Source of the DNA: Citrus sinensis
Lineage: Eukaryota > Streptophyta > Magnoliopsida > Sapindales > Rutaceae
Direction: 5' to 3'
Length of the DNA: 64,000 nucleotides
NCBI RefSeq assembly: GCF_022201045.2
Contig: NC_068558.1
Coordinates: 49,517,501 to 49,581,500 of the forward strand
Shown piece by piece: positions 1-64,000 of this stretch (the stretch's first letter is position 1; each line of letters opens with the position of its first letter). The translations under genes and the position numbers were made by a program. Under the pieces are notes generated by a model. It ran no database searches. It saw only the letters and a list, made by a program, of their open reading frames with translations, and had not been told where the DNA came from.

Positions 1-3000
1 GGTTTTGGCAAAACCGGCCATATTGTAAATTTTGCCAATGGCTAAGAAAGTCACTGTTGAGAATGTCAGACTTGTGCTCCAATGGTTCGACACGAGCAGA
101 CCTTCTCATAGAACTTGAAGTACTTGACGCCTCTGACTGATCAAGTCCCTCAGACAAATCAAACTTTTGACCAGAATCACTGCTTCCCAGGCCCTCTTCC
201 CCACTAAAATGGCTTGTTGATGCATCAGAGGTTCCTGACTCAGTTGGGAAGTTGTATATTGGAAGCATCGTAAAAAAGGGAACAGGTGGACCTGTGGGAT
301 AAAAGGTCAAGGGAACAACCTCTGAATTGTCCGCGGACCTTTGTCGAGCACCGTGACCTAAGAGGACAGGAGCAATCGGAATCACTGATTCTGACCCACT
401 TGTCTGAGCTTCTTCAGATCCGGGCATTTGATGCCTTGGAATATGTAAAGGAGCAAGGGATTGAAGTCCTACACTCCTGTCTGGTATTTCAGACCCCATG
501 GTTGGAAGCAGATTCCATTCTTTGTTGTCTTCATCAGCCTGAACAGAAGAATGTTCTGACACACTACTACCTTTTCCATACACTGGAGAAGCAGTAGAAG
601 CCATTTTTCTACCCCTTTTTTCTTTAGCTGGTTTTGAGACCTTTGCCGATGATCCTTCCCAAGAACTCTCAGAATTGGTTTTACTTCTCACAGAACTTGT
701 ATGTGAAGCAGGCATAGATCTTGAGCTGGCAGATCTGTCATCAAAGTAAACCTCGTTACCTCTACTATCTAGATAATGGAAAGAATCTTCATGATCTTCC
801 CTCATTGACTCCCCGGCATCTTTGTTGAATTTATGTGGAGCTCTTCTAGCACTGCCAGAGGCACCTATCTGAGATGAAGGAAGAAGGTTATAACCAGCTG
901 AAGTTGATTGCTGCTTATCGTCAGACTGAAGCATCTCAAAATTTCCATTCTCAAGATCAAATCCGCCACCAGAACCCCGGTTCTGCTGATGCCAGTAATC
1001 ATTATCACCCTCCATAGGGTTCGTTTCCACAGGACCAAAATTTTCATTACCGCGTTCAAGTGAATCTTCCGGGCTTGAGGTCAATCCAACACCAGGAAAA
1101 AAATGGGTTAAAGGTGAGGAAACCAAACTTTGGGGAAACTGCATGTTGGCACCCGATGCAGTCTCAATGAAGGGAAGATTGGTGGGAACCATTCCACCCA
1201 AATTTCTCTGAGAATATCCCATTGAAGTTAGAATTGAATGTGGTAGAGGAAGAGGTAAGTGACCAGAAGCTAAATTCAGTGGAATGCGGACCTGTCCATT
1301 AAAACCATGAGCCATGGAAGATGCCATCAAGTTCACAAGATCTTGCTCTTCCTGTTGCATCCCTTGTGTCCCTGCAACAGAAGAAAATTCTTCACTCATA
1401 GCACCCAAGACCAGATCATCACCGTAACTATTAAACACACTGTTTGAATCAGCAGTAGCATCAAAGCTCTGACAGGATGCAGTGTGACTAACAGATGAAG
1501 GATTGCCAGTTGAAGATCTAATGTCATGGCTTGCCAAAATATCAGATTCCAAGTTCTTCCTTCTACTATTCTCCAACTTTGAAGAAGACATCTGGCATTT
1601 TACACTTTCTGGGGGTTTCTTAGGCCGCCCTTGGGAGGTAACTTCACCATACGTGTCTGTAAGCTCGGGGCTAGAGCGTGTACGTGCAAACAGATATCTA
1701 CCCTTAATGTCACCAATCATTATATCAGGTTTAAAACTTCTGTTACCTTTATCATTATTTGCATTCTGATTAATACTAGCATCCCTTCTACCCTGATCAA
1801 AAGCCCTGGTGCTATTCAAGTTACCATAGTTTTTTTGGGTTTGTGTATGAGAAACTGTGGAAACAGAACTGACCCTAAAAGTACTTTCAACAGGACTATT
1901 AATATGCTGAGATGAAGCACTACCATGCGATCTGTCAACTTGAGATTCACAACCAATGGAAATCTCATTTCTTTTGCCACCTAAACCTGAATTGTTGTGG
2001 AGATTCTCAGGCTCATGTTGATGGTCTCGATTTGACAATCGCAAGCGCCACAAGTCATTCCTTGGTGCATCCGGACGAACACCGCTACCATGTCTATCCC
2101 AGGTATTCATAAAAAACTGATTTACTTCATAATATAAGTCCTCATTGGGACAATCAAGTAACCTTGCCAGCCTTTTAGCCCCAAATGCAAATGCACTGCG
2201 TATCCTAAAGAAGTTACCTGGCCAATTTATATAGACAGAAGGAAACAAATTACAAAATTTCAGATAGTAGAAAATCAGACCAAGAATTACAAGCACATCA
2301 AAAGCACTACAATCTCATAGCCGATACTCCATATTTGTGCAACAATATATTGAACTCAGACCATATAAATGTATTTGTGCATGCTTATAAGTCTATGCTC
2401 CATACCATTTGCTTCACAGATGCAGTGAATTTTGCCAAAATGTGTGAAGGTTATCGACGGCTACACTAAAAATAGGATCATACAAAGAATATAAAAGATG
2501 TTTTGAGGTAAAAATAGATTATTTGAAGGTTATTAACAACTACAGTGGACTCATTTAGAATTCCATCCCAAAGAAAAAGTGAAGCCAACGAAGTCACAAA
2601 CACAAAACACTTGTAAACAAATAATCTTCATCATAATGCCTAGTATGCCCTCTACATTTATTACAAATATTTAAATATGGAAACTCCATAGTTAATATAA
2701 ACATATCCAGGATCATCTGAGCGTGACCCCTTGGGCGTAGCTCTGCTGGCCGCGTATGCATTTTGCACCCATGGTTGCCCAAGTTTGAATGATAATATGG
2801 AAAGGGTTGATGTGGATAAGGTTCTCATCCCCATCCAAACCTTCTAAAATTTTTTAAAATAAATTACTGTGTGTATTCCATGTATTTATTCTGCTCATGG
2901 TTTTATTTTATTTGTTAAAAGTAAGCATCACCACAATAAGTGTGGGAGGGTTAGAAAAAGTCACAGGTAACTTCTTGGACAATGCCCTTCTTGAGAATAA

Positions 3001-5418
3001 ATGAACTACAAGATACCAGATGCATAAAGTGAATCAATGGAGACCAACACAGGAGTTCACCTAGTAAAGAAGTGAAATTTTCTATTGTGAAGAAAAATTA
3101 AGAAAGTAACCAAGCAAAAACATAGTAAAATGTCATTGATAGCATACGATCATAAAAAGGTTAGCATATATGAAGCCACAACTAAACTAAAATATAACCT
3201 TCTTATGCTAACGGACATTGGAGCCCAAGCAGGCTACAAAAAAGAACCACATGAAGACAGTTCAAATTGCCACTGGAAAATGGTAGGTAAGAAATAAAAA
3301 TAAGCAAAACATTAAAAAATAGGAACAGGCAATGTTTCATAGAATTACAAAGACCATTCAAAAAAAAAAAGAAAGACATTAATTCAAAATAAAATTAATA
3401 GTATCACATTCACCATGCCAGAGGAATGAACAGATGATATCACAGTATCGCAACAAATAATAAGCCCACAAAAGAAATAGAACTGTAGTATATAGTTTGT
3501 CAATGCACCTTTACTAACACTGCGCCCAAGGTTGTTGTTTACACGCAAAGGATCGATGACATTAAAATGTTTTGAAACAAAGGGTTGGCCCTGATTTTCT
3601 TGGCCACCAGGAAAAACAGCATATGTAGAACTACAAGCATCAAGAAACAATTTGCTAAGAAGTAACACTCCACCATCTTTTCGAGGAGGTTCCGCTGTAA
3701 AACAGACCAAGAGGAAACATCAAGCTTGACGATCACTTATGCGAGGATCAAAATTAGAATTTTCAAGCAAAATATCTATACCCGTTACATCTGGAAGCGA
3801 ACTGATGGGTACAGGACCCCAAAGGCTTAGACAGAAGTTGTCCCAGTCAAACTTGCTAAAAAACTCCAGAAAACGATAAAGGACCTACAAGTGGAAAGAA
3901 AAAAACTATCAGCCTACTAAAAGGACAAATGTATGAAAATAGTGAGAAAATGTTCACATAGCCACCTCAAGCGGACCAGCAAAAGAATTGTTGAAAACAT
4001 GAAATATGTAAAGAACCAATGTCTCCAAGGCATATGTTGATATAAGTCCATGGTGAGCACCCAATATTCGGCTTTCATAATAACACCAAGCCTTTATCAG
4101 TATAATGCTGCGCTTGAAAAGATGATTCTGATTTATCATATGATCAACCTATTTAAGCAGAAAAAAACAGTTAGCAAATAAACATAATCAGCATAATGGA
4201 TTACAATTTGAAAAGGAAACGTTCAATGGCAAAGTTTGAAGGATGCACCACGGACCTCCTCAAGGAAACAAAGAGTGCATAACCCACCAAGCTGGTTAAA
4301 TGATATGTCTACCACAATATTTTCGACAAGGCACTTTATTATCTTTACCTACAAATAATAACAGAAAAAGAATGTTAAATTCAGTACAAAACAAAAAACT
4401 TGAGGCAAAATGGGCTTATATAGGTTACATTAGAATTTATGCAGAAAATCCACAAACAAGAATTTAGATAACCATAATAATAGTAACGGTTTAGTGGACA
4501 AACAAGCATCTTCTCAGATGAATAAATCACCACAATCAGTCACAACGAATAGCATTGCAACTCTGAAACTAAAATTTCAGGGGATAAATCCAAACTTATC
4601 TCCAGTTAAAATAAATCACAAGTTTGAAATTTGTAAAACTCTATCAGATGGAAATTTTGCATCAAATAATACAGGGCATGAATGGAAGATATGAGCCACA
4701 ATCTTTAGAAAACTAAGGTACGATGAAACTCACTTCTGCCTGAATGTACTGAACCTCCTTGACACGGAATTCAGCATGCTCATTCTTCTCTTCGTTTTCC
4801 AACATATCACGCACCTGATGAGCCCATGTGTCTTTCAAAGTTTGATTATCACTAAAAGCTGTTAAGTCAATGTCCCCATCTGGTAAATAGGTCTTAAGGG
4901 GTACAGACCCAAAAGTAAAAACCTGTACACGAAAATAATCACTAGTGAATAATAACATAAAATAAATGAAAATGCAAAAGCTTAAATGATGCCAATTTGT
5001 TCAACATCCCATCACATTCACTAAATATAGGATGATTGCAACTATTTATGCCTGTGTTTTGACTAATAAGTTAAACCGGGATATACAACATTAACAAAAT
5101 TCAACATAATACATGTTCATTTGGTCGAATCAATAAAGCAACGCAACATAAACAAATTCTCACATATATGTAAAAGTTGGCAACCTGACAAGGAACGCAT
5201 TTGCTAATGAGGCGCTGAACATAATCTGCAACAGCATTGCGGCGTTCTTCGGAAAAGGGGTTGGGCTGAATGCAGGCAATAAGCTCTGCAGTTCTCTCCT
5301 CTGCCTTCAACCATCGTTCCGGGTCAAGTGCTCGGATCACTGAACCCGCTTCATTGGGCAATAACCCGTTTAATAATAGCCCACTTGGTGGCTCTCTCCG
5401 CCCTTCATGCTCTCCCAT
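1..5418 (-). CDS. PAP/OAS1-type nucleotidyltransferase, copy 1 (3' end beyond window)
   Basis: Seven exons read on the minus strand: 5185-5418, 4734-4922, 4256-4348, 3966-4148, 3782-3884, 3509-3694 and 2217-1 (open at the window edge). All junctions are GT-AG and the frame is continuous. Exon 2 holds the nucleotidyltransferase signature FGSVPLKTYLPDGDIDLTAF, with GS and the DxD pair. Exon 3 supplies a likely third acidic residue in VVDIAFNQLGG. Exons 4-6 match the PAP/OAS1 substrate-binding region (LFKRSIILIKAWCYYESR; NNLGRSVSKG), which continues into exon 7. The rest of exon 7 is a long Ser-rich, low-complexity tail. Plant members of this family are poorly characterised; the fold suggests nucleotide transfer to RNA, but the substrate is unknown. 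Compared with copy 2, this copy keeps the family residues I remember as conserved, so it is probably the functional one. Confidence 0.85.
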
Positions 5419-7156
5419 GCAATCCCTTTAATTTTCGCTTTGCTAATCTTTACCCAAAATGTCACCGCCACCACCACCACAACTACTAAAACAACTTGCC
5501 GATCAAACTAAGTTTTTCGAATTCAAAGTCTATCAGTTTTGTTTTTATGCTTGAGTTTCAATTATTATTAACCTTTTTCTTAAGTAATAGTAAGAAGAAT
5601 TTTAGGTTTTGAAATTTATATAACCTAAAGAAGAATACAAAATTGTAAATTTATAACAAACTGAATATATTAGTAAAGAAAAAGGATATGCTGAAACCCT
5701 GAAGATAAAAATAAGAAGCAGATTAGTGATACAGATTGGTTGAGATTTATCAAAACCTAAGGAGAATGTTTTGAAGTTGGAAGCGTCGGCGAATCAACGA
5801 TGGAAAGTATAAAGATAGTTGTGAGGAGGAAGAGGGACCAAATAGCAAATGTAAAAGAGGGGATTGGGGCATTAAATTAAATGGTGGATAGATTGAGGGG
5901 CGGATCAAAATTAGGTTTCGGGAAGAAAGACAGAAAGAGAGGGCGTGTTTGGTCACAGGAATTTGGAATTGCTTTGTGGAGGCGAGGTTTTGACGATGAG
6001 GAAGTTTGTGCATTCGAGGGTTTCTAATTTATTTTTTTATTTTTAAATAATGAAAAAATATATTTGAGAAATAGAAACAGAGAGAGAAAGAAAGAGGGAG
6101 GATGATAGAATCTGGGAAAGGAACACGGAGAGAGAGCAAGAGGGAGACAGGGCAGACGTAATAAAAAATAAATTAAATTAAAAAAATTTTTGAATTTTTT
6201 TTCTCTTACCGTTCTTTCCATTTTCCTTTTTTTATTTAAGAAGATTTTCGTTTTTATTTTTATTATTCGCCGCTGCCGTTTTGTACTTTTCCTTAATGAG
6301 TTGGGCTAGCCAATTGAAATTATGCAGGCCCATATAAGTGTTGGGCCCAATTTCTGTTGCAGGCAATTGAAGCAGGCCGCAGTAGTGATGGCAAACTACA
6401 TATATAAAATAAAAAAACACTACAAGTCCACATAAAATAATATGGATTCCAATATATATATATATAATTTATTTTTTACTTTAGTTTCATTTATGTTTTT
6501 TAATTAATTCTATTATGTTTTTCATTTAACTTATATATTTTTATTTAATTTTAATTTAGTAAATAATTTAATTAAAAAATAATGCGATATCCTTTTTTCG
6601 GCCGGATCCGGATTCGAATTTGGATATGTACGGATTCTATAATTTAGCATCTGGATCCACATTTTTTAATATGCGGATCCAAATTTTTCCATATCTGAAT
6701 GTTCCAAATCTTTGCGAATTCAGACTGTACCCCGATATTTTTACCGTCCCAAGGCCGCAGCCTCATTGCCTTTATATACTTTTTTGTCATTTTAAAGCCA
6801 TAAATTTATTTCAGCTGTCTGCGTTTATAAAAATCCACAATAAATCATATGATAAGAAATTTTGAAAATTTAGATTTTGTTTATATTCTCTCACGGGAAT
6901 CATATCATCTGAATAACATAAGTTCATTTAAAACTTCGAACTGGATCAATTAATTTAAATAAATTGGATTGTATTTAATAGGATTTTAAATCAAATAATT
7001 ATTTTTAATTACCATTTCGATTATGAAAATAAACAAACAATTAATGGATGGTGCAGTATCTTGATTGAAATGCCTTGAAGGTTTCTTGTTCTCCTTTTTC
7101 TGGAAATAGCACTTTTGTTTTTCTCACTCTAAATTGCTAATTACAAGAAGATTGTG
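11..7156. repeat. Tandem segmental duplication, copy 1
   Basis: This 7146-bp unit is repeated directly downstream at a few percent divergence judged by eye. At the left end the offset to copy 2 is exactly 7146; small indels reduce it to about 7114 near 5 kb. One example is a segment at about 2834-2880 that is absent from copy 2. The unit starts inside the last exon of the nucleotidyltransferase gene and ends about 1.74 kb upstream of its start codon. Copy 1 therefore keeps the original 3' end of the gene but only a short stretch of original upstream DNA. Confidence 0.95.
5419..7123. other. Upstream region of copy 1, no gene seen
   Basis: AT-rich leader and promoter region of the copy 1 nucleotidyltransferase. 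It contains a purine-rich stretch at about 6075-6160 and a cluster of GGATCC/GGATTC-like words at about 6600-6680 that recurs in copy 2 near 13730-13810. At 6999-7008 it has TTATTTTTAA, the unoccupied site of the transposon found in copy 2. The short ORFs here show no family resemblance. Confidence 0.6.
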
Positions 7157-10100
7157 AAACCGGCCATATTGTAAATTTTGCCAATGGCTAGGAAAGTCAC
7201 TGTTGAGAATGTCAAACTTGTGCTCCAATGGTTCGACATGAGCAGACCTTCTCATAGAAATTGAAGTACTTGACGCCTCTGACTGATCAAGTCCCTCAGA
7301 CATATCAAACTTTTGACCAGAATCACTGCTTCCCAGGCCCTCTTCCCCACTAAAATGGCTTGTTGATGCATCAGAGGTTCCTGACTCAGTTGGGAAGTTG
7401 TACATTGGAAGCATCGTAAAAAAGCTAACAGGTGGACCTGTGGGATAAAAGGTCCAGGGAACAACCTCTGAATTGTCCGGGGACCTTTGTCGAGCACCAT
7501 GACCTAAGAGGACAGGAGCAATCGGAATCACTGATTCTGACCCACTTGTCTGAGCTTCTTCAGATCCGGGCATTTGATGCCTTGGAATATGTAAAGGAGC
7601 AAGGGATTGAAGTCCTACACTCCTGTCTGGTATTTCAGACCCCATGGTTGGAAGCAGATTCCATTCTTTGTTGTCTTCATCAGCCTGAACAGAAGAATTT
7701 TCTGACACACTACTACCTTTTCCATACACTGGAGAAGCAGTAGAAGCCATTTTTCTACCCCTTTTTTCTTTAGCTGGTTTTGAGACCTTTGCCGATGATC
7801 CTTCCCAAGAACTCTCAGAATTGGTTTTACTTTTCACAGAACTTGTATGTGAAGCAGGCATAGATCTTGAACTGGCAGATCTGTCATCAAAGTAAACCTC
7901 GTTACCTCTACTATCTAGATAATGGAAAGAATCTTCATGATCTTCCCTCATTGACTCCCTGGCATCTTTGTTGAATTTATGTGGAGCTCTTCTAGCACTG
8001 CTAGAGGCACCTATCTGAGATGAAGGAAGAAGGTTATAACCAGCTGAAGTTGATTGCTGCTTATCGTCAGACTGAAGCATCTCAAAATTTCCATTCTCAA
8101 GATCAAATCCGCCACCAGAACCCCGGTCCTGCTGATGCCAGTAATCATTATCACCCTCCATAGGGTTCGTTTCCACAGGACCAAAATTTTCATTACCGCG
8201 TTCAAGTGAATCTTCCGAGCTTGAGGTCAATCCAACACCAGGAAAAAAATGGGTTAATGGTGAGGAAACCAAACTTTGGGGAAACTGCATGTTGGCACCC
8301 GATGCAGTCTCAATGAAGGGAAGATTGGTGGGAACCATTCCACCCAAATTTCTCTGAGAATATCCCATTGAAGTTAGAATTGAATGTGGTAGAGGAAGAG
8401 GTAAGTGACCAGAAGCTAAATTCAGTGGAATGCGGACCTGTCCATTAAAACCATGAGCCATGGAAGATGCCATCAAGTTCACAAGATCTTGCTCTTCCTG
8501 TTGCATCCCTTGTGTCCCTGCAACAGAAGAAAATTCTTCACTCATAGCACCCAAGACCAGATCATCACCGTAACTATTAAACACACTGTTTGAATCAGCA
8601 GTAGCATCAAAGCTCTGACAGGATGCAGTGTGACTAACAGATGAAGGATTGTCAGTTGAAGATCTAATGTCATGGCTTGCCAAAATATCAGATTCCAAGT
8701 TCTTCCTTCTACTATTCTCCAACTTTGAAGAAGACATCTGGCATTTTACACTTTCTGGGGGTTTCTTAGGCCGCCCTTGGGAGGTAACTTCACCATACGT
8801 GTCTGTAAGCTCGGGGCTAGAGCGTGTCCGTGCAAACAGATATCTACCCTTAATGTCACCAATCATTGTATCAGGTTTAAAACTTCTGTTACCTTTATCA
8901 TTATTTGCATTCTGATTAATACTAGCATCCCTTCTACCCTGATCAAAAGCCCTGGTGCTATTCAAGTTACCATAGTTCTTTTGGGTTTGTGTACGAGAAA
9001 CTGTGGAAACAGAACTGACCCTAAAAGTACTTTCAACAGGACTATTAATATGCTGAGATGAAGCACTACCATGCGATCTGTCAACTTGAGATTCACAACC
9101 AATGGAAATCTCATTTCTTTTGCCACCTAAACCTGAATTGTTGTGGAGATTCTCAGGCTCATGTTGATGGTCTCGATTTGACAATCGCAAGCGCCACAAG
9201 TCATTCCTTGGTGCATCCGGACGAATGCCGCTACCATGTCTATCCCGGGTATTCATAAAAAACTGATTTACTTCATTATATAAGTCCTCATTGGGACAAT
9301 CAAGTAACCTTGCCAGCCCTTTAGCCCCAAATGCAAATGCCGTGCGTATCCTAAAGAAGTTACCTGGCCAATTTATATAGACAGAAGGAAACAAATTACA
9401 AAATTTCAGATAGTAGAAAATCAGACCAAGAATTACAAGCACATCAAAAGCACTACAATCTCATAGCCGATACTCCATATTTGTGCACCAATATATTGAA
9501 CTCAGACCATATAAATGTATTTGTGCAAGCTTATAAGTATATGTTCCATACCATTTGCTTCACAGATGCAGTGAATTTTGCCAAAATGTGTGAAGGTTAT
9601 CGACGGCTACACTAAAAATAGGATCATACAAAGAATATAAAAGATGTTTTGAGGTAAAAATAGATTATTTGAAGGTTATTAACAACTACAGTGGACTCAT
9701 TTAGAATTCCATCCCAAAGAAAAAGTGAAGCCAATGAAGTCACAAACACAAAACACTTGTAAACAAATAAATTATATTATAAAAGGTTATCTTCATCATA
9801 ATGCCTATTAAGCCCTTTACATTTATTAAAAATATTTAAATATAGAAACCCCATAGTTAATATAAACATATCTAGGATCATCTGAGCGTGACACCTTGGG
9901 CGTAGCTCTGCTGGCCGCGTATGCACTTTGCACCCACGGTCGCCCAACTTTGAATGATAATATGGAAAGGGTTGATGCGGGTAAGGTTCTCATCCCCATG
10001 TATTTATTCTGCTCTTGGTTTTATTTCATTTGTTAAAAGTAAGCACCACCACAATAAGTGTGGGAGGGTTAGAAAAAGTCACAGGTAACTTCTTAGACAA

Positions 10101-12532
10101 TGCCCTTCTCGAGAATAAATCAACTACAAGATACCAGATGCATAAAGTGAATCAATGGAGACCAACACAGGAGTTCACCTAGTAAAGAAGTGAAATTTTC
10201 TATTGTGAAGAAAAATTAAGAAAGTAACCAAGCAAAAACATATTAAGATGCCATTCATAGCATACAATCATAAAAAGGTTAGGCATATATGAAGCCACAA
10301 CTAAACTAAAATATAACCTGCTTATGCTAACCGACATTGGAGCCCAAGCAGGCTACAAAAAAGAACCACATGAAGACAGTTCAAATTGCCACTGGAAAAT
10401 GGTAGGTAAGAAATAAAAATAAGCAAAACATTAAAAAATAGGAACAGGCAATGTTTCATGGAATTACAAAGATCATTCAAAAAAAAAAGAAAGATATTAA
10501 TTCAAAATAAAATTAATAGTATCACATTCACCATGCCAGAGGAATGAACAGAAGTGATCACAGTATCGCAACAAATAATAAGCCCACAAAAGAAATAGAA
10601 CTGTAGTATATAGTTTGTCAATGCACCTTTACTAACACTGCGCCCAAGGTTGTTGTTTACACGCAAAGGATCGATGACATTAAAATGTTTTGAAACAAAG
10701 GGTTGGCCCTGATTTTCTTGGCCACAGGGAAAATCAGCATATGCATACCTACAAGAATCAAGAAACGATTTGCTAAGAAGTAACACTCCACCATATTTTC
10801 GAGGAGGTTCCGCTGTAAAACAGACCAAGGGGAAACATCAAGCTTGATGATCACTTATGCGAGGATCAAAATTAGAATTTTCAAGCAAAATATCTATACC
10901 CGTTACATCTGGAAGCAAACTGATGGGTACAGGACCCCAAAGGCTTAGACAGAAGTTGTCCCAGTCAAACTTGCTAAAAAACTCTAGAAAACGATAAAGG
11001 ACCTACGAGTGGAAAGATAAAAACTATCAGACTACTAAAAGTACAAATGTATGAAAATAGTGAGAAAATGTTCACATAGCCACCTCAAGCGGACCAGCAA
11101 AAGAACCATTGAAAACATGAAATATGTAAAGAACCAATGTGACCAAGGCATAAGATGATATAAGTCCATGGTGACCACCCAATATTCGGCTTTCATAATA
11201 ACACCAAGCCTTTATCAGTATAATGCTGCGCTTGAAAAGATGATTCTCATTTATCAAATGATCAACCTATTTAAGCAGAGAAAAACAATTAGCAAATAAA
11301 CATAATCATCATAATGGATTACAATTTGAAAAGGAAACGTTCAATGGCAAAGTTGATGCACCACGGACCTCATCAAGGAAACAAAGAGTGCATAACCCAC
11401 CAAGCTGGTTAAATGCTATGTCTACAACAAAATTATCGACAAGGCACTTTATTATCTTTACCTACAAATAATAACAGAAAAAGAATGTTAAATTCAGTAC
11501 AAAACAAAAAACTTGAGGCAAAATGGGCTTATATAGGTTACATTAGAATTTATGCAGAAAATCCACAAATAAGAATTTAGATAACCATAATAACAGTAAC
11601 GGTTTAGTGGACAATCAAGCATCTTCTCAGATAAATAAATCACCACAATCAGTCACAACGAATAGCATTGCAACTCTGAAACTAAAATTTCAGGGGATAA
11701 ATCCAAACTTATCTCCAGTTAAAATAAATCACAAGTTTGAAATTTGTAAAACTACATCAGACGGAAATTTTCCATCAAATAATACAGGGCATGAATGGAA
11801 GACTATGAGCCACAATCTTTAGAAAACCAGGGTACGATGAAACTCACTTCTGCCTGAATGTACTGAACCTCCTTGACACGGAATTCAGCATGCTCATTCT
11901 TCTCTTCATTTTCCAACATATCACGCACCAGATGAGCCCATGTGTCCTTCAAAGTTTGATCATCACTAAAAGCTCCTAAGTCAATGTCCCTATCTGGTAA
12001 ATAGGTCTTAAGGGGTACAGACCCAAAAGTAAAAACCTGTACACAAAAATAATCACTAGTGAATAATAACATAAAATAAATGAAAATGCAAAAGCTTAAA
12101 TGATGCCAATTTGTTCAACACCCCATCACATTCACTAAATATAGGATGATTGCAACTATTTATGCCTGTGTTTTGACTAATAAGTTAAACCGGGATATAC
12201 AACATTAACAAAACTCAACATAATACATGTTCATTGGGTCGAATCAATAAAGCAACGCAGCATAAACAAATTCTCACACATATGTAAAAGTTGGCAACCT
12301 GACAAGGAAAGCATTGGATAATGAGGCGCCGAACATAAGCTGCAACAGCATTGCGGCGTTCTTCGGAAAAGGGGTCGGGCTGAATGCGGGCAATAAGCTC
12401 TGCAGTTATCTCCTCTGCCTTCAACCATCGTCCCGGGTCAAGTGGTCGGATCACTGAACCTGCTTCATTGGGCAATAACCCGTTTAATAATAGCCCACTT
12501 GGTGGCTCTCTCCGCCCTTCATGCTCTCCCAT
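7124..12532 (-). CDS. PAP/OAS1-type nucleotidyltransferase, copy 2, C-terminally truncated duplicate
   Basis: Seven exons on the minus strand: 12299-12532, 11848-12036, 11369-11461, 11084-11266, 10900-11002, 10627-10812 and 7124-9363. They total 3228 nt, for 1075 residues, with GT-AG introns and no internal stop. Domains are as in copy 1. The last exon is cut by the duplication junction at 7157-7161. After YGRF it reads ten foreign residues (HNLLVISNLE) derived from former upstream DNA, then stops. Several positions that look conserved in the family have changed relative to copy 1: PDGDID to PDRDID, DLTAF to DLGAF, STYALETL to SSYALVTL, NTWDRHGSG to NTRDRHGSG. The DxD pair itself is kept. It is either a young decaying paralogue or a gene with a new C-terminus. 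Transcription cannot be judged from sequence. Confidence 0.8.
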
Positions 12533-13560
12533 GCAATCCCTTTAATTTTCGCTTTGCTAATCTTTACCCAAAATGTCACCGCCACCGCCACCACAACTAC
12601 TAAAACAACTTGCCGATCAAACTAAGTTTCTCGAATTCAAAGTCTATCAGTTTTGTTTTTATGCTTGAGTTTCAATTATTATTAACCTTTTTCTTAAGTA
12701 ATAGTAAGAAGAATTTTAGGTTTTGACATTTATATAACCTAAAGAAGAATACAAAATTGTAAATTTATAACAAACTGAATATATTAGTAAAGAAAAAGGA
12801 TATGCTGAAACCCTGAAGATAAAAATAAGAAGCAGATTAGTGATACAGATTGGTTGAGATTTATCAAAACCTAAGGAGAATGTTTTGGAAGTTGGAAGCG
12901 TCGGCGAATCAACGATGGAAAGTATAAAGATAGTTGTGAGGAGGAAGAGGGACCAAATAGCAAATGTAAGAGAGGGGATTGGGGCATTAAATTAAATGGT
13001 GGATAGATTGAGGGGCGGATCAAAATTAGGTTTCGGGAAGAAAGACAGAAAGAGGGCGTGTTTGGTCACAGGAATTTGGAATTGCTTTGTGGAGGCGAGG
13101 TTTTGACGATGAGGAAGTTTGTGCATTCGAGGGTTTCTAATTTATTTTTTTATTTTTAAATAATGAAAAAATATATTTGAGAAATAGAAACAGAGAGAGA
13201 AAGAAAGAGGGAGGATGATAGAATCTGGGGAAGGAACACGGAGAGAGAGCGAGGAGGAGACAGGGCAGACGTAATAAAAAAATAAATTAAATTAAAAAAA
13301 AATTTGAATTTTTTTTCTCTCACCGTTCTTTCCAATTTCCGTTTTTTCTTTAAGAAGATTTTCGTTTTTATTTTTATTATTTGCCGCTGCCGTTTTGTAC
13401 TTTTCTTTAACGAGTTCGGCTAGCCAATTGAAATTATGCAGGCCCATATAAGTGTTGGGCCCAATTTCTGTTGCAGGCAATTGAAGCAGGCCGCAGTAGT
13501 GATGGCAAAATACATAAATAAAATTATAAAAACACTACAAATCCACATAAAATAATATGG

Positions 13561-13597
<37 letters not shown>

Positions 13598-14127
13598 TTT
13601 TTTACTTTAGTTTCACTTATGTTTTTTAATTAATTCTATTATGTTTTTCATTTAACTTATACATTTTTCATTTAAATTTAATTTTGTAAATAATTTAATT
13701 AAAAAATAATGCAATATCCTTTTTTCGGTTGGATCTGAAATCGAATCGAGATTCGTACGGATTCTACAATTTAACATCTAGATTCACATTTTTTAATGTG
13801 CGGATTCGAACTTTTCCGTATCTAAATGTTCCAGATCTTTACAGATTTAGGTTGTACCCCAATTTTTTTGTCGTCCCTAGGCCGCAGCCTCATTGTCTTT
13901 ATGTACTTTTTTTGTCATTTTAGAGCAATAAATTTATTTCAGCTGTCTGCATTTATAAAAATCCATAATAAATCATATGATGGGAAATTTTAAAAATTTA
14001 GATTTTGTTTATATTCTCTCAAGGGAATCATATCATCGGAATAACATAAGTTCATTTAAAACTTCGAACTGGATCAATTAATTTAAATAAAATTAGATTG
14101 TATTTAATAGGAATTTAAATCAAATAA
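12533..14127. other. Upstream region of copy 2, no gene seen
   Basis: Leader and promoter DNA of the copy 2 gene, parallel to 5419-6998 of copy 1. It differs by a longer (AT)n run at about 13566-13592 and scattered substitutions. The proximal 1.6 kb upstream of the start codon is intact; the transposon lies just beyond it. Confidence 0.6.
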
Positions 14128-14137
14128 TTATTTTTAA

Positions 14138-14205
14138 GAAAAATTCTATAATACCGTAATAAAAATTACGGTATTAATGCCGTAATTACTGTACACCGTT
14201 GGATT
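14138..14205. repeat. Left terminal inverted repeat of the Mutator-like element
   Basis: Begins GAAAAATTCTATAAT and pairs with the right end. It contains its own perfect hairpin, AATACCGTAAT then AAAA then ATTACGGTATT. It ends at ACCGTTGGATT. Confidence 0.85.
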
Positions 14206-14325
14206 AAATCAACAGTATGCAATAACTATAACATAATAAAAAAATTTGTAAATTTTTTTCATTAACCGGTTGTTAACCGGCTAAACATTTATTTAAAAAA
14301 ATTAACTGGTTAAAATTTTCAAAAT

Positions 14326-14356
<31 letters not shown>

Positions 14357-15530
14357 TTTAAAACCGAATCTACAAAAATCCAAATAGAATCTCATAATTC
14401 GAAGGGCACAACATCGAGTCTAAGAAATTGCAGCACGCCGGATCTTGTATTTTCGAAGCGATTGGGCTTGCTGGCTGACCCAAATTTTGTTTTCCTCAAT
14501 CGTTCCTCTTTTCCTGCCAATCATCGCTTTGAAAACTGCCTGAAGCCAAAAAGAAGCGAGAAATAAGAAGCTCTACAACGGTTCATGTTGGTGAAGGGGC
14601 TGAGTTTGTGTTCCTGCCCATCACCGATTTGAAATCTGCTTGCAGCAAAACAGAAGCGGATTTGAAATTTGCCCATCGCCAAGGCGTTCCTCTTTAAATC
14701 CATCACTAAATACCAATAGATTATTTAATCGGACAAGAAGAAGCTCTACAACAACTTGGTTGAGGAGAACCAGGCTGTGTTCGTATTCGTGAAGGGGTTT
14801 CGGAACAACGATACCGGCTGGGCATCAGTGATTCAGGAGGTAAACTCTTCTTAAGACTTTTTTTAACCCTTTTTTAAGTTTTTTAAGTGGATTTTTTTAT
14901 AATTTTTGGATACTGGGCATCTGGATTGGTTGTGGTATTTTGTTTGGTTTCCAAGAGAATTAAGGGATAAAGAAATTTTGATGAGATTTGACAGTGCCTG
15001 AAGCGGAGTACCAGGTGTTGATCATAAGTTGTTGCTGCTGCCCTCAATCTTATTGATTGGAAGAGAAGGCAAGGCAAGTTCCAGCCACTGATTCCCCTCC
15101 ACCGCGTTTGCATTGTTGTTAATTCCACCAAGTAAGCCTATTTTTGGTATATTTGTTTGTTTGCTACAAATAATTTCAACATAAAATTTAATAGAATTGT
15201 TTTGTGTCACTTGGGTTAATGAAGAAATAGAAACTGAACCTTAATTTGGTGCGATGTATAGGTTTGGACGAAATTAAAAGTAAATTTCGTTAATTGTTGT
15301 GCCCTTGATTTTGTATTCTCATGTGCATTAATTTTGGTTGGAAGTTTAATAGAATACGAGGTTCATCAACTGCAAATAATTTCAATATCAATGAATTTCA
15401 TCAACTCTTAGTTCAATAGAAAGTGAATTATTGTTTATACAAATAAATTTACCAGTTAGAATGAGTTCCACTGTGGTAATGAAGGGAAAATTAAGTCTAG
15501 AGTTAGCCTAGAGAAGCATGTTTGAAACGT
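14206..15530 (+). other. Element interior with exon-like fragments of an unrecognised gene
   Basis: Contains an open stretch at 14729-14839 with a protein-like composition (it includes LVEENQAVFVFVKGF) that ends at a good donor, GAG|GTAAAC. After an intron-like stretch comes an acceptor-like TTTGACAG near 15000, and then a second stretch at about 15032-15129 encoding IDWKRRQGKFQPLIPLHR, which ends at CAA|GTAAGC. Frames between the pieces are broken by stops. A roughly 50-bp segment at about 14511-14560 is repeated at 14611-14660. This is consistent with captured host gene fragments. I could not identify the parent gene. Confidence 0.4.
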
Positions 15531-15534
15531 AGGG

Positions 15535-16290
15535 ATGATTTGCTGCTGTATTTGGGATGATTTGCTGTTGTTCTTGGGTTAAATTTTTCTGGTGTTTTGG
15601 GCTTCATTTGCTGCTGATTTTGGGTTAAATTTTTTGCTGTTTCTGGGTAAATTAGCTGCTGTTTTTAGTCTAATTTTTTGCTGTTTTTGGATCAATTTAC
15701 TGCTATTTTTGGGTTATATTTTCTGCTGTTTGGAGGTAAATTTTTCTGGTGTTTTGGGCTTCATTTGCTGCTGTTTTTGTGTTAAATTTTCCGCTGTTTC
15801 TCGGTAAATTTGCTGCTGTTTTTCAGTTAAATTTTTTGCTGTTTCTGGATAAATTTACTGCTGTTTTTGGGTTAAATTTTCTGCTGTTTTGTGGTTAAAT
15901 TTTCTGCTGTTTTGGGCTTCATTTGCTGCTGTTTTTGTGTTAAATTTTCTGCTACTTCTGGGTAAATTTGCTGCTTTTTTTCAATTAAATTTTCTGCTGT
16001 TTCTAGATAAATTTACTGCTATTTTTGGGTTAAATTTTCTGCTGCTTCTGGGTAAATTTGCTGCTGTTTTTCAATTAATTTTTCTGCTGTTTCTGGATAA
16101 ATTTACTGCTGTTTTTGGGTAAAATTTTCGAGTGTTTTGGGCTTCAGTTGCTGCTATTTCTGTGTTAAAATTCTGCTGGTTTTGGGTTAATTTGCTGCCG
16201 TATTTCAGTTAAATTTTTTTTCTGTTTTTGGATAAATTTACTACTACTTTTGGGTTAATTTTTTTGCTGTTTCCGGATATATTTGCTGTT
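15535..16290. repeat. Minisatellite with ~22-bp units (CTGCTGTTT motif)
   Basis: Degenerate tandem units of about 20-24 bp built around AAATTTnCTGCTGTTTTTGG. The longer phrase TTTTGGGCTTCATTTGCTGCTG recurs at about 15595, 15752 and 15909, giving a higher-order period near 157 bp before the pattern degrades. The plus-strand ORFs here (repeats like LLLLGKFAAVF) are a by-product of the repeat and are not credible proteins. Confidence 0.8.
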
Positions 16291-16619
16291 GTTTTTGTGT
16301 ATGGAGCTGGCCGGAAAATGGTCATGATGCATTTTGAATGGAGAAGGATGGGGATTGATAGTAAAAGTTGCTTGTGTTGTTCCTGCTGCTACTTGCTTCA
16401 TTTGAGCTTCTACAATCCATTGATAATAGAGGGAAGAAGAAAGAGATGATGAGAAAGTAGATTTTATCTCAAGTTTATTTAGTTAAGTTGGATGGATTTT
16501 ATCTCAACTCATTAAAAAGTAGATCAGGTTAGAATTTCACTAACCCTATCAAACCCAACTCATGCCCACCCTTATATCATTCTATCTAAATCATAAAATG
16601 CCAATAATCAACGTTAGAG

Positions 16620-19600
16620 TGGTAAATTGGTCTACAAAATTTAAAAAAAAATAAAAAATAGAAAAAAAACTAGTAAATTAATGTTGGAGTTGTAAATTAT
16701 AAGAAGAAATTGTAAACAAAACAAAAACTTAGAAAAATGACATAAAACTTGTAAATTGACATTAAGTGTGAAATGAAACAAAAAATATGTAAATCATACA
16801 TAAAACTAGTAAATTAATGAAAAATTTGGTAAATTAATATTAGAGTTGAAAATTGTAAGAAGAACTTGTAAACAAAACAAAAACTTAGAAAAATGACATA
16901 TAACTAGTAAATTGACATTAATTGTGAAATGAAACAAAAAATATGTAAATCACACATAAAATTAGTAAATTAATGAAAAAATGAGTAAATTAATGTTGGA
17001 GTTGTAAATTGCAAGAAGAACTTGTAAACAAAATAAAAATTTAGAAAAATGACATAGAACTTGTAAATTGACATTAAGTGTGAAATGAAACAATAAATTT
17101 GTAAATCACACATAAAACTAGTAAATTAATGGAAAAATGAGTAAATTAATGTTGAAGTTGTAAATTGCAAGAAGAACTTGTAAACAAAACAAAAACTTAG
17201 AAAAATGACATAGAACTTGTAAATTGACATTAAGTGTGAAATAAAACAATAAATTTGTAAATCACACATAAAACTAGTAAATTAATGGAAAAATTGGTAA
17301 ATTAATGTTAGAGTTGTAAATTGCAAGAAAAACTTGTAAACAAAAAAAAAATTAGAAAAATGACATAGAACTTGCCAATTGACATTAAGTGTGAAATAAA
17401 AAATTAAATTTGTAAATCACACATAAAACTAGTAAATTAATGGAAAAATGAGTAAATTAATGTTGGAGTTGTAAATTGCAAGAAGAACTTGTAAACAAAA
17501 CAAAAACTTAGAAAAATGACATAGAACTTGCAAATTGATATTAAGTATGAAATGAAACAAAAAATATGTAAATCACACATAAAACTAGTAAATTAATGGA
17601 AAAATTGGTAAATTAATGTTAGAGTTGTAAATTGTAAGAAGAACTTGTAAACAAAACAAAAACTTAGAAAAATGACATACAACTAGTAAATTGACATTAA
17701 TTGTGAAATGAAACAAAAAAACATGTAAATCACACCTAAAACTAGTAAATTGATGGAAAAATTGGTAAATTAATGTTGGAGTTGTAAATTGTAAGAAGAA
17801 CTTGTAAACAAAACAAAAACTTAGAAAAATGACATAGAACTTGTAAATTGACATTAAGTGTGAAATGAAACAAAAAATATGTAAATGACACCTAAAACTA
17901 GTAAATTGATGGAAAAATTGGTAAATTAATGTTGTAGTTGTAAATTGCAAGAAGAACGTGTATACAAAACAAAAACTTAGAAAAATGACATAGAACTTGT
18001 AAATTGACATTAAGTGTGAAATGAAACAATAAATGTGTAAATCACACATAAAACTAGTAAATTGATGGAAAAATGAGTAAATTAATGTTGGAGTTGTAAA
18101 TTGCAAGAAGAACTTGTAAACAAAACAAAAACTTAGAAAAATGACATAGAACTTGTAAATTGACATTAAGTGTGAAATGAAACAATAAATTTGTAAATCA
18201 CACATAAAACTAGTAAATTAATGAAAAAATGAGTAAAATAATGTTGGAGTTGTAAATTGCAAGAAGAACTTGTAAACAAAACAAAAACTTAGAAAAATGA
18301 CATAGAACTCGCAAATTGACATTAAGTGTGAAATGAAACAATAAATTTGTAAATCACACATAAAACCGGTAAATTAATGAAAAAATGAGTAAATTAATGT
18401 TGGAGTTGTAAATTGTAAGAAGAACTTGTAAACAAAACAAACTTAGAAAAATGACATAGAACTAGTAAATTGACATTAAGTGTGAAATGAAACAATAAAT
18501 ATGTAAATCACACATAAAACTAGTAAATTGATGGAAAAATGAGTAAATTAATGTTGGAGTTGTAAATTGCAAGAAGAACTTGTAAACAAAACAAAAACTT
18601 TAAAAAATGACATAGAACTTGTAAATTGACATTAAGTGTGAAATGAAACAATTAATTTGTAAATCACACATAAAACTAGTAAATTAATGGAAAAATGAGT
18701 AAATTAATATTGGAGTTGTAAATTGTAAGAAGAACTTGTAAACAAAACAAAATTAGAAAAATGACATAGAGCTAATAAATTGACATTAAGTGTGAAATGA
18801 AACAAAAAATATGTAAATCACACATAAAACTAGTAAATTGATGGAAAATTGAGTAAATTAATGTTAGAGTTGTAAATTGGAAGAAGAACTTGTAAACAAA
18901 ACAAAAACTTAGAAAAATGACATAGAACTTGTAAATTGACATTAAGTGTGAAATGAAACAAAAAATATGTAAATCACACATAAAACTAGTAAATTAATGA
19001 AAAAATCGGTAAATTAATGTTGGAGTTGTAAATTGCAAGAAGAACTTGTAAACAAAACAAAAACTTAGAAAAATGACATACAACTAGTAAATTGACATTA
19101 AGTGTGAAATGAAACAAAAAATATGTAAATCACACATAAAACTAGTAAATTAATGAAAAAAATTGGTAAATTAATGTTGGAGTTGTAAATTGTAAGAAGA
19201 ACTTGTAAACAAAATAAAAACTTAGAAAAATGACATACAACTAGTAAATTGACATTAAGTGTGAAATGAAACAAAAAGTGTGTAAATCACACATAAAACT
19301 AGTAAATTGATGGAAAACTGAGTAAATTAATGTTGGAGTTGTAAAATGCAAGAAGAACTTGTAAACAAAACAAAAACTTAGAAAAATGACATACAACTAG
19401 TAAATTGACATTAATTGTGAAATGAAACAAAAAATGTGTAAATCACACATAAAACTAGTAAATTGATGGAAAAATGAGTAAATTAATGTTGGAGTTGTAA
19501 AATGCAAGAAGAATTTGTAAACAAAACAAAAACTTAGAAAAATGACATACAACTAGTAAATTGACATTAATTGTGAAATGAAACAAAAAATGTGTAAATC

Positions 19601-20095
19601 ACACATAAAACTAGTAAATTAATGAAAAAATTGGTAAATTAATGTTAGAGTTGTAAATTGTAAGAAGAACTTGTAAACAAAACAAAAACTTATAAAAATG
19701 ACATACAACTAGTAAATTGACATTAATTGTGAAATGAAACAAAAAATGTGTAAATCACACATAAAATTAGTAAATTGATGGAAAAATGAATAAATTAATG
19801 TTGGAGTTGTAAATTGTAAGAAGAACTTGTAAACAAAACCAAAATTTAGAAAAATTACATAGAACTTGTAAATTGACATTAAGTGTTAAATAAAACAAAA
19901 AATTTGTAAACCACACATACAACTAGTAAATTAATGGAAAAATAGGTAAATTAATGTTAGAGTTGTAAATTGTAAGAAGAATTTGTAAACAAAACAAAAA
20001 CTTGTAAATGTTACATATAACTTGTAAATCAACATTAACTTGTAAAAGTTTCATAAAACTTGTAAATCACACATAAAATTAGTAAATGTAACCTG
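16620..20095. repeat. 156-bp tandem (satellite-like) array, about 22 copies
   Basis: The phrase ATGTTGGAGTTGTAAATTG and its variants recurs every 156 bp. Anchors lie at 16681, 16837, 16993 and 17149, and the last is near 19953. Each unit breaks into pieces starting GTAAAT or GTAAAC with lengths 38, 20, 20, 19, 20 and 39, that is eight ancestral steps of about 19.5 bp. Because 156 is divisible by three, frames can stay open across units; one minus-strand ORF at 17585-18205 encodes repeated 52-residue Phe-rich segments. I do not call it a gene. Confidence 0.95.
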
Positions 20096-20182
20096 AAACT
20101 TGAACAAAAAAGAGTAATTACCTGCTATTTAGGTAACAGGTTACTTATTTATTTAGAATTAATGGTAGAGATTTTTTATTCA

Positions 20183-20250
20183 AATCTAACGGTCCACGTC
20201 CATTACGACATCAATGCCGTAAATTTAGCTACGGCATTATAGAATGACCC
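20183..20250. repeat. Right terminal inverted repeat of the Mutator-like element
   Basis: Read on the minus strand it begins GGGTCATTCTATAAT and contains a hairpin with arms AATGCCGTA and TACGGCATT, like the left end. It is followed by the target duplication. Confidence 0.85.
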
Positions 20251-20403
20251 TTATTTTTAATTACCATTTCGATTATGAAAATAAACAAACAATTAATGGA
20301 TGGTGCAGTATCTTAATTGAAATGCCTTGAAGGTTTCTTGTTGTCCTTTTTTTTTTTGGTTTTTCTCACTCTAAATTGGTAATTACAAGAAGATTGTGAA
20401 ACC

Positions 20404-21746
20404 AACACAGCAATTAAACGCTAAATTCTTGATCAACCTCTTCATCCCTAAAAGTGTAATTGATCAGTTTTCGTTTTTCTGGATTCTTTCATAAATCTCT
20501 ATAACCTTACAGATTCGGTAGAATGCTCCATATGTTATGGGATACCAGATAATAGAAGCCAAATTCATCAATTCATCTAGTTCTATTGCATCCACTCAAA
20601 TCAATCTGTTGAATATATATATATATATAATGTTAGAGGCTGCACTAAACAAATTTGATTGTTTAGCCTCTGGCCTCTACTACAACTGTGATAATTTTTG
20701 TTTGTTAGTTATTTTCATGATGGGGGCCAAATAATAAAGAAGCTGTTCAATAGTTTCTTATTATGATTGATGTCGGGAAATAATGACATTCTAATGAGAA
20801 TCGGTCAGCAGTAGTGAACACACACAGATGAGTAAGAAGTTTAGCAGATGTACATAATACATACACACACACAATAGCACTGGTGGAATTGCAAAGCCCT
20901 CCTCCATTCATGCTAATTAATGAGCTACCTTCAAAAAATTAAAAGGGCTTCGAACGCGGGTCATAACCTCCTTGGTCATTTTGTTGCTCGGCTGGTGAGC
21001 TGGGAGACTGCGGAGAGATGGTGAATTCAGCACACACACCATGCATAGCAGATTCTTCTGCTTAATTTCTGGCTTTGCAAAAGACCAACCCTGTATGTTG
21101 TTCAGGCACCACGCACAACTTTCAAGTGATATATTGTTGGAGTCATCATGTTCTCTCGCTCCCTGGATTTTTACCATATGAACTGTAGACTTTAGGATCC
21201 CCTAAAGGGGATTCCAGAATAGGTATGCACATTTTCTCTTCTTAGTCAAAATTTAAACATACTTGTTTATAATAAAAAATTTATCATCGTTTAATTTATT
21301 TCTTCATTGTCTTACAATTATTTTGAATTTTATAAAACAAAAATAATTGTGCCGTAAATTAAGGTTTAAAGAGGGAAGGTTCATAATTAGAAGGAGTGAA
21401 GAATTTAATTTAGTTAAATTAGTAATTGCCTTTGAATGTCATTTAATAGCATTGAAACTATAATTAAAAAAATGGTGTTTCTATATAGATTTTATAACGG
21501 GTGTGAAAAGCATTACCCAAACTATGGTAAGTTCAAGTTTTTCGAAATAAGGAAACGGATTGAATGCGTGAAGGAGGATTGGACAGGGGCAATTCTAAAA
21601 ACGAATCCGGGGTACGAAGAAATAAGGGGCAGGTTGAATCGGCAATGGCGCTGCTCTCTGATGGGCTCATAGAAAAGCCCACCATCGATGGCCATTATTG
21701 ACTTGACAACGGAGGCATAAACGCCTCCACAAGACCACAGCCTAAG
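20404..21746. other. Intergenic, no gene supported
   Basis: Unique sequence that originally lay upstream of the duplicated gene. A minus-strand ORF of 86 residues (20917-21177) starts MVKIQGAREHDD. It matches no family I recognise and lacks clear gene context, so I do not call it. There is a short (AT)n at about 20615. Confidence 0.4.
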
Positions 21747-21760
21747 AAGCACTAGCAAAA

Positions 21761-21951
21761 TACCAACGAGGTGTAGGTTCAGCTGGCGTCGGCTAAACCC
21801 TTTAGGTGGTTTGATTGAGTTTGTTTCTCAGTTCGAGTTTCCTGAGAGTCGTCCTCGTTGGGAGGGCTTTATTGGCACCCAACCTAAATCTAGAGTAGTC
21901 GGAGTTCAATGTGATCGCCGGATACCAAATGGTTAAGACAAAAAAAAAAAA
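21761..21951 (+). mobile_element. tRNA-derived SINE with perfect target duplication
   Basis: About 190 bp bounded by the direct repeat AAGCACTAGCAAAA at 21747-21760 and 21952-21965 (14 of 14). It has a pol III A-box-like TAGGTTCAGCTGGCG at 21774-21788, a B-box-like AGTTCGAGTTTCC near 21830, and a 3' poly(A) run just before the second repeat. These three features together define a SINE copied by LINE machinery. The perfect target duplication suggests a fairly recent insertion. Confidence 0.88.
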
Positions 21952-21965
21952 AAGCACTAGCAAAA

Positions 21966-24900
21966 AGATCTTACGCTTATCCTAAAACAATTCTCATTTC
22001 ATTTCAGCCAAGTGCCGTGTGCCCACCTAACAGAGCATGTGCAGTCTCAAATCGGAAACTTTCTTGATGTTTGAATGATGCGGTCCGCTATAAACCCAAT
22101 CATAAAACGACAAATGGTCATCAGTCATCATAAATATATTTGATGTAACTTAACTAGTTTGAAACTTTGCAGTAGATTTAATGCCACAGCATTGGGCTTC
22201 TATGTGGTCCTAAAATTTGTCACCTTGCGCATCAGATAAGCTTGTTATTTTTGCAAAAGAAGATACTTGTAACTTTTTGTTTTTTGTTTTCGGTAAAATT
22301 CTCATTTAATCTATTTATTTTTAGGTTAATTAATCTTTAAAAAAAATACTCCGAGACATACCTTTAATAATTATGTTATATTTTTATCTCTATTTTTTAT
22401 TTTTCTAATAATATTGGGGACATAATAAAAAAATAAAATGTTAATCAAATATTAATAATAAAAAATTACATACATTGTTATTTTACTTTTAGAATTAATT
22501 TAGTAAATTAAATTTTTTTATTAATATTTTTAAGGTTATAACAAGGATATTATTGTAAAATTAAATAAAAAAATACGACAAAACTATAACATAATTAATA
22601 ACAAAGATATTTTAAAAAATAATTTAAAATATAAAAATTAAATAAATATTTTTAAAAAATATAAAAAGTAAACTAACAACTTTCCTTGGTTTGTGTTTTT
22701 GCATGCGCAATTGGGCCAGTCTTGGAACATTAATGCCTTCTGGAAATTTTCTTTTGTCCGTAGCAAAAAGTCACATTGAAGAATTGACATATCATAGTTA
22801 TGGCGTTATGGTAGCGATTAGCGATTAAAATAAAATTGATGTCGGTCAACCAAGGGTTGTTGATAATTGATAATCCATATCAATCGAATGTCCATTTATA
22901 CGCCTACTAATTAACCAACTAATTGATCTATATTTGGACAATACCGTATCATGCATGCAAGGCTGCACTTTAAATCATTATATTCCTTTGGTTGTGCTTT
23001 CAGATTTGGAGCATTGCTTTGGGCTTCATTGGAATTAAGAAACAAATTTTACCAAATATGCTAAATCAAATATCAGTTAATTGTTTAAAAATGGTTTATC
23101 TTTTTTTTTTTTTTGGGTATATGAGAACATATAGTTGATGATGAAAAAGCTTAAAGGTTCAAACTTTTTCAAGTAATCTAATTATGTCGATAAAAAATTT
23201 GAATTATTGAACAAAATTTATCCAACAAAATATCTAGCCATTTTGTATTCTTATAGAACATTTGTGTCGTGTCTTCCTTTAATAGAACATTCTGCATCGA
23301 TGGCCTTTGCTTGTAAAGAATCTAATTTGGGACAATCGAGATAATGCAATTGGACGTCCAATCCCCGGGCACCACATTCTTATACAACTTTAATTTTACT
23401 TTATGCAATTTAGTTGGTCCAGATGCCAACTCCATATACTTTCAAAAGGCAAAATATTTGGTTCCTTTCTCATCTTATTGGGTGGGGGTAATACTACACT
23501 TATTGCCATTTTTTTTTACATTAATTTATATTTTATCAAAATAAATTAATCAATAATTATTTATGAATAAATTAACCAATAATTATCTTTCTAAAAGAAC
23601 TAATATTTATTGTGTCTTTGCAATAATCTTGCTAAGTATTATTTTATAAATTAATTAACACCCGCTAGCTTTAAACAATATTTAATACCCTCACAACAAT
23701 CTTATTAGTATTATTTATAAGCAAATTAATTTATAAAATTAATCCTAAACTTAAAATAATAACAAAAAAATTTGCACTATTTTTTATTTTACTTTTAAGA
23801 CCGATTTGATAAATCAATTTTTTTTCATTAATATCCTAGAATATTATTGTAAGAGTTTTATTCTAAAAATAAAGAAAAAAACAAGGGAGCAAATGTAACA
23901 TATTTAAAAGTAATAGCGTTTAAATGTATTTTTAAAAATATACAGATTAAGTGGGTACTTAAGTCAAAATATAAAGACTAATGAGTATTTACTTTATTGG
24001 ATGCATGTTCATTTTACGATTGTCACATTGTAGCTCAAAAAAATGAAAAATCACATACATATATGAAACAAGAGAAAAAGAACACTAATGGCTCATTCAC
24101 TATTCTTTTCAATTTGTATTTTCATAATACAAAAATGAGAATGAGAATAGTATTTTACAGTCGTTATGTTCTGAAGTTGAATACGCATGTGATATTATTT
24201 TTTATATCCTCTATTTAAAAAATAAAAATAATTGGTACTATTTTCTATATCCTAGACTTGATAAAAAAAAAAAAAAAAGTAATACACGTTCAGTAGTCAG
24301 TTGAAAATGATAAGCACAGTGAGTTTATGTTTGGTAGTTTTATTTTCAAAATCATTTTTTTACTAAACATAAAAGTTATAACTGTAATTAAAATGGCTAT
24401 ATAAGAAAAAATATAACATAATATTGTTTTGTTTAATCTCTCTAAATAATAAATAAATTTTTAGATAAAAATATATTTACCATAAATAAATTAGCATGAA
24501 ATTTTAAAATAGGTGGTATATCTTCAATAAATTAGCATTAATAAAAATGTCATAATTTGATTAAAGTTGCCCTATATTAAATCTTTTTCAGATTCATTCA
24601 AATAACTTAGTATTTGTAGTTGCCTAAATTAATGTTTGCAAGTCATCATTTTCAACTATTCCTGCTGTTTGTAACACAATATGGCTGACATACTTTCAAT
24701 CACAAATATCCCAAAACCCAAAGCACCCCCTCACATGCTCTTAAAAAAATAAAACACAAATATTCAAATAATATGCTGGACTCGAGATATAAATCTAATT
24801 TTCCCACTTAGGAGAAATTTCAAGAGAATAAAAAATAAAAAAATCAATATTTTAGTGTTTATCTATAAATACTAGTTCAAATCTACATGAACAATGATTT

Positions 24901-25215
24901 CATAATATTTTTTAATATTAAAAGAAAATACAAATGGTGGGCTGGTCAGAAAAAATAATAAAAAATGAAAAATAGGAAAAAATAAGAAGAAAAAATTATT
25001 TGGAAAATGGTGGAATGGAGTGATTTTCTAGATAAGGAAGAATGAAGATAAAAGATAAGAGACGGGGAAGGATGTCTGCGAGTGAGATAACCAACTGATA
25101 AATGAAGAAGAAAAAGGTGGTGAGAGAAGGAAGAAAGTAGAAAGTACAATTATTAATTGGAAAATATATTTTATAATTTATTTCATAAAATATTTAAAAT
25201 ATGTTTAACTTATTT
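21966..25215. other. AT-rich intergenic DNA with diverged dispersed repeats
   Basis: No gene supported. Two stretches at about 22475-22560 and 23785-23860 resemble each other (both run TTTTACTTTTA, then a diverged block, then TTTTTT and ATTAATAT, then a TATTATTGTAA-like end) and probably belong to one repeat family. Short ORFs here are AT-rich noise. Confidence 0.45.
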
Positions 25216-25224
25216 TTTTAATTA

Positions 25225-26034
25225 AAAAAATTATTATTGCACCACCTTTATTTTATTTCATGTTCATCCAATCATTATAAAATTTTAATATGTACTTTAC
25301 ATTATTTTTTTTTTCACATTTGTATCAACTAGACACTTTTGCATTAACACTATTAAATAATTTTAATAAAATAACAATTTTATCCCCAAATAAATTAAAA
25401 GACTATTTTATCTTATAAAAATTTTTAAAATTAAAAATTATAATCATAAAAATATCCCTAAATTTAATAAAAAATAAATCTCAAATAGAGGTGCTCAACT
25501 GATTTTTACTAAATTTATATTTTACAAAATTTTAATAATTATTTTTATTAAAAATTATAATTTTATAAAATTTTAATATAAATAAATGAATTTATTTATT
25601 AAAAATTATAATTTTGTAAAATTTTATGAAAATAACTGAATTTATTTCTTAAAGGAATAAATCCTAAAATTTTAATAATTTAGGGGATTTTTATTAAATC
25701 CCAAAATTTTACAATTATTTTTATAATTATAATTTTATATTAAAATAATTTTTATTAAAAATAAAAATTCTAATTTTGGGATTTATTTTTATTAAATTTA
25801 GGGATATTTTTATCATTATATTTTATTATTTTTTAAAGTTTTTATAAATAAAATGGTCTTTTAATTTATTTGGGAGTAAAATTATCATTTTATTAAAATT
25901 ATTTAATATTGTTAATGCAAAAGTGGCTAGTTGATACAAATATAAAAAAAAAGGTGGTGCAAAGTAAATGTTAAAATTTTATAGTATTTGGATGAACATA
26001 AGACAAAATAAATGTGGTGCAATGATAATTTCCC
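25225..26034. mobile_element. Foldback Mutator-type MITE, 810 bp
   Basis: Two inverted arms of about 240 bp (roughly 25225-25470 and 25785-26034) pair through TTGCACCAC, TGTATCAACTAG, CTTTTGCATTAACA and AAATAAATTAAAAGAC-like blocks. The flanks carry the 9-bp direct repeat TTTTAATTA at 25216-25224 and 26035-26043. The centre is itself AT-rich and partly self-complementary. There is no coding capacity. The target-site length and long arms fit a non-autonomous Mutator-superfamily element. Confidence 0.78.
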
Positions 26035-26043
26035 TTTTAATTA

Positions 26044-27680
26044 TAACCGTTAGGTGGGCAATAAAAGCCTTTAGCGGAGAATATTTTTTCATATCTATAA
26101 AAGTAATTATGAGGTTTAATTTTATTTTTTAATTTTAAAATAATTGAGTGGAGGTAGTTTTTTTTTTTTTACTTCCTTGGATATTAGAGTGCCATATATC
26201 CCTCAAATATTAGAGTGTTATACAAGATTTAGTAGATTTAACGTGAATGATTAGTTTTAATAATTATTTGATTGTAAATATCAGTAGTAACATCGTATAA
26301 TTCAAAAAAAAAAAATAGCTGGACTCTATTTTATATGTTTTACCATGCATATTTTAGAAATTGTCCACCGAACATATATCACATTAGAATTTTGAAAATA
26401 AAAATGAAAATAGGTGTTATGAAATAATATCAAACGGGCCTTAAGACTCTAAGTTTTACCTACTAATACTCAATGAAATAGAGATATAAATATCATTTTG
26501 GTATTATTATCATTACTATTTTTGTTTATTTAGCAGCATTGAATATATCAATGAATCATATTTTTTAGGATATACGCAATGATAAAATAATTTTGAAGAA
26601 GTGAATGATTGAAGGTGTTGTATTTATTCATTTCTGTTTGTACTGGTATTACAATCAGTTATAGAAAAAAACTAAATTTGTATGCCCACTCAAACGTTGC
26701 GTTCTACCTGGTGCATCATGTATCATGTTCTATTACTTGTTAATAAAGAAATACGAACTACTTTAAAATTTACTTCACAAAATCAGTTTATTTCACCCCC
26801 CCCCCCCCCCCAACCCAATATTGAGTCAAAAAGATTTATTTTTTCTGTTGGGTGGCTGTAATGCAATCGATTAAATCCAGGGTAGTTTTGATGTTAACGT
26901 TCGCAGCTCGGAGGTTTGAAGACTATTCGCAATTGGATATTCGATGAGAGATCTGGAAATGCCATTGGCGTTTCATGTCATATGATGCGCAAGTGAACTT
27001 AACATCATTATGTGCACTCGAGAGAATATAATATTAGAAAAATGATTCGAAATGGCAAATGAAGTTAAAAAAATTGGCAGTGTTTGTGGAATGGCCTTTT
27101 CGTGGAGAAATTGGAAGGGAATCGAACAATGAACATGGCACAAAGAGACAAAACTTTCAACTCGTTCACTGTGCACAAATAGTCTTTTGTCAATTCAGCA
27201 TCACATGATGCTCCTTTGCCTTTAAGACCTAGCAAACTTTTTCATGCCAACCCTAACTGTATCTGACTGCTCTAGTGCTGCCCAATTAATTTTTAAGAAA
27301 TATTTTTTTAAATAATGTTAGAAATTTTAATTTGTATGTTAATTAGAGTATGTAACATTCATTTGTAAAATGATGTAATAGTAATTTTATTGATTAAGAA
27401 TTTTATCATTCAAAAAATGAATGATACACATAAATGTTGAAATTATTAACATTATTATTATTTTTTTGGTTGTGAATATATTAATGGTGAAAGGAATCTA
27501 GAATAATCTCCCACGCAAAAATAAGATTAGATTTATTCAAGAATGTAAAACTAATTATATCTATTAACAATTTCATGGAACATATAATTCTTCTTTTCTA
27601 AAAACAAATTTGTATTCTTGTTTTTTTTTTAATTTCAAAAACATTGACGAAAATAAAGTTTTAACAAGAATATAATTAAC
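26044..27680. other. AT-rich intergenic DNA, no gene supported
   Basis: Contains a run of 16 C at 26796-26811 and a phrase TTTGATTGTAAATATCAGTA near 26269 that recurs near 28606, suggesting relics of one repeat family. A 67-residue minus-strand ORF at 26973-27176 has no recognisable features. Confidence 0.4.
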
Positions 27681-27681
27681 A

Positions 27682-27900
27682 AGGCTCCTGCTCAGTGATA
27701 ACTAGTGGTGCTGATTCGAGTCCTTCATGTGGGAAACTCAACATATTTTTCCTGTCACCCGTTGTGGTTAAAAGTAGATATCTCACTAAATACGCGAGTA
27801 GATATCTTGCAAATAGTTTATGTTGATTTTCGATTATGACCTTGGTAAACTTCTACCATAAGCGTATCAATACAAATTTCTAGTGGATCCCAAGTTGTAA
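27682..27900 (+). mobile_element. Possible SINE relic
   Basis: A tRNA-like head, CTGCTCAGTGATAACTAG, is followed within about 30 bp by a B-box-like GATTCGAGTCC, and then by a unique body that ends near GGATCCCAAGTTG. I could not find a target duplication or a clear tail, so this is tentative. Confidence 0.4.
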
Positions 27901-29925
27901 TATATATCTAGCTTTATAACAATTTAAAAAGAAAAACAAGAACATTGAGAAATGATTAAACGTTGCCCATACTAAAATAATAAATCATTATGCCACGAAT
28001 ATTTACCCTTTAGGTTAGGTTAGATTAGATTATACTAGATATATAATCTTATATTTTGTTTCATACAGTATCGGATATGACTATGTTAAATTTACTCTAA
28101 CAAAACTAAAATAACTATTTAAATAATATTATTTTTTAGAATTGCTGAATTTTAATATTCAATATTCGATATGATTGTAAATAAATAATTGAATAATTCC
28201 TATGTTTAATATTGCATACTAGTTAAAATAAATTTTTGCATTAAAATTTTGACGTTTAATCTTAAATTTAAAACAAGTTAAAAATAAATTATTGAATAAA
28301 ATTTTGATAGTAGTAGTAAATTTAGATTAAAATAATTTGTCTTACCTAAAACCGGTGCAAAAATGAGAATTAATAATCCTGTAAACATTGGACCAAAATT
28401 TGGACTAATTTATTAGTCTTGACAACCAAATATAACTCTAGATCGGATTAATTTTTTTATCCTTTTAAATTAGTCTAATCCCACCTTTTATCTAACATCC
28501 AAACATACCATAAATTAGTATTTTGGCCACACAAATTTTAATGTCTATTATCATGTTGTTTGGACTGTGTTATACTAGAATCATGAAAGAGAATTCTAAT
28601 TGCTATCTGATTGTAAATATCAGTAAAATTATAAGTGTAATATATCAATATTTCAAAAAAATAAAAAATAAATACAAGATAAATTCCACATCTACTTGTA
28701 AATTTAATAGATTTTTGAGTTGATATTGGATAAACGTTTAGTGAACTATAGACAATGCTATAAATGTACGAATGTATGCTCTTCAACTCCCAATTGTTAT
28801 GTGATTGTAAAATTTTAAAAATAAAAAAAATTAATTTGTTATTATTGTTTTTAAAGCTACATCTGCACAACGTATCTTTTATATTTGCATTGAATTCGGG
28901 GCCACGATAAGATGAAGGGGAGAAGTGTAGAATCAAGAAAAATTTTGGCCACCTAATCTTAAAGATTAGGTTCGAATTTGTTCCCTCAGATGCTATTCAT
29001 AAAAATATGAATTTCTGCAGTAAATGACAAAGCAATTTTTCTTTTAGGGTCGGTGGACGAGTGATGGAGATTTAATCATAAAAAAATGTGGCGATGAATT
29101 GATCTTTTCCTACGTGGCCCAATGAAAATAAACTTTCCATCGTTATCGTGGACGCGACACTTGGACCAGTCGACACCGTTTAGGTATCTCTAATTAAATT
29201 ATCATTTTTTTTTAAATAGAAAAGAAAATTGAAAATCCAAACTTAAAGCGGCCCATATGAAGTGATGTGAGAGAGCAAGCATTGCACTATCTGCTATCTG
29301 CAACTCTGACATGCACGGCGCATACATGAAAGCAGTTACAACATTTCTTTTTTTTTTTTTTTAATAATATTAAAAAAGTAAGATTACTTGCAGGACATTT
29401 ATGTCATTACACTCCAATAGTTATCTTCCAATTTAAAAAATTTCAAGAATGTGATATGTTTATGTGACAGTCATCCGAACATCACCGCCACTTCACATAA
29501 ATTGACTTTCTATGGAAAATACTCTCACTATTCAGCATTGACTAAAAAAGGATTAAAAAAGGGAAAAAGGGAAAACAAGGCCACTAACATGACTTAGTGC
29601 TTATCACTGAAATCTGAACAAAGATTGGACTGTGACAAGAAGAAGGATACCCACCCGGTGACGATTACAAAATAAATTAAAAGAAAATAATGAAAATGGA
29701 GAGGATAAGTCATAAGTAAAATGTTTTATAGGGCAGTGGACCCACAAGAAACACGCTTAGAGGTTAAGGACAATTTAAAAATAAAATTTGTCGGTGGATT
29801 TATGGATTTTTGATAGACAGCCAGTGCCAAAGCCAACCCAAAGACCAAGCTAAGGCTGTAGTCTACGCAAAATCTGCAGCAGGTGCTAGAAGGCTTATCT
29901 TTTTTTATCTTACTTGCTCTTGAGA
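27901..29925. other. Intergenic DNA leading into the PYL promoter
   Basis: AT-rich, no gene supported. It includes the repeat relic near 28600 and a small palindrome CTAATCTTAAAGATTAG near 28953 next to a B-box-like word. The last 800 bp is likely the promoter of the PYL gene. Confidence 0.4.
29111..29118 (+). promoter_or_regulatory. ABRE-like element upstream of the PYL gene
   Basis: TACGTGGC matches the ABA-responsive element core YACGTGGC bound by AREB/ABF bZIP factors. It lies about 0.9 kb upstream of the PYL start codon. This would allow ABA feedback on the receptor gene; that role is inferred from the motif only. Confidence 0.4.
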
Positions 29926-30019
29926 GTTGTCCGCTGTGTGCTCGGTTTACGTATTGGAGATTTCAGAGAGAGCGAGAGGGAGAGAGAGAGAGATTTGTGC
30001 GTGTCTCTGTCTGATCAAA

Positions 30020-31646
30020 ATGAACGGTGTTGATGCGTATGGTGTGATGGAGGCGCAGTACATACGGAGGCATCATAGGCACGAGCCCAGAGAGAATCAG
30101 TGTACCTCTGCCCTGGTCAAGCACATCAGAGCTCCTGTTCATCTCGTAAATAAACTTTCTGTTTACCTTCCGATCAATTCTTTCAGTTTCTTTTACTGGC
30201 TTAACTGACACCGTTTGATTTGGTTGACTTTGTTGCATGGCCTCTTTATTCTGAATTAGAGACAGATCTGAATAATAATTGGAAATTGAATTGTGATTTG
30301 GTTCAGTTTACTACATCCGACAAGTCTGCTTCGCTTTTTCTCAATTATGGAATTTCAAATGGTGTATTTGCAGGCTTCTCAAAAAAAAAAAAAAACGGTG
30401 TATTGTCAGGGATTTTTTAAATTTTATTTTGAACTTGATAAACTTTCTTCTGATGAAGTTTACTGAAAATTTCACGTATCTTTTTTCCGCTTGGTTACCA
30501 AGAAAATGCATGACCGAAAAGCCTTTTTTTTTACTAAAAAATTTTCATCATTTACCAGCATGTTACGAAGGGAGCCTCTGAGTTACAATAATTGTAACAT
30601 ACATCTCTCATGTGAACCGCACAAAATTGTACGATCCATAATTTATGTGGTTCACATGAGAGATGTATGTTACAATTATTGTAACTTAGCATTTGCCTGT
30701 TAGGAATTAAAAGAATAAACAAAAGTTAAGTCACTTTTTTCTAAGATCGCCTTCTATTTTAAACCTTTGATATTTTGTTCGGTTTTTTTGTTTTTTTTAT
30801 TTTGTTTTTGTGGACTAATAGTGTGGTTAATTGATCAGGTATGGTCTTTGGTAAGGCGATTTGATCAGCCACAGAAGTACAAGCCATTCGTTAGCAGGTG
30901 TGTGGTTAATGGGGACCTTGGAATTGGTAGTGTTAGAGAAGTGAATGTCAAATCTGGGCTTCCTGCGACCACCAGCACTGAAAGGCTGGAACTTCTTGAC
31001 GATGAAGAGCACATCCTCGGAATCAAAATTGTTGGCGGTGATCACAGGCTTAGGGTATAATACTTTTACTCCCAGCTCTTCTCATTTTCTATAGGTTCCG
31101 TTGTATCTACTACTTATTTGTGCAAGTGTCTTTGTTAGTTCAATTAAGGCTCAAATAGTCAAATTTAGTGCAGCCGAAGCCTGAGTTGTCGTTAAAGGAA
31201 AATATTTCTTGTAATTTTGGCTTGGCGGGTTATGAGAATGTACTACTCTGTAGACTCTTATGAATTGTGATTATTGTTTATAGAGTAGAAATAACAATAA
31301 ATTTCCGCTTCTAAGGTTGTTGGAGGGAACTATTTTGTAAAACACACCCTTTAATTGTTGGCAGGTCATGATTTTTTAAAATGTTTCCCTTACTAACGAG
31401 CTTTCTTATCGTTTGTTAAATTTACAGAACTACTCTTCGATCATGACTGTCCATCCGGAGATCATCGACGGGAGACCTGGGACGCTGGTAATTGAGTCAT
31501 TTGTAGTAGATGTTCCAGAAGGAAACACAAAGGATGAGACATGCTACTTTGTTCAGGCCTTGATCAGGTGCAATCTCAAATCTCTGGCTGATGTCTCTGA
31601 GAGGATGGCGGTGCAGGACCGAACTGAACCAATCAACCAATTCTGA
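30020..31646 (+). CDS. PYL9: ABA receptor of the PYR/PYL/RCAR family (PYL7-10 subfamily)
   Basis: Three exons, 30020-30145, 30839-31054 and 31428-31646, give 186 residues, the usual size of this subfamily (about 185-190). The START-like fold is recognisable throughout. The gate loop SGLPA is in exon 2 and the latch HRL sits at the end of exon 2 (GGDHRLR). Also present are [23 protein letters not shown] and an [14 protein letters not shown] helix near the C-terminus. The protein binds abscisic acid in cytosol and nucleus and then inhibits clade A PP2C phosphatases, releasing SnRK2 kinases. The three-exon structure and the N-terminal [15 protein letters not shown] are typical of the PYL7-10 group; the exact orthologue number is uncertain. 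The leader contains a GA-rich run just before the start. Intron 1 carries a perfect long hairpin. Confidence 0.95.
30581..30686. repeat. Perfect 38-bp-arm inverted repeat in PYL intron 1
   Basis: The arms 30581-30618 and 30649-30686 are exact reverse complements separated by a 30-nt loop whose edges also partly pair. Each arm begins with a segment that is nearly palindromic on its own (GTTACAATAATTGTAAC). It is either a small MITE without a clear target duplication or a transcribed hairpin. Confidence 0.9.
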
Positions 31647-32982
31647 TGGGAGAACTACGGTGTGCATGACATGATGGTTCTAGATTCCCAGAATCTTTTT
31701 AGGGATTTTCTTGGCAGAAGTTTTGAACACCTTGTGCCTTTCCATCTTGTGGGAGACCCTTTACTCTTTCTGCCTGCTTTTGCTTCCGTTTGTTTTCTGT
31801 TTCAACACTGCCCTTTCCATCCATTTAGTACCAAAATATAGGTTCTTTAGGTAAAGTTTCCATGAATTCCAAGGATCCCAGTGTTTTTGCTTTTACAGTT
31901 TTTTTCCCCCTCTTTTCCCCTTTCGGTGCATGGTGTTATGTTATATATTATACATGTATCTGTAAATATTTTATGTTTATTTAACAAGTAGTTGGTGCCT
32001 TGCACCAGTGGCTTGCTTCTTGTAGTTCCAGCTTCTAGGTACAGGAAGGATTCAGCAGAGACCCCAAGGTGGCAGTAGAGCTTTGTTACTTGTTTTGTAC
32101 ATATTCTTGTCTTTCTCAGTGAATTACTGCTTGCCTTTTGTTTTTCCGTGTGTTCTGCTGCTCTTTCAATTACTTCCTTAAACAGCGGTGTTATTTTATC
32201 TTTGTATGGAAAATATCGCAGGTTTTTTCGGTGTACCCTTGGTTGACTTTGACTCGTGTGTAATTAATTTAAGGGCTATCAGACGGTTGCAATTGTTGCT
32301 GATGCAAGATTGTTAAAATTAGCAATTGTTGCAATTTTAGAATGCGACCGTACGATAAATTTGTAAATTAACGAACCCTTGATGGCTCAATGAATAGATT
32401 CATCGTAGATTGTGATGAGTAATAAAGCAACGTTATTGATGAGGATATGATGAATCACCCTTTTCCAAAGTGCGGAAGCGGAAGGTTTGTTGGTCATTGT
32501 TGGCGTGTGACCCTAGAAGTGGGAGAAAAGGACAAAGAGGTCTGTGACATTGGGTAAAAAGAGAAGACTGAAAATTGAAAATCCTCATTAGGAAGGCCTA
32601 GGAAACTGTCCTCCGAGAGGCTGGAGTTGCCTGCCAAAGTATTGTCGTTAAATGGTAAATGGAATGATTGAGAGAATACGATGGCGCAATAACTCCTGGG
32701 CATTTTATAGAAGCTAACCAAAAGTAGTAACTTGAGAACACGCTATAAAGCAGGGATGGAGTATGAACTTACATCAATACATCACTTCTATTCCAGCCAA
32801 TACAGTTTGTGGCACATAAATTAGAAGTCAGTGAGTTTTTCGGATCTGATCGGTAACTGTGTTATCTTTCATCCTAGAGTCTATCATCTAAAACGCATAC
32901 AAACACACAATTATGCTATTTTTCCACTAACGTTTACATCTTTAGCCTAGAATCAGAAAAAAGCCAGTTACATGAACACCAG
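31647..32982. other. 3' UTR of PYL and convergent intergenic DNA
   Basis: The first ~500 bp after the PYL stop is T-rich and resembles a plant 3' UTR. The remainder separates PYL from the convergent PPR gene and includes that gene's 3' UTR. No further gene is supported. Confidence 0.5.
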
Positions 32983-35799
32983 TTATTGCCAGCAATCATT
33001 GCAGGAGCACTCACCTTCTCTAAAATGATGGAAGCGAGCACCATCACGGAGGAAAATCTCTCGGCCTCGTACCAACGACATGTATTTCGCTGCAGTATGG
33101 CAATCAGAGCAAACTCTTGTGTTCTTAATCACCCTGATTGGTGCTCTGCTTTTTGTCTTCATCAGTCCATACACGATAGCTAATTTCTCTGTATGACTCA
33201 ACAGCACCTTCCCCTTTTCTTCTTCGTCGATGTCTTGATATACACACCTGGTGTCTGGCACATAACCGAGTTTTTTCATTTCAGAAACCAAATGATATAA
33301 CTCAAAATATATTTCTCCCGTTGCTGGATGAGGCGCTCCTTCGGCAGAGAACACGTGAACTATCTGATCGATTTGAATCCAACTCCATACGAGTACACTT
33401 TTAACTCCTACCTCATCCATCGAATGTCTAAGACGTTCAACATCCTCCCATCTATTTGACATAGCAAGCAAGTTCATCATTAAATTGTAATTAGCAGAAT
33501 TACATGGCTCTAACTTGAAAAGTCTCCTTGATGCAATCTCTGCATACTCCAAGTGTCCATGGATTCGACAAGATCCCAGAAGGGCACCCCAGATGGTAGC
33601 ATCTGGCTTGAATGGCATTGTTCTAATGAAGTCCCAAGCTTCATCAAGATAACCAGCTTTTCCAAGAAGATCCACCATGCATGAGTAGTGCTCTATGGTT
33701 GGTATTATGTTATAATCTGTGCTCATACTGTCAAAATACTTCCACCCTTCTTCAACTAAACCAGAGTTCTTACAAGCAGCGAGGAGAGCCGTGAAGGTTA
33801 TAGCATCTGGTTGGAAACCTGTTTCAAGCAATTCATGAAAAAGTAAAATTGCCTCTTTTCCATTGCCATAAATGGCAAACCCCATGATCATGCAATTCCA
33901 AGATGCTAATGTTTTGTTTGCACTCTTTCTGAAAACCTCACGAGCACTTTTCAAATTGCCGGATTTACTGTACATGTCAATTAGCCCTGTGGCCACATAT
34001 GCATCTTTGATGAAACCGTTTTTCAGACAAAGGCAGTGTATCTCTTTACCATTCTGCAGCAAACCTAGGCCTCCACAAGTTTGAAGTAAGCTGGACATAG
34101 TTGTAGAGTTGGGCTTGATATCTTCTTGTTGCATTTGGATGAAAAATTTAAGAGATTCCCTATAATTTTCATTTTGCAAACTGCCAGATATTAAAGAGGT
34201 CCATGTAACCACGTTAGGATAGATTCCTGAATTTTTCATATGATGAATGATGACCAAAGCTTCCTTACTCTGGCCCCAAATTGAATAGCCAGATACCAGA
34301 CTGTTCCAAGAAACTAAGTCAGGTTTAATTTCTTCCTCCTCCATCTGATTCAACATTTTTTTGGCATTGACAAAAAGACCCTTGAAACAATAACCTGATA
34401 TTAGTGAGTTCCAAGCTACAATATTCCTGTTCTTCATATTATCAAAAACTTCCTGAGCATTTTGTAAGCAATCATTCTTTACGTACATATCCATCAATGA
34501 AGTTCCAACATATAAATCATAGTCAAGTCCATTTCTTAAAATATAGCCATGACTCTCTCTCCCATATTTCAAGAGCCTCAATTCAGTAACTGCCTGAAGA
34601 ACAACACTGACAGAACTAGCATTTGGCCTGAATCCAAAACTCTGCATTCCACGCAAAAGTGTCAGGACATTTTGGTAAGAGCCATGAGTGAAATGACCTG
34701 ACAAAAGGCAATTCCAGGTTATTATATCTGGTTGTATTCTGGATGAATTCATTTTATTGAAAAGGGACCAAGCGACATCCACATAACCAAGTCCAGTGTA
34801 ACTCGAGATCATCGAGTTCCATGAAGATAAATTATGATCCTTCATCGAATCAAAAACTCTTGTTGCCAGTTCAAGTTTGTTGTTTCTAGAGTACATGCTA
34901 ATCAGGCAATTGCATACCGACAAATTTGATTCCAATGCAGATTTTAAAACATACCCATGAATTTGCTTTCCTTCATGAAAAGCTCCCACTTTTGCACAAG
35001 CTTGTAGCATCTTCACAATTGTTCTGCTAATAGCTTTTGCTGACGAAAACTGCATTTCTCGAAACAATTTAATGGCATTTTCCCATTTCTCATTCCTCAA
35101 TTTTACCATGATTATCTCGTTCCACAATAGATCATCTTCAAGATCTGACACTTCACTGAATAATTTATTAGCACTTTCTACATCCCGACACTTCCCATAA
35201 AAATTCATCAATGCACACTTCAAATGCACATCAAAATCAAAACCTCTCTTGATCAGACTGGCGTGAACTTCCACACCCAGCCAAAATGCCATTAGTTTTG
35301 TGCAAAGCTTCAAAATTATAGTAAGAATTCTACTACGAAAAATTACACCCTTACCATGCAACTCTCCCCAAACCTCAAGAAGTTCTTGCACTTCCCCGCC
35401 AAAACTCTCATAATCTTCCAAAAAAGAACTCCAATCTGCATAACTCCTCGAAAAATACAGAAAGAAAGCTTTTGCAGCTGACGTAAAATCACCAAATTCC
35501 AAGTAATGAAAAATCAAACTTTTAACCATGTCATCAGAATTCCAAATCTTTCCCATTTTTATCATCTGGGCATGCTTAGATTTAACTGAACTCAGACATC
35601 TGAACTTATTTGTTTCATTCAAGAAACAAAAACCTGAGGAAATACAAGAGAGTTGAGCTTGTTTGGCAAGGGTATCTGTGGGAGGAAGAGCAAGAGAAGT
35701 TGGTGAATTAGTTATGGAATTTGGCTTGTGAGAGTGCCGATTTTGATTGATGGATGTTCTAGTGTTGAAGTGGTGATAAATTGAATGTAATTTGGGCAT
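32983..35799 (-). CDS. DYW-type pentatricopeptide repeat protein
   Basis: Single-exon gene of 938 residues if it starts at the ATG at 35799 (MPKLHSIYHHFN). The frame stays open upstream to 36072, but that extension does not look like an organelle targeting peptide. A long series of PLS-class PPR motifs fills the middle (for example WNSLISGYCFKGLF, GLIDMYSKSGNLKSAREVF). The E and E+ regions follow, then a DYW deaminase-like domain with the zinc-binding CSDCHTAAKYMS and the end CSCNDCW plus one extra Gln, in place of the usual terminal DYW. Family members act in mitochondria or chloroplasts in C-to-U editing and other RNA maturation. By position it matches the Arabidopsis PPR gene between PYL7 and WTF1. 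The RNA target is unknown. Confidence 0.92.
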   Translation of the reverse strand: MPKLHSIYHHFNTRTSINQNRHSHKPNSITNSPTSLALPPTDTLAKQAQLSCISSGFCFLNETNKFRCLSSVKSKHAQMIKMGKIWNSDDMVKSLIFHYLEFGDFTSAAKAFFLYFSRSYADWSSFLEDYESFGGEVQELLEVWGELHGKGVIFRSRILTIILKLCTKLMAFWLGVEVHASLIKRGFDFDVHLKCALMNFYGKCRDVESANKLFSEVSDLEDDLLWNEIIMVKLRNEKWENAIKLFREMQFSSAKAISRTIVKMLQACAKVGAFHEGKQIHGYVLKSALESNLSVCNCLISMYSRNNKLELATRVFDSMKDHNLSSWNSMISSYTGLGYVDVAWSLFNKMNSSRIQPDIITWNCLLSGHFTHGSYQNVLTLLRGMQSFGFRPNASSVSVVLQAVTELRLLKYGRESHGYILRNGLDYDLYVGTSLMDMYVKNDCLQNAQEVFDNMKNRNIVAWNSLISGYCFKGLFVNAKKMLNQMEEEEIKPDLVSWNSLVSGYSIWGQSKEALVIIHHMKNSGIYPNVVTWTSLISGSLQNENYRESLKFFIQMQQEDIKPNSTTMSSLLQTCGGLGLLQNGKEIHCLCLKNGFIKDAYVATGLIDMYSKSGNLKSAREVFRKSANKTLASWNCMIMGFAIYGNGKEAILLFHELLETGFQPDAITFTALLAACKNSGLVEEGWKYFDSMSTDYNIIPTIEHYSCMVDLLGKAGYLDEAWDFIRTMPFKPDATIWGALLGSCRIHGHLEYAEIASRRLFKLEPCNSANYNLMMNLLAMSNRWEDVERLRHSMDEVGVKSVLVWSWIQIDQIVHVFSAEGAPHPATGEIYFELYHLVSEMKKLGYVPDTRCVYQDIDEEEKGKVLLSHTEKLAIVYGLMKTKSRAPIRVIKNTRVCSDCHTAAKYMSLVRGREIFLRDGARFHHFREGECSCNDCWQ

Positions 35800-38025
35800 G
35801 ACGATGGCGGTATTTTGTCGGGTAAGCTGTGAAGAACCAACACAGGCTATGTAATATAATAACAAGGCGAAGAAGCTCTCACTTCCCACTGACAGTACAG
35901 ACACCGCTTTGAAATTTGTAACTTCACATTTTCTTTGTTGATTTTGTGGATGAGGTCTATCCTGAGATTTCGTGCCCTGAAACGGCTCGTTTTCGCCTCC
36001 CACCTGAAACGCACCGTTTAATCGTTCGGACATTAAACGTGGAATGATTATTATGTTGATGTGTATCGTCATTACATTACGCGCATGGTAACATAATGCG
36101 TTTCGTATGATTGATATTCATTAAAATTGGCCAAAAAATAAAAAATAAAAAATCCCCACTTTACGGATTTCAAAAAGTAATCAAATAGTTTAATGGAGAT
36201 TTGAAAGCAAAAGTACAAATTATCCTTTCGGCTTTCAAGTTTTTGTTTGCGAGGAGGCCATCACCAAGATGGGGATGCAAAGGTAAAGAGCCTGTTTGCT
36301 CTTCAAACCTAACAGTGCTGTATAATAATGTAGAGCAGGCAACTCAAAGTTTGTTTCCACCCCAACGAAGGCCCCCAAGCCTAGTTTGCCTACACATTTT
36401 GGTGGCATGGCAATTTTGGAAGCCCTTTAGGGGTAGTCAACAACCAGTGACTTGAAGTTGAAGTTGAGGGCCATGCTCATCGGATTGCCTCATTAACTCA
36501 GCCTCAGCTTCTTACCATTTATAGCCACCACTAAGAATATGTTGTTGGAGAAATTCTTTTTATCAAATAGTCTCAGAGACAAAATATAAAAAGTAAATAT
36601 CCGTCAGTCAACATCAACATTCAACAAGAGTGAAGCAGCTACATATTCATTCATAATCTCATTGAGTCCGCGCAAAAACCATTCCAAATATCCATATCCA
36701 ATGGAGCATTACACAAGTTGGAAGGACTGATCTATTTCTTATCCATTCATCAATTTGTCAATCAAGGTTCTTATGATTGCTCTATTTTCTCTAGTTCTTG
36801 AAACATTTTCTTGATTTCATCATGCATCTTACAGAATACCGAGGTCAACCGAAAAAAAAAAACACCAGAGGCTTATTTAAAACGACTATATTTTATGAAC
36901 AAATTTAACCGACAGTTAAATGATTACAAATATTCCATGCAAATGATTACAATGAAGCCAGAGACTCTTCTATTCGCACTTTTGTGTTGAAATATTTTTT
37001 ATTCGTTGGTGACATGGTAAGGGTCAAAAGCACATTCTTGACTCTAGCTCTGAGCTAGCACACTCTCAACTCTAGCCATGACGTAGCCCGCTGTAAGCGT
37101 GTTGTGTTTGTTGTATATTTAATTAACACGTGTGGAAGCAAAATAAATAAACAAACACCGCTGCACTTCCCACACCAAGGTATCAAGTAATATCACAATG
37201 ATGCCACGGAAAAATTGGATCTTGAAAATCATGAATTTACAACACTCATCCAATGAAAATCTATACGCTAATCTCAAATGACAAAAGGCCACAGTTTGGA
37301 ATAACTTTTCTTCCCAATAAAAATGGCTCTACTTTGTTCTGAAAAAGACATATTCGGAACTGATAATGTGTTCTTCTATCCTCCTGTATCTATATGTTAT
37401 AACAACCCACTAACTGACAATTGCAATGGTTGCATAATCTGAAAAGGCTATCACAAAATGCAATACACATTACACTAGAATACCCAAAACACAGTGCCCT
37501 AAAATAGAAGAGTCAGTTTATCTTTTAAAGTCTATTAGTTTAAGGTCTATTATTACTTCCACAAACATCTTGATTGCATATGAAGTTTTCTCAAAATACA
37601 ATGACTCGAAATCATGAGGCTTGTTCAGCCATTTCACCATAAGTTTTTAGATCATGACAAATTTCATATCTATGATAAATCCATTAGCTCTCTCCCAGGA
37701 AAAAGTACAGTTCCTAGTCAACCATTTGTAGAACATTCCACTTGCAATAGTCTGTCTAGCTCTGAAAGACAACTAATGTTTTCACTATATTAACAAAAAG
37801 CATTAACTATTACACATCAGAAACATAATACATGATTTATCATTCCCCTTTAGCTGGCAGTTTCCCATATTGATTTAGTTGATGATTAGGTTTCAGGCCT
37901 TACATTTTTGAAGACCGATGGCAAATACCATTGATACTCTGAAAGCATCAGCCAAGACAAATGATGACAGCTTTTATACCTCTAGTTTGGGACCTTCAGC
38001 ACATAGAGACAATTTGCACCTTCTT
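35800..38025. other. PPR promoter and WTF1 3' region, no gene seen
   Basis: About 2.2 kb between two minus-strand genes. Short ORFs at 36201-36455 and elsewhere have no recognisable content. The right part probably includes the WTF1 3' UTR. Confidence 0.45.
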
Positions 38026-39600
38026 TTACCAGCGTTCTCTTGGCCTACCATCAGGAAACACAGGGGCTAGCACCTTTTCTTTTTTCTTCACAGAGCTATC
38101 TACCAGTTTAGCTGATTTGTTTTCTCCAATCTTTACAGTTCCATAATCTTCATCAAAATCTGGAGGCATATCATCATCTTCATCACTCCAATCATCTTCA
38201 TTGCCATCATCAACATCATCAAACTGACCATCAGTCATATAATCATCAATTGACCAGTCCTCTCCATCCTCACCACTTCCCTCTTCTGGTTCATCAGTCC
38301 TGTCAGAGTAGTGATCATCTTTCTGGGGAGCACCTCTCTTTGGAAATCTAGGAACAGAGACAAGCGCGCGGAATTTCTCTTTGATAACCAACAGTCGATC
38401 CTTATCTATCAATTGGGAATCACGGTAAGCTTCCCTGAGGAAAACTGAATCTCTATCCCCTTTCAAGGAGACATAGAACATATCAGGGTGCCTTATCAGC
38501 ATTCCCCTTACTTGCTGAGAGAACCTAAACTCCTCTCTGAAATGAGTAAGGTGATCCACAAGAGTTTTCTTCTCAACAGTGAGGCTCAAAATCTCATGAA
38601 CAATTCCACAAGCATGCTTTTCTTTCTCTGGTGTTCCTGGCCTTAATCCTGAAAAATCTGAATAAGGGGATATATATGGCATATCTCTAAACTGACAAAT
38701 TCTTCTCGTTTCACCCTTGGAAAGATTAAGACCCTTTGGAAGCTTCACTCTATTGAACTTAAGTGGTCTATCAATAATCAAATCTTTTTCTTTCAACTCT
38801 CTGATTCGATTTTCCTCCGCAGCTAATTCTGCAGCTGATACAGCAAGCTGGGGGTCCCAATGTGTTAATTCTAACGCAGGGCCTCTCTCAGTTGCAACAA
38901 CACGGAAATATTGGGGGTACCTATGACAAATTGTGTCACGAAACTCAAGCGGTAGCCCAAGATCAGTCTTTAAATGCGCAATTTTCTCCAACAAAATCCG
39001 CTTCTCTAGTGACATCATCAACAATTTCCTCAATTTAGTAACCAACAAATCTTCCATTTCATTCCTAACCTTCACCTCTTCTAAGTAGAGCCTTTCAGCT
39101 TCTGGTGTCAATTTGAACCGCAATGAATAAACCCCTTCTTCTATGATTTCGAACACAGCAGGGAACTTCCTCAACAAGGCAATAAACCTACGCTTTTTTG
39201 TGAGACCCAAATCTCTTCTGAACCTACCCAATTGCTTAAGGGACATAATTCTATCAGGTTGACTTACTAAAATCTTCCTAATCTTTGACACCAATTTGAG
39301 CTTCTTGTCCCTTTGAATCACATTATCAAAGGGAAGCTCTTTCCTTCTCTTCACAGAAGCTCTAACTGGAGCAACGGGTATGTGGGGTTTGTTAACATTA
39401 CCCGGAGAACCGAATCTTTTGTGTAAAACCAAACCTTTACCCCAAAACTGAGACTTTTCAACTTGCGTTGTTGAGGCTGAGAGGTGGGATTTTACATAAA
39501 GTTTGGGCTTTTCAAGGAAGGGAGATTTGTAAGAGAGGAATAAGGGAAAGGATGGAGACAGTGTGGCTTTAGCGGAAGAAAGAAACAGTATGGGCTCCAT
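38026..39600 (-). CDS. WTF1: PORR-domain chloroplast RNA-splicing factor, WTF1-like
   Basis: Uninterrupted 524-residue reading frame. The N-terminus is Ser/Pro-rich with few acids (MEPILFLSSAKATLSPSF), as expected of a chloroplast transit peptide. The PORR domain (plant organelle RNA recognition) starts near residue 90 with VIQRDKKLKLVSKIRKIL and runs through repeated PxxF/FxxxxxG-type blocks such as LLRKFPAVFEIIEEG and MLIRHPDMFYVSLKGDRDSV. The C-terminus (from about residue 420) is very acidic, rich in Asp and Glu. In maize and Arabidopsis WTF1 works with RNC1 in splicing chloroplast group II introns. The start codon is supported by the transit-peptide-like sequence. Neighbour order supports orthology. 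Confidence 0.93.
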   Translation of the reverse strand: MEPILFLSSAKATLSPSFPLFLSYKSPFLEKPKLYVKSHLSASTTQVEKSQFWGKGLVLHKRFGSPGNVNKPHIPVAPVRASVKRRKELPFDNVIQRDKKLKLVSKIRKILVSQPDRIMSLKQLGRFRRDLGLTKKRRFIALLRKFPAVFEIIEEGVYSLRFKLTPEAERLYLEEVKVRNEMEDLLVTKLRKLLMMSLEKRILLEKIAHLKTDLGLPLEFRDTICHRYPQYFRVVATERGPALELTHWDPQLAVSAAELAAEENRIRELKEKDLIIDRPLKFNRVKLPKGLNLSKGETRRICQFRDMPYISPYSDFSGLRPGTPEKEKHACGIVHEILSLTVEKKTLVDHLTHFREEFRFSQQVRGMLIRHPDMFYVSLKGDRDSVFLREAYRDSQLIDKDRLLVIKEKFRALVSVPRFPKRGAPQKDDHYSDRTDEPEEGSGEDGEDWSIDDYMTDGQFDDVDDGNEDDWSDEDDDMPPDFDEDYGTVKIGENKSAKLVDSSVKKKEKVLAPVFPDGRPRERW

Positions 39601-40220
39601 TTTTCAAGTTTACTGTAAATAAGGGTAAATAAAAAGGGCAACTCCAAGCTCATAAACAGAGACAGAGGAATTACCTGCCTTCTTTGGTCTCAGTTTGGAG
39701 GCCGAAGCTCGTTCTGTGAAGTGAAATGAATAAATAATTTGATTAGGGTTTATGAACAAAAACCCTTTGCAGTGCAAAGACTGATATTTCTGTTGGCAAT
39801 GAACGAAGAATTGAGGATATCGTCACTTGTCTTGTCTGCACTTCAATGTACTTGTGAAAAAAATCAAGGCTATAATTGTCTTTAATGCCAAAAAAGTTAC
39901 AACAACGGTTCGGTCCTTGTACTCTTGATAATATTTTATAATATTAAGCTTAAATATTCGAGTTTCTCAATAAAGACTTAGTTTTGATTTTTAGTTAATC
40001 GATAGACAATAAATAGAGTCCGTATAACTGGTTTTCGTCCGGGCGCTCTATTTTATGGAGCTGGCTAAGTTAAGATTCTGTAACTTACAAATCCAACTGT
40101 AGCCAACTCTTATTGCCTGCATTTGCACGGTTTTTCTCTCTCCTCAGGACACGTGTGCTGCTTCCATTGGGTGTGTACGTTACAAATTCTGTAACGTAGA
40201 TTGGTCCCTATTATATATAT
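39601..40220. other. WTF1 leader and promoter, left part of a divergent promoter region
   Basis: Sequence between the WTF1 start and the inserted MITE. No gene seen. Together with 41483-41835 it separates two divergent genes. Confidence 0.5.
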
Positions 40221-41482
40221 GAGTGCTGCTATGTATCGAGAGGGACGAGAGAAACGGCAGCAGTTGCTGCCGTTTCGCCTCTCGTTCATCTCACTCGTTA
40301 AAACATTAAAAAAATGAAAAAAAAATTTTGAATAAAGAAATGGCATGTGAAATCTAGCAGGCTTTCACTTTCCTGAACTTTCACTTTCCTCTCTCACGCA
40401 AATCACGCAAATCACTATCTTCTCAACTGTTCACGGTCTCCTCCCTCTCCAGCCAGCCTTTCACGAACTGCTCACGACCATTAAAATGAAACATTTAACA
40501 CAAATAGAAGTGATGACAAGATGTATCGGCTCATTTTTTAAATACGAAAATCAATTGAAAATTAAATGAAGTCTTAATAAATCAACCTAGGGTTACTGAT
40601 GAGCAAAAAAATATTAGAGTTGGATGATCTGCTTTGTCTATAATTATTGATGAGTAACAACAAAGTTTAAAATTTTTAGATGTCACGTCGCCACACATAA
40701 CTATAAAAGCCTTCCTTATGAGAGCCTAATAATTCAAGTTCGCCCATTTTACACCCACCTGAAAATCAATCGTAAGCGCTGCCTAGTTACTTATACATTG
40801 GGATCATCCATATGGTGGCAGCTTATGACATGCATATCTATTTAATTATCTGCTTCTCTTGTAATTAATGGCTATATATCACTGCCTGCTTCCTTTTCAA
40901 TATTGCTTCTTTAATTCTCTTGTCATTGCGAATCCTTGCCTCTGCAAGTGTTTATAGTTTACAATTCCAATCCTGAAACTGGAAAACCAAATCCTGAAGG
41001 CTATGCTTACAGTTCCAAAACGAAAAACAAAACCAACTGATAATGGTCGAGTTTCCAAATCAAAACCTGAGGATGGCACTTCTGGATACCACCTTGATAA
41101 ATCCAAATCCGAGACTGAAACTACAACTTAGCTTATTACATGTGGGCGTTTTAATGAAAAAAAAAAGGTATGTACTTTAATTTGTTCTACAATCCGAAAT
41201 ATTTTTGCCGGAAGCCGTGAGGGAGAGAGGATGTCGACCAGTTGAGAAGATGGTGATATTTGCGTGAGATAATGATGATTTGCGTGAGGGAGAGAGGAAA
41301 GTCAGAGCTGGAGATCAATTGATAAGTTTTCCCTTTGCACGCAATGATAAAACACTCTTTCTTTATTCATTCTTTTATTATTTTAATGTTTTAGGTAGCG
41401 AGAGGAACAAGAAGCGAAACAACAACAGAGAATGTCGTTTCTCTCAGCATTATCTAGTTCCTCTCGCTCCCTAGCATTTTCC
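40221..41482. mobile_element. Non-autonomous Mutator-type element between divergent genes, 1262 bp
   Basis: Arms of about 250 bp at each end are inverted copies. The left end (GAGAGAAACGGCAG, then TTTCGCCTCTCGTTC, TAAAACATTAAAA, GAATAAAGAAA, TCACGCAAATCA, ATCTTCTCAACTG) matches the reverse complement of the right end in the same order. Likely 9-bp target duplications TATATATAT lie at 40212-40220 and 41483-41491, though the right one sits in a microsatellite, so the border may be off by some bases. The left arm contains a palindrome CGGCAGCAGTTGCTGCCG. The interior (about 40470-41200) holds a 180-nt open stretch that resembles coding DNA but is not identified. Confidence 0.7.
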
Positions 41483-41523
<41 letters not shown>

Positions 41524-41835
41524 AAGAATAAATTTAAGACCCCTGGTTGGGCGGTTAGTGTCCTTTGACCCCAAGCGTTTTAATGTCAATAGGTTTTTAT
41601 TTTTTAACGACCAGTTTAATGCAAATGAGTACTTCCGTCCTTAATTGAGTGATCATATAATATTAGGGATCCGTGTGGGAACCCAAAACCAAAAGAATGA
41701 AACGACATGTCGAAGTAATGACAAGTGAAAATCAGACCCGTCGTAAGTATAATCTGTTTACAAACGCTATGAAGGAAGCTCTTTTCCATCCAAATCCCTC
41801 TACCTTTTGAATTGGCCGTTAGACAAAACACAGAA

Positions 41836-44569
41836 ATGGCGAAAAGGAGAGACCGCCGAGTTGCACCGAGCCCGGGCCGTCCTAAAAACCGAGTCGAATC
41901 GGCTGCTCGATTAGACCAGTTCAGCGACTCAGCTTCCGATCGCAAGCTCATCACCATTTTCGTTATCTTCTTCATCGTGATTCCCACCGTGTCCGTACTC
42001 TTATACTGTACCAAATACTCTACACGCGCCAACCGTTCGGCGACTCACATGCATCAGCGAGGACTCGTCAAAACTGATGTGAATTACCAAGAAATCCTCA
42101 CGGTGAGTACTGCTTGTATTCTACTCTTATGAGTTATGATGTATTCTACTGTTATCTTATTTATAATCTCCTATATGAAACGCTGTGTTAATTGAAATTT
42201 TACCGAGTATTTCAGGAGAATTCAAAGGTTTCAGAGAATGCGTCCCATCGGTATTACACGTATCCCGTATTGGCCTATATTACTCCATGGTCAGTTCACT
42301 AAACGGCTTCATTTAGATTTTGATGTTTAATTACTGTGGTTTCAAATTGTCTGAGCTTATTGTGTTTGGTTGTTAATATGATGTTCCTTGCAGGAATTCT
42401 AAGGGCTATGAACTGGCCAAGATGTTCAATTCTAAATTTACACACTTATCACCTGTTTGGTATGATCTCAAGAGGTATGTCCATCTGATACCTATTATCG
42501 ACCTGGCACTGACTGTGCTTGTTTTAAGACTATCACTGGATTTTCTGAATGCCTAAGAATTGTGGCTAAATTTCCTTAATTTTAAAAGTATAAACAGAGT
42601 TGACAGTATGAGAAGGGGGGGGGGGGGGGGGGGCTTTTGCTGTCTCTAGACTTAATTGATGCTGGCATCTCAAACTACAGAAGGGGTTTTTTAATATGTG
42701 TGTGCTGTATGTAGTAAAGTTGGGAACATAACAATTCTGTGTTTCATAGACTGTTGTATGACTTTCTGTTGCCAGCCAGGGAACTAGCTTAATCCTGGAA
42801 GGAAGACATAATGCAGATGCAGGATGGCTTTTGGAGCTTAGAAAAGGAGATGCCCTGGTAATAGAATTGGCCGAGTGTTCTGTCTTTTTTTTTTTTTTAA
42901 CTTTTCCCCTTTGGCAGTTGGAACATATGAAACTTACAGCTAAAGAAGGTACTTAAAATTGGTTGGTTTAATCATGCAATTAGACATCCATTTTTAAACA
43001 TTCTCATACGAATGTCATTAGATTCATTTATCGTTTATGGGAAACATTGTCTCTCTCTCAATATCTAGATCATGGTTAGGTAGCTATTAATTTTTGACAA
43101 ACCTGCATGGATTATTTAAATCTTGTGAAGTTCTACTGTTTTGATGTGTTAGGTGTTACCCAGAGTGGTTCTGGAAGCATTTCCAAAGGAGCTTCTCAGA
43201 AAGAAGAAACTGAGGGACAAAGCCATTGACCTTATATTAACAGAGTGCAAGTAGGCTGCCAGTTCCTATATTTCTTTTTACTTCCTCTCCAATTTAGGGG
43301 TGTGATAGGAAATTGATTTGGTGATTATATTTCTATAATGATACGCCGGGTTCTTAACAATAGATCATTTTTATGTTGTTTAACCTCTCATTCTTATCAT
43401 TAGAAGTGTTGTTATTCCGTGTGAATTGAGGACTTTGATCCCCTGGTCTCTACAATTATAAATGGACATGATTGGTTTTTGTGCCAGTGGGGTGTCCTCT
43501 ATCATCAGTGATCTGAGTATTTGCTTTTGATTAGTTTGAGAAAAAAAAACATGTATTTAGTTGTTTATACACTGAGATCTGTGTGGATCCTCCCCTTTTG
43601 GAAACAGGGAAATGGAATATGATGGTATAGTGCTAGAGTCTTGGTCCACGTGGACAGCTTATGGCATTTTGCATGATCCAGAATTGCGGAATATGGTAAC
43701 TGTTTACTAATGTATAAAACTTTTTTTTTCTTTAATATTTGAACAGTTTGGAGATTTCCATAATTAGTTTCTGGACTCTTACTGCTCAACTTTGTAATCC
43801 ACCCAACCTTGCTCATCTGATCAGTGATATCTGAAAGTGACAAATCCTCTTCTTTTGAAAACTCAGGCACTAGAGTTTATAAAACAACTTGGAAATGCGC
43901 TGCACAGTGTGAACTCAGTGAGAAACAGGAAGCAACATTTGCAGTTGGTCTATGTCATAGGTCCACCACATTCAGAGAAGTTCCAACCACATGACTTTGG
44001 GCCAGTGGATCTGCAGAGCTTGAGTGATGCCGTAGATGGTTTCTCATTAATGACTTATGACTTCTCAGGTCCCCATAACCCTGGTCCTAATGCTCCACTG
44101 AAGTGGATAAGTTTTACCCTGCAGCTGCTCCTTGGTAGCCCTGGCATTGGCACTCGTAGCTTAGCTAGGAAGATATTTCTTGGCATCAATTTCTATGGAA
44201 ATGATTTTGTCCTTTCAGAAGGTATGCTGTTTTTTTTTTTGGCCCCATTTTTTGGAGATTGGTTTCTTTGTAAAGTAGCCATAGAGAGGCTCTCGTTCAT
44301 ATAATGGAATTGCAGCATCAGGTGGTGGAGCCATCACTGGAAGGGAGTACCTCAACTTATTGCAGAAGCACAAGCCTGCACTCCAGTGGGAAAAGAACAG
44401 TGGGGAGCACTTCTTCTTCTTCTCTGATGAAAATCAAGTCAAGCATGCTGTGTTTTACCCTTCATTAATATCAATTTCCATGCGACTAGAGGAAGCTAAG
44501 TTATGGGGAACTGGCATTGCCATCTGGGAAATTGGGCAAGGTTTGGATTACTTTTTTGATCTACTGTAA
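41836..44569 (+). CDS. GH18 chitinase-domain-containing protein (CHID1-like)
   Basis: Eight exons: 41836-42102, 42216-42289, 42394-42474, 42776-42857, 43153-43250, 43608-43695, 43867-44221 and 44316-44569. They total 1299 nt, for 432 residues, with GT-AG introns and continuous phase. An N-terminal basic stretch is followed by one hydrophobic segment ([20 protein letters not shown]), so it is probably a type II membrane protein or has an uncleaved signal anchor. The rest is a GH18 TIM barrel ([46 protein letters not shown]). The active-site DxxDxDxE motif of true chitinases is not seen; the equivalent strand reads YDGIVLESW. It resembles human CHID1 (stabilin-1-interacting chitinase-like protein), so it more likely binds than cleaves glycans. 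Intron 3 contains a run of 19 G. Confidence 0.9.
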
Positions 44570-45099
44570 CACCAACTACTACGGTTCTTCTTCTAACACT
44601 GTAAGTATAATTTTAGGTATTCCTTTATATTTTTATCTTTCCAGTAAAAAAGGTAACTAACATTTGAAAGACTCCTTATAAAATCTACATTTAGGCATGG
44701 GCTCTGTAAATGCCACCTAGACTATTGGCCAGCTGTAGCATTTTCTTTCCTCTGTCATCGGAGAAATGAGTTCTGAGTTGTAGGCATGTAAAATTAGGCT
44801 TTAATTTTAAGGGTAATTATCCGACAACTTTTTTTTTTTTACTTTTTAAAAAATATACATTTTTTTTTAGAGAATCCCACCTAATGTTTACAAAATGTGT
44901 CATTATTCTATTGATAAATGTGTCATTATTTTATTGCGATTTAGACTAACAGAACATTGATAAAATGACAGACTATTTTACCTCTTAATGTAAAACTACA
45001 ATTTCAAAATGACCAAAAAAAAAAAAAGTTAGAAGACTTCGGTTTTTCTTTGCAATTTAGGTGTTAAATAATAAATGAAACAAAATAATCAGTTTTATA
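44570..45099. other. 3' region of the GH18 gene, no gene seen
   Basis: T-rich probable 3' UTR followed by AT-rich DNA with a short direct repeat AATGTGTCATTATT (about 44896 and 44920). No coding signal. Confidence 0.5.
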
Positions 45100-45777
45100 A
45101 TGCAACAAGATAATCAAATTTACAATTCAATTCAATCTTCCAAAATCGAACGAATCACCAGAATCATCAACGACCATCCCTTTTCTGATCAACCACTGCA
45201 CCCAAAACTCTTCCAATGCATCCTAGAAACAACTTCCCTTTCCTCAACTCTCATTGGGAACGTTCTAGGCCACCTCTTAGCCGCTCACTCGAATGGCTTT
45301 AAAGCCCTCAGATTCTTCAAATTCATCCTTCAACAACCCCAGTCCACTCCAACCTCTCGAGCTTTTGAAAAGAACCTTCACATCCTCGCACGTATGCGCC
45401 ATTTCGATCAAGCTTGGGAGCTAATGACACAAGTGCAACGCACTCACCCTTCGCTGCGCGCACTCAAGTCCATGAGCATCATGCTGTCAATAAATCCGAG
45501 ATTTCAATCCTATGAAGAAACCCTCGATGCACTTGACAGGATGGAGAGGGAAGTTTTTGTAGGGATAAGGAAATTCCATAGCGAAGAGTTTAATGCACTT
45601 CTTCAAGCATATTGCACTCAAAAGGAAATGAAAGAGGCAAGGCCAGTGTTTGTAGAATTGTTCTTGCGCTTTGCTTCCAACAACAAAACTATGAGCATTT
45701 TGCTTCCGGGGTTGAAGGAATCTGGGGATGTTACGGCAATGAAGATATTTTACCATGAAATGGTACTTCGAGGATAA
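45100..45777 (+). pseudogene. Truncated PPR-like ORF
   Basis: Open frame of 225 residues. It begins MQQDNQIYNSIQSS and contains a helical repeat region typical of short P-class mitochondrial PPR proteins (GFKALRFFKFILQQP; HILARMRHFDQAWELM; FNALLQAYCTQKEMKEARPVF). The last motif stops at MKIFYHEMVLRG, where a normal family member would continue with further PPR motifs. Downstream sequence in all frames shows no continuation before a transposon starts at 45848. It is probably a truncated gene or pseudogene, but the frame itself has no internal stops, so a short functional protein cannot be excluded. Confidence 0.6.
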
Positions 45778-45847
45778 TCGATTTCCTTCCCTCTTCGCCC
45801 AGCTCAAATTTGATGAGCCGGGCGGACGGATGATAGTTATAATCTAA

Positions 45848-46466
45848 GGTAGTATTTGTTTTTTAACTTAATGACTTAAAGTGATTTAACTTAATTAATT
45901 AAGTTAATTAGAGTTGTTTGTTTTTATAATTTAATGAGACTTTTTAGATAATTTTGACTTAATAAAATAAGTTAATTTTTTTGACTTTTTACTTAATGGA
46001 GAAATCTCAATTAAGTCAATTACTTGCTAATGTCAAAAATATCCTTACTTTATAGTTTATTTTTCATGTCTATCCCAAAATTCACCTATAGACATTTACC
46101 CCACATAAAAATATCTATGTTTTTTCTTTCTTATATTATATATGATAAAATTTAAAATTTATGGTATTTTATATATTAAAATTCTAAAATATTATGTATT
46201 CACTTGAATATAGTTTTACTTATAAATGTTAAAATATTATGGTATTTAATATATTATTTATTTGACATTCAAATTTAATAAGGATACAAATATAAAAGTA
46301 TATATTTTTAACTTTTTAAGTTGAAAAAAATAAACAACTTAATACTTATTTTCTGAGATTCAGACGAAAAAATAAATATATTATTTAGATTCAAATATTC
46401 AGATCTATTCAAAATTTAAATTAATTCAAATTTATTCAGATTTCAAACAAAAAAACAAACGCTACT
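45848..46466. mobile_element. Tourist/PIF-Harbinger-like MITE, 619 bp
   Basis: The ends GGTAGTATTTGTTTTTT and (reverse complement) AGTAGCGTTTGTTTTTT are imperfect inverted repeats. They are flanked by the trinucleotide TAA at 45845-45847 and 46467-46469, the classic target of this superfamily. No coding capacity. It lies only about 70 bp after the truncated PPR ORF. Confidence 0.6.
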
Positions 46467-46811
46467 TAAGTAAATTTGGACAAAAGAAAGAAATTGCAGT
46501 GGGCTGGGCCCATTCCTATTTTCTATTTTTCATTTATTTCGACAAGCATTCGACGTACTCTTTTTTCTTTTTTCTTTTTTTTTCCGGGTAAGAAATATTT
46601 GAAGTAACGTTCTTCTTTGAAGAAGCAATGTATATAAAATAAAATCTTTTTAAAGAGGTGACGGAATTTATTTTAACTTGTACTTATGCGCTGTACATGT
46701 ACTGCTGAGAAGGAGTTTCTAAAACTTTCTTCGGAAAATTTCTCAGCCACACAATCAGATGAAATCATTTTACCCGAAAAACATGATCGCAAACTTATCA
46801 TCTTGATTTGC

Positions 46812-46859
46812 CACGTGTCATTCAGTGGGTGGAAAAGATCTCGTATCTCGTTCCACGTG
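46812..46859. promoter_or_regulatory. Two G-boxes in the TROL promoter
   Basis: CACGTG occurs at 46812-46817 (in CCACGTGTCA) and at 46854-46859, about 200-245 bp upstream of the TROL start. G-boxes bind bZIP and bHLH factors including light regulators and are common in photosynthetic gene promoters. Function is inferred. Confidence 0.5.
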
Positions 46860-47055
46860 AGCACTTCTTCGCCACTGTAAGTACGTCGGCCAAATTGGAC
46901 CAACTGAAGGCTGAAGCTAAAGATTGTGATTCTCTGGCCTTTGCTTGCTCACCTCTCCATCACATCCTGAAAAGAAAACAAATTCTACATAGCATGCTGG
47001 CTCAAGCATTTCCATCAATTCTTTGAGAGGCCAAAAGATCATATAAAATTATGCC

Positions 47056-50000
47056 ATGGAGGCCCTCAATCCAGCGGGCTTGATACCTTTATCGGTTCTT
47101 TGTGACAGAAGATCAGAACCCAGAAAAATTCAATCACTTTCCACGGCTTCTTTACCCAAACTCGCAACTTCTGCTTCTAATAAAACCACCCAACAAAATT
47201 TTCTAGAGTGTTTTGCAAAGAGTGTGCATGGCGGTTTAGTGCTGTTATCTTCAGTTCTTGGTACTGGTTTAGCTCAAGCTTTAACATATGAAGAAGCGCT
47301 GCAGCAGTCAGCAGGCTCTTCAGCATCTGATGTTGATGCAAGTGGATTTATTGACAGCGTAATCAGTTTTGGAACAGAGAATCCTTTAGCTATAGCTGGT
47401 GGTGTCACCATTTTGGCTGTTCCATTAGTTTTGTCTCAGGTTCTGAACAAGCCTAAGTCATGGGGTGTTGAGTCTGCAAGGAATGCTTATGCAAAGTTGG
47501 GTGACGATGCGAGTGCCCAGTTGCTTGATATAAGAGCTCCCGTGGAATTTCGGCAAGTAGGTAGTCCTGATGTCCGGGGTTTGGGGAAGAGGCCGGTTTC
47601 GATTGTTTACAAAGGTGACGATAAGCCGGGCTTCTTGAAGAAGCTGTCTTTGAAGTTCAAGGAACCAGAAAATACTACATTGTTCATTCTAGACAAGTAA
47701 GCTTCAGAACCCAGTTGTTCTCTTACCAGTGATTAGTTAAAAAGTCAAAGAGGAAGAGAGGGATTAATGGTAGAAAAATATTCACATTATTTATGAAATG
47801 TAAATCTTTTTAGAAATAAGTGACTAGAGGGTATACGATAGAGTGTGTTATAATCCATTTGCTGTCAAGATTAGACTTAAAGTTCTGTTTTGTTTTGGAA
47901 TTCAATGAACCAGCAAGCTTGAAGGTCTGCATAGTTGGGATTATCTGTGTAGTACAAATAGAAATGCTGGATGAGACAATGCTATATTAGTAATTCTAGA
48001 GGCTATTACATTTGTTGTCAAGTTGAAATGATTCTTGTAACATAGCCTGCAAATGAAGTCTATAAACTTAAAATAACATCCATTTCGTTGCTTAAATAAG
48101 TTGTGCAAAATCTCATGAAACCATTGAGTGCTAGCATGATTGATAAAATAAGGAAACACAAATCCAAATTCCTAGCCACCAAGTGGTTTGAAGCAGACCA
48201 AGTTCTACTCACAAACCTCAAAAGTACATTTCAGAAACCGCGAGCCTGTGGTTGTGGTCCTGAAAACTTCCTAATGGATGCACTCCCATTAATGATACAA
48301 GTGTCCTCTTATTGAGAGTCCAGCGACAGAGCCACATGGGGACCAATGGGCTGATTATATTTTTTTCTGAAAACCATTTTCAGCTAAAAATTCTATTTGC
48401 CCCAGATAAAATTTTTTATTTGTCCCTGCTGGCTTTGAAGAATATCAGAGAAAGGAGGCTCAAAATTTTATTTCATCACCAAGATCACTTATTATGAATG
48501 TGTTAAATCCAAAACTAATTTAAGAAACGCATGAGGAAAATCAAATTCTTGAAATAAATTAAATTTGCACGCTCTGGGTTCAAAGTCTGGCTTTGCCGCT
48601 GAATGAAATGGTTTGTGTTGATGCATAGCTGTAGCAACTTTATGTGCTATACATTTTCTTTGTCCTTACTTTCTTTGTCATTTTGAAAATTGACATGCAA
48701 AGTTAATCCTGCTTATCCTGTGATGAAAGCCAGATTTGATGGGAACTCTGAACTGGTTGCTGAGTTGGTCACCATAAATGGATTCAAAAATGCATACACT
48801 ATAAAAGATGGAGCAGAAGGACCTCGTGGATGGATGGTATATGCTGTTCCTGCAATCTTATTCTTTTTTCTGTTGAATATCATTTAAAAAGTGAGAGATC
48901 TACGGAAATATTGCAGAACAGTGGTCTTCCTTGGATACCGCCAAAGAAAGCATTGGGTCTTGACCTGAGCAATTTGACAGAAACTATCAGTGGTGCAATT
49001 GGAGTACGTATTGCATTATTTCTATTTACTACAGCACTTTAGTTTTTAATTTTAATACACCTGATGGGAACTTCCTTTTTCTTTGAATTCGAAAAGCCTA
49101 TTTATCCTCTAACTTTGAACTGGTATTTTTAACCCATGTAAAGAAAATATGAACAGAATTTAATGTAATTACCATAAATAATTTCTGTTCAAATACCCTC
49201 AAGGGTAAAATTGACATATTCGGTTATGAAATTCTTGCGACAGGTTTACTAGCTCATTTTCCTGATTTTGTAATGATGTGGGAACACTTGACTATTAATG
49301 TGCAGGAGGGCTCGGAGGGCTTTTCTGTTACCCTTGCAATTGCTGCAGCTGCAGGATTGGGTGTTTTGGCATTTTCAGAGGTTGGTTGAGTCCTTCGCAT
49401 ATTAGTTTTTTCAGGCTCCTTTCGTTCAATATCAGCTTTATGATGTGAAATTTAAGACTCAGAGTTCTGCTATATCTTTGCCAGATAGAAACGATATTGC
49501 AAATTCTAGGCTCAGCTGCTCTTGTTCAATTTGCTAGCAAGAAGCTCCTGTTTGCAGAGGTAAATCGCTGACACTTTTCTAGAGTAACAGACTTGATCCC
49601 ATAACGGCACAATATTACTCAAACCTCATCGTTTTCAGATCCTAAATGGTTTAAGTTCACTCTCCTTCACTGATTTATGTTTCAGGATCGGAAACAAACA
49701 CTACAACAGGTTGATGAATTCCTGAACACCAAGGTCGCCCCTAAAGAGCTTGCTGATGACATAAAGGTATTTACTATTTAGTGTAACAGTCTTGGTAGTT
49801 GTTCCTCTTTTTCGAATTTCATAATTCAGGACAGTGAACTGATACAGAGAAATAAATGTTAATAGAAAGAGGTGAATAGATCCTCGTACAGCTGGAATTG
49901 ACAATCAATAGAATTCTTTTTAAATTTTTTATATCTAAACTATTACTTATTGTCCATAATTATTTCTTGTTTGCATGCACCTGGGAAACTTAGCAAATTG

Positions 50001-50386
50001 GAAAGACACTTCTACCATCACCGGCAAATGGCAAGGCTCTCCCTGCCTCCACTGACAGCAAAGTCCAGAAGGCAGATGATTCACCTGAGGCTGTCCCCCA
50101 GCCAAAAGTAGAAGCAGCTGCAGACCCCCCTCCCCAAGTAAATTCGGTGCCCAAAACAGAAGTTAAAGCAGACTCACTTCCTAGATTTCAAAGATCTCTT
50201 TCACCATACCCTGCTGTAATGCTTACTTCCATTGCACATGAGATCCTTGCAATTAGCCAATTTGTTCTTAAGTCTTGTGAGTTTTGAGTTTTCCACTTAA
50301 GAGATGCTAACAAATCATGCATCCTTTCTTGTTTGCAGTATCCAGATTTGAAGCCTCCAACTTCTCCTACCCCATCACAGCCCTAG
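47056..50386 (+). CDS. TROL: Thylakoid rhodanese-like protein TROL
   Basis: Eight exons: 47056-47696, 48734-48836, 48917-49003, 49306-49380, 49485-49559, 49686-49766, 49994-50215 and 50339-50386. They total 1332 nt, for 443 residues, with consistent phases. An N-terminal transit peptide rich in Ser/Thr is followed by a hydrophobic segment near residues 55-75, then a second one ([20 protein letters not shown]). A rhodanese-like domain spans about residues 140-250. Where an active rhodanese has its catalytic Cys, this protein reads LDKFDGNSE, so it should lack sulfurtransferase activity. A further membrane segment ([18 protein letters not shown]) precedes a Pro-rich tail ending [15 protein letters not shown], the motif known to tether ferredoxin-NADP reductase (FNR) to the thylakoid. 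TROL thereby positions FNR at the end of photosynthetic electron transport. Confidence 0.94.
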
Positions 50387-50708
50387 ATTGTTACAGATTT
50401 AAGCATCTGCAAGTATGTTTCTATAACAGGCAACTGCTATGGTTGGGAATATGAAAGCTACCTAGTGAGTTGTGCAATCTGCAGTTATTATTGAAACTTT
50501 TAGTCCAATGTGTCGCGACGAATTGCTTATATCACGAAATAGTCAGTCGGCCACATTCATCATGTTGTGTTCTTTATGCTGCTTGATTTACTTTTTGCAA
50601 TGGTCACAGATGTCTTGTAGATTTGCTTCGTATGCCTGCATAAGCCAGAGCCACTTGTGTGTCTATTGAATTGGATCATCCATGGTTTCTTTATTAGATA
50701 GAGATATG
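50387..50708. other. TROL 3' UTR region
   Basis: About 320 bp between the TROL stop and the first downstream transposon. It is likely mostly 3' UTR. No other feature seen. Confidence 0.5.
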
Positions 50709-50712
50709 TAAA

Positions 50713-51595
50713 GGATGCGTTTGGCACATTATATTGTTAATTATTATATTGTTATATTGTTAAATGTATTGTATTATGGAGCATTGCATAAGGTTATAAG
50801 ATAATGGTTTGTTTGACGTAGTATGGTCTGTATTTTATATAATATTAATATTAATATTATTTAAAAAAATTTAATATTTAATGTTGTGTTATTTTTTAAT
50901 TAGTTATTAAATAATTATTTTTCATAAATTAATTTTTATAACAGAAAAATGATTTAATAATAGACTATCATCAAATTATAAAATAATATAATATTATTAC
51001 ATAATATTGTATTATAATATAATTTTTTTTTATATTTGTTATTACAATATAGATGATAATATAATATAAATTATATTATATTATGATACAATATAACATT
51101 AAATTTTAAAATTAGTTATGAATTCATATTTATTTGGTAATGTCCTTATTTAAATTTATTTTTACATTTAGCATTTTAGTAAATAATAAATGATTAAATA
51201 ATTAAAATAGTTTTTTTATATTTAAAGTAAAATAATTAAAATGATTTTATGTAATAAAAATAAAATAGTGTATCAACATTTATTTATTAAATAATTAGAT
51301 TTAATATATTATTGTTTAAAATATAAATATAAATATAAATTAAGATTTAATAAATATAAATTTATTATAAATTATTGAATATTAAATGTGAAATGATAAA
51401 ATTTAAAATTTGAACAAAGTTTTTAATGCAATACATTTAAACCCCATCTCCCCGTGAGATTATTTTATACTCCTTTCATTGTATTAATCAGTTTTTTAAT
51501 AAATTATAATGTAATTAAAAATTACTGTCAAACATGGGTTACTACAAGAATAATGCTTTAATGTAATAGTGTAATGGCAGTTGCCAATCACGCCC
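50713..51595. mobile_element. Probable MITE, 883 bp
   Basis: The left end GGATGCGTTTGGCA and the reverse complement of the right end GGGCGTGATTGGCA are inverted repeats. TAAA stands on both sides (50709-50712 and 51596-51599). The interior is extremely AT-rich and contains no gene. The 3-4 bp target is compatible with a PIF-Harbinger-type element. Confidence 0.55.
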
Positions 51596-51703
51596 TAAAA
51601 GAAAAACTATCAAAATATATGCCTTCCTGTTTGGACCAAGCCTCGCAAAAGAAAATGACTGACAATTGTGTTATGAAACATTGAATTGTAATTAATGCTT
51701 AAA

Positions 51704-52723
51704 TTTATGTAAAAGTGAAAACTTGTGACTATTTTTCCATACATACATTAGTCGTGCCAGAAATTATTTTTAGGGGGCTAAGTTCACATAGTAATTTAAT
51801 TTAAGAAAGTAGTCAACAAATAACATATATCAAAATAAAAATTTATTAAAGTATTTAATTCAACACACTTATAACGGTCCTCGACGAGGTTTCATATGTT
51901 GAAAACATTGAAGAATAACCTCATTGTCAAGACTGCAAAATACATCATTTTCTATGAATCTAACAAGATTATCATTCAACTATTGATCTCCCATCCGATT
52001 TCGCAGAAGATTTTTTACAAAATTCATAACTGAAAATGTCATTTCCACTGTAGTTTCTGTTTATCAAAAGCTACAAATGAGTCATTGGGGCATAGACATG
52101 CCACACAAAGAAACAACTCAATATTCGTCTCATTGAAACGATTGCTTAGTTCTTGAAGTTGCATGTCCAAAATTGCATAAAATAATTCAACACGAAAACA
52201 ATGTAAATTTGTGATCTTTTGAGCCTTGCGTTGTGATCTCCCTTGAGTTCGAAACAGATCATCTATATTCGGAACATCAATATCATGTTTTACACAATAA
52301 GAAGAAGTTTCACCAAGTAAAGACTCTCATTTGTTTTCTCTCATTTTTTGTAAGTTTCTCTTATACACTTCAATTAATTTCATAGCATTCACAATGTCTT
52401 AATCCTTTTTTCGTAATGCTTGTGATAACTCATGTGCAAATCCAAGAATATTTTTCATTAATAGCAAGCTAATCACAAAATCAAATGATTGCATTGACTT
52501 CAATAAGCTTGTATCTTGAAATTTTTATTCAGAATTTCCCTCATTTGAAGTTATCTCAAATTCACTAAAAAAAGATTAATTTTTTTTTTTAAAATTCTGA
52601 AGCCCCCTAGCTCTCAAGTGGCGCCGCCCCTGCATAAATATATATATGTGTGTGTCTCTATATAGGTATGTATGTACGTATATTATGGAAAACTGGTTGC
52701 ACACGTTTTCACTTTTACATAAA
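51704..52723. repeat. Inverted repeat flanking a hAT relic
   Basis: A 24-bp left arm at 51704-51727 (TTTATGTAAAAGTGAAAAC followed by TTGTG) matches the reverse complement of 52700-52723 in 23 of 24 positions. Similarity continues inward for some 25 bp (CCATAcATAC-like). The arms enclose the decayed transposase described at 51840-52570, so they may be the ends of a host element into which the hAT sequence inserted. Confidence 0.7.
51840..52570 (-). pseudogene. Decayed hAT-type transposase (TTF/zinc-finger MYM1-like)
   Basis: Read on the minus strand, broken frames show pieces matching plant hAT-derived proteins annotated as zinc finger MYM-type 1-like: DIVNAMKLIEV, KHDIDVPNIDDLF, GRSQRKAQKITNLHCFRVE, MQLQELSNRFNETNIELFL and PNDSFVAFDKQKL, in the normal order. 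Several stop codons interrupt it, and the N-terminal zinc finger and the C-terminal dimerisation domain are missing. A GC-rich word CAGGGGCGGCGCCAC (minus strand, near 52620-52634) resembles a hAT end. Confidence 0.8.
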
Positions 52724-52730
52724 ACTTTTG

Positions 52731-52740
<10 letters not shown>

Positions 52741-52776
<36 letters not shown>
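52741..52776. repeat. (AT)18 microsatellite
   Basis: Uninterrupted AT dinucleotide run just upstream of the CENH3 promoter region. It is probably length-variable. Confidence 0.9.
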
Positions 52777-52780
<4 letters not shown>

Positions 52781-53083
52781 AAAAGAGGCTAGCAAGGTTA
52801 AAAAAAAATTGAAAAAAAAGCGCGTGATTCAAAATGAAAGATCAAAGGGCTGGCTCAATGAGCTCGATGCGAAATGAAAGCATAAATATTACATTGAAAT
52901 TTTTATGGCGTCATTTTTACGGGGAATATATAATATATATTAATATGTTGCGTGTTGTTTAAATTGTGGAGCTTTAACACGGACAAAATGGTGCGAGTTG
53001 GTGAGGTCACTAGGCGACTACCACTAGCCGTTGTGAACTGTGAGCTGTGACTGTGAGTTTCCAAACGTCAAAATGAAACCGAA

Positions 53084-53091
53084 GCGGGAAA
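53084..53091. promoter_or_regulatory. E2F-like site in the CENH3 promoter
   Basis: GCGGGAAA (TTTCCCGC on the other strand) lies about 120 bp upstream of the CENH3 start codon. It matches the plant E2F consensus TTTSSCGC. E2F control of centromeric histone H3 has been described in Arabidopsis and fits expression in dividing cells. Confidence 0.55.
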
Positions 53092-53208
53092 TGAATTTAA
53101 TTTAATATAATAGCAATAAGTTTATTATTGTAGGTGAAAATTTGATTTGGAGCAAAAACACTGAGCAGCGCATAGACGACAGAGAGAGAATCGTCTGAAT
53201 TATTATGA

Positions 53209-56200
53209 ATGGCGAGAACCAAACACATGGCCCGCAGAAGTAGTCGACTCCAAGCAGGTCGCGCTCGCACACCTCCTTCTCTTCTTAATCAAAAGCATAT
53301 AAATTGATTATTTTGTACACAAATTTACACAGACAAAATAAGTAGTTAATGTAATGTAACGTTTGTAAACGGACCTAGGGTTTTGATTTCCCCTCTTTTG
53401 CTTTAAACCCTAACTCAACTTCTTCTCTCTTTCTTAATTTGTAGCAGCTGTAAAGGCCACGCCGCCGACTTCGGTACTTCTATTTCTCTCTCCTGCCTCC
53501 GATTCGTTTTATGGTTTGCTGAGTAAATGTGGATTGACTTAATTTAATTTTTGCATTCTAAATGATTTTTTTTTTCCTTTTCGTACTTTCTCTCTTTTGA
53601 TGCCAATTGGTTGTAAAACGCCCGTCTTTTCTCTGGCTAAGAGGGACTGATTATTTAGTTGTAGGAAAATTTAAATTCCTTTCCCTTGTTTTTCTCTTCA
53701 ATTAATAATTTAGTGGGCAGGATCCAAAATTTTCATGATATTGTCATTTTTAATTTTATTCTTTTTCCTATTACATGTTGCAGTCACCTGGTACAAGTCG
53801 GCAGCGAAGGAGTGAAGCGGGAGAAGGAAGTGAGTTACCGTCACTTAATTTCTTTGTTATTGTAAGTTGAGTTGTGGGTGGTATTGCAGATAATGACATG
53901 TAGTAGTTTTTGATTGATTACTTTAAAAATAAAAATAAAGCTCCTACTGCACAAAGGAAACGCCAACGCCTCAGGCCAGGAACAAAGGCACTTCGTGAGA
54001 TTCGCCGGTTTCAGAAATCTGTGGACTTGCTGATCCCCAGAATGAGCTTCATCAGAGAAGTAAGCTATATGTCTGTCTCTGTTGTTTTCTTATATTATGC
54101 TTGTTGTGAACTTGCTTACAGAATCTCTGATGCGCTGTTGAATGATGTTGATGCTGGGGTTGTAGGAAATATGCAAGCAGTTATTACAGCTGATATAAAA
54201 GATTCAAAAGGGACTCAATCAGACTTTACTGGATAGAGTTGGATGTTATGAATTTCAAATGTCATTTACATAAGAGTTTTTTTGTTTCCTAGGGGAAGGT
54301 TGTGTCAATTTAACAACTAATAGAATACTGGTTTGTAGTGCTGGCCCTACTTTGATGCGTATGTGATTTTTTCTCTCTAGTCCTTGTGTCATTTGGTTTT
54401 TTGTTAACAAATTGATGAAATCTGTTTCTCCAGTGGTGTTTTCTAAATCCTTTGAATTTGCAATTTATAATTTTGTATCATTTCACAATGTTTCACTGGA
54501 AACTATAATTGGCGTTGTAATAGGATCCTAATCATACTCAATGTGATAAGATACACAAGCTCAAATGTTTATTATGTTGTACAGGACAAACCAATAAAAC
54601 AGTGGAAAAAGAGAAACCAAGCCAGATGACTTTAGGTTGGAAGTTTCCTTGTAACTATCTTCAGGGGGTGGCAAAAAGATTCAAAAGGGAAAAATAAAAA
54701 ATAAAAAGGCTGCAAAATAGTTTGAAATGACTGGTGACTGAAGATAGTTCTCTTCCCTGTACTCCTACACATTTGCATCTTTTTCCCCCATTCTTATCAG
54801 AACTAGCATTTTGGATTTTGTGGTCGTTTTTTGGACTCATTTGCTACCTCCTGAAGATGTTTACCTGGCAATTTTCAGATGCATTCCTAAGTTTGAAATA
54901 TGTGGGGTTTCTCTATTTGTATGATCGAGATTAGTTTGCTAGTTCAGGAAAGGCGTCATTTTCATGTCAACTGGATCAGTGAACTTTATTTGGAATATCA
55001 TCAAGACGTGGAAACCAGTTAATACAAACGGATGCAAATTAGTTCACTTGTTAATTTACTGAATTTTATTGTCCATGTCATTACCCTTCAACTTCTTTAG
55101 TGTTTCTTCTTTGGAAGAAATGTTGATATGAGTTTCTTGACTTGTAAAACTTTGACTTGTAGATCTTTGCAACTTTAGTGGGAAATGTCTGTTACCATTA
55201 AAATTTTAAAAACAGTTGACATAATGTATGGGTTTCTGAAGATTTTAAACGAGCACCACTCTGCTGTAGTGTAGTAGTTTTGATGCAATCATTAATTGAG
55301 TGCACCCAAACAAACAAAATTTTCAGCATTCACCCATCAATCATATTTGACTTGCATATAGTGCCAGTGGTTCTTGTTGACTTTACACTGTTCTATCTTC
55401 TTTTCTGGCTGTGTTCTTAAGTGAGCTTTGGATCAGATGGTGCTGACAACCCTTGTCATCTGTCTCAGGTGAGAACCATCACTTACCGTGTTGCTCCCCC
55501 AGATGTCAATCGATGGACACCAGAAGCTTTAATTGCTCTGCAGGAGGTACCATGACTTGACTAAACTAGTATTCTAAAAGGAAAAAGAATATTTTGCTCA
55601 GTCACATTTTTGTAATCATCAATTGTGCTATGAGAAGGCAATTTTAGATATCAGTTTCCATGTTTTTGGTTTTAGTTGGAAGGAAGGGAAGACCCTGGTT
55701 GTTTTGGTGACATACTTAGTCAATGGTTTCTTCTATATTTGTAGGCAGCAGAAGATTTTCTTGTTAATTTGTTTGGCGATGCAATGCTCTGTGCAATTCA
55801 CGCAAAACGAGTTACTCTAAGTAAGTTAGGTTTGAGACAATTGGTGTGCTGTCAGTGCATTTCCTATTATCATTTTCTTGATCTTTTACCTTAAATGATT
55901 TGCTAATAAGAATTGTTATAATGATGAAAAATGTTTTTTTTCCCCTATATTTTTATGATTGCTTCTGGACAAGTGGATTTTGCCCACCTCGGTAAACCAT
56001 TATTAGTTTTCTTTAGATATGTCAAATTATCCATTTGCATGCATATATTGCATAAAACAGCATGCTCTGTTTGTTTTGGTTTGTGAGACTTCCTCTTCAC
56101 CTTGATGTTGCCATTGCTTTCATGTTGAAATTAATGCATCAGTTTTGTCCAGGGCACTGGCATCCAGTCTCATGAATTTTTATTTAAATTATGGCTTTTG

Positions 56201-57027
56201 GGTTTAAAATGAGATGTATGCATATCTTATTTATCAAATTTTATTCAAACATTCCATTTGTGAATGCAAGATTTAAATATGCATGCATATACATTGAGTG
56301 CAAGAGAGAAATTTAGGAGCTTGTCTCTTAGTCAACGAATCATTTTAATCTTAAAGAGGATACATTAAAATTATATTGGCAATGGAGAACCAAGAAGTGG
56401 TATTGTTGAAGAGGGGAAATTTTGGCTTTAAGAATCAATTCCTTCAGCAAAATCATTTCACTTTCTTTGTATCCTGTACTGGATCTGCCAACCATAAATA
56501 TATCATTCAGCATTTGCAGTATGTTTGCTTTCCAGTATTGTTTTTGAGACTTAGATAGTATACTTGCATCATAACTTACTATCTAGGTTAAGAGATAACT
56601 GAGCATGCTATGACGTTGACCAGGACCTGCCTTTGGACTTTTAATTTACTTTTGTGTTAAGAAGAAAGGCATTCCTGTCTAGTTAGTTTGATATTGAAAT
56701 GGACCTTAAATTATCATTAAAGGCCTGCAGTGAATGGTTAAGGAATGACTGATTTCTGAACACATACTATCTGATTTCTGAACAAGTCGTTAAATGTTTC
56801 TAGGCATGAATGACTGATCTTTTAGCTGATATGGATATCTGCATAGATCATGTCATGATGTTTTGAATTGCTTCTTAGGTTTTGTGCATTTCAAGGTCAG
56901 TCGTTGCGTATTATGTATGTTCTAGTTATACGTCTATAATAAACTTTCTTTGTTTGATTTTGTTGTTTTAGTGAAAAAGGATTTCGAATTGGCACGCCGA
57001 CTAGGGGGGAAGGGACAACCTTGGTGA
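53209..57027 (+). CDS. CENH3: Centromere-specific histone H3 (CENH3)
   Basis: Seven exons: 53209-53257, 53445-53473, 53784-53829, 53941-54059, 55469-55546, 55745-55820 and 56972-57027. They give 453 nt and 150 residues. The tail starts MARTKHMARRSSRLQA. The histone fold starts at RPGTKALREIRRFQKS. Loop 1 is longer than in canonical H3 (YRVAPPDVNRWTPEAL), and the protein ends ARRLGGKGQPW, the CENH3 C-terminus. It replaces H3 in centromeric nucleosomes and specifies the kinetochore. The first donor (GCAG|GTCGCG) is weak, and an alternative 17 nt upstream would also keep frame. The exon 2 acceptor is the tandem TAGCAG, allowing one Ala to be included or skipped. The exon 4 acceptor follows an A-rich tract and is also weak. 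The N-terminal tail is therefore the least certain part; exons 4-7 are firm. Confidence 0.93.
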
Positions 57028-57839
57028 GAGAATTACAGCACCATTGATGATTTTACCTTTCAGAAAATGGAATTCACGCTGTTATTAATTTTTTTGATCA
57101 GCAGTTCATATAGAATTGTAAGAAGAATTAGGAATTAGGTAACCATCTCAATTCCCATGGTACTTCTGGTTGCACCATCAAGCTTCTTCTGGTGTTGTAG
57201 CCAATCAATATCAGATTTATAGTTTGGAGAGATCTTATTGGTGGGATTGCAGGTTTTATCTGTAAATCGATTATTTTAGGTGACGATAGCAGCAGGAAGC
57301 AACATGTTTAGCTCTAACTAGAAGACAAGCTTGGTACAACCAGATTCCTTCCTCGGGTGGTTGTACTGATATTTCTTTTGCCCCTAATCTCTTTATGATA
57401 TTGAATCTTTTCTCATCATATACTCCTTTGGAATGATGCCTGAAGTAAACATCATAGCAGTACGACCACAGGCTTGTATAGTTGTATGGTTTGTATATTT
57501 CCAAAGCAAAATGTAAAATGTTGCACCTATGGACCCCATCCCCACCCCCCAAGGGGATTTTGTAATTTGTTAAACACCCTTGAAGCCAGGTAACCCTGAT
57601 ACAGGGTGGCCACTTATCTATAAGTGCCACTAATGTGTGTGCCAAGGCCAGAAAATTATTGAAAAAAAGGGGTCAATTGTGTTTATGGGGACGAAAATTA
57701 TGACGGGTATGGCTGTGGCCGTGAGAGTGTTTTTTGTAGTTATTTGGAGGGCGAGGATTTGATCTCTTGGCTTTCTAATTGAACTGCCAAGTGAACTTCG
57801 CACGCAGACACACGTTGGGTTATGCACGCGGCATAATAG
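57028..57839. other. CENH3 3' region, no gene seen
   Basis: Probable 3' UTR followed by intergenic DNA. A minus-strand stretch at about 57730-57800 has weak pol III box-like words, but it is not strong enough to call. Confidence 0.45.
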
Positions 57840-57844
57840 AGTAT

Positions 57845-60477
57845 TGGAGAAGGATGCACTCGACAATGACAGATGTTAATGCACTGGAAATTTAACGTTC
57901 TAATATTTTATCGATTCTTATGAATATCAAGATAAATGAATGGTTTAAATTCACGTTGACCCAATAAAATATCTTAAATTTAAGGAGTTAAGAATTATTG
58001 ATTCTACAAAATGTTATGAATTAACTAAACTTAAAAATTTACATAAAGCTTTGAAAATTGAAAATATTATATTAAACTTTAGTCTGCTTATAAAGTCTAC
58101 AAGAGAAGGTTACTTATATTAGTAGAAATTATCTTAAAACATAAAGAAAAGGAAAAACAAAGTCATAAACTATTAAGAAAAAGAGCAACAAACCTTAGAC
58201 AACAAAAAAATTATATAAATTAGATAGAGATTCTTAATATGTATCATTCCCCTCAAAGATAATTCGCCCTTGAATTTGAATCGTCATTAGTAGTATTTCA
58301 TCATGATCACCTTTGAAAGTAATAAGATGCTTGACATTAAATATTTCTACCGTGCGGATATGATTCAAAAGCTTCAATTTGTAGGCATTATGATTTATCT
58401 TCTCTATAACCTCTAAAAATCTAATTTTCCTTGCTAAAAGCTTGTTGTATTCTTTAATTAAGAGCTGGTTTTTGGTTAGGATAACCTAAACAAGATCATC
58501 ACTATAAATTTTAGAGCTTGACACTTTCTATTTGCCTTAACTTTATAACCTTCAATGGCCTTCAAGAGACTAGTTTGTAACAGAATGAATATTTTGAAGT
58601 CGCTATATAAAGTCTTTTCCTTACTGCTCTTGCGAAATAAATTAGAGACTAGTGCTAAGTTGATTGATGCTCGTGAATTATATCCATAATCCACTTGAAA
58701 AGGACTTAAACCAATTATAAGCAAATTCGACTAAGTATAACTTTTGATCTCACATCTTCAAGTTATCTCCAATTATATTACATAGTTGATTTCCTAAAGA
58801 GCACTTGACAACTTTTGCTTGGCCATTTGTCTGTGGGTGATCAGTGCTTCTAAAATTCAAATGAACGCGATTCAACTTCCATAACATTCTCCAAAAATGG
58901 CTAAAAAATCATGTATCTCAAGTAAATACAATAGAACTCGGTAAGCCATGCAAGCGATAGACGTCTTTAAAAAATAGATGGGCAACAATCATGGCATCTA
59001 TAGTCTTCTTGAAAGCAATAAAGTGAGCCTTCTTTGAGAATCGATCGACAATGACAAATATTGAATCCATACTCCTATGAGCATAGGGGAACCTCAAAAT
59101 AAAGTCTATGCTAATGTTAGCCCAAGATCGTGTTGGAATCGACAACGACATATATAATCTTGCATTAACTGCAATACCCTTAAAAACTTAACAAATGTGA
59201 CAAGTCTTGACATAATGATAGACATCATACTCATAGTCGGCCAAAAATAATTGTTTGTTATCAAAGCTAGACAAATACCTTTCATTATGTAGCTTTGCAA
59301 TGATCTTTTGTCTCAAACTTGAGTCAGAAAGACATGATCAATTACCTTTGAAAAAAAAAAAAAACTCATCATGAAAATGATTGTCTAAGCAAAACCCTTC
59401 AACAATATCTTATAACAAAAGAATAAAGAAAGAGTCAATAACATATAACTCTCGACTCGAAATGTGTCAAATCCAAGGATTTAATTATGCATTCATATCT
59501 ACAAGGAAGATCGTCGACTAAGTGCATCTGCTACCTTATTGGTTTTGCCGAATGTATGCTTTACTACAAAAGCAAACTATTAAAGGAACGTTGCCCAAAT
59601 AGCGTGCCAATAAGAAAGCTTATTTTGACTATTGTGATGTTTCAACACGGCATGATCATTGTATTAAAAAAAAAGTCTCTATGAATAAGATAATTTATAA
59701 AATTTGAGACAAGCGGTGGCAGTTTATGTTGGTTTTGATCCCCGCAGGTGGTGGTGAGTATTTCGAAAGATTGTGCTAGTGGGAGGAGTTGATCGATTGT
59801 GTGGTGGAGGTGCTAGACAATAGGCGGTAGAAACTGATGAATAAAAGTGGCGAAGATCATAGATTTGATGGCTGTTTTTTAGCAATTTTGTGGCTAATTG
59901 ATGGTGGTTCTTGCTTGGGGTTTGATGACCGGCTTTCTCTAATCCTAATGGTATTCTTAATCGATGGAAGAGGTAATTGATTGGTGGCAACACAACCGTG
60001 CTTGGTGGCAGATGCAATGGATAGGGTGATTTTTTTTTTAATTAAAGCTATATGGGAAAAAGTGAAAAAATAGGAAGGGCAAGTGATAAAGACAATTTAA
60101 GAACCTACCTTTAAGCTCTAATACCAAATTGAAGTAGCAAAGATTTAACGTTCTAATATTTGGTTAATTCTTGAGAATATCATAATAAAGGAAGGGCTAA
60201 ATTCATGTTGACTTGAAAGAATATCATAAACATATGAGATTAACACTCGTTGATTTTGTAGAATACTGGTAATTAATTAAATCAATACAAAGCTTTGAAA
60301 CTGAAAATATTATTGAACTTAAGTCTGCCTTCAAAGTTTACAAGAGAGGGCTACATATACTACTAGTAATTATTATAAACCTAAAAAAAAAACCATAAAC
60401 CATTAAGAAAAAGAACAATAAAACTTAGACAATAAGAAAACTAATCTAAATATAATAGATATTTCTAATTTGTATCA
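57845..60477 (-). mobile_element. Short degenerate Ty3/gypsy LTR retrotransposon
   Basis: Minus-strand element of 2633 bp. The direct repeats at 57845-58246 (3' LTR) and 60130-60477 (5' LTR) align over most of their length at roughly 75-80%, with TG...CA ends. Next to the 5' LTR is a primer-binding site TGGTATTAGAGC at 60115-60126 (initiator tRNA-Met type, one mismatch to TGGTATCAGAGC). Next to the 3' LTR is a polypurine tract TTGAGGGGAA at 58247-58256. The flanks carry AGTAT at 57840-57844 and 60478-60482 as a possible 5-bp target duplication. The interior is only about 1.9 kb, so most of gag-pol is gone. Confidence 0.82.
58250..59330 (-). pseudogene. Ty3/gypsy integrase remnant
   Basis: Minus-strand frames retain the integrase core (SIDFILRFPYAHRSMDSIF, VIVDRFSKKAHFIAF, DVYRLHGLPSSIVF). 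Upstream of this is the zinc-binding region; downstream comes DHPQTNGQ-like text and finally an IEKINHNAYKLKL / FNVKHL block typical of the C-terminal end of gypsy pol. Many stops and frameshifts break it. It is not expressible as a protein. Confidence 0.85.
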
Positions 60478-60482
60478 AGTAT

Positions 60483-63130
60483 GGTCTTTTAACAGTATTG
60501 AAAGTAGTTTTTGGGTCAATTCTAGACTAAGATATATGTGCTAGTGTTAGTTTAGACTCTCACTACATAGAGAATGTCTTTGATGCTCTTGAAGTACTGT
60601 TCCTTAACCATTTATCTTGCCATGAATGTTTGTAAATTATTATGATTGGTTGAAACATATATATGACAAGTAATTAATGAAAAACCGAGAGCACCCAAGA
60701 CTTTTCTCACTATGTATATTTGCAACCATTTTTAGCCAATATTGTCAAATTTAAAGTAAACAAAAAGTTTAAACAATTGATCAATTGTACATTTTTCCTT
60801 TATATAAGTTTGGTGATCACTAATATTGTTTTAAACAATTAGTAAAGATTTAATTGGTTAACTGTTCAAGTTTCTTCTTTATTTTGAAATTGTTAAAATT
60901 TATATGAATTTCTTATAATTATATTTCTGACGTGGGATGGTTTTAGGGGTTAGCCAAAATATAACAATTACATTTAAGAGGCTAAATATCAATGATACCT
61001 ATGATCTCCTTTGAAATTGTTTTCCGGGTTAGGCGCAGCCAGCCAGACTAGATGGAAATGCCATGAGGCAAAAGATCGACAAAAAGACATGCAAATTATG
61101 CTACCCGCAACAAGAAGCCAAATTCAAAAGCTGTTTTTTTTTTAAGCACAGAAAGGCTCGAAAAGGTGATTGATATCTCTGCTAAAGCTTTACCCAAATG
61201 CATTATTGAAATCGAAGCCTCTTGAACCAACTGAACTATGCGATTTGTCCGTTCAACCAAAACATATTAAATAACTAATTTGACATGTGCATTTTCTGAC
61301 TGTATCATTCTACCAACCATTCAATCCATCATTTACCTTATTTTGACTTAAAATACAATATTAATAAAGTTGATCTACTGTAAGTTTTTTTTTTTTTTTT
61401 TTTTTTTTAAGATCATAACGTCAGTAAAGCTGCTTTATTATTTGTATTTTTATTCTTTTTGAAACTAACAAAGCCGCTTTATTGATGATACAGCCAAAAA
61501 TGGAGGCACTGAGAATTTTTTATGGTAACTTGATTATCCTTCTGTTTGGCTTTGCCTTCCGAAAAGGTAAAAGAAAATTTATCTAATAACTAAAAGATTA
61601 TGTAAAAGGATTCTAAATATAAAGTGGTTATTTTCATTTTTTTTCTTCTACTATTATCTTTTGTTTTTCATTTATACTACTACCAGTCCTTGCTACGCTG
61701 CAATCTGGGTCGTCAAAGAATGGCTGCATGCCTAAAATCTTAATTAAAATTCTCGATTGCAACCAATACACACGTTCTTCTCGTTTTTCTGCTCATTAAA
61801 ATGTACAGAAATATTAATTCAAAAAAAAAAAAAAAAAAACAGTCGACAAATATTTTGTATGTTTGACCTCAATTAGGCTAAATAACAACTCTTGCAGTCA
61901 AAACCACACAATCATTTTGCTGTACAGTTTGAGCACCAAAGTTTGTACATGGATGCACCAAAAAAATATATGTACCTTCAATTCAATTCAATGTAACAAC
62001 AACTGCAGCTTATCTTGTCGCTACATTAATTTGTGGTCGATGCTTGAATCAGAGTCACATCATGCTTTGCCATGCTTGATGCCCTTGATGTCATAATTGT
62101 TACTTAATTTATGTTGCTTGAGTTGCTTCTCATGCATGGGTGCTGCTTAGAGAAGCGATGACAGTGAGTAATCGAAGTGGCCTCTCTATGCTGATTTTCT
62201 TCCCCCCTTTTCCTCCCTTTTTGGGGAGAAGCCCTCTAGACTCTAGTCTCTTTGCTGATTCTAAGCAAGTTTAGCATTAGAAAACACTTGGCCAGATGAA
62301 GTCCTTGGGCTCATGTGCTGAATATGAATCACATAAGCTCGTCAATTGTATCCCCTACACGTCTATTACTAAATTCCTCCTGCCTCCAAACCAACAATCT
62401 GTTTGTCCCTCTAAAATTGTAGATTATCCAGCTAAAAATCGTTATATTTAATTAATGATTTGACTTGGACAGACGATTGTTGATGAAAATTAATCATTGA
62501 AGCATATTGTGATTGTCAATTGTTATCTTGGAAAAAAAAAAGGACAAAATCTGCTCCACATTATTTTTGTCTAAAATTGGATAGAGACGATGCTATTGTA
62601 CGTTTGTCATTTCTTTTTCTTTTTTTTTTCTAACAAAAATTGATGGTGGGTAGTCATAAATTTAAACTAAGATGGCATATCATATAGAGGTGGGTTTCGA
62701 GTTCAATTTTACTTGGGTTGGATGCCGAGCACCAGTAAGTGCAAAGGACTGCCAGCCGACAAAATCAAATAGTACCAGAGAATAGAATTCCAGTGTTGGG
62801 TTTTTCTTCAGAATAATCTCCAGATAAATAATAATAAACAATCGTTGTCCCTCTTTGAAACTCACGTCCATCCCTTTTACCTTAAATTTCGTTAATTTTT
62901 TTTCATCATTTTTGGTGAGACAATTTTATTTGTTTCGGAGGTTCCTCTGCTTTCTCCATCTTGCAATAGATGGTGGCCGGCAAAAATGAGATGCAGCATT
63001 CCATGCCAGCTTCAGTGCTTCACCATTTAATTTAAATTTTAAAATATAAAAAAAAAAGTTTTCAGGTGTGTGCTTATTTATATATTTATTGAATTCTTGT
63101 CGCCTACGTCTTACCATCCATGGGTTATGT
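60483..63130. other. Intergenic DNA between CENH3 and R3-MYB
   Basis: No gene supported. A minus-strand SINE-like segment may lie at about 61128-61262: A-box-like CATAGTTCAGTTGGTTC, B-box-like GCTTCGATTTC, and an A-rich end adjacent to 61135-61144 with no clear target duplication. A run of 24 T lies at 61385-61408. Short ORFs have no recognisable features. Confidence 0.4.
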
Positions 63131-63139
63131 TACTTTTAG

Positions 63140-63290
63140 GGATCAGGCTACGGTGCAACAGTGGCACTGTGCCACAGTTGCACCTAGCCGTTGGATGCAG
63201 TTGAATTGGTGTGATCCACTGACATCCAACTGCATCCAACAATTAGGTGCAACTGTGGCACCGTGCCACAGTTGCACCTAAGGGGAATCC
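63140..63290. mobile_element. Mutator-type mini-MITE, 151 bp
   Basis: Perfect 9-bp target duplication TACTTTTAG at 63131-63139 and 63291-63299. The inverted ends start GGAT on both strands, and each contains a strong palindrome (CAACTGTGGCAC facing GTGCCACAGTTG). The inner part GTTGGATGCAGTTG is also inverted-repeated, so nearly the whole element folds on itself. It lies about 500 bp upstream of the R3-MYB start. Confidence 0.85.
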
Positions 63291-63299
63291 TACTTTTAG

Positions 63300-63789
63300 A
63301 TGCTGAAGCAACAAAAATTGTACAATTGAGATGAGATGTGAGATGTGAGACGTGACTTCTCTCACGCATGATGAAACATGATAAGCTAATTAAATAGAAG
63401 ATCAATAGTCCAGTAAATTACAGCATTTGATGCACTCCTGCTGCCCTAATTAACCCTAAATAAAAGAGTTTTGACCATTAGGCAGGAACAACTACAAGTC
63501 AACGAATTTTGATTTGTATGTTTGGTTGGTAGGATCTGTCGTTCCCATTACACTTGTCCTGCCTACCATCACTGTGCCCGCAGGACAGGCACAGCACTGA
63601 ACTTTGGAGTCCATTGGTAAAATATTAAAAGTTATAGGGATTTACAATTTCCAAATTCCATTTTCAGAAAAAGAAAAACAACTAATAATTGCCAAAATCT
63701 TTCTACTTTTAAAACAGTCACTCATCTCTCATTCTCTCCTTTTTCTCTCTTAACAAACTTTGCTTTCTTTTTCAATAAACTCTTTAAGA
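63300..63789. promoter_or_regulatory. Promoter region of the R3-MYB gene
   Basis: About 490 bp between the MITE and the start codon, with a CT-rich leader (TCTCATTCTCTCCTTTTTCT) just before the ATG. No specific element is assigned. Confidence 0.45.
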
Positions 63790-64000
63790 ATGGATAAGCG
63801 TCGCAGGAAGCAAGCCAAGACCACTACTACTACTTTTTACTCTGAAGGTAACTTCACTCCCTCGCTCTCTGATTAATTGATCAGTTTATTCATTTGATTG
63901 TGAAACAAATTACTTTATTTCTGGGTTCTTTCTTTATTTGCTGCCTAAAATTGAATGTTCTATTCAGAGGTGAGCAGTATTGAATGGGAATTCATTAACA
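63790..64000 (+). CDS. R3-type single-repeat MYB (CPC/TRY/ETC family), 5' part only
   Basis: Exon 1 at 63790-63847 encodes MDKRRRKQAKTTTTTFYSE. An intron (GTAACT...TTCAG) follows, and exon 2 starts at 63968 with EVSSIEWEFIN at the window edge. This is the conserved start of the small R3-MYB inhibitors, and the EVSSIEWEFI text is diagnostic. These proteins lack an activation domain and compete with R2R3-MYBs for bHLH partners, repressing trichome fate and promoting root hairs. Position next to CENH3 and TROL matches the Arabidopsis ETC1 and ETC3 loci. The missing part should hold the rest of the R3 repeat. Confidence 0.85.

Follow-up and report, generated by a model that had tools for sequence, protein, structure and literature searches.

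The window, meaning the whole 64,000-nucleotide stretch of Citrus sinensis DNA analysed here, contains a transposon of a plant Mutator-like (FAR1-type MULE) family, non-autonomous and shortened by an internal deletion. With a probability of roughly 0.85, this family bears two subterminal tandem arrays as inherited, length-tolerant modules, the window element being an internally deleted copy. The following features were delimited, with all coordinates referring to the window:

6830..7172, plus strand: empty paralogous site, insertion-free, with one TTATTTTTAA at 6999-7008; aligned to the joined flanks of the element
14128..14137, no strand: 5' target-site duplication (TSD) TTATTTTTAA, 10 bp, identical to 20251-20260 and single in the empty paralogue
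14138..20250, plus strand: whole non-autonomous MULE, 6113 bp, defined by terminal inverted repeats (TIRs), TSD and empty site; relatives have other TSDs
14138..14205, plus strand: left TIR, diverged, an inverted arm pairing with the right end
14206..15537, plus strand: left internal region, without a long ORF in the window copy (ORF listing)
15538..16297, plus strand: left subterminal minisatellite, ~22.5-bp unit, ~34 copies (TRF, self-match lags, homologous blocks in relatives)
16298..16664, plus strand: inter-array remnant without transposase (comparison with the C5:1.6 Mb copy)
16665..20087, plus strand: 156-bp tandem array, 22 units (TRF, unit decomposition, self-match)
20088..20250, plus strand: right end including the TIR, with matches genome-wide at 88-100% identity
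20251..20260, no strand: 3' TSD TTATTTTTAA, perfect 10-bp match to 14128-14137

The original prediction had placed a Mutator-type element at 15535-20095, which holds for the type, whereas the true ends defined by TIRs and TSD are at 14138 and 20250. The inverted arms (14125-14205 and 20183-20263, 81 nt) are 72% complementary, corresponding to degenerate TIRs, and the TSD of 10 bp, accompanied by an empty site, lies within the 8-11 bp by which MULEs are recognized. The left end of the window element has matches of 73-78% in six more distant relatives. Tandem repeats account for (760+3423)/6113 = 68% of the element, in agreement with the predicted share of more than two thirds. The left internal region matches the copy at C5:1.6 Mb at 99.75% over 1200 bp and has no stop-to-stop ORF of at least 150 aa, the longest one listed encoding 86 aa. 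Between the arrays, where the C5:1.6 Mb copy has about 2.2 kb, the window copy has a short filler instead (window ~16457-16469), and no transposase is found in the ORF listing of the window copy.

As predicted, the right array consists of about 22 copies of a 156-bp unit (TRF: 22.0 copies, 93% matches, score 5601), each of which is composed, by eye, of about eight degenerate ~20-bp subunits. The final ~150 bp form a distinct terminal unit. Between elements, the unit adjoining the right end is about 93% alike, compared to about 78% versus the other units of its own array; mean identities of the terminal piece are 0.82-0.95 to other elements and 0.69-0.80 to own units, a gap of which up to about 4 points is due to comparing pieces of ~150 with ~156 bp. 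At the 11 assembled and decomposed loci, picked from places with family matches, the array directly abuts the right end in 10 cases and is separated from it by 4 bp in one. The comparison establishes the terminal unit as a feature common to the family and shows that the ancestor from which the compared copies descend already had the right array with this unit.

The left array had been described as a ~22-bp minisatellite with a higher-order period near 157 bp. The minisatellite is confirmed, and TRF indeed scores period 158 highest (820, versus 655 at 45 and 599 at 22, with 80, 74 and 69% matches, respectively), but ungapped self-match does not single it out, giving 0.67 at lag 45, 0.66 at 135, 0.65 at 315 and 0.64 at 158. 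Since these top lags are all multiples of 22.5, 158 (7 x 22.5) is a real but not a privileged period. Among 14 minisatellite blocks from 11 loci, lag 45 is on top in 11, while 157 or 158 is within the top 12 in 12 blocks but ranks first in none. A privileged 157-bp period, although best scored by TRF, is therefore not supported by self-match, and the supposed coincidence of 157 and 156 bp in the two arrays is weaker than it appears, with the left 158 being one of several multiples of 22.5. The 156-bp array has a single dominant period (0.79 at lag 156 versus 0.49 at lag 20).

A transposase is encoded in the relative at C3:30.2, a 22.8-kb element flanked by the TSD AAATTTATA, where an open 746-aa frame with FAR1 and MULE domains lies between the two arrays. 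Pfam matches of this frame are FAR1, MULE, ZSWIM1-3_RNaseH-like and Transposase_mut only (E values of 9.4e-27 for PF10551 and 6.8e-18 for PF03101), with the FAR1 domain PF03101 at the N end (46-136 of 746 aa) as in Jittery/FAR1 MULEs. A PHD finger is not among these matches, and SWIM is not matched in Pfam at E 0.01. By eye, the frame shows putative motifs of the SWIM and CCHC kinds, of which Jittery/FAR1 MULEs have one or the other at the C end. The family is classed as FAR1-type on the predicted Pfam domain content of this frame. Four other elements with arrays (C6:7.28, C5:21.3, C3:26.64, and C1:8.27) contain pieces of the transposase at 87-97%, and two more pieces are present at 82-85% (C3:10.13 and C4:13.68), with no array tied to either here. 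Besides, sister families have a transposase at 64-69%.

When querying the genome with the right end devoid of array sequence, 40 places at 88-100% identity were obtained, representing the best 40 of 97 candidates; as only these are scored, diverged copies are missed. These best 40 of 97 are distributed over all nine large contigs, and array evidence is found beside each of the 40 (29 with a listed array within 3 kb, 10 with units on inspection and one with the junction motif). A right-end pattern gives 72 matches and the array/right-end junction motif 50 places, both with 0 in the control. Outside the 40 places, 34 pattern matches occur, 28 of them without an array among the arrays listed; four of the 28 have the junction motif, and of two inspected, L077 has units and L078 has none. 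Among the array clusters listed, 38 of 47 are joined to a right end and nine are not, six of the latter (L060-L065) ending abruptly. Perfect 9-10-bp TSDs flank six of the 11 assembled loci, two of them once the end is moved by 1-2 bases, and represent only five distinct target sites (on C3, C5, C6, and C9) because the C3:48.18 copy has the TSD and flanks of the window element. At the other five loci a TSD was not found, some of those ends being truncated or rearranged; one locus includes 5,000 withheld bases. Hence, a unit restricted to the window without related elements is excluded by a family with 50 junction places. The array had been regarded as cargo, against which speak the array evidence at 40 of 40 right ends (best 40 of 97) and the presence of both arrays in the transposase-bearing relative. 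Moreover, because the terminal unit resembles those of other elements more than its own array, the arrays are most likely a built-in, inherited part and not the gain of one copy.

The claim that a Mutator-type element moves a tandem array (~3.4 kb) is borne out by the copy at C5:1.6 Mb, the flanks and TSD of which differ from the window's, while its array is collinear unit by unit with one unit fewer. Since the units and their order are preserved at an unrelated site, the array moved along with the element, and we infer past movement of the family from such collinear arrays. The copy at C3:48.18 Mb, 1.35 Mb from the window element, has the same TSD and flanks at 99.5-100% (with ~420 extra bases in the left one), and is thus a segmental duplicate and not an independent insertion. 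Its array comprises 36.3 units versus 22.3 in the window, and window units 4-14 are matched twice in it, so that the gain over the window copy is largely attributable, from the unit alignment, to block duplication. The C3 duplicates could partly be due to assembly. Together with the one unit fewer at C5:1.6 Mb and 37 units in the longest of the 11 decomposed arrays, this gives the comparison of unit numbers between relatives that had been proposed originally.

The further proposal that the element seeds satellites, i.e., delivers arrays that then grow into free-standing satellite DNA, appears improbable. It would be in line with arrays being moved and varying in length, with the six abruptly stopping arrays lacking a right end (L060-L065) and with precedents from Tetris (PMC4079207) and Lathyrus LTR elements (PMC7004042). 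However, seeding was not seen: most of the listed clusters are joined to right ends, and by extents among the arrays listed, those without an element end are no longer than those within elements. None of the 11 decomposed arrays exceeds 37 units or represents a long free-standing array of the classical satellite kind, bearing in mind that satellite blocks may be lacking from the assembly. Genome-wide, the motif of the 156-bp unit gives 983 matches in 299.7 Mb, corresponding to about 1,120 units, a number from assemblies, which can lack satellites. This small total, the location of units mostly next to element ends and the terminal unit common to the family make it very improbable that the element has captured a pre-existing genome-wide satellite, as might be thought from the satellite-sized, AT-rich unit; the search gave no support for such a long-standing satellite. 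An assembly artefact or chance repeat is hardly credible, with every one of the nine large contigs having right ends (best 40 of 97 candidates) and with five distinct target sites on C3, C5, C6, and C9, and nothing of weight speaks for it, the C3:48.18 Mb duplicate 1.35 Mb off with near-identical flanks being the point to mention.

The arrays may also be working parts, that is, platforms of ~20-bp motifs binding the transposase or an element-coded anti-silencing protein and kept by selection, which we consider a tentative and rather doubtful reading. It is compatible with the explanation by built-in modules. Array evidence at 40 of 40 right ends (best 40 of 97), also in transposase-less copies like the window's, fits this reading, as do the VANC proteins binding tandem motifs in VANDAL elements (PMC5735166). 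In GTAAA-centered cores, G and C alone are better conserved than elsewhere (0.950 versus 0.814 and 0.991 versus 0.896, respectively), but core positions together are not, as evaluated in 217 units, where 57 of the 156 rotations are equally good, leaving a core-motif constraint overall unsupported. TTGTAAA has 62 matches in the window array versus 6.2 expected, an excess that any tandem repeat of the unit would give, and is absent from the left minisatellite. Also arguing against platforms, arrays down to about one unit occur (L068), and the published VANC6 motifs (PMC5735166) have 0 matches in the window arrays and the 156-bp array of C3:30.2. The same holds for a VANC21 motif, the core of which is absent from the accessible text of PMC5735166. 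A second ORF (262 aa) is without Pfam match, DUF1985 included, and is not among the best 150 of 332 candidate DUF1985 places. The arrays may serve to bind the transposase or a factor that counters silencing. We regard as unlikely the extended version in which tandem arrays would have arisen at both ends to serve as platforms for recognition, that on the right growing into a higher-order repeat of 156 bp, and in which the length of the arrays would tune transposition or the escape from silencing, thus combining VANDAL-like anti-silencing in a FAR1-type MULE with a supply of satellite seeds. Likewise, a coding role of the array is unlikely. The window has a 210-aa frame open on the minus strand, and frames of 181-259 aa on this strand occur in five of the 11 loci. 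However, each of the three minus frames of the consensus unit is interrupted by 1-3 stops per 52 codons (5-7 in the plus frames), and 317 of 2000 shuffled units have an open minus-strand frame, too. Variation in 102 units, which is uneven by phase of three (0.26, 0.34, and 0.40), may count the other way.

Under the favored explanation of inherited modules, the family has a left minisatellite of ~22.5-bp units and an array of 156-bp units flush with the right end. The transposase of a full-length relative would also serve, in trans, the ends of window-like copies. Collinear arrays at two unrelated sites show that the array of a jumping element travels as one block. Unit numbers would later change by block duplication and loss, possibly via unequal exchange or gap repair. 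Because the relatives have both tandem arrays too, it is the family that carries short satellite-like arrays to new places in the genome, with none seen grown to a long free-standing satellite. It thus represents a clean plant case of a cut-and-paste transposon keeping, moving and resizing a satellite-sized array, resting on TSDs and an empty site, on a relative that encodes the transposase and on arrays followed unit by unit. The natural misreading of a built-in part as cargo is set right, and the old question whether transposons found satellites becomes testable across related species.

The supposition that few such cases have been described in Mutator-type elements needs qualification, as animal MULE-type cases exist. 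A plant MULE with end-adjoining satellite-sized arrays was not found in the openly accessible literature, the short-motif repeats of VANDAL aside, which does not prove absence. Citrus satellites are treated in PMC6377768, and the accessible part of PMC13359780 makes no mention of satellites. Like the window family, with its putative SWIM-kind motif, CitMule and Jittery-type plant MULEs have a FAR1 and MULE transposase (in their case with SWIM), 9-bp TSDs and short degenerate TIRs (PMC4334395, PMC6446971), but CitMule is 6.9 kb long, and the accessible text of PMC4334395 does not contain the word "tandem". VANDAL elements of Arabidopsis, grouped among MULEs in PMC6446971, are also plant elements, and their non-coding regions contain short motifs repeated in tandem (PMC5735166); these repeats bind element-coded VANC proteins, whereas here neither a VANC6 motif in the window arrays and the 156-bp array of C3:30.2 nor a DUF1985 match of the 262-aa ORF (best 150 of 332 candidate places) was found. 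Mobile tandem arrays are likewise known from other kinds of elements, namely Crassostrea Helentrons (PMC7492417), Drosophila virilis Tetris (PMC4079207) and Lathyrus LTR elements (PMC7004042), with longer arrays reported for the latter two. Aphid members of Phantom have a mini-satellite after the transposase ORF (PMC6446971) but belong to another transposase group and to animal hosts. Rehavkus elements of arthropods and annelids are MULE-like cut-and-paste transposons in which, as in the window family, a mini-satellite precedes the 3' TIR (PMC6446971); Rehavkus-1_TC of Tribolium has inverted termini with arrays of a 164-bp satellite, mostly of five and eight and at most nine monomers (PMC10218199). 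In contrast to these animal elements with their PHD-finger transposase, the plant family described here has a FAR1-type transposase and differs at its two ends, one bearing as many as 37 of the 156-bp units and the other a minisatellite unrelated to them.

Both arrays of the element in the window lie where the original prediction had placed a DNA transposon carrying a satellite array as cargo (15535–20095), whereas the true ends are at 14138 and 20250 and the inverted arms fall outside the span claimed at that time.

Features of the element in the window and of its transposase-bearing relative
14138–20250, whole element, 6113 bp (sequence reading and scripted check)
14125–14205 and 20183–20263, inverted arms
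15538–16297, left minisatellite (Tandem Repeats Finder)
16665–20087, array of the 156-bp unit, 22.0 copies, 93% matches (Tandem Repeats Finder)
C3:30200767–30223605, relative with transposase (C3:30.2), 22.8 kb, TSD AAATTTATA, carrying both arrays

The target TTATTTTTAA is present as two copies, one on each side of the element 14138–20250. The window also holds an empty site, where 5387–7008 matches the left flank at 94% identity and 6999–7161 the right flank at 90%, and the target occurs in single copy (6999–7008) where both matches overlap. The segments 5387–7161 and 12501–14137 are tandem paralogues with 94% identity along 1.6 kb; another, nearly identical segment is located on the same contig at a distance of 1.35 Mb.

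In the genome (299.7 Mb, 11 contigs), the window corresponds to C3:49517501–49581500. When searching this genome with the 163-bp right end, a query free of the array unit, the best 40 of 97 candidates were places with 88–100% identity. A right-end pattern allowing up to 2 mismatches is found at 72 places and a junction pattern, combining the array's last bases with the right end's first, at 50 (control 0 in each case). For 29 of the best 40 right ends, an array is listed no more than 3 kb away, 10 further ones (L067–L076) are adjoined by units upon inspection of the sequence, the shortest arrays comprising about 1 (L068) and 1.4 units (L076), and the last one shows the junction motif. Another 34 matches of the right-end pattern lie outside the best 40; a listed array accompanies 6 of them, 4 more show the junction motif, the sequence of L077 has units and that of L078, likewise inspected, has none, while the remaining 22 may represent ends of related array-less elements.

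Genome-wide, there are at least 47 array clusters. A listed right end is present for 35 of the 47 listed, the right ends at C3:1.66 and C7:17.20 are diverged or partial, and at C1:8.92 the junction motif follows after 1.7 kb, which brings the clusters tied to a right end to 38. Six of the nine untied clusters (L060–L065) stop abruptly, L066 has an array running up to a different inverted end, one is an inner array of C7:17.2, a nested locus, and the ninth is C4:13.66. By eye, the roughly 5.5-kb array of L061, lacking a right end, continues straight into leucine-rich-repeat-like coding sequence. At C9:5942352–5953845, oppositely oriented family right ends lie about 2.2 kb apart, and a minus-strand array is separated from the nearest right end by 5.7 kb of other sequence.

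For comparing copies, 11 loci picked among places with family matches were built by joining adjacent stretches. The 156-bp array, 8.9 to 36.9 units long, adjoins the right end without any gap in 10 loci and with a 4-bp gap in one; perfect 9–10-bp TSDs were established for six, two of which share one site. The terminal piece of about 150 bp has a mean identity of 0.82–0.95 to its counterparts in other elements versus 0.69–0.80 to the remaining units of the array it ends; averaged over the 11 loci, the figures are 0.93 and 0.78, and the difference in length costs the latter about 4 points at most. Because this piece is closer to its counterparts than to the units next to it, the boundary between array and right end is older than the spread of the compared copies. 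Units are little closer within an element (mean identity 0.85–0.94) than between elements (0.83–0.92). In the C5:1.6 copy, flanks and TSD differ from those of the window copy, and the units are collinear with the window's, with one fewer; the same order at a different site shows that the array was carried whole with the element. The C3:48.18 copy, sharing the TSD and 99.5–100% alike in its flanks, is a segmental duplicate of the window copy. Its array has 36.3 units versus 22.3 and, by best match of units of 150–160 bp, reads in window numbering 1–14, 13–14 again, a 15-like unit, 4–14 again with small differences, 15 and 17–22; the difference is mainly due to block duplication.

In C3:30.2, a 746-aa stop-to-stop frame sits between the two arrays; it has a FAR1 domain (E 6.8e-18) and a MULE domain (E 9.4e-27). 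Pieces of the same protein are encoded at C5:21.3 (97% and 93%), C6:7.28 (90%), C3:26.64 (87%) and C1:8.27 (90–92%), and at these loci the listed matches include arrays and right ends as well; two more pieces (82–85%), at C3:10.13 and C4:13.68, have no array tied to them. C5:1.6 retains stretches which in C3:30.2 border the region of the transposase. From the window copy a further 2.2 kb is missing and the joint carries a short filler, so this copy is a deletion derivative. As in gene-capturing MULEs, the C9:20.4 relative bears a cytochrome P450 fragment (PF00067; L042:2316–3188) between two left-minisatellite blocks, and stretches like it occur in C3:30.2 and C4:6.25 (73–88%). A second ORF of C3:30.2 (262 aa, L040:8554–9339, minus strand) has matches in four relatives and none in Pfam; judged by eye, it presumably resembles plant Ulp1/DUF1985-type ORFs.

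The closeness of about 157 and 156 bp, initially deemed notable, holds insofar as Tandem Repeats Finder scores period 158 best for the window minisatellite (820 versus 655 for 45 and 599 for 22). Ungapped self-match, however, is highest at lag 45 (0.67), followed by 135 (0.66), 315 (0.65) and 158 (0.64), and across 14 minisatellite blocks from 11 loci lag 45 is top in 11, whereas 157/158 is top in none and within the top 12 in 12. Period 158 thus stands in a series with several other multiples of 22.5. A single period dominates the 156-bp array, accompanied by a fainter internal one of close to 20 bp.

Due to the precedent of Arabidopsis VANDAL elements, whose VANC proteins bind tandem motifs, the most interesting open reading of the arrays is a putative binding platform. 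This reading is weakened by the copies with very short arrays and by the absence of the 262-aa ORF from the best 150 of 332 DUF1985 candidates. Conservation of GTAAA-centred cores (0.939 versus 0.933 for the rest, with 57 of 156 rotations as good) speaks against selection on these cores without excluding it; taken alone, G and C positions are better conserved inside the cores, A and T positions are not. At C4:19391872–19401900, seven DUF1985 matches at an exact spacing of 1607 bp form a tandem array of coding sequence.

A 27-base unit motif (up to 3 mismatches) gives 983 matches genome-wide (positions known for 100) and 0 in the control. The 11 decomposed arrays comprise about 252 units, of which the motif recovers 221; the expected genome total is accordingly roughly 1,120 units (175 kb).

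Arrays in MULE-type elements are already known: a mini-satellite follows the transposase in the animal elements Rehavkus and aphid Phantom (PMC6446971), and TCsat23, a repeat of 164 bp, forms arrays, most of them with 5 or 8 copies, within the inverted termini of Rehavkus-1_TC (PMC10218199). For CitMule, a FAR1-SWIM-MULE element from Citrus, the TIRs are described as degenerate and the TSDs as 9 bp long (PMC4334395). The present family is set apart by a FAR1-type plant transposase, by having two subterminal arrays unrelated to each other, and by reaching up to 37 units of the 156-bp repeat.
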